From positions 310,001 to 374,000 of the forward strand of contig NZ_JAGUCO010000002.1 in NCBI RefSeq assembly GCF_018271995.1: DNA of 64,000 bases, read 5' to 3'. Both the position numbers and the translations under genes were made by a program. Positions 1-64,000 of the stretch are shown here, piece by piece. The stretch comes from Carboxylicivirga linearis. GTDB taxonomy: Bacteria > Bacteroidota > Bacteroidia > Bacteroidales > Marinilabiliaceae. Each line of letters begins with the position of its first letter. The first letter of the stretch is position 1. A model generated the notes under the pieces. It made no database searches. It saw only the letters and a program-made list of their open reading frames with translations, and was not told where the DNA came from.

Positions 1-533
1 TATTCATTAATCGAATTGTGAACTCCTTTTGTGAAATCCATTTTCGATATTTCATTCTGTTTCCTGATTAGATTTCCATCCTTATCTTTGATATCACCAC
101 CTAAATGCGATTTTCCGAAAAAAGCTGTTCTATAACCGACTTTCTGCATTATTTCAGCCACTGTTATTTTTCTACCAGCATTAGTATGTTCATGCGGATC
201 AGAGAAAATAGAAGGGCTATTGGTGTTCCATGCTCCGCCGGCACTATACGATCGATAAGGATAGCTTCCTGTTAACATACTAAACCGTGATGGAGCACAT
301 AAGGCGGCAGGTGCATGTGCATCTGTAAAACGAATTCCATCAGCTGCCAATTGATCCAGGTTGGGAGTAGGTAATTTTCCACCGTAACATGCCAAATCAC
401 CGTACCCTATATCATCTGCCAGTATAAATACCACATTGGGTAGTTTATCTGCCTCCTGTCTTTTACCTTGACTACAAGATATCAAACAGTACATTAAGGC
501 GGTAAATGATAATATTTTAATTGCACTAATCAT
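1..533 (-). CDS. Sulfatase lipoprotein (family S1), truncated at window edge
   Basis: N-terminal 177 codons of a formylglycine-dependent sulfatase; the rest lies outside the window. A lipobox places Cys20 at the lipidation site (LISC). The metal-binding Asp pair follows PNVVFILADD (D40, D41). The catalytic motif C-A-P-S-R is at residues 79-83, with Cys79 the residue converted to formylglycine, then LTG. GKSHLGG (K141, H143) matches the second sulfatase signature. The start lies 4 bp from the stop of the upstream glucanase gene, so both should be one transcript. The sulfatase is therefore part of the utilisation locus and should remove sulfate esters from the imported or surface-bound glycan. 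Substrate class cannot be read from this fragment. Confidence 0.93.
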   Translation of the reverse strand, partial: MISAIKILSFTALMYCLISCSQGKRQEADKLPNVVFILADDIGYGDLACYGGKLPTPNLDQLAADGIRFTDAHAPAALCAPSRFSMLTGSYPYRSYSAGGAWNTNSPSIFSDPHEHTNAGRKITVAEIMQKVGYRTAFFGKSHLGGDIKDKDGNLIRKQNEISKMDFTKGVHNSINE

Positions 534-537
534 GTTA

Positions 538-2706
538 TTACAGTTTGTGTATTTTACTAATTGCCTCCTGTATCTCTTTATTCTTCATAAAAAGATTCCA
601 AATCAATCCTGTACGATAATTCTCGATCATCACCGTAACTGGTGCCTGATTCAACCCCATATAAATACCTGCACACCAATTTTCTTCAAGGTTAACTGCA
701 TCTTTAAAGCCGTATTCTCCCCATAAATATTTACCATGATTACGGTACATATTCTTCAAGGCTTCCATTGATTGTTCAGGTGTGTATGGGAATGATGCCA
801 AGGCACCTGTTGGAGCTAATGTTCCATTATCTTTTTCTATTTTGGGTTCAATGGCATTATATCCCCAAGGTCCGTCACTGGCCGTTAAACCCCAGAAAGA
901 ATCATTCATTCCTCTATAATTCTTTGGGTTCACGGAGCAATATCGCCAGTTGATTAAGGCAATGCGTTGGTTATTATCAAAATAATTTGTGTATTTATCG
1001 GTAAATAAATGCGGGTTGAATCCCATGAATGAATAATGTATAAAGAATAAAGGACCGCCATTGCCAACACCCACAGGTAGTTTAACTCCATGATAATAGT
1101 TGCCATTGGTATAGAACGAACCATCGTCTGTATTTCCCCAAGCCTTACGGTATGTAACTGCCAGTTCTTCCTGACTTGCCCAGCCATTATAGTACATATC
1201 TGCAGGAACTGAATGAGTGGGAGATGCAATAGCTAAAAGATAGGTAATCATAGTTTCATTCCAGCCAATTAGTTTATGATTGATAACCCAACCTTTATCC
1301 GGCGACCAATGCCAGGTTAGGTATTTATTTTCTTTTTCACGATCATACCAATCCCATTCTACATCTTCCCATAATGAAGTTATGTTGCTTCGTATTTCAG
1401 TTTCATCATTAGTGTCTTTGGTAAAATATTGTCGGGCTGCCAACAATCCCTGAAACAGAAAAGATGTTTCAACCAAATCGCCTCCGTTATCTCGCTCTCC
1501 AAAGAAGGGTTCTACTTTACCTGTGGGGCCATCAATAAAATGCGAAACAGCTCCATGAAATTTATCGCACTCACTAAGAAAACGAGTAATTGTTAGCATA
1601 CGGTCAACTGCTTCTGTGCGGGTTATAAAACCTCTTTCAGCGCCTACAATCAAGGCCATTATTCCGAAGCCCGATGCACCTGTTGCAATCATATTTTTTC
1701 GACCAGGAATATTCTCCAATGCCAAACCACTATTGGGCTCTGCTGCTTCCCAATAATATCGAAAAGAAGCTTCCTGAACCATATCCAACAATTCTTCATC
1801 AGATAACATTCGTGTATCTGCCTTTATTGATTTCGATAATTCACTTTCGTTATATTGATAATCAACCAGACTAATTTTATAATAAAAGGATTTACCGGGA
1901 TCATTGGTAAAATCTGAATACCTTTTATAAAAGGTTCGTTGTGTACCAACAGGTTCAAAATTCTCATTATCCTCAGATCGATAGATTTTCACATACTTTA
2001 CAGCAGGATCGTCAATCCAATCCCAAATAACATCAACATGTTGCTCGTAACCTTTAACATGAATGTCTGATGGCAATCCAAGCATCCTTTCAGCTACATC
2101 CGGAAGTAATTCTAGTTGATCAATAAACACTTTGCCTTCGCCATTCTCGTTGCTATTTGAAAATACTATTTTATTAGGAATCTTGCCTTTAAATCCAAAG
2201 TCTTCCAGTGGAATTTTTACGAATTGCCATCCATTCTTTTCTTTATTTGTGATGTATGTTGCTATTTGAAGAGCATCAGAATATTCATCAGGTATTGAGT
2301 TCTTCGTCTTCTTAACTGTTTGCTGAATGCAAAGAGCTATTTTAGGTAAAATGTCTTTTCTCGTCTCGCCCATTTTCATCCAGAATGATACATAACGAGA
2401 AGATTTAAAAAAGTCATTACCTCTGATGTTTTCGAATAGTATACCAGCCTTCCATACGCCACTGCCATTATAATAAGCGAGCTCCAGTGAATTTGGAGGA
2501 GTGAAAAAATGATCTTCACTGGTTAATAATTTCCCTCTTCTGTTTTTAACGTAGCTATTTTGCGAATACTGAACTTCAGAAAAGAAATATTCACCTATCA
2601 GTGGACTGTTATCAAAAAACACACAATCAAATTCCCTTTCTGAATTCTGTGACTTTAATATACAAACACTTATCAATGAAAAAATGAATACAAATAAATA
2701 TTTCAT
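538..2706 (-). CDS. GH144-like glucanase with N-terminal binding and Fn3 modules
   Basis: A 722-residue exported protein with a cleavable signal (about 1-20, ending KSQ). Residues about 25-205 look like a carbohydrate-binding jelly roll; about 210-295 are fibronectin type III-like; about 300-722 form the Glycoamylase domain found in GH144 endo-beta-1,2-glucanases. Conserved family strings here are DNGGDLVETSFLFQGLL, TSLWEDVEWDWY and FPYTPEQSMEALK, all shared with the next two genes. Known for the family: GH144 enzymes cleave beta-1,2-glucan to short sophoro-oligosaccharides. Which acids are catalytic was not assigned. It is the only one of the three paralogues without a clear lipobox, so it may be periplasmic or secreted. 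Glucan specificity is inferred. Confidence 0.85.
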   Translation of the reverse strand: MKYLFVFIFSLISVCILKSQNSEREFDCVFFDNSPLIGEYFFSEVQYSQNSYVKNRRGKLLTSEDHFFTPPNSLELAYYNGSGVWKAGILFENIRGNDFFKSSRYVSFWMKMGETRKDILPKIALCIQQTVKKTKNSIPDEYSDALQIATYITNKEKNGWQFVKIPLEDFGFKGKIPNKIVFSNSNENGEGKVFIDQLELLPDVAERMLGLPSDIHVKGYEQHVDVIWDWIDDPAVKYVKIYRSEDNENFEPVGTQRTFYKRYSDFTNDPGKSFYYKISLVDYQYNESELSKSIKADTRMLSDEELLDMVQEASFRYYWEAAEPNSGLALENIPGRKNMIATGASGFGIMALIVGAERGFITRTEAVDRMLTITRFLSECDKFHGAVSHFIDGPTGKVEPFFGERDNGGDLVETSFLFQGLLAARQYFTKDTNDETEIRSNITSLWEDVEWDWYDREKENKYLTWHWSPDKGWVINHKLIGWNETMITYLLAIASPTHSVPADMYYNGWASQEELAVTYRKAWGNTDDGSFYTNGNYYHGVKLPVGVGNGGPLFFIHYSFMGFNPHLFTDKYTNYFDNNQRIALINWRYCSVNPKNYRGMNDSFWGLTASDGPWGYNAIEPKIEKDNGTLAPTGALASFPYTPEQSMEALKNMYRNHGKYLWGEYGFKDAVNLEENWCAGIYMGLNQAPVTVMIENYRTGLIWNLFMKNKEIQEAISKIHKL

Positions 2707-2734
2707 TCTTAAAGATTTAAGATCGGTTATTTAT

Positions 2735-4108
2735 TTAATCAATAGTAAAATCCAGCTTTTTAAGACCACTCTGAACATCTTTATTTCTCATAAATAATTT
2801 CCATAATAAACCACTTCTGTAATTCTCAATCATAACCGGAATGGGCCCTTGATCGATGGCTAAATAACGTGGTAGGTACCAATCTGCTGACTGACTATAA
2901 GCATCGTATGGTCCATAGCTACCAACTAATGAATCAGCTTCGATATACAGATAGCGAAGGAACTGCATCGACTCCATGGGGGTATAAGGAAATGAACTCA
3001 AAGCAGCTGTTGGTGAAATTACACCTAAATCAGCTTCACCCGGATGATGCCCTGCATAACCATTCATTGAATAACTTGATGTTAATCCCCATTGATCGGG
3101 TCCGTAACCTTTAAAACCTTTAGGATTATCAAGACAGTATTTATAATGAATCTTTGCATGATTTGATACCAGTGTCCAGTAATCAGCATATTTGTCTTTT
3201 AAGCCGTATGGATTTAATCCCAGATACGAATAGTGAGCCCAAAACAAAGGACCTATTGGATCATCGCTATGCTCGTAATAATTTAAGACAGTTGGTAACT
3301 CGTAGTAAACAGTGTCGTTAGTGATGGCTCCGTTTACTGTCCAACCCTGATGATAAACTGCTGGATTAATGGGATGAGTGGGTGAAGAAGCTGCCAGAAT
3401 ATACATGATCAAACACTCGTTATAACCTCCTACTGGAAAGTTCATTTCCCAACCATAAGTAGGCGACCAATGCCAATACAAAACATTTTCTCCGCCTTTT
3501 GTATACCAATCCCACTCTACTTCTTCCCATAGTTGATTGATATCGGCAACTAATTGTTGTTCCTGCTCATTGCCTCCTTTAAAATATTCAGCAACCGTTA
3601 ATAGTCCTTGAATCATAAATGCAGTTTCAACCAGGTCTCCACCATTATCCTTCTTGCCAAAAGGAGCCACTTTTCCGGTTTTACCATTTAGCCAATGTGG
3701 CCAGGCCCCATGAAAGCGATCCGCATCACCTAAAAAAGCAACAATCTGCTGATATCTGTTTAAGGCTTCAGGTCGGGTAATAAAACCTCTCTCTACTCCT
3801 ACTAAAATGGCCATCACACCAAAGCCAGAGCCTCCTAATGTCACCACATCCTGATCGTTTTGAGGGTACACATCATCCATATGAATTCGCTCCCTTGCCA
3901 TACCTGAGTTGGATTCTGCTCCTTTCCAGAAATACTGAAACGTTTGATACTGAACCGTATCTAACAAGGCTTCATCGGTCCACTGTTTATTATTTACTTC
4001 AGTTACTGAATCTGCTTTTTTTGAGGAATTCCCGCAATTGATAAATACTAATATCAGTAATGAGTAAATTGATATATATAGAATCTTTGAGTAAGCACGA
4101 CTTTTCAT
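2735..4108 (-). CDS. GH144-like glucanase lipoprotein (single domain)
   Basis: A 457-residue lipoprotein (VFINC, Cys25) consisting almost only of the Glycoamylase/GH144-type alpha/alpha-barrel. It carries FHGAWPHWLNGKTGKV, DNGGDLVETAFMIQGLL, QLWEEVEWDWY and FPYTPMESMQFLR. It sits 28 bp downstream of the preceding gene's end on the same strand and is clearly paralogous to its two neighbours. As the smallest of the three it is close to the catalytic core. Role inferred: periplasmic or surface hydrolysis of a beta-linked glucan imported by the adjacent SusCD pair. No GH3 beta-glucosidase that would finish the job is present in the window. Confidence 0.85.
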   Translation of the reverse strand: MKSRAYSKILYISIYSLLILVFINCGNSSKKADSVTEVNNKQWTDEALLDTVQYQTFQYFWKGAESNSGMARERIHMDDVYPQNDQDVVTLGGSGFGVMAILVGVERGFITRPEALNRYQQIVAFLGDADRFHGAWPHWLNGKTGKVAPFGKKDNGGDLVETAFMIQGLLTVAEYFKGGNEQEQQLVADINQLWEEVEWDWYTKGGENVLYWHWSPTYGWEMNFPVGGYNECLIMYILAASSPTHPINPAVYHQGWTVNGAITNDTVYYELPTVLNYYEHSDDPIGPLFWAHYSYLGLNPYGLKDKYADYWTLVSNHAKIHYKYCLDNPKGFKGYGPDQWGLTSSYSMNGYAGHHPGEADLGVISPTAALSSFPYTPMESMQFLRYLYIEADSLVGSYGPYDAYSQSADWYLPRYLAIDQGPIPVMIENYRSGLLWKLFMRNKDVQSGLKKLDFTID

Positions 4109-4141
4109 CTTGATTATATTTAAAGATTTCTGATTAAGGTT

Positions 4142-6103
4142 TTAATAACTAAAACCCAACTTATTCAACCCGGCTTGCACCTCTGTATCCTGCATAAATA
4201 AATCCCATAGCAAAGCCGTTCGGTGGTTTTCGAGCATTACAATAATTGGTCCCTGGTCGATTGCCAGAAAAGAACTGGCGGTCCATTGTTCGGTAATATT
4301 AAAAGCATCATAAAAACCGTATTCACCCCACAATTTGTCGCCGAGGATGTAATAAAAGTGCTTTAATGCCGCCATCGACTCATCGGGTGTATAAGGGAAG
4401 GAAGACAAAGCAGCTGTTGGCGTAATAACTCCAAGGTCGTTGGTTGGCGAATGAGCGGAATAACCTTCGTGATTATCACTGGCTGTTAATCCCCAACACT
4501 CTTCGTTATAACCCACATATTTACCCGGATTATCAATGCAATAACCACGGTTTATTAAGGTATGTGCTTTCGCTTGCTCCCAGTAACTGGCGTATTGATC
4601 CGATAGATTTCTTGGATCTAAACAAAGAAATGAATAATGTTCAAAAAATAAAGGACCTCCATAAGCATTACCTAACGGTAAAGTAACATTGTAATAGCTA
4701 TTGCCATTAATCATGTTTCCATTTCGGGCCCAGCCCTCGTCATACACATTTTTAGTAATGGTATGAGTGGGTGATGATGCTGCTAAAACATATACAATCA
4801 GGGCCTCATTCCACCCTCTTACTTTCATATTTTTTTCAAAGCCATAGTTGGGTGACCAATGCCAGGTGATAGAATTCTCACCTTGAGTGTACCAATCCCA
4901 CTCCACTTCTTCCCACAAAGTGGTAATTTTATCTATTATACTTTTTTCAACGGCATCACTACTGTTCAGGTATCTCCGAACCGCTAATAATCCCTGAATC
5001 ATAAAAGCTGTTTCTACTATATCCCCTCCGTCATCATTAGAGCTAAATGGATTTGTTTCTCCGGTTACTCCGTTCATCCAATGAGGCCATACACCATGCC
5101 AACGATCAGCCGTTGATAGAAAATTCACAACCTTTCCAAGTCTTTCCACTCCTTCGGATCGCGTTATAAAACCTCGTTCAATCCCTACCAAAATTGACAT
5201 CACACCAAATCCTGATCCTCCAATTGTTACATTATCATTAGAGGTATTTCGTTCTCTTATCAGACCTGATGTTGGATGTGCAAAATCCCAGAAGTATTTA
5301 AAAGTTTGTTCCTGTACCTTTGTTAAAAGCTCCTCATCGGTAATTTCCGGAAATTTATATGTAGGATCGATAGCTGTATAAAAATCTAGGTTTAAACCTT
5401 CAAATGGACGATCTATACGGTTTTCAAGCGTAGATAAAATGTTGAATGAGTATTTTGTATATCCTTCCAATTCATTGTTAACTTCAAATGAAATAACATT
5501 TTCACTGGATTGAGTTAAAGTATAACCAACGCTTGAACCATTGCTTTTAAATGTTGAATAATCATTAATGTCGTCGACACTAACAGGTGAATCGAAGTGC
5601 AGTTCCATGGTGGTAGTCCTGTCCACATCCATTATTCTGGAAGATGGATTAACTTCAGAACCATTCACTAAAATTGTTTCTAATACTAGTGGGCTTGTTA
5701 ATGTAGTAAAAGTGTAGGTAACTTCTTCAAATTCCTCTTGCTCTGCACCTATTAATCCATCACTTATAATTAATTGATAAGTATGGTTCTGATTCAATTC
5801 ATTGTGATTGAGTTTAATCAACTGGTTTGAATTGAAATAGCTATAAGTGACTATAACCTCCTGATTGTTTTCATCCCATAAGGAAATACTTTCTTCGGCG
5901 GATGCTATATCAACAGGCTTATTAAAGCGTATATCAATGGCTTCATCAATTGGTAAATTTTCAGTTGTTGTTGAAGATGAAAGTTCTGTATCTCCAATAT
6001 AAACATAGTTTATTGCAAGTTTATCCTTTGGACTCTCAGGACCAGAAGAATCTTTACAGGCAAAGAAAGCAATGATTATAAATGATAGAATCAAATATTT
6101 CAT
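4142..6103 (-). CDS. GH144-like glucanase lipoprotein with two N-terminal Ig-like domains
   Basis: A 653-residue lipoprotein (FFAC, Cys16). Residues about 25-235 contain two Ig-like domains of the Big_5 type (IDIRFNKPVDIASAEESI and MELHFDSPVSVDDINDY begin equivalent strands), probably spacers that hold the enzyme off the membrane. Residues about 240-653 are the Glycoamylase domain with DRWHGVWPHWMNGVTGET, DDGGDIVETAFMIQGLL and TLWEEVEWDWY. The DN dipeptide before GGD in the paralogues is DD here. It is the first enzyme gene after the SusCD-binding protein block and is separated from it by a hairpin. Surface display is inferred from the lipoprotein signal plus long spacer. Confidence 0.85.
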   Translation of the reverse strand: MKYLILSFIIIAFFACKDSSGPESPKDKLAINYVYIGDTELSSSTTTENLPIDEAIDIRFNKPVDIASAEESISLWDENNQEVIVTYSYFNSNQLIKLNHNELNQNHTYQLIISDGLIGAEQEEFEEVTYTFTTLTSPLVLETILVNGSEVNPSSRIMDVDRTTTMELHFDSPVSVDDINDYSTFKSNGSSVGYTLTQSSENVISFEVNNELEGYTKYSFNILSTLENRIDRPFEGLNLDFYTAIDPTYKFPEITDEELLTKVQEQTFKYFWDFAHPTSGLIRERNTSNDNVTIGGSGFGVMSILVGIERGFITRSEGVERLGKVVNFLSTADRWHGVWPHWMNGVTGETNPFSSNDDGGDIVETAFMIQGLLAVRRYLNSSDAVEKSIIDKITTLWEEVEWDWYTQGENSITWHWSPNYGFEKNMKVRGWNEALIVYVLAASSPTHTITKNVYDEGWARNGNMINGNSYYNVTLPLGNAYGGPLFFEHYSFLCLDPRNLSDQYASYWEQAKAHTLINRGYCIDNPGKYVGYNEECWGLTASDNHEGYSAHSPTNDLGVITPTAALSSFPYTPDESMAALKHFYYILGDKLWGEYGFYDAFNITEQWTASSFLAIDQGPIIVMLENHRTALLWDLFMQDTEVQAGLNKLGFSY

Positions 6104-6144
6104 GGATCAGTTTTTAAGGAAAGTTTTAAGGGCGTACAATTTTA

Positions 6145-6178
6145 AATGACCCGCTACCCTATGATAACGGGTCATTTA
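6145..6178 (-). repeat. Intra-locus stem-loop between binding-protein and enzyme genes
   Basis: AAATGACCCG at 6145-6154 is perfectly complementary to CGGGTCATTT at 6169-6178, a 10 bp stem with a 14 nt loop. In the direction of transcription there is no U-run after the stem, so it is not a canonical terminator. It lies between the stop of the LamG lipoprotein and the start of the first glucanase, where an mRNA-stabilising or processing stem would give more SusCD and binding protein than enzyme. Confidence 0.7.
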
Positions 6179-6197
6179 TTGATGTTCATCTTAAATA

Positions 6198-7940
6198 TTA
6201 TAAGCCATCGGCGCGTAATATTGTAATCTCTTCGGCTGATAAAGCTTTATTAAACAGATATAATTCATCCATCATACTCTCATCAGAATTATGTCCCCAA
6301 CCATTAAAGCGTGGTGCACCAGACATAATTGAAAGAATATCACACCCCGTCCAATCAATGCCTGTAAAGTCGCCTTGTTTAACTTCTACGCCATCAATAT
6401 ATACACGAGCTTCTGTTGAACTTATTGCAAAAGCCATATGCACCCAATTACCTGTTGTAGGATCAACATCAGCTGCAGCAGCACCATCAAACCATGAATC
6501 GGCAGTTCCATTACCTGCATTAAGCTTAAATCGTTGCATATCACCACTTGCCTCACGGAAGAATCGGAAACCACTGGTGCGGTTGTTTTGTGCATCAGGA
6601 TTATCAACATCTTCTGGTCCCATGGTTAGGATACCGGCTCTATCGGGCGTTGCATTTATATTAACCCAAAAACTGGCACTAAACTCAGAATCCTGCACAT
6701 CAATATCATCTGTTGAGAATGTTAAATAAGAATCAGCTGCTCCTACATATGCATCCCCCTTAACGCCTGTTCCATAATCAAATGAAGGGGCTCCCACAAC
6801 GGTTGCTTCAGCGCCTGAGATCATATCTTCGTAATCACCATCAAAATCCATGTAGAAAGTTGCTTGCTCCTTCAACATAATGGTGTGGATTTCGTCTTGC
6901 GTTAATGCTTTATTAAATATGCGTAGTTCATCCATTGCACTGGCATCAGATAAATGATTCCACCCTGTCCAATTCGGAGCACCTGACATAATAGCTATTT
7001 CAGCACAATCCGTCCAGTCAATACCATCAAAACTACCTTGCTTAACTACTTCTCCATTAATATAAACAACACCTTCGGTTCCTGAGATAGAGAATGCAAA
7101 GTGATTCCATTCACCAGTATTTGGTTCTACATCGGCAGCGTCAGCTCCATCAAACCAAGTGTCGGAGGTACCATTACCCGCATTTAATTTAAATCGCTGC
7201 ATATCACCACTTGCCTCACGGAAGAATCGGAAACCTTTTGATCTGTCATTATTATTATCAGATGGTGGAGTTACCACTAGTATTCCGGCTCTATCCATAG
7301 AGTTATCTACTTTCATCCAGAAACTCGCACTTAGTTCAGTTGCACCACCTAATATCGATATAGGGAAAGTTAAATATGAATCGGCAGCTCCCTGGTAAGC
7401 AGTTCCTCCCTGAATTCCATCAGTATAACCTGGCATACCTACAGAAGTAGCTAATTCCAATGTGTTCATTTCTCTAAACTCATTGTTAAAAGGCATGTAG
7501 AAAACCTCTCCTTCATATTCAGGCACATAAGGTGGTGATTTGGCAAAGTTTACATCCACGGTAGTTGTCTGACCTTCCAGGTCGATAGCCTCAACAGACA
7601 GAATATGATTGCCTGTTGTTACTTCATTATATTCAAACGTTTCGGTAAAAACACGATAATCTTTAAAATCGGAATAACTTACTATTTCTGTTCCATTAAG
7701 TTTCAGTGCCACTGACTGAATTTCTATATCATCCCTTACTTCAAAATCGAAGGTAATACTAGCTATTGCAGCATTGGTTTGAAGTTCATATCCTTCAGGA
7801 GGAAAATTAACAGTTACTTCCGGAGCTGATTCATCGTCTCCTGGATCCACCTTTGATATATCATCAATGAACCCGTCTTTACAAGCATTAACAACCAAAA
7901 GGGTTAATGCAAGAATCATTAATTTAATATATGTTTTCAT
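6198..7940 (-). CDS. Surface glycan-binding lipoprotein with two LamG-like domains
   Basis: A 580-residue lipoprotein (VVNAC, Cys20). An Ig-like domain spans about 40-135. Two concanavalin A-like (LamG/Laminin_G_3) domains follow at about 145-360 and 365-575. The two repeats are very similar, each with an SFW strand, DRAGIL, GFRFFREASGDMQRFKLNAG, WFDGA and a closing MDEL.FNKAL. The gene sits immediately after susD (11 bp gap), the usual place of a third, cell-surface glycan-binding protein (SusE/SusF position). The function is therefore inferred to be ligand capture at the outer membrane. The internal repeat is unusually well conserved at the DNA level. Confidence 0.82.
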   Translation of the reverse strand: MKTYIKLMILALTLLVVNACKDGFIDDISKVDPGDDESAPEVTVNFPPEGYELQTNAAIASITFDFEVRDDIEIQSVALKLNGTEIVSYSDFKDYRVFTETFEYNEVTTGNHILSVEAIDLEGQTTTVDVNFAKSPPYVPEYEGEVFYMPFNNEFREMNTLELATSVGMPGYTDGIQGGTAYQGAADSYLTFPISILGGATELSASFWMKVDNSMDRAGILVVTPPSDNNNDRSKGFRFFREASGDMQRFKLNAGNGTSDTWFDGADAADVEPNTGEWNHFAFSISGTEGVVYINGEVVKQGSFDGIDWTDCAEIAIMSGAPNWTGWNHLSDASAMDELRIFNKALTQDEIHTIMLKEQATFYMDFDGDYEDMISGAEATVVGAPSFDYGTGVKGDAYVGAADSYLTFSTDDIDVQDSEFSASFWVNINATPDRAGILTMGPEDVDNPDAQNNRTSGFRFFREASGDMQRFKLNAGNGTADSWFDGAAAADVDPTTGNWVHMAFAISSTEARVYIDGVEVKQGDFTGIDWTGCDILSIMSGAPRFNGWGHNSDESMMDELYLFNKALSAEEITILRADGL

Positions 7941-7951
7941 ATCGTTTCTTT

Positions 7952-9484
7952 TTAGATTCCGTTACCCAATTGTGGTAATTCTGCCACCTGATCGGCAGGG
8001 AATGGTAAGTAGGCTTTATCCATTGAAAATGTTTTACCTTCATGTGTTAATTCGTCCACCTTTTCGGTTCGAATCATATCATAATAACGTATTCCCCACT
8101 CCATTGCAAGCTCAGCAAATTTTTCATCCAATACGTCATCGGTAGTCACACCAGATAAATCAGTCAGGCCAGCTCTATCACGAACCAGATTAACGGCAGC
8201 ATCAGCGGTTAATGAAATAGATGAATTGGCTCCTCTGGTCAACGCTTCAGCATACATCAAGAGCATTTCAGCATACCTGATAACAATAAAGTTTTTGTTA
8301 CTTCCCTGTGCTGTTCTACCATCTATTAATTCAGTTGAAGGCTGAATATGCTTGCCACTACCAAAGTTTAATCGAGCGTTATTATTAAAAATATCACCTT
8401 CACGATTGGTATTTGAAATCCATTCCGGCAACGCACCATATTCTGTTTGTAATTCTGATATTCCATCCGGAGTAAACACTACACTTGTTTCCAATCGAAC
8501 TGTTTCACCTCTGTCAAGCATAAAGCTTATATATTTCAACGTAGGCTCATAAAACCCCCAACCTGCGCTGGCTCCGGTAACAACAGGTGTCCATCCACCA
8601 ATACCGAAAGGTGCAAATAAGAAAGAAAAACGATCACCTTCACCTTGATTAAAGTCGGAATATTGAAACTCAAGAATGTTTTCATCATTTAACTTTCCGG
8701 CTGTTTTAAATAAATGATAGTAATCATCAGCTAATTCAAACTCACCTGAGTTAATAATCTGTGAAGTAGCATTAGCTACACCCTGATAATCCTTCATTTC
8801 CTGATAAGCTAAAGCCTGAATAGCATAAGCAGTATAAGCTGTCATTCCACCTTTTATATCACTTCGCTTATTGGGGTGTATTTCAGGTAAGTATGGAATG
8901 GCTTCATCCATTTCATCAACAATATACTGCATCACTTCATCCAAAGAACTTACTGGTGTTGTTTGAATATTACTCAACTCATCAATAATGATGCAACCTC
9001 CAAAAGTCCGCGCTATTGTCAAGTATAAATAACCTCTGATTACTTTACATTCGGCAATGTACTGATCGGCCAATGCATCTTTTTCAGCTGCAGGACGATA
9101 TTTTTCAATCTCTTCCATTGCAGTGAATACATTAATAATATCGTTGTAATGCAATTGCCAAACTGAATTTGGATTCCAATGACTGGCCATGTATTTAAAT
9201 TCATCCTGCTCATGCATGGGTACCTGGTCACCAGCTGCATTAACATCATCGCCACGTATGCCTAGCGTAATGGGTTCTTCCCACGAGCGAGTATACAAAC
9301 CGTAATAAGCTCCTAAAACCGGAAGAATCATATTATCACCGATTGAATAATCAACATCGCTGGTGAAAGCTTCATCTTCAAATGGCTCATTCAATTTATC
9401 CTCACAGCTGTAAAGCGATGTTAATATTAATCCACCTATAATAAATGGTGTAATTAATTTATATATCTTATTTACTTTCATCAT
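7952..9484 (-). CDS. susD: SusD-family outer-membrane starch/glycan-binding lipoprotein
   Basis: A 510-residue lipoprotein (LYSC, Cys27) with the TPR-rich RagB/SusD fold: QYIAECKVIRGYLYLTIAR and GGMTAYTAYAIQALAYQEMKDY are typical helical repeats, and the C-terminal NFIVIRYAEMLLMYAEAL and MEWGIRYYDMIR motifs are diagnostic. It lies 8 bp downstream of susC. SusD proteins form the lid of the SusC channel at the cell surface and pass oligosaccharides into it. Start chosen at the first ATG; a second ATG follows directly. Confidence 0.95.
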   Translation of the reverse strand: MMKVNKIYKLITPFIIGGLILTSLYSCEDKLNEPFEDEAFTSDVDYSIGDNMILPVLGAYYGLYTRSWEEPITLGIRGDDVNAAGDQVPMHEQDEFKYMASHWNPNSVWQLHYNDIINVFTAMEEIEKYRPAAEKDALADQYIAECKVIRGYLYLTIARTFGGCIIIDELSNIQTTPVSSLDEVMQYIVDEMDEAIPYLPEIHPNKRSDIKGGMTAYTAYAIQALAYQEMKDYQGVANATSQIINSGEFELADDYYHLFKTAGKLNDENILEFQYSDFNQGEGDRFSFLFAPFGIGGWTPVVTGASAGWGFYEPTLKYISFMLDRGETVRLETSVVFTPDGISELQTEYGALPEWISNTNREGDIFNNNARLNFGSGKHIQPSTELIDGRTAQGSNKNFIVIRYAEMLLMYAEALTRGANSSISLTADAAVNLVRDRAGLTDLSGVTTDDVLDEKFAELAMEWGIRYYDMIRTEKVDELTHEGKTFSMDKAYLPFPADQVAELPQLGNGI

Positions 9485-9492
9485 CGTAGAAT

Positions 9493-12400
9493 TTAGAATT
9501 TAAGATTTAGCCCTATGGTATAAACCGATGGTACCGGATAAAATTGACGATCAATTCCGTTAGGTACCTCAGGATTAAATCCATTGTATTTGAATACAGT
9601 TAAAGGCCTTTCAGCAGTTAGAAATACAATAGCATCAGGAACACCTGTTCCAAATAAGGATGAACCTTTCAGATGGTAGGCCAATCGCACATTTTGAATG
9701 CGGAAGAATGAACCATCTTCAACCAAATAATCGCTGAAATTTTGGTTCCATCCTCTTCTTAGTCCTGAAGCTGATGGATATTCATTTGATGTTCCGTCAC
9801 CATTCCATAGATTATTTGCAAGATCTGCATCTATGTTGGTATCGTTAGTCCAGATGATTTCTCCTCTCTTTCTGTTCAGAATTTTGTTTCCACTTTGCCC
9901 CATTATATTCATTGAGAAGTCGATGTTTTTATAACTGACACCTAATACACCACCGTAAGTTAGGTTTGGAAAATAAGAGCCTAAAAAAACTTTGTCATCA
10001 TCATCAATAATGTCGTTTCCATCCTGATCTACAAATTTCAAATCACCTGGCATCAGGCCATTATCTGTTGCCACTGGATCATTATCTATGTCGCTTTGGT
10101 TCTGGTATACTCCGGCAACTTCATATCCATAAAAAGATAATAATGGTTCACCTACTTGTGAACGCTGACGGAATTCGGCTGAACCACCATTCAAGTATTC
10201 TTGTCCATACAGGTCGCGTACTTCGTTTTTGAGTGTAGCAAAATTAAAACCTACATTGTATCGTAAATCATCTGTAATTCTACCATTCCAGTTAACAGCC
10301 ATTTCCAGACCGGAATTACGTATTACTCCTACATTTTTTAGTACGCTACCTGATTGTAGTTTTAAACTGACTGGAATAGCAGCATTTTCTGTATCTCTAA
10401 CGTAGTAATCAGCTTCAATGTCAAGTTTATTGCCGAATAAAGTTGCATTCAAACCAAAGTTAGTTCCGGTAACTGTTTCCCAGCCCAGGTATCCAAATGT
10501 ACTGGTTGTGGTTGTTGCATCTATTTGGGTGTCATCAATAGCCAGATAAACCGGGTTGGTAGTATTTGCTCCATCCTGACGTGCTATTTTATCGTTACCA
10601 AGTCGGCCCCATCCACCTCTTAGTTTTAAGTAGTCAATAAAGTTGGCTCCGTCCATAAAAGATTCTTCAGATAATACCCATCCTAATCCAAAAGCTGGGA
10701 ATGTTCCCCATTTTTCCTGATATTTTGAAGTACCTTCTCTTCTTAATGTAAAATAAGCTAGGTACTTACTGTTAAAGTTGTATGAGATACGGCCAAAATA
10801 CGAAAGTCCATAAATTCTTTCGGCATTGTCATTAACCGTTTTAGATGTTTCGGATTGCGACTGACCAATGTACCATGAATTTTCATTTATTGGAATATCT
10901 TCAGCATATCCTTGCAAGTAATCATACCATTCATCGCGATAGGAAGTACCCAGCATAACACTTAGATTATGGCTGCCAAAACTATCATTATAGGTTAATA
11001 CATTATCTAAGAATTGATTAGTATTAGACGTTTTAGAGGAGCTAATACTTGATAATTCTCGCTTAGTATCATTAGTAGCATAATAAGGTAAACCCACATT
11101 ACGACTTTTTAAGTCCATAATATACATGCTATAAGTTGTTTTAAAATTCAACTTACTTGGAATTAACTGAATATCGGTATACATGCCGGTTAATACCTTT
11201 CGAATATTCTGCCTGTTATTACCATAATCAAGAGCAAAAAATGGATTTTGAGCTCCCCGGTAATCTAATAATTGAGCACTTGCATACATGCTTGCATTAG
11301 AAATATTGGCAGCTACCAACTCATCATAATTCTCCATATCGTATTTAGGTAGAATAGGAACAGCATGGTAAGCATTAAACCACGCGGCATCACTGGCAAT
11401 AAATCGGGTTCCGTTACTCACATTTACGTTCATCCCAGCCTTTAACCAATTGTTTACTTCATGATCAAAGTTACCCCTGATATTTAGTCTTTCATATGAA
11501 TTCTTGGCAGTTTCTAACAAACCCTGTTGTTCATAGTAACTAACGCCCATTGAGTAAGTGGTAGATTCCGAACCTCCGGTCATGCTAATGGAGTGATTTT
11601 GTTGCCTGGCCGTTTTCTTCATTATTTCAGAATACCAGTCAGTATTCACATCCGGCACATTTGGATTAATGCGGCTACGACCATATCGTTGCATTGCATT
11701 ATCTATAAATTGCAAATCGGCAGCCGATCCTGTTTGATTAATATACTCAACAAACTGTTCGGCATTAGCCATTTTTAGAACATTCTGTGGTACCTGAATA
11801 CCAATATAACCTTCATAGGTTACTGTAGCTTTTTTGCTAACCGATCCTTTTTTGGTTGTAATTAAAACAACACCATTAGCAGCTCTTACTCCATAAATCG
11901 CAGAAGCTGATGCATCCTTTAATACAGATAAGCTTTCAATATCCGATGGATTTAAAAAGTCGATGTTATCGAAATACATTCCATCAACAACATATAAAGG
12001 AGTTGAGTTACTACTTCCGGGATAGGATCCAATACCTCTAATACGCACAGTAGGCTCCGTTCCGGGAGCACCCGCATTGATAATTTGCATACCGGCTACT
12101 TTACCTTGTAAAGCCTGCATGGTTTGTCCATTCGGACTTTTAACTAATTCTTCTGATTTAACAGTGGTGATTGCTGATGTCAGATCTTTTACTCGTTGGG
12201 TACCATACCCCACAACGACTACTTCATCAACTAACTGATTTGATTCTTGTAATAATACATCAATCTCGGTTCTACCTCCAACAGGTATTTCCTGTGTGTC
12301 AAAACCAATGAAGCTAAATACAATAATATCATCAGAATTTGCTTCAATAGTATAAAATCCATCCAGATCAGTTATAGTTCCAGAGGATGATCCTTTAACA

Positions 12401-12528
12401 ACTATCGAAACACCTGGAATTCCCAAATTGTCAGTTCCTGTTACTTTACCTTTAACCTTTAGTTGCTGTTGTGCAAAAAGTAATGTAGAAACTAACATGA
12501 GAGAAATAACAAAAAGAGTTTTTTTCAT
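9493..12528 (-). CDS. susC: SusC/RagA-family TonB-dependent glycan transporter
   Basis: A 1,011-residue outer-membrane protein with a signal peptide ending LLFAQ, a carboxypeptidase-D-like regulatory domain (about 24-100; GVSIVVKGSSSGTITDLDG), a TonB box region DEVVVVGYGTQ, a plug domain (about 115-235) with VLKDASASAIYG, and a 22-strand barrel. The ATG at 12528 is chosen: the reading frame extends upstream only with a TTG at 12558, which overlaps a TAATTTTG promoter element. It imports oligosaccharides across the outer membrane with TonB energy and heads the locus operon. It is divergent from the Y_Y_Y regulator, its likely activator. Confidence 0.96.
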   Translation of the reverse strand: MKKTLFVISLMLVSTLLFAQQQLKVKGKVTGTDNLGIPGVSIVVKGSSSGTITDLDGFYTIEANSDDIIVFSFIGFDTQEIPVGGRTEIDVLLQESNQLVDEVVVVGYGTQRVKDLTSAITTVKSEELVKSPNGQTMQALQGKVAGMQIINAGAPGTEPTVRIRGIGSYPGSSNSTPLYVVDGMYFDNIDFLNPSDIESLSVLKDASASAIYGVRAANGVVLITTKKGSVSKKATVTYEGYIGIQVPQNVLKMANAEQFVEYINQTGSAADLQFIDNAMQRYGRSRINPNVPDVNTDWYSEIMKKTARQQNHSISMTGGSESTTYSMGVSYYEQQGLLETAKNSYERLNIRGNFDHEVNNWLKAGMNVNVSNGTRFIASDAAWFNAYHAVPILPKYDMENYDELVAANISNASMYASAQLLDYRGAQNPFFALDYGNNRQNIRKVLTGMYTDIQLIPSKLNFKTTYSMYIMDLKSRNVGLPYYATNDTKRELSSISSSKTSNTNQFLDNVLTYNDSFGSHNLSVMLGTSYRDEWYDYLQGYAEDIPINENSWYIGQSQSETSKTVNDNAERIYGLSYFGRISYNFNSKYLAYFTLRREGTSKYQEKWGTFPAFGLGWVLSEESFMDGANFIDYLKLRGGWGRLGNDKIARQDGANTTNPVYLAIDDTQIDATTTTSTFGYLGWETVTGTNFGLNATLFGNKLDIEADYYVRDTENAAIPVSLKLQSGSVLKNVGVIRNSGLEMAVNWNGRITDDLRYNVGFNFATLKNEVRDLYGQEYLNGGSAEFRQRSQVGEPLLSFYGYEVAGVYQNQSDIDNDPVATDNGLMPGDLKFVDQDGNDIIDDDDKVFLGSYFPNLTYGGVLGVSYKNIDFSMNIMGQSGNKILNRKRGEIIWTNDTNIDADLANNLWNGDGTSNEYPSASGLRRGWNQNFSDYLVEDGSFFRIQNVRLAYHLKGSSLFGTGVPDAIVFLTAERPLTVFKYNGFNPEVPNGIDRQFYPVPSVYTIGLNLKF

Positions 12529-12901
12529 GATGTTAGATTTATTAGTTCGCTGTGTCAAAATTAGAGAGGACTTATGGTGAAGTAAAATAAACAGCTACAC
12601 GACAAACTCTCAATGTTAAAATGTGCTAATTTTAATTATCACAATTACCTCATATTTCCTAATATTATTAACTTATTTATCAGACTATATGGTATTTACA
12701 ATTTTTAATTTTTAACATTTACAAATGTTAATTGTAGAAAATATTTTGAAATAATGAGTTAAAATACCTTTAATTACGGCTAATAAAAGGCCAATTTGGA
12801 GGTAAAATAGCCTCGCTATGTGAATATTTCTTAATTTTAATATAATTTCGTTGGTGTAGTTTTTAAGATTGGACTTAACAAAATCACAAGGGTAATTATA
12901 T
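12529..12901. promoter_or_regulatory. Divergent control region of the utilisation locus
   Basis: 373 bp without a gene, between susC (leftward) and the Y_Y_Y regulator (rightward). On the minus strand TAATTTTG at 12563-12556 fits the Bacteroidota -7 consensus TAnnTTTG and would start the susC transcript near 12551, about 23 nt before its ATG. No TTG lies at the proper -33 distance, which fits an activator-dependent promoter. I saw no convincing operator repeat; the rest is AT-rich DNA with runs of T. An 85-codon leftward frame at 12712-12969 overlaps the regulator start and is not believed. Confidence 0.5.
12556..12563 (-). promoter_or_regulatory. susC -7 promoter element
   Basis: TAATTTTG on the minus strand matches TAnnTTTG and sits 28 nt before the susC ATG. 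There is no matching -33 TTG, consistent with positive control by the divergent regulator. Confidence 0.55.
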
Positions 12902-15736
12902 ATGATTAGAGAATATTTAATCTTGCAAAGAGTAATGTCTTTGCTGTTTGTTATAATAATTGCGAACAATTCATTGGTTAAAGCTCAAACAATTAGAAGC
13001 TTTTCTAAAAAAGATTATCATGCCTCAAGTCAGAATTGGTCTGTTGATTTTGATAATGAGGGACACACATACTTTTGTAATAATACAGGATTATTGCAGT
13101 TTGATGGTGTTACCTGGAAATCGTTTCCAACGCCTAACAGTTCAACTTTGAGGACTGTTTCAGTAGATGCAAACAACAAAGTATATACAGGTGGTTATAG
13201 AGAATTAGGTTATTGGAAGCATACCCCCGATAATGAACTTAAATACCAATCATTAACCAATAAGGTAGAGAAGAATTTTACACCTAATGAAGAGTTCTGG
13301 AATATTTTCACCATCAATGACAGAGTCGTTTTTCATTCATTTTCTAAATTATATATTTATGAAAATGACGATTTTTCTATTATCCAACCCGGTGGCTTTT
13401 TGAATTTCGCTACTCAAATCAACAATTCGGTTTACGTTACTATATACAACAGGGGTATTTATAAGCTCTATCAAAAACAACTGATACCTTTTATCGAAAA
13501 TGATTTTTTAAAAGATAAATTGATTCGTTTCTTAGCTCAAGCAACTGAACCTGACACCTATTTTATTGGAACAGAATCAAATGGCCTTTACACCTATAAT
13601 ATTAGAACAAATGAGTTAAAGACTGCATTTACTCAAGCTCAATCCTTCCTCATAAAAAATCAAATCAACAAAGGTATTATCACACCGGAAGGGCATGTAA
13701 TAATAGGAACTATTTTAGACGGAATTATAGCATTTGATAGAAAAGGAAATATCGTTTTTCATTACAATAAAGAAAATGAGCTTCAAAGTAATACTGTTTT
13801 GGGTATTGGCATGGATCAATTAAAAAATATATGGCTGGCCCTGGATAATGGTATTGAATTTATTCCTTCTTCTATTGACGGGAAAAAACGGTTTTTTCAG
13901 TCTGAAGAACTAGGAGCTGTTTACAGTGCTGCTTTATACAATAACCTGCTCTACATAGGCACCAATCAAGGGCTTTATACCATGCCCTGGAATGATTTAA
14001 GCAATCAGTTTCAATTATTAGACAAAACACAAGGCCAAATATGGGATTGCAAAGAGTTGGATAATCGATTGTTTGTTGGTCATAATTCTGGCACCTTTAT
14101 AATTGATCAAAACGATGTTGAAGCTTTATCTTCTTTTGCCGGAGCCTATTCAATTACACGGCATCCATTAAATCCCAATATTTTAATTCAAGGTACCTAC
14201 AATGACTTAATTGTTTATAAGAAGATAAATGGCAAGTGGCAATTTTCAAATACCATTAAAGGATTTAATAATCTTATTCGATATGTTGAGTTTGATCACC
14301 TTGGTAACTTATGGGCAAGTCATGTTTACAGGGGTGTTTATAAGCTACGATTGAATGAAGAATTGGATAGCATCGTGTCTAGCAGGCATTACGACAAAAT
14401 TGATCAGACAGAAGAAAATATTAGTAGTCCTAAAGCCTTTAAAGTTGAAGGACGAATTGTTCTTACTTCTGGAGTAAGGATGTATACCTATGATGATTTA
14501 AATGATACGATTATACCATATAGTGAATTAAACAGGTATCTGGAAGATTTTAAATCCTCTCATAGAATCGTATACGCCAACAAGCACCAATATTGGTTTA
14601 TTAATAAAAGCGGCATGGCCTGTTTTGATATCCGCCCCGATACTATTATAAAGTTGAAGCAATATCCGAATACCGTTTTTCAAAACCAATTAATTCCAAC
14701 TCATGAAAATGTAGTACAAATCAACGACTCGAACATTATTGTTTGTATGGAAAATGGTTTTGCATTACTTAATCCGCTCAACAAATCAGAAGGAGATAGG
14801 ATGAGTAATTATACTCCAGTTTTGCGCCAAGCCTATTTTAATGATGAGAAAGATGAACGTATGGTTATGAATACGTCAGAGCATATCTACTCAATCCCAA
14901 ACAGACTGAATAATTTAATGTTCCGGTATTCATTTCCTATTATTAACGGCGATCCAACCAGTTTTCAATATAAAATTCAAGGGCTTTCCAATGAATGGTC
15001 AACGCTTAGTGAGAAACCTATTTTTGAAATTACCAGAATACCGCCGGGAGAATATACTTTTATGGTTAGAGCAGTCAATAATTGGAATAAATACTCTGGT
15101 ATTCATCAGATTAAAATTATTATAAACAAGCCATGGTACCAATCATGGAAGGCAATACTGCTCTATTTTATAATTATCGCGGCTCTGCTAACTTTATCAA
15201 GAAGGATAACTACTCGAAAAATTAAATTGAAAGAAAAAAGGAAAAGAGAAGAGAAGGAAAGAGAAGTAACAAAACTTAGAAATGAAAAATTAAGTGCAGA
15301 ACTTACCCATAAAAGTCAACAATTGGCCGGTTCAACAATGGGTATAATTAAGAAGAATGAATTTTTAATGTCATTAAAAGACAAAATAAAGCGTCAGAAA
15401 GAGGCTCTTGGAACCAGGTATCCAGATAAATACTATACAGACCTAATTAATAAAATAGATGAGAATATTTCTGGTCAGGATGATTGGCATCTTTTTGAAG
15501 CTAATTTTGAGCAAGCACACGAAAAATTTCTTAAAACACTTAAATCTAAATTTCCTGAATTAACCCCAAGCGATCTTAGACTATGTGCATATTTACGTAT
15601 TAATTTAACATCTAAAGATATTGCTCCATTACTTGGCATTTCGGTACGAGGAGTTGAAAATCACCGTTATCGTTTGCGAAAGAAACTAGGCTTAAACGGT
15701 GATAAAAATTTGGTGGAATTTATTATTAATTTTTAA
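12902..15736 (+). CDS. Membrane-anchored beta-propeller/Y_Y_Y sensor with LuxR-type DNA-binding domain
   Basis: A 944-residue one-component regulator. A signal/anchor segment (about 12-28) is followed by a large periplasmic sensor of beta-propeller repeats (about 30-640), a Y_Y_Y domain (about 665-745; PPGEYTFMVRAVN), a transmembrane helix (about 752-772; AILLYFIIIAALLTL), a charged coiled coil (about 780-830) and a C-terminal helix-turn-helix (about 880-940; LTSKDIAPLLGISVRGVENHRYRLRK is the recognition region). No kinase or receiver domain is present, so signal binding must act directly through the membrane. Proteins of this layout activate neighbouring SusCD loci in response to oligosaccharides; here it is divergent from susC. 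Another Met at codon 12 could be the start. Confidence 0.85.
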   Translation: MIREYLILQRVMSLLFVIIIANNSLVKAQTIRSFSKKDYHASSQNWSVDFDNEGHTYFCNNTGLLQFDGVTWKSFPTPNSSTLRTVSVDANNKVYTGGYRELGYWKHTPDNELKYQSLTNKVEKNFTPNEEFWNIFTINDRVVFHSFSKLYIYENDDFSIIQPGGFLNFATQINNSVYVTIYNRGIYKLYQKQLIPFIENDFLKDKLIRFLAQATEPDTYFIGTESNGLYTYNIRTNELKTAFTQAQSFLIKNQINKGIITPEGHVIIGTILDGIIAFDRKGNIVFHYNKENELQSNTVLGIGMDQLKNIWLALDNGIEFIPSSIDGKKRFFQSEELGAVYSAALYNNLLYIGTNQGLYTMPWNDLSNQFQLLDKTQGQIWDCKELDNRLFVGHNSGTFIIDQNDVEALSSFAGAYSITRHPLNPNILIQGTYNDLIVYKKINGKWQFSNTIKGFNNLIRYVEFDHLGNLWASHVYRGVYKLRLNEELDSIVSSRHYDKIDQTEENISSPKAFKVEGRIVLTSGVRMYTYDDLNDTIIPYSELNRYLEDFKSSHRIVYANKHQYWFINKSGMACFDIRPDTIIKLKQYPNTVFQNQLIPTHENVVQINDSNIIVCMENGFALLNPLNKSEGDRMSNYTPVLRQAYFNDEKDERMVMNTSEHIYSIPNRLNNLMFRYSFPIINGDPTSFQYKIQGLSNEWSTLSEKPIFEITRIPPGEYTFMVRAVNNWNKYSGIHQIKIIINKPWYQSWKAILLYFIIIAALLTLSRRITTRKIKLKEKRKREEKEREVTKLRNEKLSAELTHKSQQLAGSTMGIIKKNEFLMSLKDKIKRQKEALGTRYPDKYYTDLINKIDENISGQDDWHLFEANFEQAHEKFLKTLKSKFPELTPSDLRLCAYLRINLTSKDIAPLLGISVRGVENHRYRLRKKLGLNGDKNLVEFIINF

Positions 15737-15907
15737 TTCTCATAATTAACTTAAATACAATAGTATAACACAGATAATAACACTAAGTAAATATAAAAAC
15801 TCATTATCTATTTAGTATTTATTAACTTATTTAATAAATATTAACCCCTGATTATCATACTCTAAAGATATTAAAGGTACTTTTGTATCCGAAAGAGAAT
15901 CTAACTT

Positions 15908-16366
15908 ATGCATACAGAGACTAGTCACATTTTATTTCCCGACTGTAAATTGATTATTGAATTATACAGAGGTAATATTGAAGTAAGTGATATATTAAAT
16001 CTTAAAAAAGAATCTTCTAAAGATAGTAATTATCATTCCGATTTCTCTGTAATTATGGATTTCAGAAATGCCAATATTATTGGTGGCTCTCAAGAAATAT
16101 ATGAGTATAGTCAAAGAATTCAAGAGATGCCAAAGATATTAGGAAAGAGATTTGTTGCTGTATTAACTAGTAAACCTAATGAAGTTGTAGTTGCTACTTT
16201 ATTTGATTTATTTAATCGTAACCTCCCCATTACATCAAAAGTATTTTCAACACAGCAAGCTTCCATCAAGTGGCTTTCCGGAGTCAATTCTTCTCTCAGA
16301 AGTTGTCAAAAACATCATAATGAGATAAAGAAAATATTAGAAAACCATGGATCCTTATCCTTATAA
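15908..16366 (+). CDS. Hypothetical STAS/SpoIIAA-like small cytoplasmic protein
   Basis: 152 residues without signal or membrane segment. I do not recognise a named family. The alternating beta/alpha pattern with DFSVIMDFRNA at about 48-58 and KRFVAVLTSKPNEVVVATLFD at about 80-100 resembles a SpoIIAA/STAS fold of about 120 residues; this is an inference from pattern. A paralogue lies at 42775-43239: the segments YHSDFSVIMDFRNA and YNSDLKVIFDFRDA align, as do TSKPNEVVVATLFDLF and THTPNQVVFSNILHSF. It stands alone between the locus regulator and ahpC. TACTTTTG at 15878-15885 could be its -7 element. Confidence 0.6.
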   Translation: MHTETSHILFPDCKLIIELYRGNIEVSDILNLKKESSKDSNYHSDFSVIMDFRNANIIGGSQEIYEYSQRIQEMPKILGKRFVAVLTSKPNEVVVATLFDLFNRNLPITSKVFSTQQASIKWLSGVNSSLRSCQKHHNEIKKILENHGSLSL

Positions 16367-16624
16367 TAATTAAAGGCAGCCATACTATAGTTATTTCTTC
16401 TTTGTATTTTCATCAATTCATTCCTGCTCCCTTATTAAGTCAATAAAATTCTTGATTTGTATTTAATTCAAATATCGATTCTAAACTTTAATATTTAAAT
16501 AGGAATTTATTCAATACACCATCGAAAGTATACTCTAATACTTTTTTTCAAAAAAAGTGTAAGGTCACACTACTCGCCACTCAATTATTACTAGCTTAAA
16601 TACAACAACATACCACCACATATA

Positions 16625-16657
16625 AATAGTATCTATATCGACATTAATAGTATCTAT
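16625..16657 (+). promoter_or_regulatory. Tandem palindromic operator candidate upstream of ahpC
   Basis: The 12-mer AATAGTATCTAT occurs at 16625-16636 and again at 16646-16657, 21 bp apart (two helical turns). Each contains the palindrome ATAG-TAT-CTAT. The second copy abuts the -33 element of the ahpC promoter. The ATAG/CTAT half-sites recall OxyR boxes, but OxyR uses N7 spacing and here it is N3, so the cognate factor is open. A partial third copy (AATAGTATTAAT) is at 16711-16722. Confidence 0.55.
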
Positions 16658-16688
16658 TTGATTTATATTACTACTTGCAATAGTTTTG
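16657..16688 (+). promoter_or_regulatory. ahpC promoter (Bacteroidota type)
   Basis: TTTG at 16657-16660, 20 bp spacer, TAGTTTTG at 16681-16688: a full match to the TTTG/TAnnTTTG consensus of the primary sigma factor in this phylum. Transcription should start near 16694, about 46 nt before the ahpC ATG. The rest of the 373 bp between 16367 and 16739 is AT-rich; a short perfect inverted repeat of ACTTTTTTT and AAAAAAAGT at 16540-16558 has almost no loop and is not interpreted. Confidence 0.75.
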
Positions 16689-16739
16689 ATGATGTAAAAA
16701 GAACGAAACAAATAGTATTAATATTTAATCATTTTAATT

Positions 16740-17303
16740 ATGTCACAAATAGGAAAAGAAATTGTAGATTTTGAAGTTCAAGCATACGTAAACGACGACT
16801 TTAAAACTGTTAAAAAAGAGGATGTAACCGGTAAATGGTCAATCTTCTTCTTCTACCCTGCCGACTTTACTTTTGTTTGTCCAACGGAGTTAGAAGATTT
16901 AGCAAATAAGTATGATGAATTCAAAGCTACAGGTGCTGAAATATATTCTGTTTCAACTGACACTCACTTTGTTCACAAGGCTTGGCACGACACTTCAGAT
17001 ACCATCAAAAAAATAAAGTACCCTATGTTGGCTGATCCAACAGGTGTTCTTTCACGTGGATTTGATGTAATGATTGAAGAGGCTGGTTTAGCTGAACGCG
17101 GTACATTCATCGTTAATCCTCAAGGCGAAATTGTTGCTTATGAGGTAGTAGCAGGTAATGTTGGTAGAAACGCCGATGAGTTGTTACGACGCTTTAAAGC
17201 ACTTCAGTTTGTAGCAGAGCATCCATCAGAAGTTTGCCCGGCAAAATGGGAACAAGGTGCTGAGACTCTAGAGCCAAGCATCGACCTTGTAGGTAAGATT
17301 TAA
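16740..17303 (+). CDS. ahpC: Alkyl hydroperoxide reductase, peroxiredoxin subunit
   Basis: 187 residues, the standard length for a typical 2-Cys peroxiredoxin. The peroxidatic cysteine is Cys47 in FVCPTE and the resolving cysteine is Cys166 in EVCPAKW. It reduces hydrogen peroxide, organic peroxides and peroxynitrite in the cytoplasm and is regenerated by AhpF, encoded just downstream. A terminator-like hairpin between the two genes suggests more AhpC than AhpF is made. Expression is probably peroxide-inducible through the tandem palindromes in front of the promoter (inference). Confidence 0.97.
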   Translation: MSQIGKEIVDFEVQAYVNDDFKTVKKEDVTGKWSIFFFYPADFTFVCPTELEDLANKYDEFKATGAEIYSVSTDTHFVHKAWHDTSDTIKKIKYPMLADPTGVLSRGFDVMIEEAGLAERGTFIVNPQGEIVAYEVVAGNVGRNADELLRRFKALQFVAEHPSEVCPAKWEQGAETLEPSIDLVGKI

Positions 17304-17330
17304 TTTTAATAACCTACTATACATAATTTC

Positions 17331-17374
17331 AAGGCTTCATTCTGAATTACTTATATAGAATGAAGCCTTTTCTT
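17331..17374 (+). terminator. Attenuating terminator between ahpC and ahpF
   Basis: AAGGCTTCATTCT (17331-17343) and AGAATGAAGCCTT (17357-17369) form a perfect 13 bp stem with a 13 nt loop, followed by a short U-rich run (TTTCTTCC). It lies 28 nt after ahpC and 33 nt before the chosen ahpF start, so it should release part of the transcripts after ahpC. Confidence 0.8.
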
Positions 17375-17401
17375 CCCCGGACCATTAAAAAATATAAGAA
17401 C

Positions 17402-18961
17402 ATGTTAGAACAAGCTTTAAAAGATCAGGTACGCTCCTTATTTGCAAACCTTCAAAATTCATACTCATTTGTTGTTACTGTTGCCAATGACCATAAAAGT
17501 AAAAACGATTTAGTTTCATTATTACAGGATGTTGCTTCATGTTCTGACAAAGTAGAAGTAATCGTAAAGTCGGGAACCGGATTATCTTTTACTATTTTAA
17601 AAAATAACAATACAACCAATGTAACATTCAGGGCAGTACCAACTGGCCATGAATTCACAACTTTATTGCTGGCTATTCTCAACCAGGATGGTATTGGAAA
17701 GAATCTTCCGGATGAAGTTTTATCTGAGCGAATTAAAAATATCGATCAAAAACTTGAATTAAAAAGTTATATATCTTTAAGTTGTACCAATTGTCCTGAT
17801 GTTGTACAAGCTTTAAATATCATGGCTTTCAATAACCCTCTTATTTCTCATGAAATTATTGATGGTTCAATTAACCAGCAAGAAGTGGATAATTTGGGCA
17901 TACAAGCTGTTCCAACTGTTTTTGCTAATGGGAAGCAATTACATGTAGGTCGGTCATCTATAATTGAATTAATTTCTAAAATAGAAGATCAGTTAGGAAC
18001 TGAATTCAAACCTACAGTCAAGGTTAATAAAGAATATGATGTAGTTGTTGTGGGTGGTGGTCCAGCCGGTGCTTCTGCAGCAATTTATTCAGCCCGAAAA
18101 GGATTTAAAGTGGCAGTTGTTGCTGAAAAAATTGGCGGACAAGTTACTGAAACAGTTGATATTGAAAATATGATTTCTGTCCCTAAAACAACAGGTAATA
18201 AACTGTCGGGCAATCTGATGGAACATCTAAATGAGTATCCAATTGATATTTTAGAGAACCGAATGGTTGAAAAACTTGAGTTGGAGAACGGAATAAAAAA
18301 ATTAACATCTTCGTTGGGTGAGACCATTTCAACACCTGCATTAATAATTGCAACAGGTGCCAGTTGGCGTAAATTAGGTGTACCTGGTGAAAACGAATAC
18401 ATTGGATCAGGTGTAGCTTTTTGTACTCATTGCGATGGCCCTTTTTACAAAGGAAAAAAAGTGGTTGTAATTGGTGGTGGAAACTCCGGATTAGAAGCAG
18501 CCATTGATTTATCTTCCATAGCTTCTGAGGTTACGGTTCTTGAATTTATGGATACTCTTAAAGGAGATCAGATTTTGCAAGATAAACTGGCAACAATGTC
18601 CAATGTTAACATTATTACTAACGCTCAAACACTGGGGATAGATGGTGATGGACAAAAAGTAACTGATCTGAAATTTAAAGACAGAACTACTGACAAAGAA
18701 GAGGTTATTAGTACCGATGGTGTCTTTGTTCAGATTGGATTAAAAGCCAATAGTAGTGTTTTTACCGATGTGGTAGAAACCAATCGAATGGGCGAAATTG
18801 AAATTGACGCAAGTTGTCGTACCAAACAACCCGGAATATACGCTGCGGGTGATGTTTCGGTGGTACCTTATAAACAAATTGTGATTGCCATGGGCGAAGG
18901 TTCAAAAGCTGCTTTATCGGCCTTTGAAGATCAGATAAAAGGAAAGTTAATAGCGAACTAA
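17402..18961 (+). CDS. ahpF: Alkyl hydroperoxide reductase, flavoprotein subunit
   Basis: 519 residues: N-terminal tandem thioredoxin-fold domain (1-200) with the CTNC redox centre at Cys128/Cys131, FAD-binding motif [14 protein letters not shown] near 215-228, and the pyridine-nucleotide half with CTHC at Cys341/Cys344 and [14 protein letters not shown]. It passes electrons from NAD(P)H to AhpC. The frame is open back to an ATG at 17360, but that codon lies inside the stem of the terminator. Starting at 17402 puts the redox cysteines within a few residues of the E. coli positions (129/132 and 345/348) and gives MLEQALKDQ, the usual N-terminus. Confidence 0.95.
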
Positions 18962-18983
18962 TACCCATTATATATTTAATTTT

Positions 18984-19018
18984 AAGGTTCATTGCTTATT
19001 AGTAATGAACCTTTTGTG
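18984..19018 (+). terminator. Terminator of ahpCF
   Basis: AAGGTTCATT (18984-18993) pairs perfectly with AATGAACCTT (19004-19013), a 10 bp stem with a 10 nt loop followed by TTTG, 22 nt after the ahpF stop. Confidence 0.8.
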
Positions 19019-19071
19019 TTAATACAGTACATCAATTGTTCCTTTTTATATCTTTGGGTAAATGACAGGTA

Positions 19072-20448
19072 ATGATGAAAGGAATAACCAAAACTCAAAA
19101 ATCGGTATTGCTGGTAGTTACTTTAACCTCTTTTATGGGTCCTTTTTTAATTTCTTCAGTAAATGTGGCCTTGCCTGCTATTGAAAAGGAACTTCAATTA
19201 AATGCCATAAGCCTTAGTTGGATAATGACATCTTTTCTTCTTTCTTCCGGCATATTTCTTTTATTAGCCGGACGATGGGCTGATTTTTTAGGTCATAAAA
19301 AGATGTTTAAAGCAGGAACTGTTATTTTTCTTCTTTTCACGTTCCTGTGTAGTTTCTCTAAAAGTGGCACCCTACTAATTACCTTGAGATTTCTGCAAGG
19401 TACAGGGGCTGCTATGTTAATGGCAACGGGACCAGCTATTTTAGTTCGTGAATTTCCCAAGGAAAGAAGAGGAGCTGTATTAGGCTTTACCGTATCTGCT
19501 GTTTATATCGGACTGGCTGTAGGACCTACTGCGGGTGGTTTCATAACTTTTTACTTGGGATGGCAAGCTATTTTTTTCATTTCTTCTCTATTAGGGTTAT
19601 TAGTGATGGTTGTAGCTATCATTTACCTAGGTACCGACAAAATTAAATCAGATACTTCTTTATTGGATTACAAAGGTGCATTAATATATGCCCTTGCTTT
19701 GGCTTCAATGGTTTACGGTTCTTCTGTAGTAAAAACATTATTAGGTCAAATAATTCTAACAGGCGGAGTTTTATTACTAATTTTATTTATTTGGCAACAA
19801 GGAAAATCAACAGTCGCCTTTTTTCCTGTTAAGGAGTTTAAGGTAAATCGTTTATTTGCCTTTTCTAATTTTGCAGCATTAATCAATTATAGCGCTACAT
19901 TTGCAATAGTCTTTTTAATCAGTCTATACCTCCAAAAAGTATTGGATTTTTCACCACGAACTGCTGGAAGTATTCTCATAGCACAACCAATGGTAATGGC
20001 TTTTTTATCACCAATTGCCGGCAAGTTGTCTGATAAATATGAACCCAGACTCTTGGCTTCAACCGGAATGCTGATATGTAGCATTGGTCTAGGTTTATTT
20101 ATACTTTTAAACGCTCAAAGTTCTGTATTCTTTATTATAGGCAATCTGGCATTTATTGGTTTTGGCTTCGCACTTTTTTCATCTCCCAATATGAATACCA
20201 TTATGAGTTCTGTTGAGCAAAGCAAAGCTGGATTGGCTAGTGGGATTTCAGCAACCATGCGAGTTTTGGGACAGATATTAAGTATGACCATTGCAACTGC
20301 TATATTTGCTTTATTTTTCAATAAGCAATCTATTACAAATATTGATATCGATGTTTTTTTAAAAGGGACAAAGGTTGCCTTTGTAATTTTTTCGATACTT
20401 AGTTTCACAGGTGTGTACTTTTCGTATAACAGAGGTAAATTGCATTAA
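19072..20448 (+). CDS. MFS multidrug exporter, DHA2/EmrB-like
   Basis: 458 residues of membrane protein with about 13-14 predicted helices. Motif A is seen as GRWADFLGHKKMF after helix 2, and helix 5 carries the antiporter motif region VSAVYIGLAVGPTAGGFI, placing it among drug:H+ antiporters of the 14-helix type. The substrate cannot be read. It is preceded by TATCTTTG at 19049-19056 (-7 element; no good -33), which would give a short leader; ATG codons lie at 19072 and 19075 and either may be used. It stands alone, converging on the DUF481 gene with only 2 bp between the stops. Confidence 0.88.
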   Translation: MMKGITKTQKSVLLVVTLTSFMGPFLISSVNVALPAIEKELQLNAISLSWIMTSFLLSSGIFLLLAGRWADFLGHKKMFKAGTVIFLLFTFLCSFSKSGTLLITLRFLQGTGAAMLMATGPAILVREFPKERRGAVLGFTVSAVYIGLAVGPTAGGFITFYLGWQAIFFISSLLGLLVMVVAIIYLGTDKIKSDTSLLDYKGALIYALALASMVYGSSVVKTLLGQIILTGGVLLLILFIWQQGKSTVAFFPVKEFKVNRLFAFSNFAALINYSATFAIVFLISLYLQKVLDFSPRTAGSILIAQPMVMAFLSPIAGKLSDKYEPRLLASTGMLICSIGLGLFILLNAQSSVFFIIGNLAFIGFGFALFSSPNMNTIMSSVEQSKAGLASGISATMRVLGQILSMTIATAIFALFFNKQSITNIDIDVFLKGTKVAFVIFSILSFTGVYFSYNRGKLH

Positions 20449-20450
20449 TT

Positions 20451-21461
20451 CTACCACTCCCAACCAAAACCTGTCTGTATGATATAATCAGTAGTTGAAA
20501 CCCCCTCAATCGGATGATTATCATAATTTAAAGTAGCCCCGAATTTGATATAGAAATCCAATGGAAGATCATATTTAATATCGAGCTTGGTATCAGAACG
20601 CCAACGTCCTTGTTCTGTAATACCTCCATATATAGACGAACTAAATAAAAGCGTAAAATCCTCTACATCATATAAATTGAGTTCCATTGTAAAATATCCC
20701 TCCCACGTTTGTCTGTCAGAAGAAGAATCGTAATATTTCTCAACGTTTCGGTTAGCTCCTAATACAATCCCCCAATATGTTTTGTTCGTTCGGTGCAGAT
20801 AACGCGCCATACCTAATTGTGTATTAAAACGAAGATTCAACTGTTGTTCACTGTTGGACAGAGTGCTAAATGTTACAATAGAGTACCAGTTCTTCATCAC
20901 ATATCTGGTATTTAGTTCACTTTCTGTACGACGTATATTTTCAGCATCATCCTGACTTGTCATCAGAGAACTAATTGTAAAGTTTGAATTCCATTTTTCT
21001 GCCTGATACCCCAATCCACTTCTAGTTGTAAAACGCTTTAAATTTTTTGCTTTTGTCATTTCATATGACAGATCTATAAAGGCACTGAAGCGATCTTTGA
21101 ATTTATCATCATACGGTTTTAAATAAACAATATCTGAAGGCTCCATCAATTCAACAAGTCCCATTGGTGTTGTAACTTTACAAATTGAATCGTTAATGGA
21201 ATAAATATTACTAAAATACTCCTCTCCTCCTTCCAAATCAACCATAAAATTAGATTGCGTCCTTATCCAGATTACCTTTTTCCATTCTGCTTCAAAATCA
21301 CTATCGCTATAATCCGTTTCTATAACTAATACACCTTTCTCCATTGATTTAATTTCTCCAACCAAGAGCTGACCATTTGTAAAGCGAACGGAGTCAATTT
21401 GTGCAGATGATAATTGTAAAATAAATAATAAAGAGAGGGTAAGTAAGGTTATTATTTTCAT
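20451..21461 (-). CDS. DUF481-type outer-membrane beta-barrel protein
   Basis: 336 residues with a signal peptide ending LSSAQ. Residues about 20-115 form a small beta domain (SVRFTNGQLLVGEIKSM, EWKKVIWIRTQ), and about 125-336 are alternating amphipathic strands ending in W (GFGWEW), as expected of an outer-membrane barrel of the DUF481/YdiY-like family. Function unknown; related proteins are sometimes salt- or stress-induced. It stands alone on the minus strand, downstream of hrpB with an 83 bp gap. Confidence 0.75.
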   Translation of the reverse strand: MKIITLLTLSLLFILQLSSAQIDSVRFTNGQLLVGEIKSMEKGVLVIETDYSDSDFEAEWKKVIWIRTQSNFMVDLEGGEEYFSNIYSINDSICKVTTPMGLVELMEPSDIVYLKPYDDKFKDRFSAFIDLSYEMTKAKNLKRFTTRSGLGYQAEKWNSNFTISSLMTSQDDAENIRRTESELNTRYVMKNWYSIVTFSTLSNSEQQLNLRFNTQLGMARYLHRTNKTYWGIVLGANRNVEKYYDSSSDRQTWEGYFTMELNLYDVEDFTLLFSSSIYGGITEQGRWRSDTKLDIKYDLPLDFYIKFGATLNYDNHPIEGVSTTDYIIQTGFGWEW

Positions 21462-21544
21462 GTGGGTTGATTTTTTTGATTCACACCCAATTTACAAAAA
21501 TCAAGAAATAGATAAAAGAGCCTGTGTAAGATTTAATATAAATT

Positions 21545-24028
21545 TTAATTGCGTCGTTTAACTCCTCTAATTGCTGCAGTTTCTAATGGATTTTCCGGCC
21601 ATTCGTGTTTGGGATATCGGGCTCTGAGCTCTTTTCTCACCTCAAAATAGGCATCATTCCAAAAGCTTTCTAAATCACCGGTTATCTGCACCGGTTTAAA
21701 TCCTGGTGACAATAAATGCATTAACAAACTTACTTTTCCAGTGTTAACCCTAGGGGTTGTTATCAAACCAAATACTTCCTGAAGACGAACAGCTAACACC
21801 GGTTTATCGCCATTATCTGAATATTGTATCTTAATTTTTGATCCACTGGGAACTTCTATACGCTCGGGTGCCAACTTATCTAATTGTTGTTGCAGGTCAT
21901 ATGTCAAATGGTGTTGAAGAACTTCTTTTAAATTGATTTTCTTCAAATCTTCAGGTCGTTTAACATTACTAAGATATGGAGCCAACCACTCATCACACGT
22001 TGCTATTAATTCTTCATTTGATACATCCGGCCAACTTTGTTCTTTATTCCATGCACGAAGGCTTAACACCCTGTTTTGCCATTGAACCACTTCTTTATTA
22101 AAGTTGAGCAAACTGATACCTTCCTTTTTAATAGCATCGCAAATAGCATCTGTTTTAGCGCTTTCATCATAATCTGGCAAAGGTCTGCTTTGCAATACAA
22201 TGCTACCAATTCTTAATTCGCTAACAGCCTTAAAACCGCCATCTTTGGTATTCCAACTAACCCTATCAACATTTTTAACCATTGAGACCAAATCGCGGGG
22301 ATTTAAAGGAGAGGCTAAAAAGATTCGCCCCACACCATCGGTAGCATTCAAATTAGCAATAGCCAGCCATTCTTCATGCGCCAAATCATCCTGATGCCCT
22401 GCTGCTGCAATTCTTCCATTGGCTAATTTAAATTGAGCATTGTTTCCTGGTTTACAATGAGCAATACGCTCTGGATAAGTAAAAGCCAACAGTAATCCTG
22501 TTTCATATGGATCAAAATCACTGTTATCAACTTCACAATTCAACATTTTTCTGTACTGAAGAGAAACCCTTTCTATACGTTTTAATTTGTTGTTTTTCAA
22601 ATTACCACTTCGATACCTGCGCAATGCCTCAATTCGTAAATTAATATCAATTCCAGCATCTTTGCCCAATGGATCACGTTCCTCCAAAACGGCAGCAACA
22701 TCTACCGCCAACGAACTCAAGCCCTCCTCTTCAGCTTTTAATAACATATGTGCTATTCGCGGATGACAAGGTATCTTATTTAGTTGCTTACCATGTTCAG
22801 TTATATTTCCGTTTACTAATGCTTCTATCTGATGAAGTACATTTTTTGCCTGACGTACATGACCTTTAGGCGGCAGTGTTAGCCAATGTAATGTTTCGAT
22901 ATCCTTTACACCCCAATTAGTAATATCAAGCATTAAAGAGGCTAAATCAGCATCTTCAATCTCTGGTGTTTGATGTTCTGTTTTTTGATGATGACCTGCA
23001 TTGGTCCACATTCGATAGCATACACCGGGGCCTAAACGTCCAGCACGACCTGCCCGTTGATCTGCTGAGTCCTTTGTAATTTCGATGGTTTCCAACCTCG
23101 ACAAGCCTGATCTACTATCAAAGCGCATAGTACGTCCAAAACCTGAATCCACAACTACCTTCACACCTTCTATGGTTAAACTGGTTTCAGCAATGGATGT
23201 AGCTAATACAATTTTTCTTCTTCCTTGTTTATCGGGCATGATGGCTGCATATTGCTTTGATGAATTCAATTGTCCATACAAAGGATGAATTTGCGTATTT
23301 CCAACCTTTCCTTTCAGGATTGCTTCACATTTTCTGATTTCTCCTTCCCCTGGCAGAAAAACCAAAATATCACCGTCCTCATCATTTAAGGCTTTCGATA
23401 CAATTCGTGCAGTCAGTTCAGGTATCATATACATGTCGGCATCGCCTGTATACTTAATTTCAACAGGGTATTGACGCCCTTCACTCTTGACAACCTTACT
23501 ATTTAATAATTGAGAAAGACTACTGACATCCAAAGTCGCCGACATCACAATTATTCGCAGATCATCACGAAGAACCAGCTGAGACTCCAATGAAAGTGCC
23601 AAGGCTAAATCACCAAATAAATTGCGTTCATGAAACTCATCAAAAATTACAGCCCCAACCTTTTCCAAAGCATTATCGCTTTGAAGCATTCGTGTAAGAA
23701 TACCTTCCGTAACAACTTCAATGCGAGTTCTGTCGCTGATAACATTATCAAAACGAATCCGATAACCAACTGTATCGCCTACCTTTTCGCCTAATAAATC
23801 AGCCATTCTAATTGCAATGCTTCTGGCAGCTAACCTACGAGGTTCTAAAACAATAATCTTTTTTTCAGCCAGCCAGGGCTCATCCAATAGAGCCAGCGGA
23901 ATAATGGTACTTTTTCCAGTTCCCGGTGGCGCGTGAATAATTAGACGGTTATTGGTAAACAGTTGTTCCTTTATCTCAGGAATAACCTCTACAATAGGCA
24001 AATCTATTTTGGATGAATCGAATTTCAA
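21545..24028 (-). CDS. hrpB: ATP-dependent helicase HrpB (DEAH box)
   Basis: 827 residues from the chosen TTG start. Motif I is APPGTGKSTIIPLALL, motif II DEFHERN, motif III SATLD, motif VI QRAGRAGRLGPGVCYR, followed by HA2-like and HrpB C-terminal domains. The role in bacteria is poorly defined RNA or nucleic-acid remodelling. The frame can start at TTG 24061, but a TATATTTG -7 promoter element covers 24066-24059, so transcription would begin below that codon. TTG at 24028 gives MKFDSSKIDLPIVEVI, which looks like the usual HrpB N-terminus. There is no ATG in this part of the frame. Confidence 0.9.
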   Translation of the reverse strand: MKFDSSKIDLPIVEVIPEIKEQLFTNNRLIIHAPPGTGKSTIIPLALLDEPWLAEKKIIVLEPRRLAARSIAIRMADLLGEKVGDTVGYRIRFDNVISDRTRIEVVTEGILTRMLQSDNALEKVGAVIFDEFHERNLFGDLALALSLESQLVLRDDLRIIVMSATLDVSSLSQLLNSKVVKSEGRQYPVEIKYTGDADMYMIPELTARIVSKALNDEDGDILVFLPGEGEIRKCEAILKGKVGNTQIHPLYGQLNSSKQYAAIMPDKQGRRKIVLATSIAETSLTIEGVKVVVDSGFGRTMRFDSRSGLSRLETIEITKDSADQRAGRAGRLGPGVCYRMWTNAGHHQKTEHQTPEIEDADLASLMLDITNWGVKDIETLHWLTLPPKGHVRQAKNVLHQIEALVNGNITEHGKQLNKIPCHPRIAHMLLKAEEEGLSSLAVDVAAVLEERDPLGKDAGIDINLRIEALRRYRSGNLKNNKLKRIERVSLQYRKMLNCEVDNSDFDPYETGLLLAFTYPERIAHCKPGNNAQFKLANGRIAAAGHQDDLAHEEWLAIANLNATDGVGRIFLASPLNPRDLVSMVKNVDRVSWNTKDGGFKAVSELRIGSIVLQSRPLPDYDESAKTDAICDAIKKEGISLLNFNKEVVQWQNRVLSLRAWNKEQSWPDVSNEELIATCDEWLAPYLSNVKRPEDLKKINLKEVLQHHLTYDLQQQLDKLAPERIEVPSGSKIKIQYSDNGDKPVLAVRLQEVFGLITTPRVNTGKVSLLMHLLSPGFKPVQITGDLESFWNDAYFEVRKELRARYPKHEWPENPLETAAIRGVKRRN

Positions 24029-24092
24029 ACTTATTATTTTTTGTTTACAGCAAGAGTGCAAATATACAGGAAACAGGGCATTTTAAGTGCAT

Positions 24093-24126
24093 AAAAAAGG
24101 CGTCTGAAAAAATCCAGACGCCTTTT
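24093..24126 (-). terminator. Terminator of the TPR gene
   Basis: AAAAGGCGTCTG (24095-24106) and CAGACGCCTTTT (24115-24126) form a 12 bp stem with an 8 nt loop. On the minus strand the stem ends in a U-run (complement of 24098-24093). It lies 20 nt after the TPR gene stop and just before hrpB's promoter. Confidence 0.85.
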
Positions 24127-24145
24127 AATATTTTAAAAACTAATC

Positions 24146-24784
24146 TTAGCTAGCCAACATAGTTTCAATACCTGCTAGAATTGTTTTTGCATTCGCATTG
24201 GTCGGTTGTACTTCCAACGCTTTGTTTGCAAAATCAGCTGCTTTATCAAACACTACTTTTGCTTTTTCTTTAATAGAATCCCACTGATCGTTGTTATCAG
24301 CAGTGCGGGTATTCAAAATAGTTTGACCTTCGGTATACAAAGCATTACTTTGTTTAACATAGTAAGTAGCTAACATTTTTTTCATATGTCCTACATACTT
24401 ACTGGTACTGTATTTTTCAATACCATCAACAAGCACTTCAACCATTTCATCTTCTTTATCTTGCTTATCTAAAGAAGAGGCTATGTAATACGTTGATATA
24501 TCAGCTTTGTAATCCAACTCAACTGATTGAGTAAAATACTTTACTGCCTTATCGTAATCTTTAATTTTACGTGCACATGTAGCTGTATTGTACACCATGG
24601 CAGCGTCCATTTCTTCTTCTTCCCATGATGCGATAGCTTGTTCGTACAAGCTTAATGCTGTTTTATAATCTTTTGCTTTAAGAGCATCATTTCCTTCATT
24701 TTTCAGCTCAGCAGCACTTTTGTCCTGAGCAATCGCTCCAACAAACATCAACATCAAAAAGGATAAAGTTGCTAAATACCTCAT
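24146..24784 (-). CDS. Exported TPR-repeat protein
   Basis: 212 residues with a signal peptide (LMFVGAIAQ) and about three tetratricopeptide repeats: AAELKNEGNDALKAKDYKTA, the stretch around MVYNTATCARKIKDYDKA, and a C-terminal AADFANKALEVQPTNANAKT. A periplasmic protein-protein interaction role is likely; nothing more specific can be said. It has its own terminator and is not obviously co-transcribed with thrC upstream (111 bp gap). Confidence 0.75.
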   Translation of the reverse strand: MRYLATLSFLMLMFVGAIAQDKSAAELKNEGNDALKAKDYKTALSLYEQAIASWEEEEMDAAMVYNTATCARKIKDYDKAVKYFTQSVELDYKADISTYYIASSLDKQDKEDEMVEVLVDGIEKYSTSKYVGHMKKMLATYYVKQSNALYTEGQTILNTRTADNNDQWDSIKEKAKVVFDKAADFANKALEVQPTNANAKTILAGIETMLAS

Positions 24785-24895
24785 AATAATAAACTTTTAA
24801 TCTTTATTTAATAGATTTGATTCATTTCAACGGTCGTAAAAATAGTTTTTTTTTGAAAAACCCTATTATTTATGACACATTTTCTTTTAAGTTGA

Positions 24896-26197
24896 TTATT
24901 TACATGTCTTCAGCAGGTACTTTTTAAACGCCTCAAACTCTTCTGATAATTCTTCAACATTCTTCGTTCCTGCTAAAAAAGCTTTTAACCGATCGGGTTG
25001 TTCAACTTTTTGCTTTATTATTTCCTCTACCGTTTCGGGAAACTTAGCTGGATGAGCTGTCGCAAGAAATATACCAAACTCATCATCTTTTAATAATTCA
25101 TTTAATGATTTATATCCAATAGCCCCGTGTGGATCGAGTATGTAACCCTCTTCTTTGAAGACCTTGTCTATCATTTCAAAGATCTCTTCATTCTTGCAGA
25201 CAAAGCCAGTAATAGTCTTTTTAATACCATCCCAACTCTTGTTAAATAATTCCTGCACCCTCACAAAATTACTCGGGTCTCCTACATCCATGGCATTAGC
25301 AGGTGTAGATATACTTTTTGCCGGTGAATAAATACCTGAATCAAGATATTTAGGAACAATGTCATTAATATTAGTAGCGGCAATAAAATGCTTCACAGGT
25401 AAGCCCATTCTATAGGCTATTAATCCGGCAGTTAGGTTACCAAAGTTACCACTTGGTACAGAGACAACAATATCTGTTTTACCTTGCTTGATAGCTTGAG
25501 CATAAGCATAAAAATAATACACCATCTGAGGTAAAAAACGCGCCAGATTAATGGAGTTAGCCGAAGTAAGTACCAATTTCTTTTGCAACTCATCATCCAT
25601 AAAAGCACTCTTTACCAAGCGCTGACAATCGTCAAAGGTACCATCAATTTCAATGGCTGTAACATTTTGTCCTAAGGTGGTAAATTGCTTTTCCTGAACA
25701 TCAGAAACCAATCCTTTCGGATATAAAACATAAACATCAACCCCTTCAACTCCTAAAAAGCCATTGGCAACAGCACTACCTGTATCTCCAGATGTTGCTA
25801 CAAGCACATTAATATTCTGATCCAGATCATGGGTAAATTGTGCCATTACCCGGGCTAAAAAACGAGCACCAATATCTTTAAACGCTAAAGTAGGACCATG
25901 AAAAAGCTCCAGAGTTGATATATTTTCACTCACCTTCTCCAATGGAATAGGAAAATTGAATGCATCCTTGGTTAATTTCTTGAATTCTTCTTCAGGTATA
26001 GTCGGACAGAAATAAGGTTTAAGAACATGATAACCTATTTCACCCAAATCCATATCTGGTAACTCCTGCCAGAAACTTTCAGGTAAAACCGAAATTTCTT
26101 CAGGCATATACAATCCCTTATCAGGTGCCATTCCATTTATAACAGCACTTTTTAAATCACTTTTATGCGATGCGTTATTGGTACTATAAAATTGCAT
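24896..26197 (-). CDS. thrC: Threonine synthase
   Basis: 433 residues, PLP fold type II. The cofactor lysine is Lys107 in LAFKDIGAR and the glycine-rich phosphate loop is ATSGDTGSAV. It starts with MQFYSTNNASHKSDLKSAV, the N-terminal signature of the threonine synthase family. It converts O-phosphohomoserine to threonine. It is the last gene of thrA - homoserine kinase candidate - thrC, 24 bp after its neighbour, and should be controlled by the threonine leader upstream of thrA. Confidence 0.96.
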   Translation of the reverse strand: MQFYSTNNASHKSDLKSAVINGMAPDKGLYMPEEISVLPESFWQELPDMDLGEIGYHVLKPYFCPTIPEEEFKKLTKDAFNFPIPLEKVSENISTLELFHGPTLAFKDIGARFLARVMAQFTHDLDQNINVLVATSGDTGSAVANGFLGVEGVDVYVLYPKGLVSDVQEKQFTTLGQNVTAIEIDGTFDDCQRLVKSAFMDDELQKKLVLTSANSINLARFLPQMVYYFYAYAQAIKQGKTDIVVSVPSGNFGNLTAGLIAYRMGLPVKHFIAATNINDIVPKYLDSGIYSPAKSISTPANAMDVGDPSNFVRVQELFNKSWDGIKKTITGFVCKNEEIFEMIDKVFKEEGYILDPHGAIGYKSLNELLKDDEFGIFLATAHPAKFPETVEEIIKQKVEQPDRLKAFLAGTKNVEELSEEFEAFKKYLLKTCK

Positions 26198-26221
26198 GTT
26201 TGTTACTTTTCAGCGTTTATA

Positions 26222-27430
26222 CTATTTGCTACCCGACAAAAATACTTTCATGAATTCGGTTTGATCAAGCGACCTAAAGCCTCCTTTTTTAGCCGATTCT
26301 TCGTCATATTCCTGAACTAAATCAGGCTCTACTCCCGGACGATAAATCATAAAAGGCACAAAATCGCGGGTATGTGTTCTTATCTCACAAGGAGTTGGAT
26401 GATCGGGTAACATGGCAATGCTTAAATCATCTTTGTGCTTCGCTAAATATTCCAATACTGGTTTCACAACCAACTGATCAATATCTTCAAGCGTTTTTAT
26501 CTTCAAATCCACATCACCTTCATGACCAGCTTCATCCGGAGCCTCAATATGCAAATAAACATATTCGTTTTCTTCTAGAGCTTTAAGCGCAGCTTCTGCC
26601 TTTCCACTATAATTAGTATCAAACAAGCCTGTGGCTCCCTCAACAAATACCGATTGTAATCCACCTAATTTTCCTAAGCCGTGAATCAGATCAACGGCAG
26701 AGATTACAACTCCACTTTGCAGACCATACAATTCTTTTAATGTTGGCATGCTTGGCTTAAAACCAGCTGACCATGGCCAAATCATATTGGCTACGGCTTT
26801 CCCTTTTTCTTTTCTTTTGGTGTTAACAGGATGATTATCCAATACACTCTTAGACTTCATCATCAAATCGCGAAGTAATTCTGCTGTTTCGTGTCCGGAA
26901 GCCGGAGTAGGCAGGTAATCTTCCACTTTCTCACCGGGATGATCGTGAGGAGGAGTACACTGTATTCCATTTTGCCCTCCTTTTACTATCAGGACATGAC
27001 GATAACTTACACCAGAATAAAACTGAACTCTGTCATCACCCAACTTATCATTTAATTCATCAATCAATTCTTTAGCCTCCTCAGTTGAAATATGACCTGC
27101 CGAATGATTCAATAGAATTCCATCTTCCTCACTAACAAGGTTACAGCGAAATACCAAATCATCTTCGCTAAAGTCAATACCTAATGCTGCTGCTTCCAAA
27201 ACTCCTCTACCCTGATAGTAAGTTGCCGCATCGTATCCCATAATGGTCATATTGGCCACCTCCGATCCTGGATGAAGTGAGTCAGGCACTGTTTTAAGCA
27301 TTCCGGATTTTGAAATACAGCACAATTGATCGATATGTGGTGTTTTAGCTGCCATCATAGGAGTTTTACCTCCTAAACGCTCAATCGGATGATCTGCAAA
27401 TCCATCAGCTAATATTACTAGATATTTCAT
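26222..27430 (-). CDS. Cofactor-independent phosphoglycerate mutase-family protein, probable homoserine kinase
   Basis: 402 residues of the alkaline-phosphatase superfamily, archaeal-type phosphoglycerate mutase branch: MKYLVILADGFADHPIERLG (metal-binding Asp9), the GSEVANMTIMGYD serine loop, HIEAPDEAGHEGD and MLPDHPTP carry the remaining metal ligands. It lies between thrA and thrC, exactly where a homoserine kinase is needed, and no GHMK-type ThrB is in the window. Such proteins have been proposed to act as homoserine kinases in Bacteroidetes and other phyla; I infer that role from the operon. A glycolytic mutase role is the alternative. Confidence 0.82.
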   Translation of the reverse strand: MKYLVILADGFADHPIERLGGKTPMMAAKTPHIDQLCCISKSGMLKTVPDSLHPGSEVANMTIMGYDAATYYQGRGVLEAAALGIDFSEDDLVFRCNLVSEEDGILLNHSAGHISTEEAKELIDELNDKLGDDRVQFYSGVSYRHVLIVKGGQNGIQCTPPHDHPGEKVEDYLPTPASGHETAELLRDLMMKSKSVLDNHPVNTKRKEKGKAVANMIWPWSAGFKPSMPTLKELYGLQSGVVISAVDLIHGLGKLGGLQSVFVEGATGLFDTNYSGKAEAALKALEENEYVYLHIEAPDEAGHEGDVDLKIKTLEDIDQLVVKPVLEYLAKHKDDLSIAMLPDHPTPCEIRTHTRDFVPFMIYRPGVEPDLVQEYDEESAKKGGFRSLDQTEFMKVFLSGSK

Positions 27431-27517
27431 AGATTAATGTTTTTCTAATTTCAACAAATAATAGCATATGATTTTATCATCAAACTATTCTTTCCTTTAT
27501 AAAAACCTCAATTAATA

Positions 27518-29938
27518 TTAAAGGTTTACCACTTTAATAATATCAGCGAAAACTCCTGCTGCTGTAACATCCGCACCAGCTCCATAACCTTTAATCTCCA
27601 TAGGATGATCGTAGTAATAATCGGTACGAAGCATAATTTTGTTGTTACTGTCTTCTAATCTGTAAAAAGGATGATTTTCATCCACTTCAATAAATCCGAC
27701 TTTGGCTTTTCCTTGTTTTAACGAAGCTGCATAACGAAGTATTTTACCGTTGTCTTCTGCTTCTTTTCGTTTTTGTTCAAAAGCTTCATCATAATCCTTT
27801 AAGCGAGCCATAAACTGCTCTACCGACTCTTCGGTAAAAAATTCTTCTGGTAAGAAAGGTGTTATATCCACGTGTTTTTCCTCCAAAGGATACTCGCACT
27901 CACGTGCTAATATCAACAGTTTACGAAGAACATCCTTACCAATCAAATCAATTCGCGGATCAGGTTCTGAGTACCCTTTATCTTTGGCTTCCTGCACTAC
28001 TTCTGATAATTTTCTTTCAGCAGAAACATTATTTACAATATAATTCAGGGTTCCGGATAATACAGCTTCTAATTGTAATATCTTATCACCACTCTGAATC
28101 ATACTATTCATTGTATTGATAATAGGAAGACCAGCACCAACATTGGTTTCAAACAGGTACTTCACTCCTTTTTGAACCGCTGTTGTTTTTAACTTTTTAT
28201 AGGTTTCATAATCCGATGAACTTGCAATTTTATTTGCTGTAACAACAGAAACGTTGTTTTGTAATAACTTTAAATATTGCTCTGCCACAACAGGACTTGC
28301 CGAACAGTCGACAAAAACGCTGTTTGACATGTTATTTTCAATAATTTGATCCACAAACTGACCAATATTACCCGGACTGGCTTCCTTGAGCTTATCTAAA
28401 GCAGTATCTATATCCAACCCTCTGTCTTTAAACAACATTTGTCGCGAATTGGCAATTCCGGCAACACGTATACTCAAACGCTCCACTTTTAATAGACGCT
28501 CTGCCTGTCGTTGAATTTTAGTTAATAAGCTCTTTCCTACAGTTCCAACTCCTGCTAAGTACAGGTGAATTGCTTGATACTGACTTAAGAAAAAGGCTTC
28601 ATGAACCACATTCAAAGTCTTTCTTAGGTCATCTTCGTGAACCACAAATGAGATGTTTAATTCTGATGCTCCCTGCGCAATAGCATACACATTAATACCA
28701 TTTTTACCTACATCATGGAATAACTGACCAGAGACTCCGGAAGTATGCTTCATTCCTTCTCCTACAATAGCCACAACAGACATTTTACTATCAACTAAAA
28801 CGCCATTAATCTGCTTTCTGCTAATTTCTTTCTCAAACTCATTTAACAAAGCCATTTTAGCAACTTCAGCATCCGAAGAATTAATAACTACCGAAATACT
28901 GCTTTCACTTGATGCCTGAGAAATAAGAATGATATTTACATTTTCAATAGCCAATGCTTTAAACATACGCATTGAAATACCTGAGACACCAATCATACCA
29001 TTTCCCTGAAGAGTAAGCAAGCTAACATCTTTAATAGATGATAATCCTTTTACTTTTCTTTCTACGTCGGTATTTTTATCTATTAAGGTTCCTGGAGCCT
29101 CAGGATTAAATGTATTTTTTATTAAAATAGGAATCTGCTTTTGTAAAGCTGGGATGATAGTTGGAGGATAAATAACTTTAGCTCCGAAGTGCGATAATTC
29201 CATTGCTTCAGCATAACTCAAATGCTCCAAACAATAGGCTCGTTTTATCACTCTTGGGTCTGCAGACATGAAACCATCCACATCAGTCCATATTTCTAAT
29301 TTATCAGCATCCAAACCAGCTGCTAATAATGCTGCCGAATAATCAGATCCTCCCCTTCCAAGTGTGGTATTTTCATCGTTATCATCACTGGCAATAAAAC
29401 CCGGAAAAACAGCAACTTCGGGAAGGCTAAACTTTAACTCACCAATAGCTTGCATGGTCGGATTAATCTTAACAACATGACCATTGCCATTCTTTTCAGT
29501 CTTAATAAACTCACGACTATCATAAAGCTTAGAATTGCTAATTAATGCGGATATAATTGAGGATGATAATCTTTCTCCACATCCCGAGATGGTATCATAA
29601 CTCTTTGTACTTAATTCGCCCGTTAAGCTTACGCCTTTTAAAAGCTGTTCTAATTCTTTCCAAATAACTTCAAGCTGTTCCTGAAGTTTTACTTCAACAG
29701 AAGGTGTAAATAATTCGGAAACAATTTGGTTATGCTTTTCTTTCAAATAGTTTAACACATCAATATATGATTCACCTTTCACGGCTTTTTTAGATGCATT
29801 AATCAGTTCATCTGTAACGCCACCAACTGCTGAAACAACAACAACCTTTTGTCCTTTAATTTTTTCAACAATGCGTTTTACGCTAAGCATGGCTACAGAA
29901 GAGCCCATTGAGGTACCACCGAACTTAAGTACTTTCAT
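27518..29938 (-). CDS. thrA: Bifunctional aspartokinase / homoserine dehydrogenase I
   Basis: 806 residues. Residues 1-about 285 form the aspartokinase catalytic domain (MKVLKFGGTSMG at the N-terminus, TLGRGGSDYSAALLAAGL), about 300-450 the two ACT domains, and about 455-806 homoserine dehydrogenase (LYLAGVGTVGKSLL NADP-binding loop, ANKIASSSDYETYKKL, GYSEPDPRIDLIGKDVLRKL). It catalyses the first and third steps from aspartate to threonine. It heads the thr operon and is preceded by a 122 nt leader segment encoding a Thr-rich peptide. ACT domains suggest added feedback inhibition by threonine. Confidence 0.97.
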   Translation of the reverse strand: MKVLKFGGTSMGSSVAMLSVKRIVEKIKGQKVVVVSAVGGVTDELINASKKAVKGESYIDVLNYLKEKHNQIVSELFTPSVEVKLQEQLEVIWKELEQLLKGVSLTGELSTKSYDTISGCGERLSSSIISALISNSKLYDSREFIKTEKNGNGHVVKINPTMQAIGELKFSLPEVAVFPGFIASDDNDENTTLGRGGSDYSAALLAAGLDADKLEIWTDVDGFMSADPRVIKRAYCLEHLSYAEAMELSHFGAKVIYPPTIIPALQKQIPILIKNTFNPEAPGTLIDKNTDVERKVKGLSSIKDVSLLTLQGNGMIGVSGISMRMFKALAIENVNIILISQASSESSISVVINSSDAEVAKMALLNEFEKEISRKQINGVLVDSKMSVVAIVGEGMKHTSGVSGQLFHDVGKNGINVYAIAQGASELNISFVVHEDDLRKTLNVVHEAFFLSQYQAIHLYLAGVGTVGKSLLTKIQRQAERLLKVERLSIRVAGIANSRQMLFKDRGLDIDTALDKLKEASPGNIGQFVDQIIENNMSNSVFVDCSASPVVAEQYLKLLQNNVSVVTANKIASSSDYETYKKLKTTAVQKGVKYLFETNVGAGLPIINTMNSMIQSGDKILQLEAVLSGTLNYIVNNVSAERKLSEVVQEAKDKGYSEPDPRIDLIGKDVLRKLLILARECEYPLEEKHVDITPFLPEEFFTEESVEQFMARLKDYDEAFEQKRKEAEDNGKILRYAASLKQGKAKVGFIEVDENHPFYRLEDSNNKIMLRTDYYYDHPMEIKGYGAGADVTAAGVFADIIKVVNL

Positions 29939-30000
29939 ATTTTAATATAAAAAGTGATTACAAAAAAAAGAATAATAAACTGACCTGATGATAAGAACAA
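29939..30000 (-). promoter_or_regulatory. Candidate thr attenuator (leader distal part)
   Basis: Between the leader peptide stop and thrA the minus strand reads through a CCCC/GGGG hairpin flanked by ACAAC/GTTGT (about 30022-29995, partly within the peptide gene) and then a run of eight U (29969-29962). A clean G/C-rich stem touching the U-run is not visible; the segment TCATCA about 29993-29986 could pair with TGATGA at the leader start. Attenuation is inferred from the peptide; the exact fold is unresolved. Confidence 0.45.
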
Positions 30001-30060
30001 CTATACCCCCCAAGGGGTTGTGGTTGTAGTAGTAGTATTTGTAAGATTATAAATCATCAT
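30001..30060 (-). CDS. thrL: Threonine operon leader peptide
   Basis: A 19-codon ORF directly downstream of a promoter and upstream of thrA encodes MMIYNLTNTTTTTTTPWGV: one Thr, an Asn, then seven consecutive Thr codons (ACT ACT ACT ACA ACC ACA ACC). A run of regulatory codons just before a GC-rich hairpin is the hallmark of ribosome-mediated attenuation, as in E. coli thrL. Low charged tRNA-Thr would stall the ribosome here and change the downstream RNA fold. It is not homologous to enterobacterial ThrL in sequence. The Pro-Trp-Gly codons form the 5' half and loop of the CCCC/GGGG hairpin. Confidence 0.85.
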   Translation of the reverse strand: MMIYNLTNTTTTTTTPWGV

Positions 30061-30090
30061 TATTTTGGTCGCTTGTTTTAGAATACGACA

Positions 30091-30120
30091 CAAATATAAT
30101 TAGATAATCATCAATTCAAA
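30091..30120 (-). promoter_or_regulatory. thr operon promoter
   Basis: On the minus strand TTTG (30120-30117), 18 bp spacer and TATATTTG (30098-30091) match the Bacteroidota promoter. Transcription should start near 30085, leaving about 25 nt before the leader peptide. The remaining DNA to 30417 (about 300 bp) is AT-rich and also holds the upstream region of the sugar-binding lipoprotein; I see no other feature in it. Confidence 0.7.
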
Positions 30121-30417
30121 AACAAGCTGGTGTTTTTTCTATTAAATCGAAGTTAATATTTACCAAGATCCTTATAATTTACTTGCAATTCCATCTACTA
30201 TTCTTTCAAATTAAAGGTCAAGATATCTTCATATAACAGTTTAATCAAGTATAATAGTCTTTTGTAAGGCTTTATCTTTTTAGATATACAATCTTCTGTT
30301 TAAAGAACAACAATGTATAATCTACTAATAATCATCTGCCCAAATAGTAAACCTCTTTACTTTAACAAATAGATTTTGTAAATTAAATACAAATTTACGT
30401 ACCTAAATAATTATCAC

Positions 30418-31410
30418 ATGAAACGGATTGGCATAATACTAGGGTGGTTAGTGATGGTAATACTCATTACCGGTTGTAATCAAAAGCCAAAAATTGGTTT
30501 TTTGATGGATGATCTCAATAACGAAAGATGGAAAAAAGATAAAGAGCTATTTGTTCAAAAAGTAGAAGAATTGGGTGGTATTGCTGTTGTTGAAGTTGCA
30601 AATACCGACCCTCAGAAACAAATCCTACAAGCTCAAAGTCTGATTGATCAAGATGTTGATGTTCTGGTTGTTGTTCCCGTGGACTTGCTTGAAGCTGGAG
30701 AAATTGTTAAGCTGGCTCATCGCAACTATGTTCCGGTTATCTCATATGACCGTTTGATTAAGGACTGTAATCTGGATTATTATATTTCTACTGATAATAT
30801 TAACATTGGTGAATTACAAGCTAACTACCTTACCAAAATATCTCCTGTTGGAAAATATGCTTTAATAAGTGGCCCTAAAAGTGATTACAACGCCTATTTA
30901 TTACGTCTTGGTTGGATGAACATACTTCAACCCTTAATTGATAAAGGTGATATTGAGGTGGTTGTTGATGAGTTTTCTAACTTTTGGTTACCCGATGAAG
31001 CTTATCGTATAATGACAAATTATCTTAAAAATACGCAGGATGTAGATGCCATAATATGTGGTAACGACGCCTTAGCTTCCGGCGCTATCATAGCTTTGAA
31101 AGACATTAAAAAAAATGGCAATGTTCTGATTGCAGGACAAGATGCTAATATTCAGGCTGTACGTAATATTGTAGCCGGAGACCAAACTATCACCATCTAC
31201 AAACCAATAGAAGCCCTTGCTTTTGCAGCGGCTGATGCAGCTATAAAAATAGCTGATGGTGAAGCTCCTTCAAATATGAATATCACCGTTAATAACGGAA
31301 AAAGATTAGTGCCAGCAATTCTTTTAGAAGCTAGTATTGTTAACAGGCAAAACATAAAAATGACTGTAATTTCGGAAGGGTTTATGGGGGAAAGCGAAAT
31401 TTACAACTAG
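30418..31410 (+). CDS. Orphan periplasmic sugar-binding lipoprotein (XylF/RbsB-like)
   Basis: 330 residues, lipobox ITGC (Cys20), then the two-lobe type I periplasmic binding fold: KIGFLMDDLNNERWKKDKE at the start, DVDVLVVVPVDLLEAGEIV, VPVISYDRLI, DAIICGNDALASGAI and IAGQDANIQAV. The RLI and GQDA segments resemble xylose-binding XylF. No ABC permease or ATPase gene is beside it, so the protein may feed a distant transporter or act as ligand sensor for a signalling protein. Monocistronic with its own terminator. Confidence 0.85.
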   Translation: MKRIGIILGWLVMVILITGCNQKPKIGFLMDDLNNERWKKDKELFVQKVEELGGIAVVEVANTDPQKQILQAQSLIDQDVDVLVVVPVDLLEAGEIVKLAHRNYVPVISYDRLIKDCNLDYYISTDNINIGELQANYLTKISPVGKYALISGPKSDYNAYLLRLGWMNILQPLIDKGDIEVVVDEFSNFWLPDEAYRIMTNYLKNTQDVDAIICGNDALASGAIIALKDIKKNGNVLIAGQDANIQAVRNIVAGDQTITIYKPIEALAFAAADAAIKIADGEAPSNMNITVNNGKRLVPAILLEASIVNRQNIKMTVISEGFMGESEIYN

Positions 31411-31432
31411 ATTTTATAACTACTTCAATTAC

Positions 31433-31462
31433 AATAGCCACTGAGTTAAGTGGCTATTTTTT
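31433..31462 (+). terminator. Terminator of sugar-binding lipoprotein gene
   Basis: AATAGCCACT (31433-31442) and AGTGGCTATT (31449-31458) make a perfect 10 bp stem, 6 nt loop, followed by TTTT. Confidence 0.88.
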
Positions 31463-31463
31463 A

Positions 31464-31494
31464 TTTGATACACTCGATGTATTGGCTATTTTTG
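31464..31494 (+). promoter_or_regulatory. Promoter of the AddA-like gene
   Basis: TTTG at 31464-31467, 19 bp spacer, TATTTTTG at 31487-31494. Transcription would start near 31500, about 10 nt before the ATG at 31510, so the 5' UTR is very short. Confidence 0.65.
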
Positions 31495-31509
31495 AAGAAA
31501 TGATTATTC

Positions 31510-34500
31510 ATGTCGCAACTTAAAATATACAGAGCTTCTGCTGGTTCTGGAAAAACCTACACTCTATCCGGAGAATTCATTAAGCTTTTATTCCAAGATC
31601 CTCAAAATTACAAAAGTATTCTGGCGGTTACGTTTACCAATAAGGCCACGTCAGAGATGAAAAACAGGATACTTGAGAATCTTTATGCTCTTTCAACTAA
31701 GGAGGATGCCGATTACCTTACTGATCTGATGACGATTCATCAAAAATCAGCAAAACAAATAAGAAATATTGCCCGACAACTTTTGATTAATATCTTAAAT
31801 GATTTTTCGAAATTCTCAGTCAATACCATTGATAGTTTCTTTCAAAAAGTAATGCGTTCTTTTGCATACGAAGCCAACTTACCTGCAGGATTTAAGGTTG
31901 AACTGGATACGGACAGGGTTTTATCGCAAGCTGTTGATGAGTTATTGCGAGAATTAGAATTAAAAGGTAAAGAAGAGTTGCGCGATTGGCTGATTAATCA
32001 CACCCTTTCAAAGATTGAAGACGGGAAAGATTGGAATATTGCCAATGAATTAAAGACTTTAGGTCAGGAAGTATTTAAAGAAGAATTTCAGAGTCTGGAT
32101 GCCGATACTCTTGAAAAACTTCAAAATAAACAGTTATTACACGCCTATAACAAACAGTTAAGAAAGATCATCAAAGACTTTGAAATTTTCATCAAAGAAA
32201 AAGCTGTTGAAGGAATAGATCTCATGAAGAAACATGGTGTGAGTTACGACATGCTACACTTAAAATCCCGATCTCCTTTAAAAAACCTTGAAAAACTAAG
32301 CTCACTTCAAAAAAAGGATGATTTACTTACCATTCAAAAATTAATACCTCTAATTGATTCACCTGAAGAATGCCATAACAAGAAAAACAATGAATCAGAT
32401 AACAACATCATTACAGACTGTTTTAACGGTGGATTGAATAAGGTTCTATTCGATATCTCAGAACGATTTATTAAAGAAAAAACCAATTACTATACAGCTA
32501 AAACCATCTCTGCCAATCTTAATGCGCTTGGTATTGCCACCGACATAGCCCTTAAAGTTCAGGATATTGCCCGAAATGAAAATCTTTTTCTTTTGGCCGA
32601 TGCCAATCGTTTATTACATCAAATCATCGACCAGAACAATACACCTTTTATTTATGAAAAAACCGGAACCCGATATCAAAATTATATGATTGATGAGTTT
32701 CAGGATACTTCCAGATTACAATGGAATAACTTTAAACCCTTACTATTAAACAGTGTTGCCGAAGATAAAATGGCAATGATTGTGGGAGATGTAAAGCAGT
32801 CCATTTATCGTTGGCGTAATTCTGATTGGAAATTATTAAGTGACAAGGTAGAAGAAGACTTTAAAGATTTTGGCACCAATCCTCAAATATTAGAAACCAA
32901 CTGGCGAAGTTTCGAGCATATTATCAACTTCAATAATATTATATTTAAAGAAGCGGCACGTATGCTACAATACGAGTTTGTTAAATCTTCTGAAGAAGCC
33001 AACCCTCAACATTTAATGCCTGATGATTTAAAAACGAAGATTACCAAGGCTTATGATGATACAGTGCAAAAGACTTCTAGCAAATCGATTGGCACTGGCG
33101 GTTATATCAAAATGGCCTTCCCTGAAGGAAGCAAGAAGGCTGATTATATGAAAAATGCTACGCAACAATCTGTGGTAGAAATTGAAAACCTATTGGATGC
33201 CGGCTATGAATATAAAGACATTTGTATTCTTGTACGACGTAAAAAAGAAGGTCAACAAATTACAGAAGCGCTTCTTTCAGGACTCGATTCACCATCCAAC
33301 CGTAAGCATCCGGTTATATCTAACGAAACCTTATTATTAGGAAGCTCACCAGCAGTAAATCTGGTTATACAGCAAATAAAATACATACAAGATCCTGAGA
33401 ATGCCGTTTATGAGGCCTATGTTGACTTATACGATCAATTCTTTGACTCAGATTCGCTTGACGCAATTGAAAAATGCGATGGTTCAACATTAATTACTCA
33501 AGATAAAGGGATTACTGAAAACTTAAGGAATAAGCTATTAGAACTAAAGGGCCAGCCCTTATTTGAAATGGCAGAAACATTAATACGCCAATTGCCTAAA
33601 AACATTTACGAACATCAGTTTATTTTTATTCAGGGCCTTTTGGATGCCGTTCGCGATTATGTGACTAATTACTCTGTTAATGCACACGATTTTATTACCT
33701 GGTGGGACGACAAAGGTCAGAATACGGCAATATCCGTTCCTGAAGGTCAAAATGCTATCAATGTAATGACTATACATAAATCAAAAGGGCTAGAATTTAA
33801 AGCCGTTGTAATACCCTACTGTAACTGGCCAATTGACGATAAAGGATTTGGAAGTTTAATTTGGTGTAAACCCCAGAGTGAGCCGTTTAATCAGATTGAT
33901 CTGGTGCCGGTTTCATATAATCAACAGTTGCTGCAATCCAGCTTTGTTGATGAGTATTTAGATGAACGGCTTCATCAGTTTGTTGACAATTTAAACCTCT
34001 TATACGTTGCTTTTACACGCGCAAAAGAAAGTTTAGTTGTCTTAGGAGAGCAGCCGCCCAAAACAGGTGGAATTAAAAATGTTTCCAACGTACTTCATCG
34101 CATAGCTAATCAGCTTAATATGATTAATATCGACAACGATTCATTAAAAGATGAATTATGCGAAGCCTGGAACGTTGAAGATATGATTTTTGAGTTTGGA
34201 ACGATTCCTTCCGGTTCAAAAGTAAAAGAAGAAGAGGTTACAAATGAGAATTTTATTGTACGAACTTATGCTTTGGGAGATAGAATTAAAGTTCACCCTG
34301 AAAGTATGGTTTTAAATTCTCCAGATGGATTAGCCAACCTGAAAAAAGGAAAACTAATGCACCAATTATTTGAGTTAATTGAAACATCAAAAGATACTAT
34401 CAAAGCCGTAACTCAACTAATTTTGAATGGGCAGCTAAAAACCAATGAGAAAGAAAAGGTTTTAAATTTTATCAATCAAAAAATCAATCAACCATTAGTA

Positions 34501-34788
34501 AAAGAGTGGTTTAATCCTGAATATTCTATAATAAATGAAGGAAGTATTTTAACTCCTAACGGACTTTATCGTCCCGACCGTGTTGTTATAAAAAATAAAG
34601 AAGCAATTGTTATTGATTATAAGTTTGGTGAAAAACACAATGAAAAATACCGTTCTCAGGTTAACCGTTATAAAAAACTACTTAGCCAGATGGGATATAA
34701 AAATGTGAAAGGTTATTTATGGTATATGGGTGATGAAGATTTGGTTGAAGAAGTATTGGACCAGCCCCAGCAAGGAAAACTTTTTTAA
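31510..34788 (+). CDS. AddA-like UvrD/RecB-family helicase-nuclease
   Basis: 1,092 residues. Walker A is ASAGSGKTYTL near residues 9-19; AVTFTNKATSEMKNRI is motif Ia; DEFQDTSRLQW is Walker B/motif II; GDVKQSIYRWR is motif III; NVMTIHKSKGLEF is motif V; LLYVAFTRAKESLVVLG is motif VI. The C-terminal PD-(D/E)XK nuclease domain is intact, with GLYRPDRVVI and IVIDYKFGEKH supplying the acids and lysine. It should act in double-strand break end resection with an AddB partner. No addB gene is next to it; the following gene is on the opposite strand. Confidence 0.88.
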   Translation: MSQLKIYRASAGSGKTYTLSGEFIKLLFQDPQNYKSILAVTFTNKATSEMKNRILENLYALSTKEDADYLTDLMTIHQKSAKQIRNIARQLLINILNDFSKFSVNTIDSFFQKVMRSFAYEANLPAGFKVELDTDRVLSQAVDELLRELELKGKEELRDWLINHTLSKIEDGKDWNIANELKTLGQEVFKEEFQSLDADTLEKLQNKQLLHAYNKQLRKIIKDFEIFIKEKAVEGIDLMKKHGVSYDMLHLKSRSPLKNLEKLSSLQKKDDLLTIQKLIPLIDSPEECHNKKNNESDNNIITDCFNGGLNKVLFDISERFIKEKTNYYTAKTISANLNALGIATDIALKVQDIARNENLFLLADANRLLHQIIDQNNTPFIYEKTGTRYQNYMIDEFQDTSRLQWNNFKPLLLNSVAEDKMAMIVGDVKQSIYRWRNSDWKLLSDKVEEDFKDFGTNPQILETNWRSFEHIINFNNIIFKEAARMLQYEFVKSSEEANPQHLMPDDLKTKITKAYDDTVQKTSSKSIGTGGYIKMAFPEGSKKADYMKNATQQSVVEIENLLDAGYEYKDICILVRRKKEGQQITEALLSGLDSPSNRKHPVISNETLLLGSSPAVNLVIQQIKYIQDPENAVYEAYVDLYDQFFDSDSLDAIEKCDGSTLITQDKGITENLRNKLLELKGQPLFEMAETLIRQLPKNIYEHQFIFIQGLLDAVRDYVTNYSVNAHDFITWWDDKGQNTAISVPEGQNAINVMTIHKSKGLEFKAVVIPYCNWPIDDKGFGSLIWCKPQSEPFNQIDLVPVSYNQQLLQSSFVDEYLDERLHQFVDNLNLLYVAFTRAKESLVVLGEQPPKTGGIKNVSNVLHRIANQLNMINIDNDSLKDELCEAWNVEDMIFEFGTIPSGSKVKEEEVTNENFIVRTYALGDRIKVHPESMVLNSPDGLANLKKGKLMHQLFELIETSKDTIKAVTQLILNGQLKTNEKEKVLNFINQKINQPLVKEWFNPEYSIINEGSILTPNGLYRPDRVVIKNKEAIVIDYKFGEKHNEKYRSQVNRYKKLLSQMGYKNVKGYLWYMGDEDLVEEVLDQPQQGKLF

Positions 34789-34793
34789 TTTAA

Positions 34794-35867
34794 TTAAAAC
34801 TGGTACTCTTTTATTTTACTGTTCATTATATTCAGCTGTTCTTTCATTAATTTAAATGATTCATTTACTTTTTCAAAGTTGTTATGTAATGACTCGGTTG
34901 AATCGTGTAAGTCATAGCTTTTACTATTGGTAAAACCTACATTTTTACCCAATATTTGAAGATCTTTACTTAACACATCTACATCCTCATTATTTTGTTC
35001 TACTTTGGAAATGATATCACTAATAATCTCAATCATAGAGTTTAGATTCTTACGAATTTCATTCGCTTTTAACGATACATTTGCGGATGAATCAACCGTC
35101 ATATCAGCCAATTTTCGAACTTCACCGGCAACCACCCCAAAACCTTTCCCTGCCTCACCAGCTTTACTAGCCTCAATGGAAGCATTTAATGATATTATAT
35201 TTGTTTGGGAAGCAATATTATCAATCTGCTCCAATGATCTTTCTATCTCATCGGAATGATGCACCATCTCTTCAATAACTTGTTTATAGCTGATAATTTT
35301 ATCTTTGGTCAACTTAAAATTACTCTCAACAACCCCCATAGAGCGTAAAGCCGTATGAACTACCTCCTCTGATTCACCTGAACTTTTACCAAGCCTCTCT
35401 CCTATTTCCTTAACGTAATAAAGCGATTTATGTAAGTCTTCCAGCGTTGTTACACCATTATTAGCATTTTCAAAATTATTTAAAATAGATCCTGAATAGT
35501 CTGTGATTTTTAATATTTCTTCAAGCAAATTTTTAATACTTTCAATACTAGAATTTATACCCTTAATAATTACGCCTACAGCGTCATTACTTTCTATGGA
35601 TATTAACTCCGGTATATTTTTTTTACTGAGGCTATTGGCTACTTCTGCTATCTTTTTCAATTTTTTAATGAGTAGCAATCGTACAAATCCATAACTAACT
35701 AATCCAACGATGATACCTGCACATATGCTACCTGCCAGAAACCAGATAAACATTCCCTCTTTCCAATGCACAAAGAAATTAGCATAGATTGGGAAAACAA
35801 ATCCCATTAGAATACCAAATGCCAGCATGCAGAAATGCAGTCGACGAAGAATACTTTTTTTAATCAT
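34794..35867 (-). CDS. Short methyl-accepting chemotaxis-like membrane protein
   Basis: 357 residues: two transmembrane helices (about 9-32 and 39-66) with only a few residues between them, a HAMP-like linker (about 67-110), and a chemoreceptor signalling domain. The hairpin tip is recognisable as [19 protein letters not shown] followed by [19 protein letters not shown] (about 217-257). There is no periplasmic ligand domain, so it probably senses membrane or cytoplasmic signals, or works as a scaffold. No cheA or cheW lies nearby. Convergent with the AddA-like gene, 5 bp between stops. Confidence 0.85.
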
Positions 35868-35982
35868 GTTTGGGTCGGTGTTTCGTTAAAAGCTTACGAT
35901 CTAAACATATTAACATTTAGTCTGTCGTAAGGTTCAAAATAACACTCACTTATCAAATAATCACATACGCCCCTAATACTAT

Positions 35983-36582
35983 TTACTTTTTAGTAGGCTT
36001 TCTTTTCTTCTTCTTTTTTTTCTTTTCAACTGCAAAACCAAATTTACCTATCTGCTTTCCAACTTCGTAGTAATGTCCATGTGAATAAGTAATTGGATTG
36101 GCTTTATTTAAATGAAAAGCTCCGGTTTTTTCATCAATATAGCGCTCATCAGCCTTTACATTAACTACTTCAGCAATAAACATGTCGTGCGTACCTAATT
36201 CTTTAACCTCGGTTACTTTGCATTCAATATTCACAGGAGATTCTTCTATAATTGGAGCTTTTACATTCAGTGCCGCTCCGGGTGTAAGATGCATTTCTTC
36301 AAATTTATTGAATTGCCTCCCTGATCGCACTCCACACCAATCAGTAGCATAGGCTGTTTCTTTGGTGGTTAAATTGATTACAAACTCGCCTGTTTCTTTT
36401 AATATCTGATATGAATGGCGTCCTTTTCTAACTGAAATATAACACATAGGAGGATCTGAACAAATTGTACCCGTCCAGGCAATTGTGATAATATTAAAAT
36501 TTTCTGGTTTATCGCCTACAGATACCATTACAGCAGGTAGTGGATAAATCATATTACCGGGTTTCCAGTCCTGTTTTGCCAT
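35983..36582 (-). CDS. Flavin reductase-like FMN-binding protein
   Basis: 199 residues from the chosen start (MAKQDWKPGN). The family core is seen as MIYPLPAVMVSVGD, NIITIAWTGTICSDPPMCYISVRKGR, GEFVINLTT and a Lys-rich C-terminal tail (VEKKKKKKKRKPTKK) that may bind nucleic acid or membrane. The frame extends upstream to 36666, but a TATTTTTG -7 element at 36611-36604 lies inside that extension, and 36582 is the first ATG below it. Reduces or binds FMN; partner unknown. Confidence 0.82.
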   Translation of the reverse strand: MAKQDWKPGNMIYPLPAVMVSVGDKPENFNIITIAWTGTICSDPPMCYISVRKGRHSYQILKETGEFVINLTTKETAYATDWCGVRSGRQFNKFEEMHLTPGAALNVKAPIIEESPVNIECKVTEVKELGTHDMFIAEVVNVKADERYIDEKTGAFHLNKANPITYSHGHYYEVGKQIGKFGFAVEKKKKKKKRKPTKK

Positions 36583-36705
36583 TTTAAACTGTTTTATGAA
36601 ATACAAAAATAATACAGAAAGGTAAGCAAAAAAGCATCTTCCCATTTTTAAATACGTGTGAAACATTGTTTATTTGTCATAAGATTGATTTTTAACCTGA
36701 CACTT

Positions 36706-37278
36706 ATGAAGCACATCTTTATTGTGGCATTTCTATGCCTTAGTATTTTGGGCGTAAAAGCTCAAAAACAAGAACTATCAGTAAGCTATTCTCCGTTATC
36801 TATTTACCGGTTTGAAAAAATATTCGAAGGAACAGAAGCCTACGAGGATAATTATCATGTACTTGGCGCTTTTAACCTTAATTATCTTTATCATTTTAAC
36901 AGTTGGTTTAAAGCTGGAGTTAATATCATGTACGACCGAGCTTCTAAAGATGGAATATCAAGCTATTACACCTTAGAAACAATGGACGACCCTGCCTTTA
37001 AAACCAGGGTAACCAAACAAGCTTTTATACTAGCTCCAGAATTCGATTTTCAGTATTTGAATCATCCAAAATTAAAGCTGAGCAGTTCACTTAGTGTAGG
37101 ATATGCGTTTGAGTTTTTTGAGCAAGAAGGATATTACAATTCAAATTATGGAATGGAAGGACTAACTTACCACTTAAACCTTATTGGTTTCAAATGGGGA
37201 CAAAAACATGGATTAACCGGTCAAATCGGATTTGGCTATAAAGGTGCTTTAAACCTTGGATATTTTATACGTTTTTAA
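36706..37278 (+). CDS. Small outer-membrane beta-barrel-like protein
   Basis: 190 residues from ATG 36706, signal peptide ending LGVKAQ. The rest is alternating strands (FNLNYLYHFNSWFKAGVNIMY, KLSSSLSVGYAFEF, GLTGQIGFGYKGALNLGYFIRF) and a terminal Phe, as in 8-stranded outer-membrane proteins. I do not recognise a specific family. The frame is open to a GTG at 36658, but the signal sequence begins at 36706. Confidence 0.65.
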   Translation: MKHIFIVAFLCLSILGVKAQKQELSVSYSPLSIYRFEKIFEGTEAYEDNYHVLGAFNLNYLYHFNSWFKAGVNIMYDRASKDGISSYYTLETMDDPAFKTRVTKQAFILAPEFDFQYLNHPKLKLSSSLSVGYAFEFFEQEGYYNSNYGMEGLTYHLNLIGFKWGQKHGLTGQIGFGYKGALNLGYFIRF

Positions 37279-37283
37279 TCAAA

Positions 37284-37309
37284 AAACTCCCGCTTAACGG
37301 CAGGAGTTT
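37284..37309 (-). terminator. Terminator between convergent genes (pyrBI side)
   Basis: AAACTCC (37284-37290) pairs with GGAGTTT (37303-37309), with a further inner CG/CG pairing. The A-run at 37281-37286 supplies the U-run on the minus strand, so it mainly ends the pyrB-pyrI transcript. Confidence 0.65.
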
Positions 37310-37329
37310 CCATATATGGAATGATATTT

Positions 37330-37788
37330 CTATAATACTTCTAAGTGATCTTCAGTTGTAATTTTTTCGCAATAATGACATTTTAATGCCAACGGATCTT
37401 TACCGGCTAATTTAAATTTAGTGGTAATGGTTTCGTTATTGGTTATACACTTTGGATTAAAACATTTAGCTATTCCAACAATATTCTCAGGAATTTCAAC
37501 ACTTCGTTTTTCAACAACCTGATAATCTTTGATAATATTAAGCTTGGCAGTTGGTGCAATTAACGATATTTTGTTAATATCATCATCTTCAAAAAACATG
37601 TCAGCCACTTTTATAATGGCCTTTTTACCTTGTTTTTTACTTATAAAGTTGGTTCCAAAGGTAATCATGCTCTCAATCTTATCTAACCCCAGGATTGAAA
37701 TTACTTTAAAAAGATGATTAGCTGGTATATGATCGATTACAGTTCCGTTTTCTATCGCACTTACGCTTAGTTCTTTTTTAATAACCAT
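37330..37788 (-). CDS. pyrI: Aspartate carbamoyltransferase regulatory subunit
   Basis: 152 residues, the usual length. N-terminal allosteric domain KELSVSAIENGTVIDHIPANHLFKV binds CTP/ATP; the C-terminal zinc domain has the four cysteines in CFNPKC and CHYC. It associates with PyrB to form the regulated holoenzyme. 31 bp downstream of pyrB, same operon. Confidence 0.96.
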   Translation of the reverse strand: MVIKKELSVSAIENGTVIDHIPANHLFKVISILGLDKIESMITFGTNFISKKQGKKAIIKVADMFFEDDDINKISLIAPTAKLNIIKDYQVVEKRSVEIPENIVGIAKCFNPKCITNNETITTKFKLAGKDPLALKCHYCEKITTEDHLEVL

Positions 37789-37819
37789 GATAATTCAGTT
37801 TTCTTCTGTTGTTAAATAA

Positions 37820-38728
37820 TTACTTTAAACCTAAAATTGATGCAATAATTGCCATACGGGCATAAACTCCGTTTTCAGCTTGCTGAAAGTAATAGGCCTT
37901 TGGATTATCATCCACATCGGTATGAATTTCATTTACCCGTGGAAGCGGATGCAAAATGCGCAGGTTATCTTTTGTATTATTCAACATTGAATTACGCAAT
38001 ACGTATACATTTTTCACTTTTTCGTATTCGATCGGATCAGAGAATCTTTCGCGCTGAACACGTGTCATATATAAAATATCGGCAGCCGAAATTATATCTG
38101 TAAACTCGCTGTGCTCATAATACTTAATTCCTTTCGAATCAAGAAACAACTTGTATTCATCAGGCATTTTTAATGAATCGGGAGCAATAAAATTAAAGGT
38201 TGTGTTAAAATGCGACATGGCCATTAACAATGAATGTACTGTACGACCGTATTTTAAATCACCAACTAAAAATATATTCAAATTATCTAATGTTCCCTGT
38301 GTTTTGTATATCGAATACAAATCAAGTAATGTTTGGGTTGGATGTTGGTTAGCTCCGTCGCCAGCATTTATAATAGGTACACTAGCTTGTTCTGAAGCAT
38401 ATCGGGCGGCACCTTCCAATGGATGGCGCATCACAATTAAATCGCTATAATTACTTACCATTATAGTAGTATCTTTCAACGTTTCTCCCTTAGTAGTAGA
38501 GGAAGATGATGAATCGGAGAAGCCAACAATTCCACCTCCTAAACGGGTTATAGCTGTCTCGAAACTTAAACGTGTACGAGTTGATGGCTCGAAAAACAAA
38601 CTGGCCACAACTTTACCATCCAGAAGCTTTTGATTTGGATTGGCTTCAAATTCTGCCGCCAACTCCACTATACGCATGATTTCATCTTTTGAGAAATCGG
38701 TGATGGATACTAAACTTTTGTTCTTCAT
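37820..38728 (-). CDS. pyrB: Aspartate carbamoyltransferase catalytic subunit
   Basis: 302 residues. [17 protein letters not shown] is the carbamoyl-phosphate binding signature; [30 protein letters not shown] and [11 protein letters not shown]-type strings ([13 protein letters not shown]) complete the active site. First committed pyrimidine step. The gene begins 11 nt after the stop of a leader ORF that crosses an intrinsic terminator, so expression is probably governed by UTP-sensitive attenuation. Confidence 0.97.
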
Positions 38729-38739
38729 TTGTAATTGTT

Positions 38740-39009
38740 TTAGCGATTAATCGCACGCAGAGGCACGATTGATATTTGGTTTATTTCTTTGGTTCGATAA
38801 TGAAAATTTGGAAGAAAGAGAACAATGAATTTCACAAAAAAAAGACCTGATAAAAAAATCAGGTCTCTTAAAAAATATCTAAAAATGAAAAATTGCTCAT
38901 TGTCAATAACACAGGCATTAACGAAAGAAAGATAATTGGCGGGCCTGCGGTCCTCCGGATTATTTTGATGGCGTTTTCGTAGCCAATATTTGTTTGTTTC
39001 TTTCTTCAT
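38740..39009 (-). CDS. pyrL: pyrBI leader ORF (attenuator-spanning)
   Basis: An 89-codon ORF starting [13 protein letters not shown] and ending just before pyrB. From about 38892 to 38870 the non-template strand is U-rich, coding FFIFRYF. The ORF then runs straight through a strong intrinsic terminator and stops beyond it. That is the layout of E. coli pyrL: when UTP is scarce polymerase pauses in the U tracts, the translating ribosome catches up, unfolds the terminator and lets pyrBI be read. The protein has no recognisable domain. The ATG follows the predicted transcription start by only about 5 nt, so it may be near-leaderless. A real small protein is the alternative. Confidence 0.6.
38836..38866 (-). 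terminator. Intrinsic terminator (attenuator) inside the pyr leader
   Basis: On the minus strand AGACCTGAT (38866-38858) pairs with ATCAGGTCT (38851-38843), 9 bp stem with a six-U loop, followed by a run of U (38843-38836). It lies 108 nt upstream of the pyrB ATG and downstream of a U-rich tract, inside the leader ORF. Confidence 0.85.
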
Positions 39010-39018
39010 TCCGGAGTT

Positions 39019-39052
39019 CAAAGATACGTAAATTTAATATTAAATACCAAGA
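39019..39052 (-). promoter_or_regulatory. pyr leader promoter
   Basis: On the minus strand TTG near 39050, about 21 bp spacer, TATCTTTG (39026-39019). Predicted start near 39014. It is the only full promoter match in the region and drives the leader ORF and, after antitermination, pyrBI. Confidence 0.6.
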
Positions 39053-39063
39053 GAATTTTCTTC

Positions 39064-39112
39064 TAAAAAATAACAATTGGGTAACATCAATAAATTACGA
39101 TATTACCCAATT
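39064..39112 (-). terminator. Terminator of tricorn-type protease gene
   Basis: AATTGGGTAA (39075-39084) pairs with TTACCCAATT (39103-39112); on the minus strand the stem is followed within a few bases by a U-run (about 39070-39065). The loop is 18 nt. It isolates the protease transcript from the pyr promoter just downstream. Confidence 0.7.
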
Positions 39113-39152
39113 ATATATTAATCACGCAAATGAATGCGCACTCAATTATTTA

Positions 39153-42100
39153 TTATTCTTTGGTCTCTTTCATCATTTCTTCCACTGCTTTTTCTAATTG
39201 CAGATCTCTGCCTGAAGTCATTACTTCATAGGTGTTTTGAACTTTAATATCCGGTTCCAATTGTGAATTCTCAAGATATTGTCCATTCATATCTTTCGCT
39301 CCCACCTGAGGAATACCAAATACCAATGATGGATCTTGCATACGCTCCCACCAAACAGCCGTCATTGTACCCGGTACTGGCATACCAATCAGTTTACCTA
39401 TTTCCAAGGCATTATAAGCAAATGGAAAAGCATGAGCATCGGAATAGTTGCCTTCGCTCATTAGTACACACGATGGTTTATTCCATTTGGAAATGGGTTC
39501 TGAACCAAAGTACTTTCCACCCGGATAGTAATCCACATAGCGTTTACCACTTAAGAAAGTAACCAAATCATCGTGCAGCCAACCACCTCCATTAAAGCGG
39601 GTATCAACAATAAGTGCTTTCTTTTCATGGTTACGACCTAATACTTCAGAATAAAACTCACGGAAGCTTGCCGAATTCATTCCTTTAACATGAACATAGC
39701 CAATGGTTCCGTTCGACAGACGTTCTGTTTCATCTCTTCTGTTTTTCACCCATCGCTCGTATAAAAGCTGACTTTCACTTCTTTGCGTGATAGGCTTCAC
39801 TGTTTCGTCCCAACGATTGCCATTTGCCGGATTATACAAGCTTAATAATGTTGGCTTACCAGCCTTGTGGTTCATCAGTTTGTATTTATTGGCATTGTTT
39901 ACAACTGTACCATCGATTTTTTCAATAATAATTCCGGCTTTGATTTTAGTATTATCATCAAGCACCGGACTCTTATCCATTATCTCTGCAATTTTTAATC
40001 CGTCGCCGCTGTAGTTATTATCGTAAAATAATCCTAAATGAGCTGTTTGATCCCCGCCTTTTGACTGATGACTATATCTACATCCTGTATGCGAACCATT
40101 CATCTCGCCTAACAACTCACTCATCATCTCAGAGAAATCGTAGTTATTATTAATATGTGGTAAGAATCGCTCATACTCTTCTTTGTAAAAATCCCAATCT
40201 ACATTATGCAGATCTCTTCGATACCACTTCCGCATTACCTGACGCCATGCATGTTCGAACATGGCAGCACGCTCGCCATAACCATCTAAATACAATTCAG
40301 CATTATAAGCTACCACCTTGGTACTATTATCTGATGTGCTAATCTTCGTAATTTTACCTCCTGAAAGAACAAATATATTTGAGAAGGAAGAATCGGCTTG
40401 CATGTAGCCTCCGTATCCTCCCAGATTGGCCACTTTCTTAGTTTCATTTTTCTTAAAATCCTGAACCCAAAGATCGTGTCCTTTTTCAAAGCGGCTTAAA
40501 TAATATAGTTTGTCTCCTTCGGGAGATAATAAAGCACCTGCCAGCGATGAAGAATGAATAGTTAATCGTTCTTTACGATCTTCAAAACCCTTTAATTCAA
40601 TATTGATTAACTCATCGGCTTCTTCTTCATCTTCTTTTTTACTTTTCTTATCCTTAACTTCTTTATCCTCCTCTTTCTTTTTCTCTTTTTCCACAACTTC
40701 TTTTATTTCAAGCTCTTCTTTTGATAACTTAAACTTATCAAGGCTTTTTTGATTAAAAAACAATGCATAAACATCATCAGTTGAACCCCAGCTTCCATGA
40801 TTACGCATACCATGTTTGTCGGTAAACCAAATCATAGCATTACCTTTCATCATCCATTGTGCACGATGATCGCCATAACCGCTGTTGGTAAGGTTTAATA
40901 CCTCTCCTGACCCATCTGAGGCAATTAATCCAATTTCATTAACCTGCCAATGATAAGGAGTATAGTCCACCAAAAACCATTTTCCATCGGGCGACCATTG
41001 ATACCATTGATCTCCATCAGAATAAGAATAATTGTAATCACTTCCCAAAATAGTACGAGTCGCCTTTGTTTCCAGATTAATTACTTTTAAAGTAACTCTG
41101 TTTTCAAGATAAGCTACTTCTTTACCATCTGGTGAATAATGTGGCTGAAATGTTTCTTCATCAACTTCTAAAATGGGCTCTTCCTTAATAAGGGTTGAGT
41201 TAGAAAAATACAACTCATCGTCGTTTTCAATAGTTGATTGATATAAGTTCCAACTTCCATTTCGCTCAGATGCATATACCAAAGATCTTCCATCCGGACT
41301 AAAACTTACTGATCGTTCCTGTTCTGGCGTATTGGTAACTCGTTTGGTAGTTCCATATTCGGTTGATGTTACAAAAACTTCACCTCTGACAATAAAAGCT
41401 AGTTCCTTTCCATTGGGTGATAAATCCATTTCGTTGGCACCACTGCTCATGCTTTTATAAACCAGTTCATCACCTCCGTTGTCTAGATTTATTTGAACAT
41501 TGACTTTTTGAGGCTCTTCTCCGGGTATTTGTGTATATATTTCTCCATTATAGCCATAGCAAAGCATATCTGTATCCGAAATAGTTAAGAACCTAACAGG
41601 GTGTTTCTCAAACGATGATACCTGACTTACATCTTTAGGATTTGATAAAGGGAAACTACATACATTAAAGCTTCCAAACTGTTCACTTAAATAATACACT
41701 GTCTGTTCGTCTGAATTTAACACCGGCTGACGGTCCTCTCCTTCAAATGAGCTCAGCTTAGTGTGTTTCTTATCTACAATATCAAATTTCCACAGATCTC
41801 GTGTAACAGCTGAAGTATGGTGTTTTCTCCACGGATCTTCATATCCTTTATAATCGTGGTACAACATAAAATCGCCATTCTTACTGTATGCAACCTCTTC
41901 GGCAGGAGTGGTTAATAATTGAGATACTTCTCCGGATTCAACTTTAACCGTGTATAGTTCAGGAAAACGACCATACGGAAACTGCGTAGATGCAGCATCA
42001 TCCAATATCACACCTGAGAAGGTAATACTCTGACCATCTGGAGAAAATGAATATGGTGTTTCATTGGTAGAATGGTATGTTAATCTACGGGCACTTCCTC

Positions 42101-42389
42101 CTTCAGCAGGAACGATAAAAACATCGAAATTTCCATATCGATCGGAAGCAAAGGCTATGGATTTACCGTTGGGTGACCATACCGGATGATAATCATGTGC
42201 TGGATGAATTGTTAATGGAACTGCATTTCCACCACTAACGCCAACCTTGTATAAATCTCCCTGATAAGAAAAAACAATTTCTGTTCCATCAGGTGATATT
42301 GCAGGATAGCGCATCCAAATAGGTTGCGCAAAGGACTTGATAGTAAGTCCTAAAAACAGAGCTATAAACGCTCCTTTTAGTAACTTCAT
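39153..42389 (-). CDS. Tricorn-type protease (S41), exported
   Basis: 1,078 residues with a signal peptide (LTIKSFAQ). Residues about 25-540 are WD40/TolB-like beta-propeller repeats (ISPDGTEIVFSYQGDLYKV and many SPDG repeats); a Lys/Glu-rich linker is at about 565-600; then the C1, PDZ (about 780-860) and C2 domains. The tricorn tetrad is intact: Ser766-His767 (MNGSHTG), nucleophile Ser983 (GNYSDAHAF) and Glu1045 (QLEPDIKV). Spacing (216 and 62) closely matches Thermoplasma tricorn (219 and 58). Here it carries an export signal, so it is a periplasmic peptidase that probably degrades peptides captured through the propeller. Monocistronic. Confidence 0.92.
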   Translation of the reverse strand: MKLLKGAFIALFLGLTIKSFAQPIWMRYPAISPDGTEIVFSYQGDLYKVGVSGGNAVPLTIHPAHDYHPVWSPNGKSIAFASDRYGNFDVFIVPAEGGSARRLTYHSTNETPYSFSPDGQSITFSGVILDDAASTQFPYGRFPELYTVKVESGEVSQLLTTPAEEVAYSKNGDFMLYHDYKGYEDPWRKHHTSAVTRDLWKFDIVDKKHTKLSSFEGEDRQPVLNSDEQTVYYLSEQFGSFNVCSFPLSNPKDVSQVSSFEKHPVRFLTISDTDMLCYGYNGEIYTQIPGEEPQKVNVQINLDNGGDELVYKSMSSGANEMDLSPNGKELAFIVRGEVFVTSTEYGTTKRVTNTPEQERSVSFSPDGRSLVYASERNGSWNLYQSTIENDDELYFSNSTLIKEEPILEVDEETFQPHYSPDGKEVAYLENRVTLKVINLETKATRTILGSDYNYSYSDGDQWYQWSPDGKWFLVDYTPYHWQVNEIGLIASDGSGEVLNLTNSGYGDHRAQWMMKGNAMIWFTDKHGMRNHGSWGSTDDVYALFFNQKSLDKFKLSKEELEIKEVVEKEKKKEEDKEVKDKKSKKEDEEEADELINIELKGFEDRKERLTIHSSSLAGALLSPEGDKLYYLSRFEKGHDLWVQDFKKNETKKVANLGGYGGYMQADSSFSNIFVLSGGKITKISTSDNSTKVVAYNAELYLDGYGERAAMFEHAWRQVMRKWYRRDLHNVDWDFYKEEYERFLPHINNNYDFSEMMSELLGEMNGSHTGCRYSHQSKGGDQTAHLGLFYDNNYSGDGLKIAEIMDKSPVLDDNTKIKAGIIIEKIDGTVVNNANKYKLMNHKAGKPTLLSLYNPANGNRWDETVKPITQRSESQLLYERWVKNRRDETERLSNGTIGYVHVKGMNSASFREFYSEVLGRNHEKKALIVDTRFNGGGWLHDDLVTFLSGKRYVDYYPGGKYFGSEPISKWNKPSCVLMSEGNYSDAHAFPFAYNALEIGKLIGMPVPGTMTAVWWERMQDPSLVFGIPQVGAKDMNGQYLENSQLEPDIKVQNTYEVMTSGRDLQLEKAVEEMMKETKE

Positions 42390-42440
42390 AGTAAATGGGT
42401 ATTAAAATTAAATTGTTACATTAAATATTGATGCACCTTT

Positions 42441-42471
42441 CAAATGTAATAAGTATCTTTTTTTCAGTCAA
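42441..42471 (-). promoter_or_regulatory. Promoter of the tricorn-type protease gene
   Basis: On the minus strand TTG (42471-42469), 20 bp spacer, TACATTTG (42448-42441), 52 nt before the ATG. The rest of the 385 bp gap to 42774 is AT-rich; TATATTTG at 42675-42682 is a possible -7 element for the plus-strand gene but has no -33 partner. Confidence 0.7.
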
Positions 42472-42774
42472 TGTGATTAATATCAGTTTTTAACTCTTCC
42501 ATTCGTACCATTTTTCAGATTTCAAAGACATCAACATAATATCAACAAGTTATTACTTTAAAGGTTGTCTAATTAAAAATATACAAATGTCCTATGCTAG
42601 AAGCACAACTATAGATATGGTACTTTGTATCATCTTTTTATTTGTAATTCCTACTCATATTATATAACATTTAGTATATTTGAAAAGTAAGAAATGTAAT
42701 TCTTTATCAAGCCTTTCAACAACATTTGTATTCCCCTTGAACCTATTTTCAAAGTATTTTAATACAATTTATTG

Positions 42775-43239
42775 ATGAAAAACAGTTGGCATTCATATCA
42801 AATTATCAAGAAGTACAATATCATTATAAGATATTTCAGTAAAAGTATTGGTATTAAAGATATTTATGCCAATATTTCAAACAGCTTATCAGATCCGGAT
42901 TACAATTCAGATCTTAAAGTAATTTTCGATTTTAGAGATGCTGTTTTTAGTATTGATATGGATGCTATCAAAAAATTCGCAGACAATATTCGAAAACATC
43001 CTTCACTACAAGAAAAAAGGGTAATTGTTTTTTTAACTCACACCCCCAATCAGGTTGTTTTTAGTAACATTTTACATTCATTTCAACAATATCAGCGTTT
43101 TCAAATACATGTGTTATCAACCATGGAAGCTACTCTTTTGCATTTGGGATTAGAAAATAGCCTTATAACTGAAATGGAAGATACAATAGCAAAAATGAAA
43201 CACAATTGTATAAGCAGTTCTACAACTCGTAAAAGGTAA
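42775..43239 (+). CDS. Hypothetical STAS/SpoIIAA-like protein, paralogue of 15908-16366
   Basis: 154 residues from ATG 42775 (an upstream TTG one codon earlier is ignored). No signal or membrane segment. Shared with its paralogue 27 kb away: YNSDLKVIFDFRDA, KRVIVFLTHTPNQVVFSNIL, and a final helix before a variable tail. The pattern suggests a STAS-like alpha/beta fold; no phosphorylatable serine was identified with certainty. Neither copy is beside an anti-sigma factor or kinase. Function unknown. Confidence 0.6.
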   Translation: MKNSWHSYQIIKKYNIIIRYFSKSIGIKDIYANISNSLSDPDYNSDLKVIFDFRDAVFSIDMDAIKKFADNIRKHPSLQEKRVIVFLTHTPNQVVFSNILHSFQQYQRFQIHVLSTMEATLLHLGLENSLITEMEDTIAKMKHNCISSSTTRKR

Positions 43240-43413
43240 GGTCAGGTACTCATCAATATTGCTTTTTATCTGAGTCAAAATCTTCTTTAAATAATAAAAT
43301 ATCAGCATTGAACTGTTGATTAATTACTGATGAAATCTGACGAATTCAATGCTATAATAACTACTATTTGATAATACATTTGCATGTGTTATTAATATAA
43401 ATTCCAAGTTATC

Positions 43414-44880
43414 ATGAAACTCATCTTTTTATCTCTTTTCTTAGGTTTAGCATTACTATTAAATGCCCAGACTTATAATTGGACGAGCAGTACCGAAGGA
43501 AATCTCTGGCAGCAATCAAAAGTCAAACTACTACAAAATATATCTGAAACACCAGATTTGAAAGTTAGTGGTGATGAACACATTGTTACCTTTAAGGCCT
43601 GGGGAACCTGTTTTAACGAACGTGGTTGGGACGCCCTAAATATGTTACCGCGAAAACAACAAGAAAACATATTAAAGCAATTATTCTCGCCCAACGGTGA
43701 TCTACAATTTTCAATGGGGCGTTTTTCGATGAATGCAAACGATTATGCGAGAGATTGGTATAGTTGCGATGAAGTGTCAGGCGATTTTCAGCTTAAATAC
43801 TTTAATATTGACCGGGATAAAACTACTCTAATACCGTTTATTAAAGCTGCTCAGGAACAAAACCCAAATTTATCTTTCTGGATTTCGCCCTGGTCTCCTC
43901 CCTCATGGATGAAGATTAATCATTATTATTCAGTAGTTAGTAATGATCAATTTAATGAAATGGACCCTAAGATGAATTTTCTGCTATTTGAAGGTATAGA
44001 ACAAAAAGACAATAGTGTATTTCCACATCAATTATCGGTGAATGATTATTTTATCCAGGAACCCCGATATTTAGAAACGTATGCTAACTACTTTTGCAAA
44101 TATATTTCAGCATATCAAAAGGAAGGTATTGACATTGATATGGTAATGTTTCAAAACGAACCATGGAGCTATACGGCCTATCCGGGCTGCGCATGGACAC
44201 CTGAAGGTATAATTCGATTTAATGCCGAATACCTTGCTCCTGCTTTAAAAGATCAGCATCCTAATGTTGATTTGTACTTTGGTACCATTAATACCAATCG
44301 TTATGATGTTATTGATGAAGTATTATCCGACCCACGCATGCCTGAAACTTTTAAAGGTGTTGGATTTCAGTGGGAAGGTGGACAAATCTTACATCGGTTA
44401 CGTGAAAAATATCCCAATTACAAATACGTGCAAACAGAAAGCGAATGTGGCTGGGGATCTTTTGACTGGGAAGCAGCAGAACACACCTTTCAGTTAATAA
44501 ATCACTATTTAGGCAATGGTTGCGAGGAATATACTTTTTGGAATGCCATATTATATGATGATGGAGTTAGTGGTTGGGGTTGGAAGCAAAATGCTTTAAT
44601 ACGCGTAAATTCAGAAGACAGAACAGCTACCTATACACCAGAGTATTATGCTGTAAAACACTACACTCATTATATAACACCCGGCAGTAAAGTACTAGCC
44701 TTTAAAAATAATAAGGAGAATAAAACACCGATTATGGTTGTTGAAGATCCTAAAGGCAAATACCTGATACTAGCAGGTAATTTTAATGATGAAAGTAAAG
44801 AAATAAATATTGAAATAAACAATAAGTATTTAAGCGTTTCACTACCTGCCCATTCGTTAAATACCTTCGAAATGAAATAA
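43414..44880 (+). CDS. GH30-family glycoside hydrolase
   Basis: 488 residues, signal peptide ending LLLNAQ. TIM-barrel plus side beta-structure of GH30: FKAWGTCFNERGWDAL, FSMGRFSMNANDYARDWYS, FWISPWSPPSWMK. The acid/base is Glu249 in MVMFQNEPWS and the nucleophile Glu342 in VQTESECGWG. GH30 members cleave beta-glucosidic, beta-1,6-glucan or xylan-type bonds; the subfamily was not determined. No susCD pair is adjacent. TACATTTG at 43375-43382 may be its -7 element. Followed by a terminator of the type repeated after the next two genes. Confidence 0.88.
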   Translation: MKLIFLSLFLGLALLLNAQTYNWTSSTEGNLWQQSKVKLLQNISETPDLKVSGDEHIVTFKAWGTCFNERGWDALNMLPRKQQENILKQLFSPNGDLQFSMGRFSMNANDYARDWYSCDEVSGDFQLKYFNIDRDKTTLIPFIKAAQEQNPNLSFWISPWSPPSWMKINHYYSVVSNDQFNEMDPKMNFLLFEGIEQKDNSVFPHQLSVNDYFIQEPRYLETYANYFCKYISAYQKEGIDIDMVMFQNEPWSYTAYPGCAWTPEGIIRFNAEYLAPALKDQHPNVDLYFGTINTNRYDVIDEVLSDPRMPETFKGVGFQWEGGQILHRLREKYPNYKYVQTESECGWGSFDWEAAEHTFQLINHYLGNGCEEYTFWNAILYDDGVSGWGWKQNALIRVNSEDRTATYTPEYYAVKHYTHYITPGSKVLAFKNNKENKTPIMVVEDPKGKYLILAGNFNDESKEINIEINNKYLSVSLPAHSLNTFEMK

Positions 44881-44924
44881 CACCATAACGTTATAACCAC
44901 TTTGGTAAACAAATTGAATAATAG

Positions 44925-44957
44925 AAAGGATGAAAGTTTTGGCTTCTATCCTTTTTT
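44925..44957 (+). terminator. Terminator T1 (GGATGAAAG-type) after GH30 gene
   Basis: AAAGGATGAAAG (44925-44936) pairs with CTTCTATCCTTT (44943-44954) with one G.U and one mismatch, then a U-run. Same sequence family as the terminators at 46459 and 47443. Confidence 0.75.
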
Positions 44958-45073
44958 TGTGCTCAAAGGAGCAAAAAGTATCGGCTATTTATAATTCAAA
45001 AAGGCCTTCAAGCCTATTATTAGGCTTATACATTACCAATTAAATGGTGTCTATCACAAAAAATAACTCTTTA

Positions 45074-45090
45074 GTCATATTGAAATTGAC
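45074..45090 (+). promoter_or_regulatory. Shared promoter box A (GTCATATTGAAATTGAC)
   Basis: The 17-mer GTCATATTGAAATTGAC ends 62 nt before the ATG of the lipoprotein gene. An almost identical box lies at 46598-46614, 61 nt before the paralogue. TTGAC at its 3' end could be a -35-like or operator element. Confidence 0.55.
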
Positions 45091-45151
45091 ATTTACATAT
45101 TAATGTTAGAATTTGCATTCGTGTAATGGAAAACAAGTAAATTTTTGAGAT

Positions 45152-46426
45152 ATGAACAATAAAAAGGGAGTTGAAGTATCAAAGAATACTTTTCTACGTC
45201 AATTAAAGACAGAGGTTAGCAGTTTAAACTATAAGCTGTTATTTGCAATCTTAACCATTGGTATGATCTCATTCGTATCATGTGAGAAAGAAGCAGTTGA
45301 AGAACCAGGAAATATACCTGGAATGGGATACACTGATGGTTCGCTCGAAGCACAATCTTATGATTTTAATGATAATCTATCATTTGGTGAAATAAGGGGT
45401 GTTAGTAGTACTTCATTATCTTCAGTATTAAAATCAACTGGCACATTTGATTTTAAGGTTTTTGGTTCAGGTGATCAAATCAGAGTGGAAATAACTGTTA
45501 CCAATGATCATTCAACAGAATGTCGATCATTATGGTTTAGAGCCGGTACCGTTTTTGAAGTTGACGATCCCAATGTTCAACATGCAATATTGATGTGTCC
45601 TGTTAATGTTTGTGTTCCTCCTAACAGTGAAAAAACCTTCATTCTTGACTTATATTGTTTAAACGAAGGCAAGGACAGGCCAACAGAGAATAATACCTAT
45701 ACATTTCTTGGTGTTACCACATCAAAACCAGTATTAGATTTATTAACCCTTCTACAAGGCAAAAAAATAAACTGGGAGCATTATGTTGCTTACCCTGAGC
45801 CAGATTTAAACTATGCTGATATAATTGAGAGACTTCAAGAAATACTATGGAAAATTACCAACGGATCAGGATTAACTAGTGAGGACACTGAATTTATCAA
45901 TGGTCTGCCTAATCTTCCAATTGGTGTTTTACCAGAAGGTGTATATGATATATATATTCCACTTCCGTTATGCTGGTGTTATGATGAGTGTAATGGAAAT
46001 ACAACAGGTGCTTTGAGTTTTATTTCTTTCGCATTTAACTGCGATGGAGAAGCAATGGTTGATTTAGAAAATGGGTTATATACAACAGACGGTTTTAATT
46101 TTAATGTAGAAACAAATTATAAACAAACATCTGGAACTATCAAATTTGAAGAAGCAGGTAAGCCTCAATTAGGAGAAAATGGATCTGTGGATATTGGTTA
46201 CTTCACTTTTGAGTTATCATGTTTAGATTATGATGCACAATTTGATATTACCACAAAGAATCAAGATGAGATTACGCAAACGGTAACCATTGCAAGTTTA
46301 GGTGAAGGTATATTAATGACCAACGGCTTTATGGTTGAACTTGTTACCATTCTGGAAGTAGACAATGGATATGAATATACATTTAGAGTAATTAGTGACA
46401 GCTGCGAAGCAAGTGATATCAAATGA
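45152..46426 (+). CDS. Hypothetical lipoprotein, long paralogue
   Basis: 424 residues with an unusually long N-terminal extension (about 28 residues) before the signal; lipobox FVSC, Cys44, then EKEAVEEPGNIPGMG. Residues about 90-260 align with the next gene (AGTVFEVDD, CLNEGKDRP, GVTTSKPVLDLL, IIERLQEILWKITNGSGLT). A C-terminal beta-rich part (about 275-424) is absent from the paralogue. The function is unknown. Many cysteines (CRSLWF, MCPVNVCVPP, CWCYDECNG) suggest disulfides in a secreted protein. Confidence 0.7.
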   Translation: MNNKKGVEVSKNTFLRQLKTEVSSLNYKLLFAILTIGMISFVSCEKEAVEEPGNIPGMGYTDGSLEAQSYDFNDNLSFGEIRGVSSTSLSSVLKSTGTFDFKVFGSGDQIRVEITVTNDHSTECRSLWFRAGTVFEVDDPNVQHAILMCPVNVCVPPNSEKTFILDLYCLNEGKDRPTENNTYTFLGVTTSKPVLDLLTLLQGKKINWEHYVAYPEPDLNYADIIERLQEILWKITNGSGLTSEDTEFINGLPNLPIGVLPEGVYDIYIPLPLCWCYDECNGNTTGALSFISFAFNCDGEAMVDLENGLYTTDGFNFNVETNYKQTSGTIKFEEAGKPQLGENGSVDIGYFTFELSCLDYDAQFDITTKNQDEITQTVTIASLGEGILMTNGFMVELVTILEVDNGYEYTFRVISDSCEASDIK

Positions 46427-46458
46427 TCAAGAGATTTAGAATATAGTTTTTCAATAAG

Positions 46459-46494
46459 AAAAGGATGAAGGTTTCGGCTTTCATCCTTTTTTTT
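46459..46494 (+). terminator. Terminator T2 (GGATGAAGG-type)
   Basis: AAAAGGATGAAGG (46459-46471) pairs with CTTTCATCCTTTT (46478-46490), 6 nt loop, then a U-run of eight or more. Close copy of T1 and T3. Confidence 0.85.
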
Positions 46495-46597
46495 ATTACT
46501 AGAACCTTTACTTTATCCTTTTTATTCTATACCCCTATTTATTTTATAGCTATTTATGGAATAAATCTCCAATTTTGCTCGTAAATCCATACTGTTT

Positions 46598-46614
46598 GTC
46601 ATATTGGAATTGAC
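46598..46614 (+). promoter_or_regulatory. Shared promoter box B (GTCATATTGGAATTGAC)
   Basis: Differs by one base from box A at 45074-45090 and has the same distance (61 nt) to the start codon, although most of the DNA between box and gene has diverged. Confidence 0.55.
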
Positions 46615-46674
46615 CTTTTATAATTATTAATGGACCTTGCCACCTTAAAATTATAACCAAAATTTCAAACCAGT

Positions 46675-47388
46675 ATGAGAATAACAAACAGAATCTCTAT
46701 CCTATTTTGTGCAGTTATAGCACTTAGTATGATAACATTTAGTTCATGTGAGAAAGAAACAGTTGGAGAAGCAGGTAATATACCTGGAATGGGAGAAACA
46801 TCCGGAGCTTTTGAAATATCAAAAGCATTTGTGCTTCCTGAAGGAATAACAGTTTCTCCAATAACGGGCTTGTCTTCGGTATCTACAAACATTGACGATT
46901 TGACCTTAAAAAGTACAAATCATAGAAGAGAGAGAGGATGTGGAAGTGAAGTACAGTGCGAAATGACCTTTGGTAACACAAAACCTGAACCTTGCGATAT
47001 TGAAATTGAAGGCGGTACTATATTTGAATGTTTAGAAGCCGATGGCCAAAGTGGAATGTGTATGCAAACGATCAGAATACATGTATTAGGGAATAGTCAG
47101 GTGCAAGTTAAATTTTATTTGCAATGCCTAAATAAAGGGCGTCCATCAAGCAGATTGGTTGATACATATAAAATTAAAGGAGTAACAGCTTCTAAATCTT
47201 TTACGGATTTAGTAAGCGCTTTGAAACCAAAAAGGATTGACATTTCTCAGTTTAGTGATAACATGTCGGATTATAACGTTATTCAGGGTAAAATCCAACG
47301 ATGTGTATGGAGCTTAACCAATAGCATCTATGGTGTTAATCAAGAAGATTGGGATTATATTGCTTCGTTGCAGGATATGGAAGACTAG
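46675..47388 (+). CDS. Hypothetical lipoprotein, short paralogue
   Basis: 237 residues, lipobox FSSC (Cys25) followed by EKETVGEAGNIPGMGET, nearly the same as the preceding gene after its lipobox. Aligned blocks: GGTIFECLE, LQCLNKGRPS, IKGVTASKSFTDLV, VIQGKIQRCVWSLTN. It lacks the C-terminal half of its neighbour. Unknown function; tandem duplication with conserved promoter and terminator is evident. Confidence 0.68.
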   Translation: MRITNRISILFCAVIALSMITFSSCEKETVGEAGNIPGMGETSGAFEISKAFVLPEGITVSPITGLSSVSTNIDDLTLKSTNHRRERGCGSEVQCEMTFGNTKPEPCDIEIEGGTIFECLEADGQSGMCMQTIRIHVLGNSQVQVKFYLQCLNKGRPSSRLVDTYKIKGVTASKSFTDLVSALKPKRIDISQFSDNMSDYNVIQGKIQRCVWSLTNSIYGVNQEDWDYIASLQDMED

Positions 47389-47442
47389 CAGATTTATTAT
47401 TATTTCACACTCCTGTGAGGTTTTAAGATTTTAATTAATAAT

Positions 47443-47475
47443 AAAGGATGAGGGCAGCGGCTTTCATCCTTTTTT
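47443..47475 (+). terminator. Terminator T3 (GGATGAGGG-type)
   Basis: AAAGGATGAGGG (47443-47454) pairs with CTTTCATCCTTT (47461-47472) with G.U pairs, 6 nt loop, then U-run. Confidence 0.82.
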
Positions 47476-47500
47476 GGTTTTAATACACATACTGCCTCTA

Positions 47501-47596
47501 TTAAACCACAGATTATTAAGATTAAATGGATTATTTTCATTATTACTCCAGAAAACTCATTACTAAATCTTAATAATCTTGTTAATCTGTGGTTAA
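47501..47596. repeat. Small inverted-repeat element (about 96 bp)
   Basis: The left arm begins TTAAACCACAGATTATTAAG (47501) and continues to 47532; the right arm ends AATCTGTGGTTAA (47596). The reverse complement of the right arm, TTAACCACAGATTAACAAG..., matches the left with a few changes over about 30 bp. Motifs of the ACCACAGATTAA...AAGATT kind recur in several bacterial genomes as non-autonomous repeats; no transposase is present. It lies in the gap between convergent genes. Confidence 0.65.
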
Positions 47597-47598
47597 TG

Positions 47599-48234
47599 TC
47601 ATCTCTCTTTTTTAATTATAAAAACAATGTAAATACTCAACACGGCTGCAAACATACACCATGTTGATATCATATATTTCAGGTAAAAGACTTTTGCAAC
47701 CACAAAAAACAAAAGCATAGCAATACCCAGATAATTAATCTGTCGTTTGCTTGAAAGAATAAAAGGTAAAACAGCCGGAAACAGATATAATATCCCACTC
47801 CACCAATTAGTGCTCTGGAAATGTCCTACCTGATAAAAAATATGTTGCCCGTCGATATGTGCTGACACAGGGTAAAACAACATACGATATCCAAGAATAA
47901 TAAAGAGTATCACTCCTATTATTAGCGAATAAGCTATCCATTGTTTCCGTTGTTTATTCTGTTCTAATCTATAAGTTGACAACGGTACCCATACAGGCCA
48001 TATCAATTGAGCAAATATTAAAAAGCCAAAGGTTGCCCACGCTTCAATATACTTGTAACTGCTATTCTCTAACGCAACCCACAACCAACCTTCAAAAAAT
48101 TGCTGAATACCAAACATTAAAGGTATCATGGCAAAAAAGAGTTTCTCTTTCTGTTTATTCTTTTTAAGAGCTACCACTCCTACTGTGGATATTACGGCAC
48201 TGGCTCCAAAACTTACTTCAGCTGAAAAACACAT
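47599..48234 (-). CDS. DUF6629-like integral membrane protein
   Basis: 211 residues with six or seven hydrophobic helices (ASAVISTVGVVAL, LFFAMIPLMFGIQQFFEGWLW, FGFLIFAQLIWPVWVPL, IAYSLIIGVILFIILGY, further C-terminal segments). The N-terminus MCFSAEVSFGASA and the QQFFEGWLW motif fit the DUF6629 family as I recall it. Function unknown. Convergent with the lipoprotein gene across the inverted-repeat element. Confidence 0.65.
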   Translation of the reverse strand: MCFSAEVSFGASAVISTVGVVALKKNKQKEKLFFAMIPLMFGIQQFFEGWLWVALENSSYKYIEAWATFGFLIFAQLIWPVWVPLSTYRLEQNKQRKQWIAYSLIIGVILFIILGYRMLFYPVSAHIDGQHIFYQVGHFQSTNWWSGILYLFPAVLPFILSSKRQINYLGIAMLLFFVVAKVFYLKYMISTWCMFAAVLSIYIVFIIKKER

Positions 48235-48358
48235 ACTTTACTTTTTAGGGTGATTATCAAAAATAGAAATATATCCTTTCAATTCAAATCTTCTGCCTTT
48301 GACCTAACAACTTAAAAATAATTAGTTTTTAGTTATCTTCAGACTAAAATTTTACAAT

Positions 48359-49351
48359 ATGCCTCTAACTATCCACGACATAAAAAATGCCCAACAGCGA
48401 ATTGCACCATTTATTAAAAAAACACCCATCCTTTCATCAACATTACTAAATAAGTGGTTAGGACATGAGGTGTTCTTTAAAGCGGAGTGTATGCAGAAAA
48501 TTGGAGCTTTTAAGGTTCGCGGAGCTTGTAACACTGTTTCGTGGTTAATCGAAAACAATATTCGTCCTAAAAAACTAATAGCAAATAGTTCGGGCAACCA
48601 TGCACAGGCAGTGGCCTACGCAGCACGGCAATTTAATATTCCGTCCACTATTTATATGCCCAAATATGCTTCAAAAGTTAAAATACAAGCAACCAAAGCA
48701 TATGGTGCTCATGTAGATTTATCAGAAAACAGAATCATTACAGACGAAAAAGTTAAGAAAGCATCAGAAGAAGAAGGAACCTATTGGATTCATCCTTTTA
48801 ATAATGTAAAGGTAATTGCTGGTCAGGGAACAGCTGCTTATGAAGCCTTGCATCAAGTTAACGATATAGATGCCGTGTTTGCACCATGCGGAGGTGGAGG
48901 TCTATTATCGGGCACATTAATTGCTGCCCGGGCATTAGCATCGCGCGCCAAAGTAATTGGAGCGGAACCTCTCAATGCTAATGATGCAGCAGAATCGTTA
49001 CGTACCGGTTCTATACAAAAACTTACTTCTACACCTGATACTTTGGCCGATGGTGCCATGACCATGTCGGTGGGTGACATTACCTTTGAATATCTGAAAC
49101 AGCTCGATGATTTTTATGAAGTACCAGAAGAAAATATTATATACTGGACTCAATGGCTAACACATCTGTTAAAAATACATATTGAACCTACCAGCGCCAT
49201 GGCAATGGAAGCGGCCGTTCAGTGGCTGAAAAAACAAAAGAGTAAGAAAAAAGTCGTGTTAGTACTATCCGGTGGAAATATCGACCATTTGGTCCAGAAA
49301 AAAATATGGAACACTAATCATCTGGACATCACTCCCAATAGGCATCTATAA
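48359..49351 (+). CDS. PLP-dependent threonine/serine dehydratase family protein
   Basis: 330 residues, fold type II. Cofactor lysine Lys52 in GAFKVRGACN, asparagine loop SSGNHAQAVAYAA, phosphate-binding CGGGGLLSG. It is short and lacks the C-terminal ACT regulatory domain of biosynthetic IlvA, which points to a catabolic threonine dehydratase or a serine racemase/dehydratase. Which amino acid is used cannot be told. Monocistronic; its 3' region overlaps the sigma-54 unit. Confidence 0.87.
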   Translation: MPLTIHDIKNAQQRIAPFIKKTPILSSTLLNKWLGHEVFFKAECMQKIGAFKVRGACNTVSWLIENNIRPKKLIANSSGNHAQAVAYAARQFNIPSTIYMPKYASKVKIQATKAYGAHVDLSENRIITDEKVKKASEEEGTYWIHPFNNVKVIAGQGTAAYEALHQVNDIDAVFAPCGGGGLLSGTLIAARALASRAKVIGAEPLNANDAAESLRTGSIQKLTSTPDTLADGAMTMSVGDITFEYLKQLDDFYEVPEENIIYWTQWLTHLLKIHIEPTSAMAMEAAVQWLKKQKSKKKVVLVLSGGNIDHLVQKKIWNTNHLDITPNRHL

Positions 49352-49424
49352 TTATACAATTAAAGACAGCTGAACGTAAGGTTAACATATTTTAACCACC
49401 AACAAGAGTACATACATTGTTTTT

Positions 49425-49440
49425 TGGCACAAGTATTGCA
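49425..49440 (+). promoter_or_regulatory. Sigma-54 promoter
   Basis: TGGCACAAGTATTGCA is an exact match to the -24/-12 consensus TGGCAC-N5-TTGCA, with ten bases between GG and GC. Start expected near 49452. A GGTTAA-N6-TTAACC inverted repeat at 49380-49397 lies about 55-70 bp upstream of the start, where an activator could bind. Only about 70 nt separate the start from a strong terminator, with the lipoprotein gene beyond. Confidence 0.65.
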
Positions 49441-49451
49441 TTAAACCTATC

Positions 49452-49521
49452 AGATTTTTTTTCATAGATTTGGGTTAGGTTAGTAAAACGGATGATAGCA
49501 ACGGTTATCATCCGTTTTTTT
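49452..49521 (+). ncRNA. Candidate short sigma-54-dependent RNA
   Basis: From the predicted sigma-54 start to the end of the terminator U-run is about 70 nt with no start codon followed by a sensible ORF. It begins with a U8 stretch and ends in the hairpin ACGGATGATA/TATCATCCGT. This is the structure of a small regulatory RNA, but the terminator could equally end the dehydratase transcript, or read-through could express the next gene. Confidence 0.35.
49485..49521 (+). terminator. Terminator T4 (ACGGATGATA-type)
   Basis: AAAACGGATGATA (49485-49497) pairs with TATCATCCGTTTT (49506-49518), short loop, then a U-run. Confidence 0.88.
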
Positions 49522-49580
49522 GTATCTATGATATACGCAACCTTTTAAGTATCTGTTCATCATTACATAAAACAGACACT

Positions 49581-50135
49581 ATGAAAAGAATCTTACTAGC
49601 CATTTTAATCGCATCTATACTTGCATTACTTACTGCTTGCGATAAGAACAATAAAAACACCCAATACACCCCTATAAATCAAAGAATATTATTTCAAGTG
49701 GAGTATATTAATTATGCCTGGATATATCAGCACAATGGTTATCTGATAGATTGTTCCGGCAATATATATTCATTCAACAATCCGGAAAACTGGAATTTTA
49801 TTGAAGATAATGGTACGATTAGTGAAGTTGCCATGAATGAAAACCTGTTATCTACCGATTCGATTATATATACTCTTGATGATGCTAATCTGGAAAATAA
49901 GCAATACAAAATTAATCATGCAGTAAAAGGAAATATTTCAGATCTTAAATGTGAAATGGTAGATGCTGGAACGATAGTGTATTCGACTTTTACTCTGAAT
50001 AAACGAACCCATAAATACAAGCAGGTAATACTAAATCAGTGGGGTGATTGTAGTAGAGAAAACAGCTCAGCTGCTGCCAAGGATTTATATGAATGGCTGC
50101 GATATGTAGAAGAAAATTATCTTTTGAATAATTAA
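49581..50135 (+). CDS. Hypothetical lipoprotein
   Basis: 184 residues with a clear lipobox (LLTAC, Cys20) and then CDKNNKNTQ. The mature part has conserved-looking aromatic positions (YINYAWIYQHNGYLIDCSG) but I recognise no family. It follows the sigma-54 promoter/terminator unit by 60 nt and precedes lrgA by 78 bp. Confidence 0.65.
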   Translation: MKRILLAILIASILALLTACDKNNKNTQYTPINQRILFQVEYINYAWIYQHNGYLIDCSGNIYSFNNPENWNFIEDNGTISEVAMNENLLSTDSIIYTLDDANLENKQYKINHAVKGNISDLKCEMVDAGTIVYSTFTLNKRTHKYKQVILNQWGDCSRENSSAAAKDLYEWLRYVEENYLLNN

Positions 50136-50213
50136 TAATAACCTACTTTCTCAATTCCTCATGTTCAGATTATTCTATTAATTTTGCTGTTGATCTGATT
50201 TTAACCGCGGGGA

Positions 50214-50567
50214 ATGAAAATATTTAAGCAATTACTTATTATTCTAGTCATTAATTTTGCCGGTGAGCTTATTAGCGAAACATTATCTGAACCCTTACCG
50301 GGAAGTATTATTGGTATGCTAATTCTACTAATTCTATTATTGACGGGTTTAGTTAAGGAAAAGCACATTGCCGAGACAGCCACTTTTTTATTGGATAACA
50401 TGCCTTTTTTCTTTATTCCGGCTGGCGTAAGCGTAATGGTTTCGTATCAGTTTTTGGACGGACATTTGGCTGCAACCATCAGCACCATTGTATTATCTAC
50501 CCTTTTTGTAATGATTGTTACTGGCTTGGTAACACAGTTCTTAATAAAAAGTAAGAAAGATGACTGA
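50214..50567 (+). CDS. lrgA: LrgA/CidA-family membrane protein
   Basis: 117 residues with four hydrophobic helices; ISETLSEPLPGSIIGMLILLI and AETATFLLDNMPFFFIPAGVSVM are family signatures. LrgA/CidA are small holin-like membrane proteins tied to cell-envelope control, and in some bacteria to pyruvate or glycolate transport together with LrgB. The last 8 bp overlap lrgB, so translation is coupled. TAATTTTG at 50179-50186 may be the -7 element. Confidence 0.9.
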   Translation: MKIFKQLLIILVINFAGELISETLSEPLPGSIIGMLILLILLLTGLVKEKHIAETATFLLDNMPFFFIPAGVSVMVSYQFLDGHLAATISTIVLSTLFVMIVTGLVTQFLIKSKKDD

Positions 50568-51258
50568 AACACTAACCAATACTCACCTGTTTGGCATTTT
50601 ACTTACTTTGGGATTGTATTATGGATGCCTCTGGTTACGTAAACGATTACAAAAAAACTATATTAACCCATTACTAATAAGTGCTTTTTTAATTATTATA
50701 ATTCTTACACAGGTTCAAATACCATACGAGCATTATACAAAGGGAGCTAATTTTATCCACGCTTTCCTAGGTCCGGTTACTGTGGTACTGGCCCTTCCCT
50801 TATACCGCCAGCGTAAACTATTGGTACAACATAAATTTTCGATATTAGGAGGTATATTTAGTGGTGTTGCAGCATCTTTTATATCAGTTATTGTGTTATG
50901 CCGCGTATTTCATTTAAATGAAATACTGGAGCGCTCTCTTATACCCCACTCCGTTACTACGCCTATTGGAATAGCGGTAAGTAATTCGTTGGAAGCCATA
51001 GAAGGCATTACAGTCATTTCTATTATTATTACCGGCTTACTTGGAGCTTCCATCGCTAAAATACTGTACCGTATTCTGCGAATTACTCATCCCATTGCAA
51101 AAGGATTAACTCTGGGTACTTCTGCACATGTTTTAGGCACAACTAAAGCCATTGAAATGGGAGAAACAGAAGGTGCTGTTAGTAGTTTAGCAATTGGTGT
51201 AGCAGCTATTACAACTGTTATAATGGTAACTGTTTTGCAGGTTTGGGGTTTGTATTGA
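50560..51258 (+). CDS. lrgB: LrgB-family membrane protein
   Basis: 232 residues, several helices. FLGPVTVVLALPLYRQRK, LERSLIPHSVTTPIGIAVS and TLGTSAHVLGTTKAIEMGE are the LrgB/CidB core motifs. It overlaps lrgA and works with it. Confidence 0.93.
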   Translation: MTETLTNTHLFGILLTLGLYYGCLWLRKRLQKNYINPLLISAFLIIIILTQVQIPYEHYTKGANFIHAFLGPVTVVLALPLYRQRKLLVQHKFSILGGIFSGVAASFISVIVLCRVFHLNEILERSLIPHSVTTPIGIAVSNSLEAIEGITVISIIITGLLGASIAKILYRILRITHPIAKGLTLGTSAHVLGTTKAIEMGETEGAVSSLAIGVAAITTVIMVTVLQVWGLY

Positions 51259-51286
51259 AGAACTATATAATTGTCAAAACCAGTCT

Positions 51287-52546
51287 ATGAAATATCTTTT
51301 GATTTTTATTTTAAGCATCTTTTTCACCAAGATAAATGCTCAATACCAAGGCCCTATCGACGCAATTACAGATGGATATGGTGCTAATGGCAAGAACGAT
51401 GTGTCGGTAATGAATATTACTAACGATTATTGGGCGCTAAGGGACATTTCTATTTTCTACCCATTAGATATTTCGAATCCTGTTCCAACCATTTTTTATT
51501 CGCATGGATATGCATCTGTAGATACTGCTTTTCATATTGAGACCTTACGACATCTGGCATCTCGTGGATATGCTGTTGTTTTTGTACCTTATAAATCAAT
51601 TGGTATTGATAATACCGAACGTTATGCCACACTTAGAAATGGCTTTATAAAAGCCGCCAGAACGGCCACATCCATTATTGATACAACCCGTGTTGGATTT
51701 TTTGGACAATCATTTGGAGGCGGAGCCACTCCTGCCAATGCTTATAAATTATTTACCCATTACAATTGGGGAGTTAACGGACGTTTTATGTATTGCTCAG
51801 CTCCCTGGTATTCGTTTGAAATAACACAAGACGAATTATTAAACTTCTCTTCCAACTGCAATCTATTAACTGTATTATACAATGATGATACCTCTAATGA
51901 CCATCGTATGGGCATGGATATCTTTAATACAATCTCCATTGACAAAGACCACAAAGATTGCTTAATAGCTTATTCATCAACCATTGATGATTACAATTAT
52001 GATGCAGATCACACTCTTCCTGCCCAATATACAAACAACGCTGAATTTGATGCTTTAGACTACTATGTTACTTTTCGTTTGCTGGATGCTTTGGCTGATT
52101 ACACATTCACTGGTAATGTTACTGCCAAACAAATTGCGTTGAGTAGCGGCAGTACTGAACAGATTGAGATGGGATTATTACCCAACTTATTGTGGAGCGA
52201 CAACCCTGAGCCAATATATGATCAAACAAAATATAACTCCCCATGTGGTAGCGAATACAATCCAAGAATTGAGTATTGTGATTCTAGTGTTGGCATTGAT
52301 CTGGCTACTATTAATGAAAGTAATCCAATTGTATTTCCTAATCCTGCTAATGATATTTTAAATGTAAACCTCGATGATAATTCGGATGAATTACTAGTAG
52401 AAATTTATAATTCAAAAGGTTGTCTTTTACTTCAGGAATACAATCAAAAAACAATTCATATTACCCATTTAAAGTCTGGAGTTTATTTTTGTTTAATAAG
52501 CTCCTGCAATAATCAACAATGCATCAAATTTGTTAAATCAAAATAA
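51287..52546 (+). CDS. Secreted alpha/beta hydrolase with type IX secretion C-terminal domain
   Basis: 419 residues: signal peptide (FFTKINAQ), alpha/beta-hydrolase domain (about 50-300) with nucleophile Ser142 in GFFGQSFGGG and an oxyanion region FYSHGYAS, similar to dienelactone hydrolase/PET-hydrolase-like esterases, then a T9SS sorting domain (about 340-419; VFPNPANDILNVNL, LKSGVYFCLI, KFVKSK). The acid and histidine were not assigned with certainty. It should be exported to the surface or medium by the gliding/T9SS apparatus, whose genes are not in this window. Possibly co-transcribed with lrgAB (28 bp gap). Confidence 0.85.
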   Translation: MKYLLIFILSIFFTKINAQYQGPIDAITDGYGANGKNDVSVMNITNDYWALRDISIFYPLDISNPVPTIFYSHGYASVDTAFHIETLRHLASRGYAVVFVPYKSIGIDNTERYATLRNGFIKAARTATSIIDTTRVGFFGQSFGGGATPANAYKLFTHYNWGVNGRFMYCSAPWYSFEITQDELLNFSSNCNLLTVLYNDDTSNDHRMGMDIFNTISIDKDHKDCLIAYSSTIDDYNYDADHTLPAQYTNNAEFDALDYYVTFRLLDALADYTFTGNVTAKQIALSSGSTEQIEMGLLPNLLWSDNPEPIYDQTKYNSPCGSEYNPRIEYCDSSVGIDLATINESNPIVFPNPANDILNVNLDDNSDELLVEIYNSKGCLLLQEYNQKTIHITHLKSGVYFCLISSCNNQQCIKFVKSK

Positions 52547-52550
52547 AAAA

Positions 52551-52586
52551 GCGCATGACTACCGTTTCGTCATGCGCATTTTTTTA
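52551..52586 (+). terminator. Terminator of hydrolase gene
   Basis: GCGCATGA (52551-52558) and TCATGCGC (52570-52577) form a perfect stem, followed by ATTTTTTT. An A-run just upstream makes it bidirectional for the convergent nif transcript. The next 200 bp to nifV hold nothing I can name. Confidence 0.88.
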
Positions 52587-52790
52587 AAGGGTTGTAGGCA
52601 TTTAATTAAACCTCTTCTATTTATAAACTACAACCCACTCTTCCAAGATTTTTATTTTGATTGCTAACTCAGCCAAAATTCTAACGAAAGCATTCTATAT
52701 AAATGCTATTAAGAAATTGACAATATTTATTGAAGCCTTGGCAGACTTCAGGATTTTTCAAGCTTATTTTTGAGTAAGGTTTATTTTATT

Positions 52791-53906
52791 CTAATTAAAC
52801 AGTTGCTCATAAATGGCAACCAACTCTTCTTTTTTTACTTCACCATTAAAACTCTTTTCTCTGTTTTTAATGGCGTCTAATACTTTTTGCGAATCTTCTT
52901 TTGAAAGATATACGCCAACTTCATTTAAAACAGACTGTATAATAGCACTTCCGGAATGCTTGCCTATCACAAACGAACTACTTTGCCCAATATCCTGAGG
53001 GTTAAAAGCATGATAACTCATTGGATTATTAATCAGGCTACGACAGTGTATACCCGATTCATGTGAGAAAACTCTTTCACCAACAATGGGTTTTGACACA
53101 GAGTTTTTTCGTCCTGAAACCTTCTCGATGTAATTACTTAATTCGGTGCAGGTCTCAAGGTTAATCCTATTGTTTTGATGAACCGAATAGTTTAAAGCAG
53201 CCACCACTTCTTCTAAAGCAGCATTGCCAGCTCGCTCACCCAAACCATTTACTGTTAATGAAGCGCAAGTAGCTCCCGATTGCAATGCAACCAAAGTATT
53301 GGCAGTTGCCATACCCAAATCATTATGAGCATGGAACTCCAACTCTATTCCTTTACAAAGCTCCTTGTAACGTTTAAACATTTCAGCGGTGCTTAATGGA
53401 TGCATAATACCTACTGTATCGGCCAAGCGAATACGATTAGCTCCCAAACCCACTGCTTCTGAAATAAATTCTTCCAGAAAAGCAGGATCAGTACGAGATG
53501 CATCTTGTGCACCCACTGATACAAACTCAAACATATCAAGAGCCTGCCTCAACACCGATTGAAGCGAATGCATTAACCAGCTTCGATCTTTATTCATCGA
53601 CGACAGGTGAATTGCAGATACGGGGAAGGAAATATTGATCCGCTCAGCTCCTGTACGTAGCGACGCTTCTATATCGGAACGGTGTGCACGCGCCCAACAA
53701 GTGGAGTCAAATCTAAACCCCTGTGCTATTAATGCCTTAATATCTTTTTCTTCTTTAGATGAAATTATAGGCGTACCTATCTCAAGCTCCTGAACTCCTG
53801 CCTCATCAAGCAAAGCAGCAATTTTCATTTTTTCTTCTAACGAAAAAGAAACACCCGGAGCCTGTTCTCCATCACGCAAAGTCGTATCTATTAATTTATA
53901 GGCCAT
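52791..53906 (-). CDS. nifV: Homocitrate synthase
   Basis: 371 residues of the isopropylmalate/homocitrate synthase TIM-barrel family. DTTLRDGEQAPGVSFS is the N-terminal signature, with the metal ligand Asp; HAHNDLGMA provides the metal-binding histidines; GLGERAGNAALEEV and HESGIHCRSL complete the active site. There is no C-terminal regulatory (LeuA allosteric) domain, which fits NifV rather than LeuA. Homocitrate is the organic ligand of the FeMo-cofactor. Its position at the end of the nif cluster supports the call. Confidence 0.92.
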   Translation of the reverse strand: MAYKLIDTTLRDGEQAPGVSFSLEEKMKIAALLDEAGVQELEIGTPIISSKEEKDIKALIAQGFRFDSTCWARAHRSDIEASLRTGAERINISFPVSAIHLSSMNKDRSWLMHSLQSVLRQALDMFEFVSVGAQDASRTDPAFLEEFISEAVGLGANRIRLADTVGIMHPLSTAEMFKRYKELCKGIELEFHAHNDLGMATANTLVALQSGATCASLTVNGLGERAGNAALEEVVAALNYSVHQNNRINLETCTELSNYIEKVSGRKNSVSKPIVGERVFSHESGIHCRSLINNPMSYHAFNPQDIGQSSSFVIGKHSGSAIIQSVLNEVGVYLSKEDSQKVLDAIKNREKSFNGEVKKEELVAIYEQLFN

Positions 53907-54039
53907 AGCAAAGGGGTTTAAATTTGTATTTTTTGAAAAAGGTTTTTAGACCTCGAATTATTAGACTTTATCTATAAATGTACACCCATTGCAATGTGCA
54001 AATCAGTCTAAATTTTATAAAAGTCTAACATTCTAAAAT

Positions 54040-54345
54040 TTAGTCTGTAATCAAATATTCTTCAACTGCTTCTCCTTCTTCCAACGCATCTAATATTTCA
54101 TCAATTCGCTCTTCAGTAACACCACCATACCAAAGGTTATTTGGGTGGATTACCATGATAGGTCCTTGGGAACATACATTCAAACATCCTGTTGTTGAAA
54201 CAGTAACGTCTAAACCGCGGTCACCACACTCTTCCATTAAATAGGTAAGTAAATCAGTAGCACCGTTTTTATTACAGTAACCTTGTGCATCGCCCGCCAT
54301 ACGGAACGAGTTACACACTAAAATGTGATAATCTGGCTTTTTCAT
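54040..54345 (-). CDS. [2Fe-2S] ferredoxin, thioredoxin-like fold
   Basis: 101 residues from ATG 54345; the longer frame begins with TTG only. Cys11, Cys24, Cys54 and Cys58 fit the C-x12-C / C-x3-C ligand pattern of thioredoxin-like [2Fe-2S] ferredoxins; TTGCLNVCSQGP is characteristic. An extra Cys40 is present. Similar ferredoxins sit in nif clusters of Clostridium and Azotobacter and are thought to interact with nitrogenase or its maturation. Role here: electron carrier for nitrogenase or NifB (inference). Confidence 0.88.
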   Translation of the reverse strand: MKKPDYHILVCNSFRMAGDAQGYCNKNGATDLLTYLMEECGDRGLDVTVSTTGCLNVCSQGPIMVIHPNNLWYGGVTEERIDEILDALEEGEAVEEYLITD

Positions 54346-54480
54346 ACTATTCGTTTTTTTGTTTAGTTTATTTATGTCTGTTATTATTAGTATCAAGTAG
54401 CAAGACAGAAGTATCAGGATTATAATTCGTCATAACAACACTTCTGCCTTCTGCCTTTAAACTGTTCTACTTTTAAAATA

Positions 54481-55740
54481 TCAACCACAACCTGAAGCAT
54501 TACCGGTACATCCTGAACCACACTTAAATACTTCGGACTTGCATAAGGTTCTTAACTCTGTTCCTTTATACACATGATCAAGTCCCTGATCAATCATTCC
54601 GCTCATTTCTATTACCTTAATACCACTTTTCGAAAGAATTTTTGATGGCTTTGGACCAATTCCACCCACCAACATCGAACGACAATCATTTAAGGTATCA
54701 GCCAGTTCCAACCAGCGCTTATCACCTATTCCTCTATCAGGTGTTGTTCTGATATTAACCAACTTGTAGCCGTTAGGAGTTTCTTTGAATACATGAATAC
54801 GATCTGCCTCACCTAAATGCTGATTAACCAAAATACCTTCCATACTGGCCACCGCCACATATGGTCTTTCTTCACCATCATTTATAGTTAGTTTAGCAGC
54901 TTCAGAAAGCAATTGCGCCGCTTCAGCTGAGTCTTTACCCAGTAGCCCCGCTGCATCGGCCCTGCAGCGTGCACAGTGCGACATAGGTGGCAAATAAGTT
55001 TCAACTTTTTGGCGCAATGCTTTCATCCACTCCGACGATGGTTCTGTTAAATCCTCGAATGGCGTATCTTTAACCGGAAACAATGGAATGGTATTCATTA
55101 AGTCCACTCCCATTTCCGCAATTTTTTCTGCAACTTCTTCAATTTCATTATCGTTAACTCCCGGAATAACAATAGAGTTAACCTTAACAACCATATCTAA
55201 TGATTTCATTTTTTTGATGGCTGCTACTTGTTTCTCAAGAAGGACTTCTCCTGCACTCTTACCAAAATAACCTCTTTTATCGTAACGTACCCATCCATAG
55301 ATTTTCTCCAATGTTTCGGGACGGAAGCTATTTAATGTAACGGTAACATGCGATACATCCAGTTCTTTCAACTCATCAATATAAGGTCCAACGTTTAACC
55401 CATTGGTTGATACACACAACAACATATCAGGAAACTCTTCCTTCACCAATCGTAGTGTCTTCATGGTTTTCTCAGCATTGGCAAACGGATCACCGGGACC
55501 TGCAATACCCACCACTGTTAATTCGGGCATTATATTTTTTAGATTTTTTACGTACTCTAAAGCTTGTTCTGGTTGAAGAACATTACTGGTTACACCAGGT
55601 CTACTCTCATTTACACAGTCGAACTTTCGATTACAGTAATTACACTTCACATTACATTGAGGTGCTACTGGTAAATGAACCCTTGCATTGGTATGATGCG
55701 CTCCCTTATTAAAACACGGATGTTTAGTAAAATCTTTCAT
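54481..55740 (-). CDS. nifB: FeMo-cofactor biosynthesis radical-SAM protein NifB with NifX domain
   Basis: 419 residues. Radical-SAM cysteines C29, C33, C36 in CNVKCNYC; GIAGPGDPFAN is the SAM-binding loop. Residues about 290-400 form the NifX/NafY-like domain (VAVASMEGILVNQHLGEAD), which receives NifB-co. The C-terminal tail is Cys-rich (CGSGCTGNASGCG). It makes the 8Fe core of the cofactor. The 135 bp to the ferredoxin gene include an imperfect CTTCTGCC direct repeat and a 7 bp CAGAAGT/ACTTCTG inverted repeat (54406-54446). Confidence 0.97.
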   Translation of the reverse strand: MKDFTKHPCFNKGAHHTNARVHLPVAPQCNVKCNYCNRKFDCVNESRPGVTSNVLQPEQALEYVKNLKNIMPELTVVGIAGPGDPFANAEKTMKTLRLVKEEFPDMLLCVSTNGLNVGPYIDELKELDVSHVTVTLNSFRPETLEKIYGWVRYDKRGYFGKSAGEVLLEKQVAAIKKMKSLDMVVKVNSIVIPGVNDNEIEEVAEKIAEMGVDLMNTIPLFPVKDTPFEDLTEPSSEWMKALRQKVETYLPPMSHCARCRADAAGLLGKDSAEAAQLLSEAAKLTINDGEERPYVAVASMEGILVNQHLGEADRIHVFKETPNGYKLVNIRTTPDRGIGDKRWLELADTLNDCRSMLVGGIGPKPSKILSKSGIKVIEMSGMIDQGLDHVYKGTELRTLCKSEVFKCGSGCTGNASGCG

Positions 55741-55780
55741 GAGAGTATATTTAAAGAGGTTTATAATCTATAATCGGTTA

Positions 55781-57172
55781 TTAAATGTATTTGTATCCTA
55801 TTGGTGAATTGTCTTGTTTATATTCAATCAGTGAATTCACTATTCGATCAAACAATTCTTGTGTGCCTTCATAGCCAATATGCTTAATTCGTTGACCACC
55901 CAGGCGATCGTGAATAGGAAATCCGACACGAACAATAGGTATTTTTAAATCGCGGGCTATGTAATATCCTTTACTGTTACCCACTATAAAGTCAGGATTA
56001 AGCTCATGAGCCTGTTCATTTATTTGTTCAAAATCCGAATCAGACATCACTTTAATGGTTTCAGCATTTGAAGGACAATAGTGCTTTAATCTTTCTGTTA
56101 GATTATTATTGGCTCCGCTGGCTGCTAGTATCACTTCCACACCTATTTCATCAAGAAAAGCACAGATACCCAATACTAAATCTTCTTCGCCGTACACAAT
56201 AGCTTTTTTACCAAAAACATATTTATGTCCATCGGCATATGAATCTAATAAGCGCGCTCTTTGTGATTCGTACTTATCAGGCATTTCGTAACCGCTCACC
56301 TTACCAATATTTTCGAATAAGGTATCGGTTGCTTTTACTCCAATAGGTAAAATGGTTTGATGATTTGTTACACCATGTTCTTTTTCTAACCAGGCAGCAG
56401 CACTTAAATTCCCGCTATTATTTTTACCAACACTTACTTTAGTAAATTCACCCATTTCAAAAGTAGCCTTAGCACCACCGCTTAACTTGATATCTTTAAT
56501 GGATGTGCCTCCTTTAGGAACTCTGTAATACTTATCCCAGGCACCGTTATCAAGTGTATCGGAATAATCGGGTAAAATGGTAGCATCCAAACCGCAATCA
56601 GCAAATATTTCTTTTAAATGACGAATATCAGCCGGAGAAACCAGGTTAGGCAACACATTTACCTTATCGTTAGGAGTATTATCCTTGGCATATGTTTTTA
56701 CCATTTGTAATATGGTGGCATGAAAACCATCCATATGCGTTCCCTGATAACTTGGTGTTGAAACCGTAAATAAATCAGGCCATTCCTCCTCATTAGTCAG
56801 GCTTTTGATATGTTTCAACATCAGAGCCACATCTTCACCAATGGTTTCACTCAGACAAGTGGTTGCTACACCTACAGCCTTTGGTTTGTACTGACCAATT
56901 ACGTTTCCTAATGCAACTTTCAGATTTTCGGCTCCACCAAAAATGGTGGTTTCTTCACTAAAGTTGGATGATGCAATATCAACGGGTTCTTTATAATGAC
57001 TGATCATATATCTGCGGATGTAAGTGGCACATCCTTGCGAACCATGAATGACAGGAACACATCCTTCGATGCCTTTTAAGGCAATGCTGGCGCCCAGTGG
57101 CGAACACAACTTACATGCGTTACGCGTTGAAACAAAAGGGCGTATATCTTTTAATCTTGGTAACTTATCCAT
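55781..57172 (-). CDS. nifN: Nitrogenase cofactor scaffold protein NifN
   Basis: 463 residues, NifK-like. Cys20 and Cys23 (NACKLCSPLGA) and Cys48 (HGSQGC) correspond to cluster-binding positions, with TTCLSETIGEDV further on. It pairs with NifE as the scaffold on which NifB-co is matured with molybdenum and homocitrate. It begins 2 bp after nifE, so translation is probably coupled. Confidence 0.94.
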   Translation of the reverse strand: MDKLPRLKDIRPFVSTRNACKLCSPLGASIALKGIEGCVPVIHGSQGCATYIRRYMISHYKEPVDIASSNFSEETTIFGGAENLKVALGNVIGQYKPKAVGVATTCLSETIGEDVALMLKHIKSLTNEEEWPDLFTVSTPSYQGTHMDGFHATILQMVKTYAKDNTPNDKVNVLPNLVSPADIRHLKEIFADCGLDATILPDYSDTLDNGAWDKYYRVPKGGTSIKDIKLSGGAKATFEMGEFTKVSVGKNNSGNLSAAAWLEKEHGVTNHQTILPIGVKATDTLFENIGKVSGYEMPDKYESQRARLLDSYADGHKYVFGKKAIVYGEEDLVLGICAFLDEIGVEVILAASGANNNLTERLKHYCPSNAETIKVMSDSDFEQINEQAHELNPDFIVGNSKGYYIARDLKIPIVRVGFPIHDRLGGQRIKHIGYEGTQELFDRIVNSLIEYKQDNSPIGYKYI

Positions 57173-57174
57173 AG

Positions 57175-58542
57175 CTATTCATTTTCGGTGGTTGATGATG
57201 ATGGTCTGTTGAAAAACTGCCATACCGGGCTGCAAACCGATGCATACACCTCTTTGGCAAAGTTTAACATGCCTTCGTATCCGGCCAAGGCTTCCTTGCG
57301 TTCGTGGTTATGATCGCAAAAACCTAAACCAAGTTTGTAAGCTATGGGGCGTTCTTTAACACCACCAATGAATAAGTCTACTCCTTTTTCTTTCACAAAT
57401 TCCGATAATTCATTTGGGTTGGAGTCATCTACAATAACAGTTCCTGCGTCGCAAAGCTTTGTTAAAAGGTTATAATCGTCTTTATTACCTGTTTGCGAGC
57501 CAACAACCGCAGTTTCCATTCCCAATAAACGCAAGGCTTTTACCAGGCTGATTGCTTTAAAAGCACCACCAACATAAATAGCTGCTTTTTTACCGGTTAA
57601 TTTTTGTTTGTATGGTTCAAGAGCCGGAATTAACTCTTGTATTTCGTTGGAAACTAATGTACGGGCTTTATTCAACATCTCATCATTTTTAAAGAATGAG
57701 GCAACCTCGTACAAAGCTTCAGACATATCTTCAATTCCGAAGTATGAAACCTTTTTAAACGGTATACCATACTTCTCTTTCATTTCTTTGGCCAGATGCA
57801 TCATCGATCCGGAGCACTGAACCACGTTTAATGAAGCTTTATGGCATTTACGTATTTCGTTTATACGTCCATCACCTGTTAAGCAGGTAATAATATTAAC
57901 ACCAATACGCTCATAATAATCTTTTAAGATCCAAAGTTCACCTGCCAGGTTAAAGTCACCCAGTATATTAATACTGTATTCAGGTGCTTGGTAATCATCA
58001 TCGGTACCAACTAATGTTGAAAGTGCGTCGCAAGCAGCTTTGTATCCATCTTTTTTGGTTCCTTTAAATCCTTCAGCCATCACAGGTATTACATCAATAC
58101 CTTGCTCTTTTGATACTTCTCTACAAACAGCGTCTACATCATCTCCAATAACGCCAACAATACAAGTTGAGTAAACAAAAGCAGCTTTGGGATTATACGA
58201 TTCTATTAATTCAGTTAAAGCTTTTTTCAGTTTGGGTTCACCGCCAAAAACTACATCTTTCTCTCTCAGGTCGGTTGAGAAACTTAAGCGGTGTAATTGA
58301 GGTCCTGATGACATTGCTCCACGTATATCCCAGGTGTAGGCCGCACACCCTATAGGGCCATGGATTAAATGCAGTGCATCAGCAATAGGGTAAAGTACCA
58401 CCCTTGATCCACAGAAAACACAAGCTCTTTGACTAACACTACCTGCCGTACTTTTCTTTTCACAAGCCAAGTCGTGCTCTGAGCTTCCTATGGTATGTAT
58501 TTGAGTATTTCTTTCTTTTATTAACCTTTCCATCGTCGTCAT
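57175..58542 (-). CDS. nifE: Nitrogenase cofactor scaffold protein NifE
   Basis: 455 residues, NifD-like. Cys41, Cys44 (RACVFCGSR), Cys66 (HGPIGC) and Cys127 (YSTCIVGVIGDD) are the cluster-region cysteines; NVVQCSGSMMHLA has the cofactor-site cysteine equivalent to NifD Cys275. No P-cluster-type complete set is expected in NifEN. It is separated from nifK by 377 bp of untranslated DNA, the only large gap in the cluster. Confidence 0.95.
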   Translation of the reverse strand: MTTMERLIKERNTQIHTIGSSEHDLACEKKSTAGSVSQRACVFCGSRVVLYPIADALHLIHGPIGCAAYTWDIRGAMSSGPQLHRLSFSTDLREKDVVFGGEPKLKKALTELIESYNPKAAFVYSTCIVGVIGDDVDAVCREVSKEQGIDVIPVMAEGFKGTKKDGYKAACDALSTLVGTDDDYQAPEYSINILGDFNLAGELWILKDYYERIGVNIITCLTGDGRINEIRKCHKASLNVVQCSGSMMHLAKEMKEKYGIPFKKVSYFGIEDMSEALYEVASFFKNDEMLNKARTLVSNEIQELIPALEPYKQKLTGKKAAIYVGGAFKAISLVKALRLLGMETAVVGSQTGNKDDYNLLTKLCDAGTVIVDDSNPNELSEFVKEKGVDLFIGGVKERPIAYKLGLGFCDHNHERKEALAGYEGMLNFAKEVYASVCSPVWQFFNRPSSSTTENE

Positions 58543-58919
58543 TTTTATAGGTTAATTACCTCTATTTTGTAGTATCATTATCTATTAGAAACAGTCAATA
58601 ATGATTGGAGTATTAAAAAAACCGGAGAAGTAGCCCATTTGAAACGTCAAGAGTAAATGGTGTATGATGCATTACAAAGGTCAATCTAATTTTAGAGAGA
58701 ATGTTATAGCAGACACATTTCAAAGTTGATGAGAGCTATCTTACAACCGGTTGTTTTATTTTTTATTTCAAACAAACTTTTTTGCTTGAAGAAATGGATT
58801 GACGAGAAAGGAAGCAGGAGAATGAATATTTAAAACTGGAATGTGTCATAAAAGGTAGAGAAAAACTTCTCCTGCTCCCTGGTCATCAATTCATTTATTA
58901 TAGGCTCAATAAATTGCAA
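58543..58919 (-). other. Structured untranslated region between nifK and nifE
   Basis: 377 bp without a credible ORF. It contains an inverted repeat AGCAGGAGAA (58813-58822) / TTCTCCTGCT (58867-58876) soon after the nifK stop, and a 12 bp perfect palindrome ACAACCGGTTGT at 58743-58754. I found no TAnnTTTG or sigma-54 promoter on the minus strand. A role in lowering nifEN relative to nifHDK, by partial termination or by mRNA processing, is likely. Confidence 0.55.
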
Positions 58920-60302
58920 TTACATTGTCAATTCTACTTTCTCATCCGGACAAGTAGCATCCTGGTAGTTCATGATCTCATTAAGCATCTTTTCTAAGAT
59001 ACGGATACCTCCCATGTAACCTAAAGTTGGGAAGTAGCTATGTCCAACTCTATCTAGGATAGGGAATCCCATTCTTACGAAAGGAATGTTTTCATCACGA
59101 GCAATATACTTACCGTATGTATTACCCATTAACAAATCAACTCCCTCTTCCTTAATCCATTGGTGCATTAAGAACATATCTGCTTGTGGACCGTTTTTAA
59201 ATTTAGCTTCAGGGCAACGCTCGCTTAATAATTCGCTCATGCGTTTTTCGAATTTCTTACCAGGAGTACCAGATACGATGTAAACAGGCTTCATATCCAT
59301 ATCTAATAAGAACTCTGTCAATGGGATTAATTGATCAGGATCACCATAAAGAGCAACACGCTTACCATATAGGTATTGGTGCATATCAGTGATTAAATCC
59401 ATTAATTTACCACGTTCGTCGCTGATTGATTCTGGTACAGAAACTCCAGCTACTTTAGATAATGCTTGAATGAAACGGTCTGTTGCCTTGATACCAATAG
59501 GTAGATCTTCCTGAGTAAAGGCTACTTTACAACTGTTATCCAAAGCAATAGCAGCTTTATTGGTTGCCCATTCTCCAAGAGCTAACGTATGAAGACTATC
59601 ACCCATGCTTACCATTTCAGGAATAGTAGTTCCTCCTTTTGGATACATAGCGTACTTACCTGTCATTGGGGTATCTAACACGTCAGAGGTATCAGGCAAC
59701 AATACGTTGTTTATTTTCATCAAGCCCATGATACGCTTCAGTTCTTTCATATCTGAAGGCTCAACCCAACCTGACAATAAGTTGATTTGATTAATCAGTT
59801 TGTCAGTTTTTGTAGGGAAATATTTTACAATTCCTTCCAACATGTTGGCATAACCAGTAACGTGGCTTCCTACATAACTTGGTGTTGGCGCTTGAATAAC
59901 GTGCTTTCCTTCTGGAATTTTACCATCAGTTTTTGCTTTGGTAACAATCTGACCTAAGTCATCACCAATTGTTTCTGATAAACAAGTTGAGTGAACAGCG
60001 ATAATATCTGGTTCGTAAATTTGGAAGATATTTCCAATTGCTTGCAACAGGTTACTTTGTCCACCAAATACTGAAGATCCTTCGGTAAATGAACTGGTGG
60101 CAGCCATTACTGGCTCTTTATAGTGACGTGTTAAGGCACTTCGGTGATATGAGCAACATCCTTGCGAACCGTGGCTATGTGGTAAACATCCATGAATACC
60201 AAGGGCTGCGTACATGGCTCCTACCGGCTGACAAGTTTTAGCCGGGTTTACGGTTAAAGCCTTTCTTTCTTTTACTTTATCTGTTGTATGACGTAATAAC
60301 AT
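58920..60302 (-). CDS. nifK: Nitrogenase molybdenum-iron protein beta chain
   Basis: 460 residues, short because the N-terminal extension of group I NifK is missing, as usual in anaerobes. P-cluster ligands are Cys24 (PAKTCQPVGA), Cys49 (HGSQGC) and Cys107 (HSTCLSETIGDD). It lies 11 bp after nifD and forms the alpha2-beta2 enzyme with it. Confidence 0.96.
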   Translation of the reverse strand: MLLRHTTDKVKERKALTVNPAKTCQPVGAMYAALGIHGCLPHSHGSQGCCSYHRSALTRHYKEPVMAATSSFTEGSSVFGGQSNLLQAIGNIFQIYEPDIIAVHSTCLSETIGDDLGQIVTKAKTDGKIPEGKHVIQAPTPSYVGSHVTGYANMLEGIVKYFPTKTDKLINQINLLSGWVEPSDMKELKRIMGLMKINNVLLPDTSDVLDTPMTGKYAMYPKGGTTIPEMVSMGDSLHTLALGEWATNKAAIALDNSCKVAFTQEDLPIGIKATDRFIQALSKVAGVSVPESISDERGKLMDLITDMHQYLYGKRVALYGDPDQLIPLTEFLLDMDMKPVYIVSGTPGKKFEKRMSELLSERCPEAKFKNGPQADMFLMHQWIKEEGVDLLMGNTYGKYIARDENIPFVRMGFPILDRVGHSYFPTLGYMGGIRILEKMLNEIMNYQDATCPDEKVELTM

Positions 60303-60313
60303 ATTGTATCCTC

Positions 60314-61954
60314 CTATCCGTTAAAAGCGAAACTTCCTACAATCTCTGGCTCTGATTTCCATGGTGCATCAACCATCTTCCAGATATCGGTACCTAACAT
60401 TCTTTCCATTTCAACATAGAAATTGATAGCTCCTTCAAATCCGGCATATGGACCACCATAATCATAAGAGTGTAACTGCTTTAAAGGCACCCCTAATTTC
60501 TGAACCACATATTTTTCTTTAATCCCTGCACAGAACATATCTGGCTTGTAGAACTCAATTAACTTTTCAGTTTCCCAATGGTTAACATCATCAATTACCA
60601 ACGAATTCTTTTTCATCTCAGGCATCATTCCAACATAATCGCTGAATTCCATACCTTTTTCTTCCATTGCTTTTTTCTTGGCAACTAAATCATCGCGGAA
60701 AAGCTCTTCATCTTTAGTAACGGTAATCTCTTCGATGTTACGTGAATCAGCATCAATTTTGATGTTTGGAATTACGTGACGTCCTTCATAGTCATCGCGG
60801 TGAGCAAACTCATAACCGGCAGAAACAGTAGTAACACCTAGTTCATTGAAAAGATCCTGATAGTGGTGAGCACGTGATCCTCCTACGAACATCATGGCTA
60901 ATTTACCTTCAGTTTTTGGCTTCACAGCTGCTTTTACAGCTTCTACCTTAGCCATTTCTCTTGCAACGATTTCTTCCACTTTAGCCGTTAATTCCGCATC
61001 ATCGAAAAACTCAGCTACTTTGCGAAGCGACTTAGCAGTACCTTCAGCACTAATGAAGTTTACTTTAAACCAAGGAATACCGTATTTTTCTTCCATCATC
61101 TCAGCGATGTAGTTGATAGAACGGTGACACATTACAAGGTTTAAGTCAGCAGTGTGTGAGTATTCCATACTCTTGATAGTAGAGTTTCCTGAGAAAGTAG
61201 ATAGCAACTCTATACCAGCTTCTTCGAACAAACGCTCTAATTCAAAAGCATCACCACCAATATTATATTCACCTAACAGGTTAATTTGGAATTTACCTTT
61301 ACGATCGCGATCGTTAAGACCTACTACGTTTTTAAACACCTGATTGTTGGCAATATGGTGACCAGCAGACTGTGATACACCGCGATAACCTTCACAACTA
61401 AAACCAAAAATATTAATTCCAGTTTCTTCTTTCATCTCGCGGGCTACTGCATGAACATCATCACCAATCAAACCTACAGGACATGTTGAGAAAATACCTA
61501 TTGCTTTTGGATTGAAAAGTTCCATTGCTTCGCGGATAGCATCTTTTAGTTTAGCCTCTCCACCGAATACGATGTTCTCATCTTGCATATCTGTTGAGAA
61601 AGCGTACATCATGAAGTTATCCTCTCCCTCAGCTGGGCGGGTTTGGTTACGGCGCGTCAACCATGCGTAGAAACTACATCCGATAGGACCGTGAACTAAG
61701 TTGATAATGTCGCGTGTAGGTCCTAATACTACCCCTTTACAACCAGCATAAGTACAACCTCTTTGAGTAATAATTCCAGGAATAGTACGTATGTTAGCTT
61801 GAATTTCTTGCTCTTCAGAAGGGTCGTTAACAACCATCCCTTTCTTACGTTTCTTAGCAATTTTTGTAGGGTATTTAGCCAATATCTCATCCATCAATTC
61901 TGATGGATCTGGCAATCCGTTTGTGATATCTTTCTTTTTTACCATTGCACTCAT
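60314..61954 (-). CDS. nifD: Nitrogenase molybdenum-iron protein alpha chain
   Basis: 546 residues, about 50 longer than group I NifD because of an insertion around 395-450 (VTKDEELFRDDLVAKKKAM), as in clostridial and other anaerobe enzymes. P-cluster ligands Cys67 (RGCTYAGCKG), Cys93 (HGPIGC) and Cys158 (FSTCPVGLIGDD); FeMo-cofactor ligands Cys276 (VMCHRSINYI) and His495 (QLHSYDYGGPY); His199/His200 (SAGHHIAN) include the homologue of catalytic His195. No anfG/vnfG is present, so it is a Mo enzyme. 3 bp from nifI2. Confidence 0.97.
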   Translation of the reverse strand: MSAMVKKKDITNGLPDPSELMDEILAKYPTKIAKKRKKGMVVNDPSEEQEIQANIRTIPGIITQRGCTYAGCKGVVLGPTRDIINLVHGPIGCSFYAWLTRRNQTRPAEGEDNFMMYAFSTDMQDENIVFGGEAKLKDAIREAMELFNPKAIGIFSTCPVGLIGDDVHAVAREMKEETGINIFGFSCEGYRGVSQSAGHHIANNQVFKNVVGLNDRDRKGKFQINLLGEYNIGGDAFELERLFEEAGIELLSTFSGNSTIKSMEYSHTADLNLVMCHRSINYIAEMMEEKYGIPWFKVNFISAEGTAKSLRKVAEFFDDAELTAKVEEIVAREMAKVEAVKAAVKPKTEGKLAMMFVGGSRAHHYQDLFNELGVTTVSAGYEFAHRDDYEGRHVIPNIKIDADSRNIEEITVTKDEELFRDDLVAKKKAMEEKGMEFSDYVGMMPEMKKNSLVIDDVNHWETEKLIEFYKPDMFCAGIKEKYVVQKLGVPLKQLHSYDYGGPYAGFEGAINFYVEMERMLGTDIWKMVDAPWKSEPEIVGSFAFNG

Positions 61955-61957
61955 TTT

Positions 61958-62338
61958 TTAAATATCCAACACTGCATCTCCGCTTTCGCCGGTTCTAACG
62001 CTGATTGCTTCTCCCATTGGAAGGACGAAAATTTTTCCGTCACCAGGTCCCGGTGTTTGGTTAGCTTCGATAATTGTTTCAACACATGTTTCCACTTTAT
62101 TGCTTGGTACTACAATTTGTATTACTCTTTGTGGACGCAAACGCGGTTCTTTTCCCAGAAGTTCAAGTGCCTCAGGAGTATCGTTTTTAGCTCCTTCTAT
62201 TACTTTAGCATCCCATAAGCCTTTTCCTCTACCAAAAACTTTACCTGTTGCAGTCATTGAAGTGATACCTGCATCTCTTAAAGCTCTTTTGGTTTCGTTC
62301 ATCTTATCGATGCGAATTATGGCCATTACACATTTCAT
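61958..62338 (-). CDS. nifI2: PII-like nitrogenase regulator NifI2
   Basis: 126 residues with the PII fold (MKCVMAIIRIDKMNETKRALRDAG, PGPGDGKIFVLP) and a longer T-loop than GlnB (VFGRGKGLWDAKVIEGAKND). In methanogens NifI1/NifI2 together bind NifDK and shut it off when 2-oxoglutarate is low. No uridylylation tyrosine is evident in the T-loop. Its position between nifH and nifD is typical. Confidence 0.93.
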   Translation of the reverse strand: MKCVMAIIRIDKMNETKRALRDAGITSMTATGKVFGRGKGLWDAKVIEGAKNDTPEALELLGKEPRLRPQRVIQIVVPSNKVETCVETIIEANQTPGPGDGKIFVLPMGEAISVRTGESGDAVLDI

Positions 62339-62457
62339 ATGCTTAATTTTTTAATGGTCATATGAAACTTACCGAAATCAGTACTAATCTTTATTTGTTA
62401 AAGAGGAATGGTACCCAGCACCTTTTTCGGTTAGTTACATAGATTCAGGTTAATTGA

Positions 62458-62784
62458 TTAAAGTTCCTTACTACCTCTACTGATAGTGTATGATTCGTCA
62501 ACTGGCGAAATAAAGATTTTACCATCTCCGAATGCACCTTTAGGTTCAGTGCGGGCTGCTTCCATAATAGTAGTTACTGCAAAGTCTTTATCTTCGTCTT
62601 TTACTACCATCAACAACATTTCTTTTGGAAGCTCATCATAAGTAACATCACCAATTTTAATACCTCGCTGCTTACCACGACCTACAACAGGCATTTTTGT
62701 AACAGCTATGTAACCAGCTTCGAATAAAGCTTTCAATACTTTACTTGTTTTTTCAGGGCGAACAATCGCTTTTATCATTAACAT
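62458..62784 (-). CDS. nifI1: PII-like nitrogenase regulator NifI1
   Basis: 108 residues. MLMIKAIVRPEKTSKVLKALFEAG and AFGDGKIFISPVDE are PII signatures; the T-loop reads VVGRGKQRGIKIGDVTYDEL. It acts with NifI2 in ammonia switch-off of nitrogenase. It follows nifH by 69 bp; 119 bp without features separate it from nifI2. Confidence 0.93.
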   Translation of the reverse strand: MLMIKAIVRPEKTSKVLKALFEAGYIAVTKMPVVGRGKQRGIKIGDVTYDELPKEMLLMVVKDEDKDFAVTTIMEAARTEPKGAFGDGKIFISPVDESYTISRGSKEL

Positions 62785-62853
62785 AGTCGATTCGTTTTAG
62801 TAAGTTATTTGTCTGAGTTTAATTTATTATTTACCAATCGTTTGACTAACAAA

Positions 62854-64000
<1,147 letters not shown>

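What the first reader, a model, noticed from the sequence alone, without database searches (positions are those of the whole stretch)
38740..39052. pyrBI-type UTP-sensing attenuator with leader ORF in a Bacteroidota genome
Seen: a full TTG/TAnnTTTG promoter, an 89-codon ORF, a U-rich tract coding FFIFRYF, then a 9 bp terminator hairpin with U6 loop and U8 tail inside the ORF, and the ORF's stop 11 nt before pyrB. Known: E. coli pyrBI uses a leader peptide read through the attenuator, with polymerase pausing at U tracts when UTP is low. Inference: the same logic has arisen here independently; the leader sequence is unrelated to PyrL and starts almost at the 5' end of the RNA. I am not aware of this being described in the phylum.
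Basis: partly seen in the sequence, partly recalled or inferred. Interest (0 to 1): 0.75.

Follow-up and report, generated by a model that had tools for sequence, protein, structure and literature searches.

The report
pyrBI attenuator with near-leaderless leader gene
In front of its pyrimidine-synthesis genes a Bacteroidota bacterium has an RNA stop signal inside a tiny gene, and translating that gene probably decides whether the stop works; the layout resembles two separate E. coli pyrimidine gauges combined in one.

Summary
Upstream of pyrBI (minus strand) lie a TTGG/TATCTTTG promoter, an 89-codon ORF, a U-rich tract and a terminator inside the ORF, whose stop is 11 nt before pyrB. The 14 genomes held for the genus all keep it. 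Of 157 distinct pyrB upstream regions 75 have a terminator (1.1% of shuffles do) and in 47 of the 75 an ORF runs through it (7.4 expected), while hairpin and peptide sequences differ between clades. A pyrBI-like attenuator is well supported; UTP sensing is untested. A second layer was missed: the leader ATG sits 9 or 7 nt after the promoter box, so the leader is nearly leaderless; bases 6-9 after the hexamer are YYYR in 23 of 25 clusters (10 of 106 control boxes); the window's TCCGG equals E. coli pyrC at the same positions; and the RNA 5' end can pair downstream, masking the AUG. Best reading: a pyrimidine-sensing attenuator run by leader translation, perhaps gated by NTP-dependent start-site choice. 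New variant of a known kind; not found in ten searches of a partial library.

The parts
39019..39050 (-). Bacteroidota-type promoter: TTGG 39050-39047, 20 nt, TATCTTTG 39026-39019
   Evidence: Sequence; box exactly 9 nt before the leader ATG, as in 36 of the 43 spanned leaders with a strict box
39011..39015 (-). Initiation region T6 C7 C8 G9 G10, numbered after the TATCTT hexamer; predicted alternative starts C7 (39014) and G9 (39012)
   Evidence: YYYR at bases 6-9 in 28 of 30 distinct sequences vs 10 of 106 control boxes; same TCCGG at the same positions in E. coli pyrC. Start sites not mapped
39006..39015 (-). 5' arm of the predicted 5'-terminal stem (UCCGGAAUGA), includes UG of the leader AUG
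   Evidence: RNAalifold consensus, pair counts
38954..38962 (-). 3' arm of the predicted 5'-terminal stem (UAAUCCGGA); one of the nine pairs is lost in the window
   Evidence: partner at ATG+50 in the 14 genus leaders and L097
38740..39009 (-). Near-leaderless leader ORF, 89 codons, through the terminator, stop 11 nt before pyrB
38870..38892 (-). U-rich tract (putative UTP-sensitive pause region)
38836..38869 (-). Intrinsic terminator (attenuator): hairpin 38869-38840, T8 run 38843-38836
37820..38728 (-). pyrB, aspartate carbamoyltransferase catalytic chain
   Evidence: Pfam PF02729, PF00185
37330..37788 (-). pyrI, aspartate carbamoyltransferase regulatory chain
   Evidence: Pfam PF01948, PF02748

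Best explanation
It is a cis-acting, pyrimidine-responsive transcription attenuator of pyrBI that works through translation of a nearly leaderless leader ORF. When a ribosome translates the leader close behind RNA polymerase, it occupies the RNA of the terminator hairpin and transcription reads into pyrBI. When the leader is not translated or the ribosome lags, the hairpin forms and transcription stops about 107 nt before pyrB. Low UTP would favour read-through by pausing polymerase in the U-rich tract so that the ribosome catches up, as in E. coli pyrBI. In addition, when pyrimidine NTPs are plentiful, transcription would start at pyrimidine 7 and the 5' end would pair with a downstream segment and mask the AUG; when they are scarce it would start at purine 9, lose those pairs and expose the AUG, as in E. 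coli pyrC. Shown: the anatomy, its conservation and its non-randomness. Inferred: termination, coupling, UTP sensing and start-site choice.
For: Terminator plus spanning ORF far above shuffles and above a same-genome control. Of 56 leaders with TAnnTT(T/C)(G/A)-N3-YYYR-(0-4 nt)-ATG upstream of a terminator, 54 have an ORF that reaches within 15 nt of, into or through the hairpin, 7.5 expected. That start element occurs in 57 of 87 regions with a terminator and 4 of 104 without. A strict box lies 9 (36), 7 (6) or 6 (1) nt before an in-frame ATG in 43 of 50 spanned leaders; 3.9% of 673 other ATGs have a box at such a distance. U enrichment before the hairpin also outside the genus group, p 1e-6. 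Mild constraint on the peptide (pooled dN/dS 0.52 before, 0.73 after the hairpin; 13 leaders) suits a role for the act of translation. 5' stem: the consensus fold finds only this stem and the terminator; a perfect complement of the six bases before the ATG lies downstream in 15 of 25 cluster representatives, P 5e-5 against shuffles, and in 31 of 47 leaders; the partner is fixed at ATG+21 in 8 of 8 members of genus g18 with a YYYR start. In the genus and two near genera (16 leaders) mean pairing of the AUG region is 0.69 for start 7 and 0.31 for start 9. PyrR: 0 of 71 family genomes over cut-off. The same script recovers E. coli pyrBI.
Against: No expression, start-site or pausing data. The 5' stem is weak or absent in several clusters: 10 of 25 representatives and 16 of 47 leaders, 4 of 14 in the genus itself, lack the perfect hexamer complement; against dinucleotide shuffles only 4 of 25 clusters fall below z -1.645 (combined z -2.29); start 7 and start 9 differ little in several clades. 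Within the genus covariation is one both-sided change, no more than shuffling gives (175 of 500). E. coli pyrBI is not U-rich by my 40-nt measure (0.35), so that measure is not diagnostic. 28 of 75 terminators lack a spanning ORF by the strict test. Transcription-translation coupling in Bacteroidota is assumed.
Confidence: 0.72

Rival explanations
1. Plain pyrBI-type attenuator: UTP-sensitive pausing in the U tract alone sets the ribosome-polymerase distance; the YYYR region only focuses initiation on purine 9 so that the leader is leaderless, and the 5' stem is incidental.
For: U tract, spanning ORF and terminator suffice for the E. coli logic; the 5' stem is weak in many clusters.
Against: Bases 7 and 8 would then not be transcribed, yet both pair with the downstream arm in 14 of 14 aligned leaders, with one double change at base 7, and complementarity is in excess over shuffles.
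Confidence: 0.3
2. Translation-capacity attenuator: read-through simply follows how well the leader is translated (growth rate, supply of charged tRNA for frequent codons), not UTP.
For: The U tract makes the leader Phe-rich, and openness of the ORF is its strongest constraint.
Against: No competing antiterminator appears in the consensus fold; the peptide is poorly conserved; a U-rich tract would need no conservation.
Confidence: 0.15
3. A protein regulator binds the leader DNA or RNA: PyrR-like, or a repressor at the two TCCGGA palindromes.
For: TCCGGA, a palindrome, occurs at the start region and about 56 bp further on in 7 of the 14 genus leaders.
Against: No PyrR over cut-off in 71 family genomes; no Rfam match at gathering score. 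In other clades the motif is CTAG, TTTGAT or TTTGGA with a matching partner at other spacings, which suits RNA pairing rather than one operator.
Confidence: 0.07
4. Artefact: a terminator of the upstream unit and a chance ORF in AT-rich DNA.
For: A separate terminator-like site, apparently of the upstream gene, lies at 39114-39073.
Against: The attenuator lies downstream of the promoter; ORF, spacing and hairpin recur far above controls.
Confidence: 0.02

Closest known systems
E. coli pyrBI attenuator with pyrL (Roland, Liu and Turnbough 1988, seen only as a citation; passages on pyrL in PMC5021804)
   Same: Target operon; leader ORF running through the terminator and ending close to pyrB; U stretch before the hairpin; recovered by the same script
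   Different: No similarity of leader peptides; leader nearly leaderless with a fixed 9- or 7-nt box-to-ATG gap; TCCGG start region instead of the AATTTG start that I recall for E. coli pyrBI; possible 5'-terminal stem over the leader AUG
E. coli pyrC and pyrD start-site switching (Wilson 1992, Liu and Turnbough 1994, Sorensen 1993, seen as citations; mechanism recalled)
   Same: TCCGG at bases 6-10 after the -10 hexamer; a 5'-terminal hairpin that needs the pyrimidine-started end
   Different: Here the masked start codon would be that of an attenuator leader ORF, not of the enzyme gene; NTP dependence untested
PyrR-dependent pyr attenuation
   Same: A terminator upstream of pyr genes; pyrR lies upstream of pyrB in other Bacteroidota (8 scanned of 29 loci)
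   Different: No PyrR over cut-off in the family, no PyrR-site match in Rfam; matches outside the order are another PyrB type, 33-44% identical
Leader-peptide attenuation upstream of amino-acid biosynthesis operons in Flavobacterium psychrophilum (PMC9723704, passages)
   Same: Leader ORF and attenuation in Bacteroidota
   Different: Reported there for amino-acid pathways; here no regulatory codon run and no antiterminator seen

Membership tests
E. coli pyrBI-type attenuator | Intrinsic terminator between promoter and pyrB | tested here: met
   By sequence; termination not measured
E. coli pyrBI-type attenuator | Leader ORF across the terminator, ending near pyrB | tested here: met
   Open in 14 of 14 genus genomes and 47 of 75 regions; translation not observed
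E. coli pyrBI-type attenuator | U-rich pause region before the hairpin | tested here: met
   E. coli itself scores like the control on this measure
E. coli pyrBI-type attenuator | UTP-dependent pausing and read-through | not testable with these tools
   Needs RNA data or in vitro transcription
E. coli pyrBI-type attenuator | Leader peptide related to PyrL | tested here: not met
   BLASTP 11.2 bits, E 1.8; so short a peptide can lose similarity, so common descent is not disproved
pyrC/pyrD-type start-site switch | Pyrimidines at bases 7-8 and purine at 9 after the -10 hexamer | tested here: met
   YYYR at 6-9 in 23 of 25 clusters; E. coli pyrC read
pyrC/pyrD-type start-site switch | 5'-terminal hairpin that depends on the pyrimidine-started end and masks the start of translation | tested here: inconclusive
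   Predicted in the genus, in excess overall, lacking in 10 of 25 representatives and 16 of 47 leaders
pyrC/pyrD-type start-site switch | NTP-dependent 5' ends | not testable with these tools
   Needs 5'-end mapping
PyrR attenuation | PyrR protein and its RNA site | tested here: not met
   0 of 71 family genomes over cut-off, 6 of 14 named controls over it; no Rfam match
trp-type amino-acid attenuator | Competing antiterminator and a run of regulatory codons | tested here: not met
   Consensus fold shows only the 5' stem and the terminator; conserved codons are few

The most novel reading that the evidence does not exclude
One leader integrates two pyrimidine gauges: NTP-dependent choice of start site decides whether a nearly leaderless AUG is exposed, and UTP-dependent pausing decides whether the ribosome then reaches the terminator in time. 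This would fuse the E. coli pyrC and pyrBI logics in a phylum where Shine-Dalgarno sequences are reported absent (PMC9723704, passage), and would show that tight transcription-translation coupling regulates genes in Bacteroidota.
Probability: 0.42. Interest if true: 0.85.

Novelty: new variant of a known kind. Interest (0 to 1): 0.7.

Why it matters
It offers a native reporter of ribosome-polymerase coupling in Bacteroidota; one search for coupling and attenuation in this phylum listed nothing on it by title or abstract. If the start-site layer holds, it is a striking convergence on the pyrC start region in a promoter of a different consensus, and a case in which the 5' end of a nearly leaderless leader RNA sets an attenuator. 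Because layout is kept while peptide, hairpin and stem sequences change, it also gives a search rule (box, N3, YYYR, ATG, ORF up to or through a terminator) for elements that sequence-based RNA families do not hold.

Tried and rejected
Rfam on the window at gathering score: 0 matches; relaxed search of the leader: 3 matches, each far below its gathering score. PyrR control: rejected. Peptide-specific action: little support, pooled dN/dS 0.52. Covariation within the genus: one both-sided change, not above shuffles. L098 was left out of alignment A2 because its partner is not at +50; in A1 it breaks 5 of the 8 tabulated stem pairs. L015 was dropped and from A1 as near-identical to L014. A scan of the whole own genome for the exact start pattern gave 6 matches, 3 for the reversed control; the other five head ORFs of 4-24 codons, so I see no regulon. 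Order-wide: the layout is mainly in the window's family (64 regions, 49 with terminator, 35 spanned) and elsewhere in 12 spanned of 26 with terminator of 93 regions, ten of these twelve in loci named as Prolixibacter, Prolixibacteraceae, Marinifilum, Labilibaculum or Ancylomarina; no locus named Bacteroides has a terminator by the same test. In one search the pyrB start of L224 was not located. Rows dropped before the count of 157: L002, L003 (paralogues), L147, L075 (too short), L067, L085 (gene start outside the locus), and duplicates. One search kept the best 80 of 585 relatives, and one search listed only part of its 376 matches, so the sample leans to close PyrB. The 600-nt and 340-nt contexts give 50 and 47 spanned leaders. 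Cluster labels are GTDB genus codes plus my own for other loci; I split one genus (g7) in two. The two misses are L122, a chance upstream match whose proper ATG does span, and L145. Literature: ten searches of a partial open-access library listed no description of pyrB attenuation in Bacteroidota; of the papers I saw listings, and passages only.

Full report
WHAT IS THERE. On the minus strand upstream of pyrB (38728-37820) and pyrI (37788-37330), both confirmed by Pfam, the sequence shows TTGG at 39050-39047, 20 nt, TATCTTTG at 39026-39019, then AACTCCGGA and an ATG at 39009. The ORF has 89 codons and ends with TAA at 38742-38740, 11 nt before the pyrB ATG. Inside it are a U-rich tract (38892-38870) and a terminator hairpin, 38869-38840, with a run of eight T. 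The 287-nt leader folds better than 196 of 200 shuffles. A second terminator-like site, 39114-39073, appears to belong to the upstream gene.

THE GENUS. The 14 genomes held for the GTDB genus (window included) all have the promoter box, the hairpin and an ORF open through it. The ORF ends between -23 and +11 of pyrB, in 9 of 14 with the stop overlapping the pyrB start (8) or 11 nt past it (1). Constraint on amino acids is mild: pooled dN/dS 0.52 before the hairpin and 0.73 after it, in 13 leaders.

BEYOND THE GENUS. I collected pyrB upstream regions from genus, family and order and the best 80 of 585 relatives in a named collection: 157 distinct after dropping unusable rows. With an RNAfold-based test 75 of 157 have a terminator within 330 nt; 1.1% of shuffles do. 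With the hairpin fixed and its flanks shuffled, an ORF with at least 20 codons before it runs through it in 47 of 75 (7.4 expected) and ends within -25..+15 of pyrB in 40 of 75 (3.4 expected). By family: 35 spanned of 49 with a terminator of 64 regions in the window's family, 12 of 26 of 93 elsewhere. Hairpins are different sequences in different clades (AGACCTGAT, AACCAACAG, TACCCAATCG types). In 464 kb of the window's own genome, window included, 6 of 43 intergenic terminators upstream of genes are spanned, p 3e-7. In 34 further regions, one genome per family of the order, two have a terminator spanned by the 20-codon test, so the element is lineage-restricted. In 80 genomes drawn from the phylum, 36 including the window's have a match at 1e-40; those outside the order are 33-44% identical. 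Eight upstream genes, picked for their length from 29 such loci, are all PyrR over cut-off. In the window's family 0 of 71 genomes have a PyrR over cut-off.

U TRACT. T fraction in the 40 nt before the hairpin: 0.478 in 16 leaders (genus plus L097, L098), 0.443 in 31 other spanned ones, 0.382 in 28 unspanned ones, 0.338 before 42 control terminators. For the densest 20 nt, p is 6e-8, 1e-6 and 0.057 against control. Against this, E. coli pyrBI scores only 0.35.

A NEAR-LEADERLESS LEADER. With longer context 50 leaders are spanned; in 43 a strict TAnnTTTG lies 9 (36), 7 (6) or 6 (1) nt before an in-frame ATG, against 3.9% of 673 other ATGs. As TAnnTTTG is reported at -12 to -5 in F. psychrophilum (PMC9723704, passage), the 5' UTR would be about 3-5 nt for a start at base 7. 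Leaderless messages are 5.5% there, and 5' UTRs under 10 nt about 3.7% in B. thetaiotaomicron (PMC7366714, passage).

THE START REGION. Numbering from the hexamer, bases 6-9 are YYYR in 28 of 30 distinct sequences (23 of 25 clusters) against 10 of 106 TAnnTTTG boxes upstream of genes in the same genome, and 2 of 34 that also have TTG near -33 (p 1e-15 by clusters). The 47 leaders were chosen for box and spacing, not for YYYR. The element with its ATG occurs in 57 of 87 regions with a terminator and in 4 of 104 without, and in 54 of 56 such leaders the ORF reaches within 15 nt of, into or through the hairpin, 7.5 expected. The window's TCCGG at bases 6-10 is identical in sequence and position to that of E. 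coli pyrC, read from the K-12 genome.

THE 5' STEM. The consensus fold of 15 leaders contains two elements only, the terminator and a stem joining the 5' end and AUG to a UCAUCCGG about 50 nt downstream. In 14 leaders 95.2% of cells pair, against at most 55.6% for slid versions; one pair shows a double change (L007, base 7); covariation is not above shuffles, most columns being invariant. Across clades, 5' ends fit their own downstream RNA better than swapped ones (1 of 5000 permutations), but against dinucleotide shuffles the combined z is -2.29. A perfect complement of the six bases before the ATG occurs in 15 of 25 cluster representatives (P 5e-5 against shuffled and 2e-4 against swapped), in 31 of 47 leaders and in 10 of 14 of the genus. 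In genus g18 the partner is at ATG+21 in 8 of 8. In silico, a transcript started at base 7 has the AUG region paired at 0.69, one started at base 9 at 0.31 (16 leaders of three genera); several other clades show little difference.

MECHANISM. Shown: anatomy, frame, spacing, start-region class and their conservation. Inferred: that the hairpin terminates, that a translating ribosome suppresses it, that UTP sets pausing, and that pyrimidine NTPs choose the start base. In E. coli, tight coupling across pyrL is needed to prevent the terminator (PMC5021804, passage). The 11-nt gap from leader stop to pyrB lies in the 11-14 bp peak reported for Bacteroidetes leader genes (PMC4833913, passage), so reinitiation at pyrB is plausible.

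NOVELTY. Ten literature searches listed no description; the library is partial. In the survey of premature terminators PMC2965389 the find call met no word beginning with Bacteroid, and pyr only in PyrR contexts. I file it as a new variant of a known kind.

Noticed in passing
L176 about 1370-1480 (own genome, upstream of carA): carA has a TACATTTG box followed by a 7-codon ATG ORF overlapping a hairpin (GCATTTATC/GATAAATGC) and T6, the ATG 2 nt inside a site 81 nt before carA: a possible second pyr attenuator.
   Followed up: partly
L180 about 1456-1470 (own genome, pyrE): pyrE has TACATTTG, CGAC, ATG: predicted leaderless.
   Followed up: no
L023, L025, L026, L029, L036, L039, L053, L059, L070, ATG+27 to +75: A second leader hairpin (GTGAA/TTCAC or GTAA/TTAC types) before the U tract; 48-nt segments fold at -6.6 to -12.4 kcal. 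Perhaps a pause hairpin.
   Followed up: partly
L140, L141, L142 upstream of pyrB: In genus g20 a YYYR start and an ATG 20 nt before pyrB form a short ORF ending on the pyrB start with no terminator between: perhaps start-site control alone.
   Followed up: partly
L100, L102, L105, L118, L033, L046, L232: Leader ORF stops just before or within the hairpin rather than running through it.
   Followed up: partly
L249, L254, L255, L257, L262, L266, L268, L274: In other Bacteroidota orders pyrR lies just upstream of a different PyrB type.
   Followed up: yes
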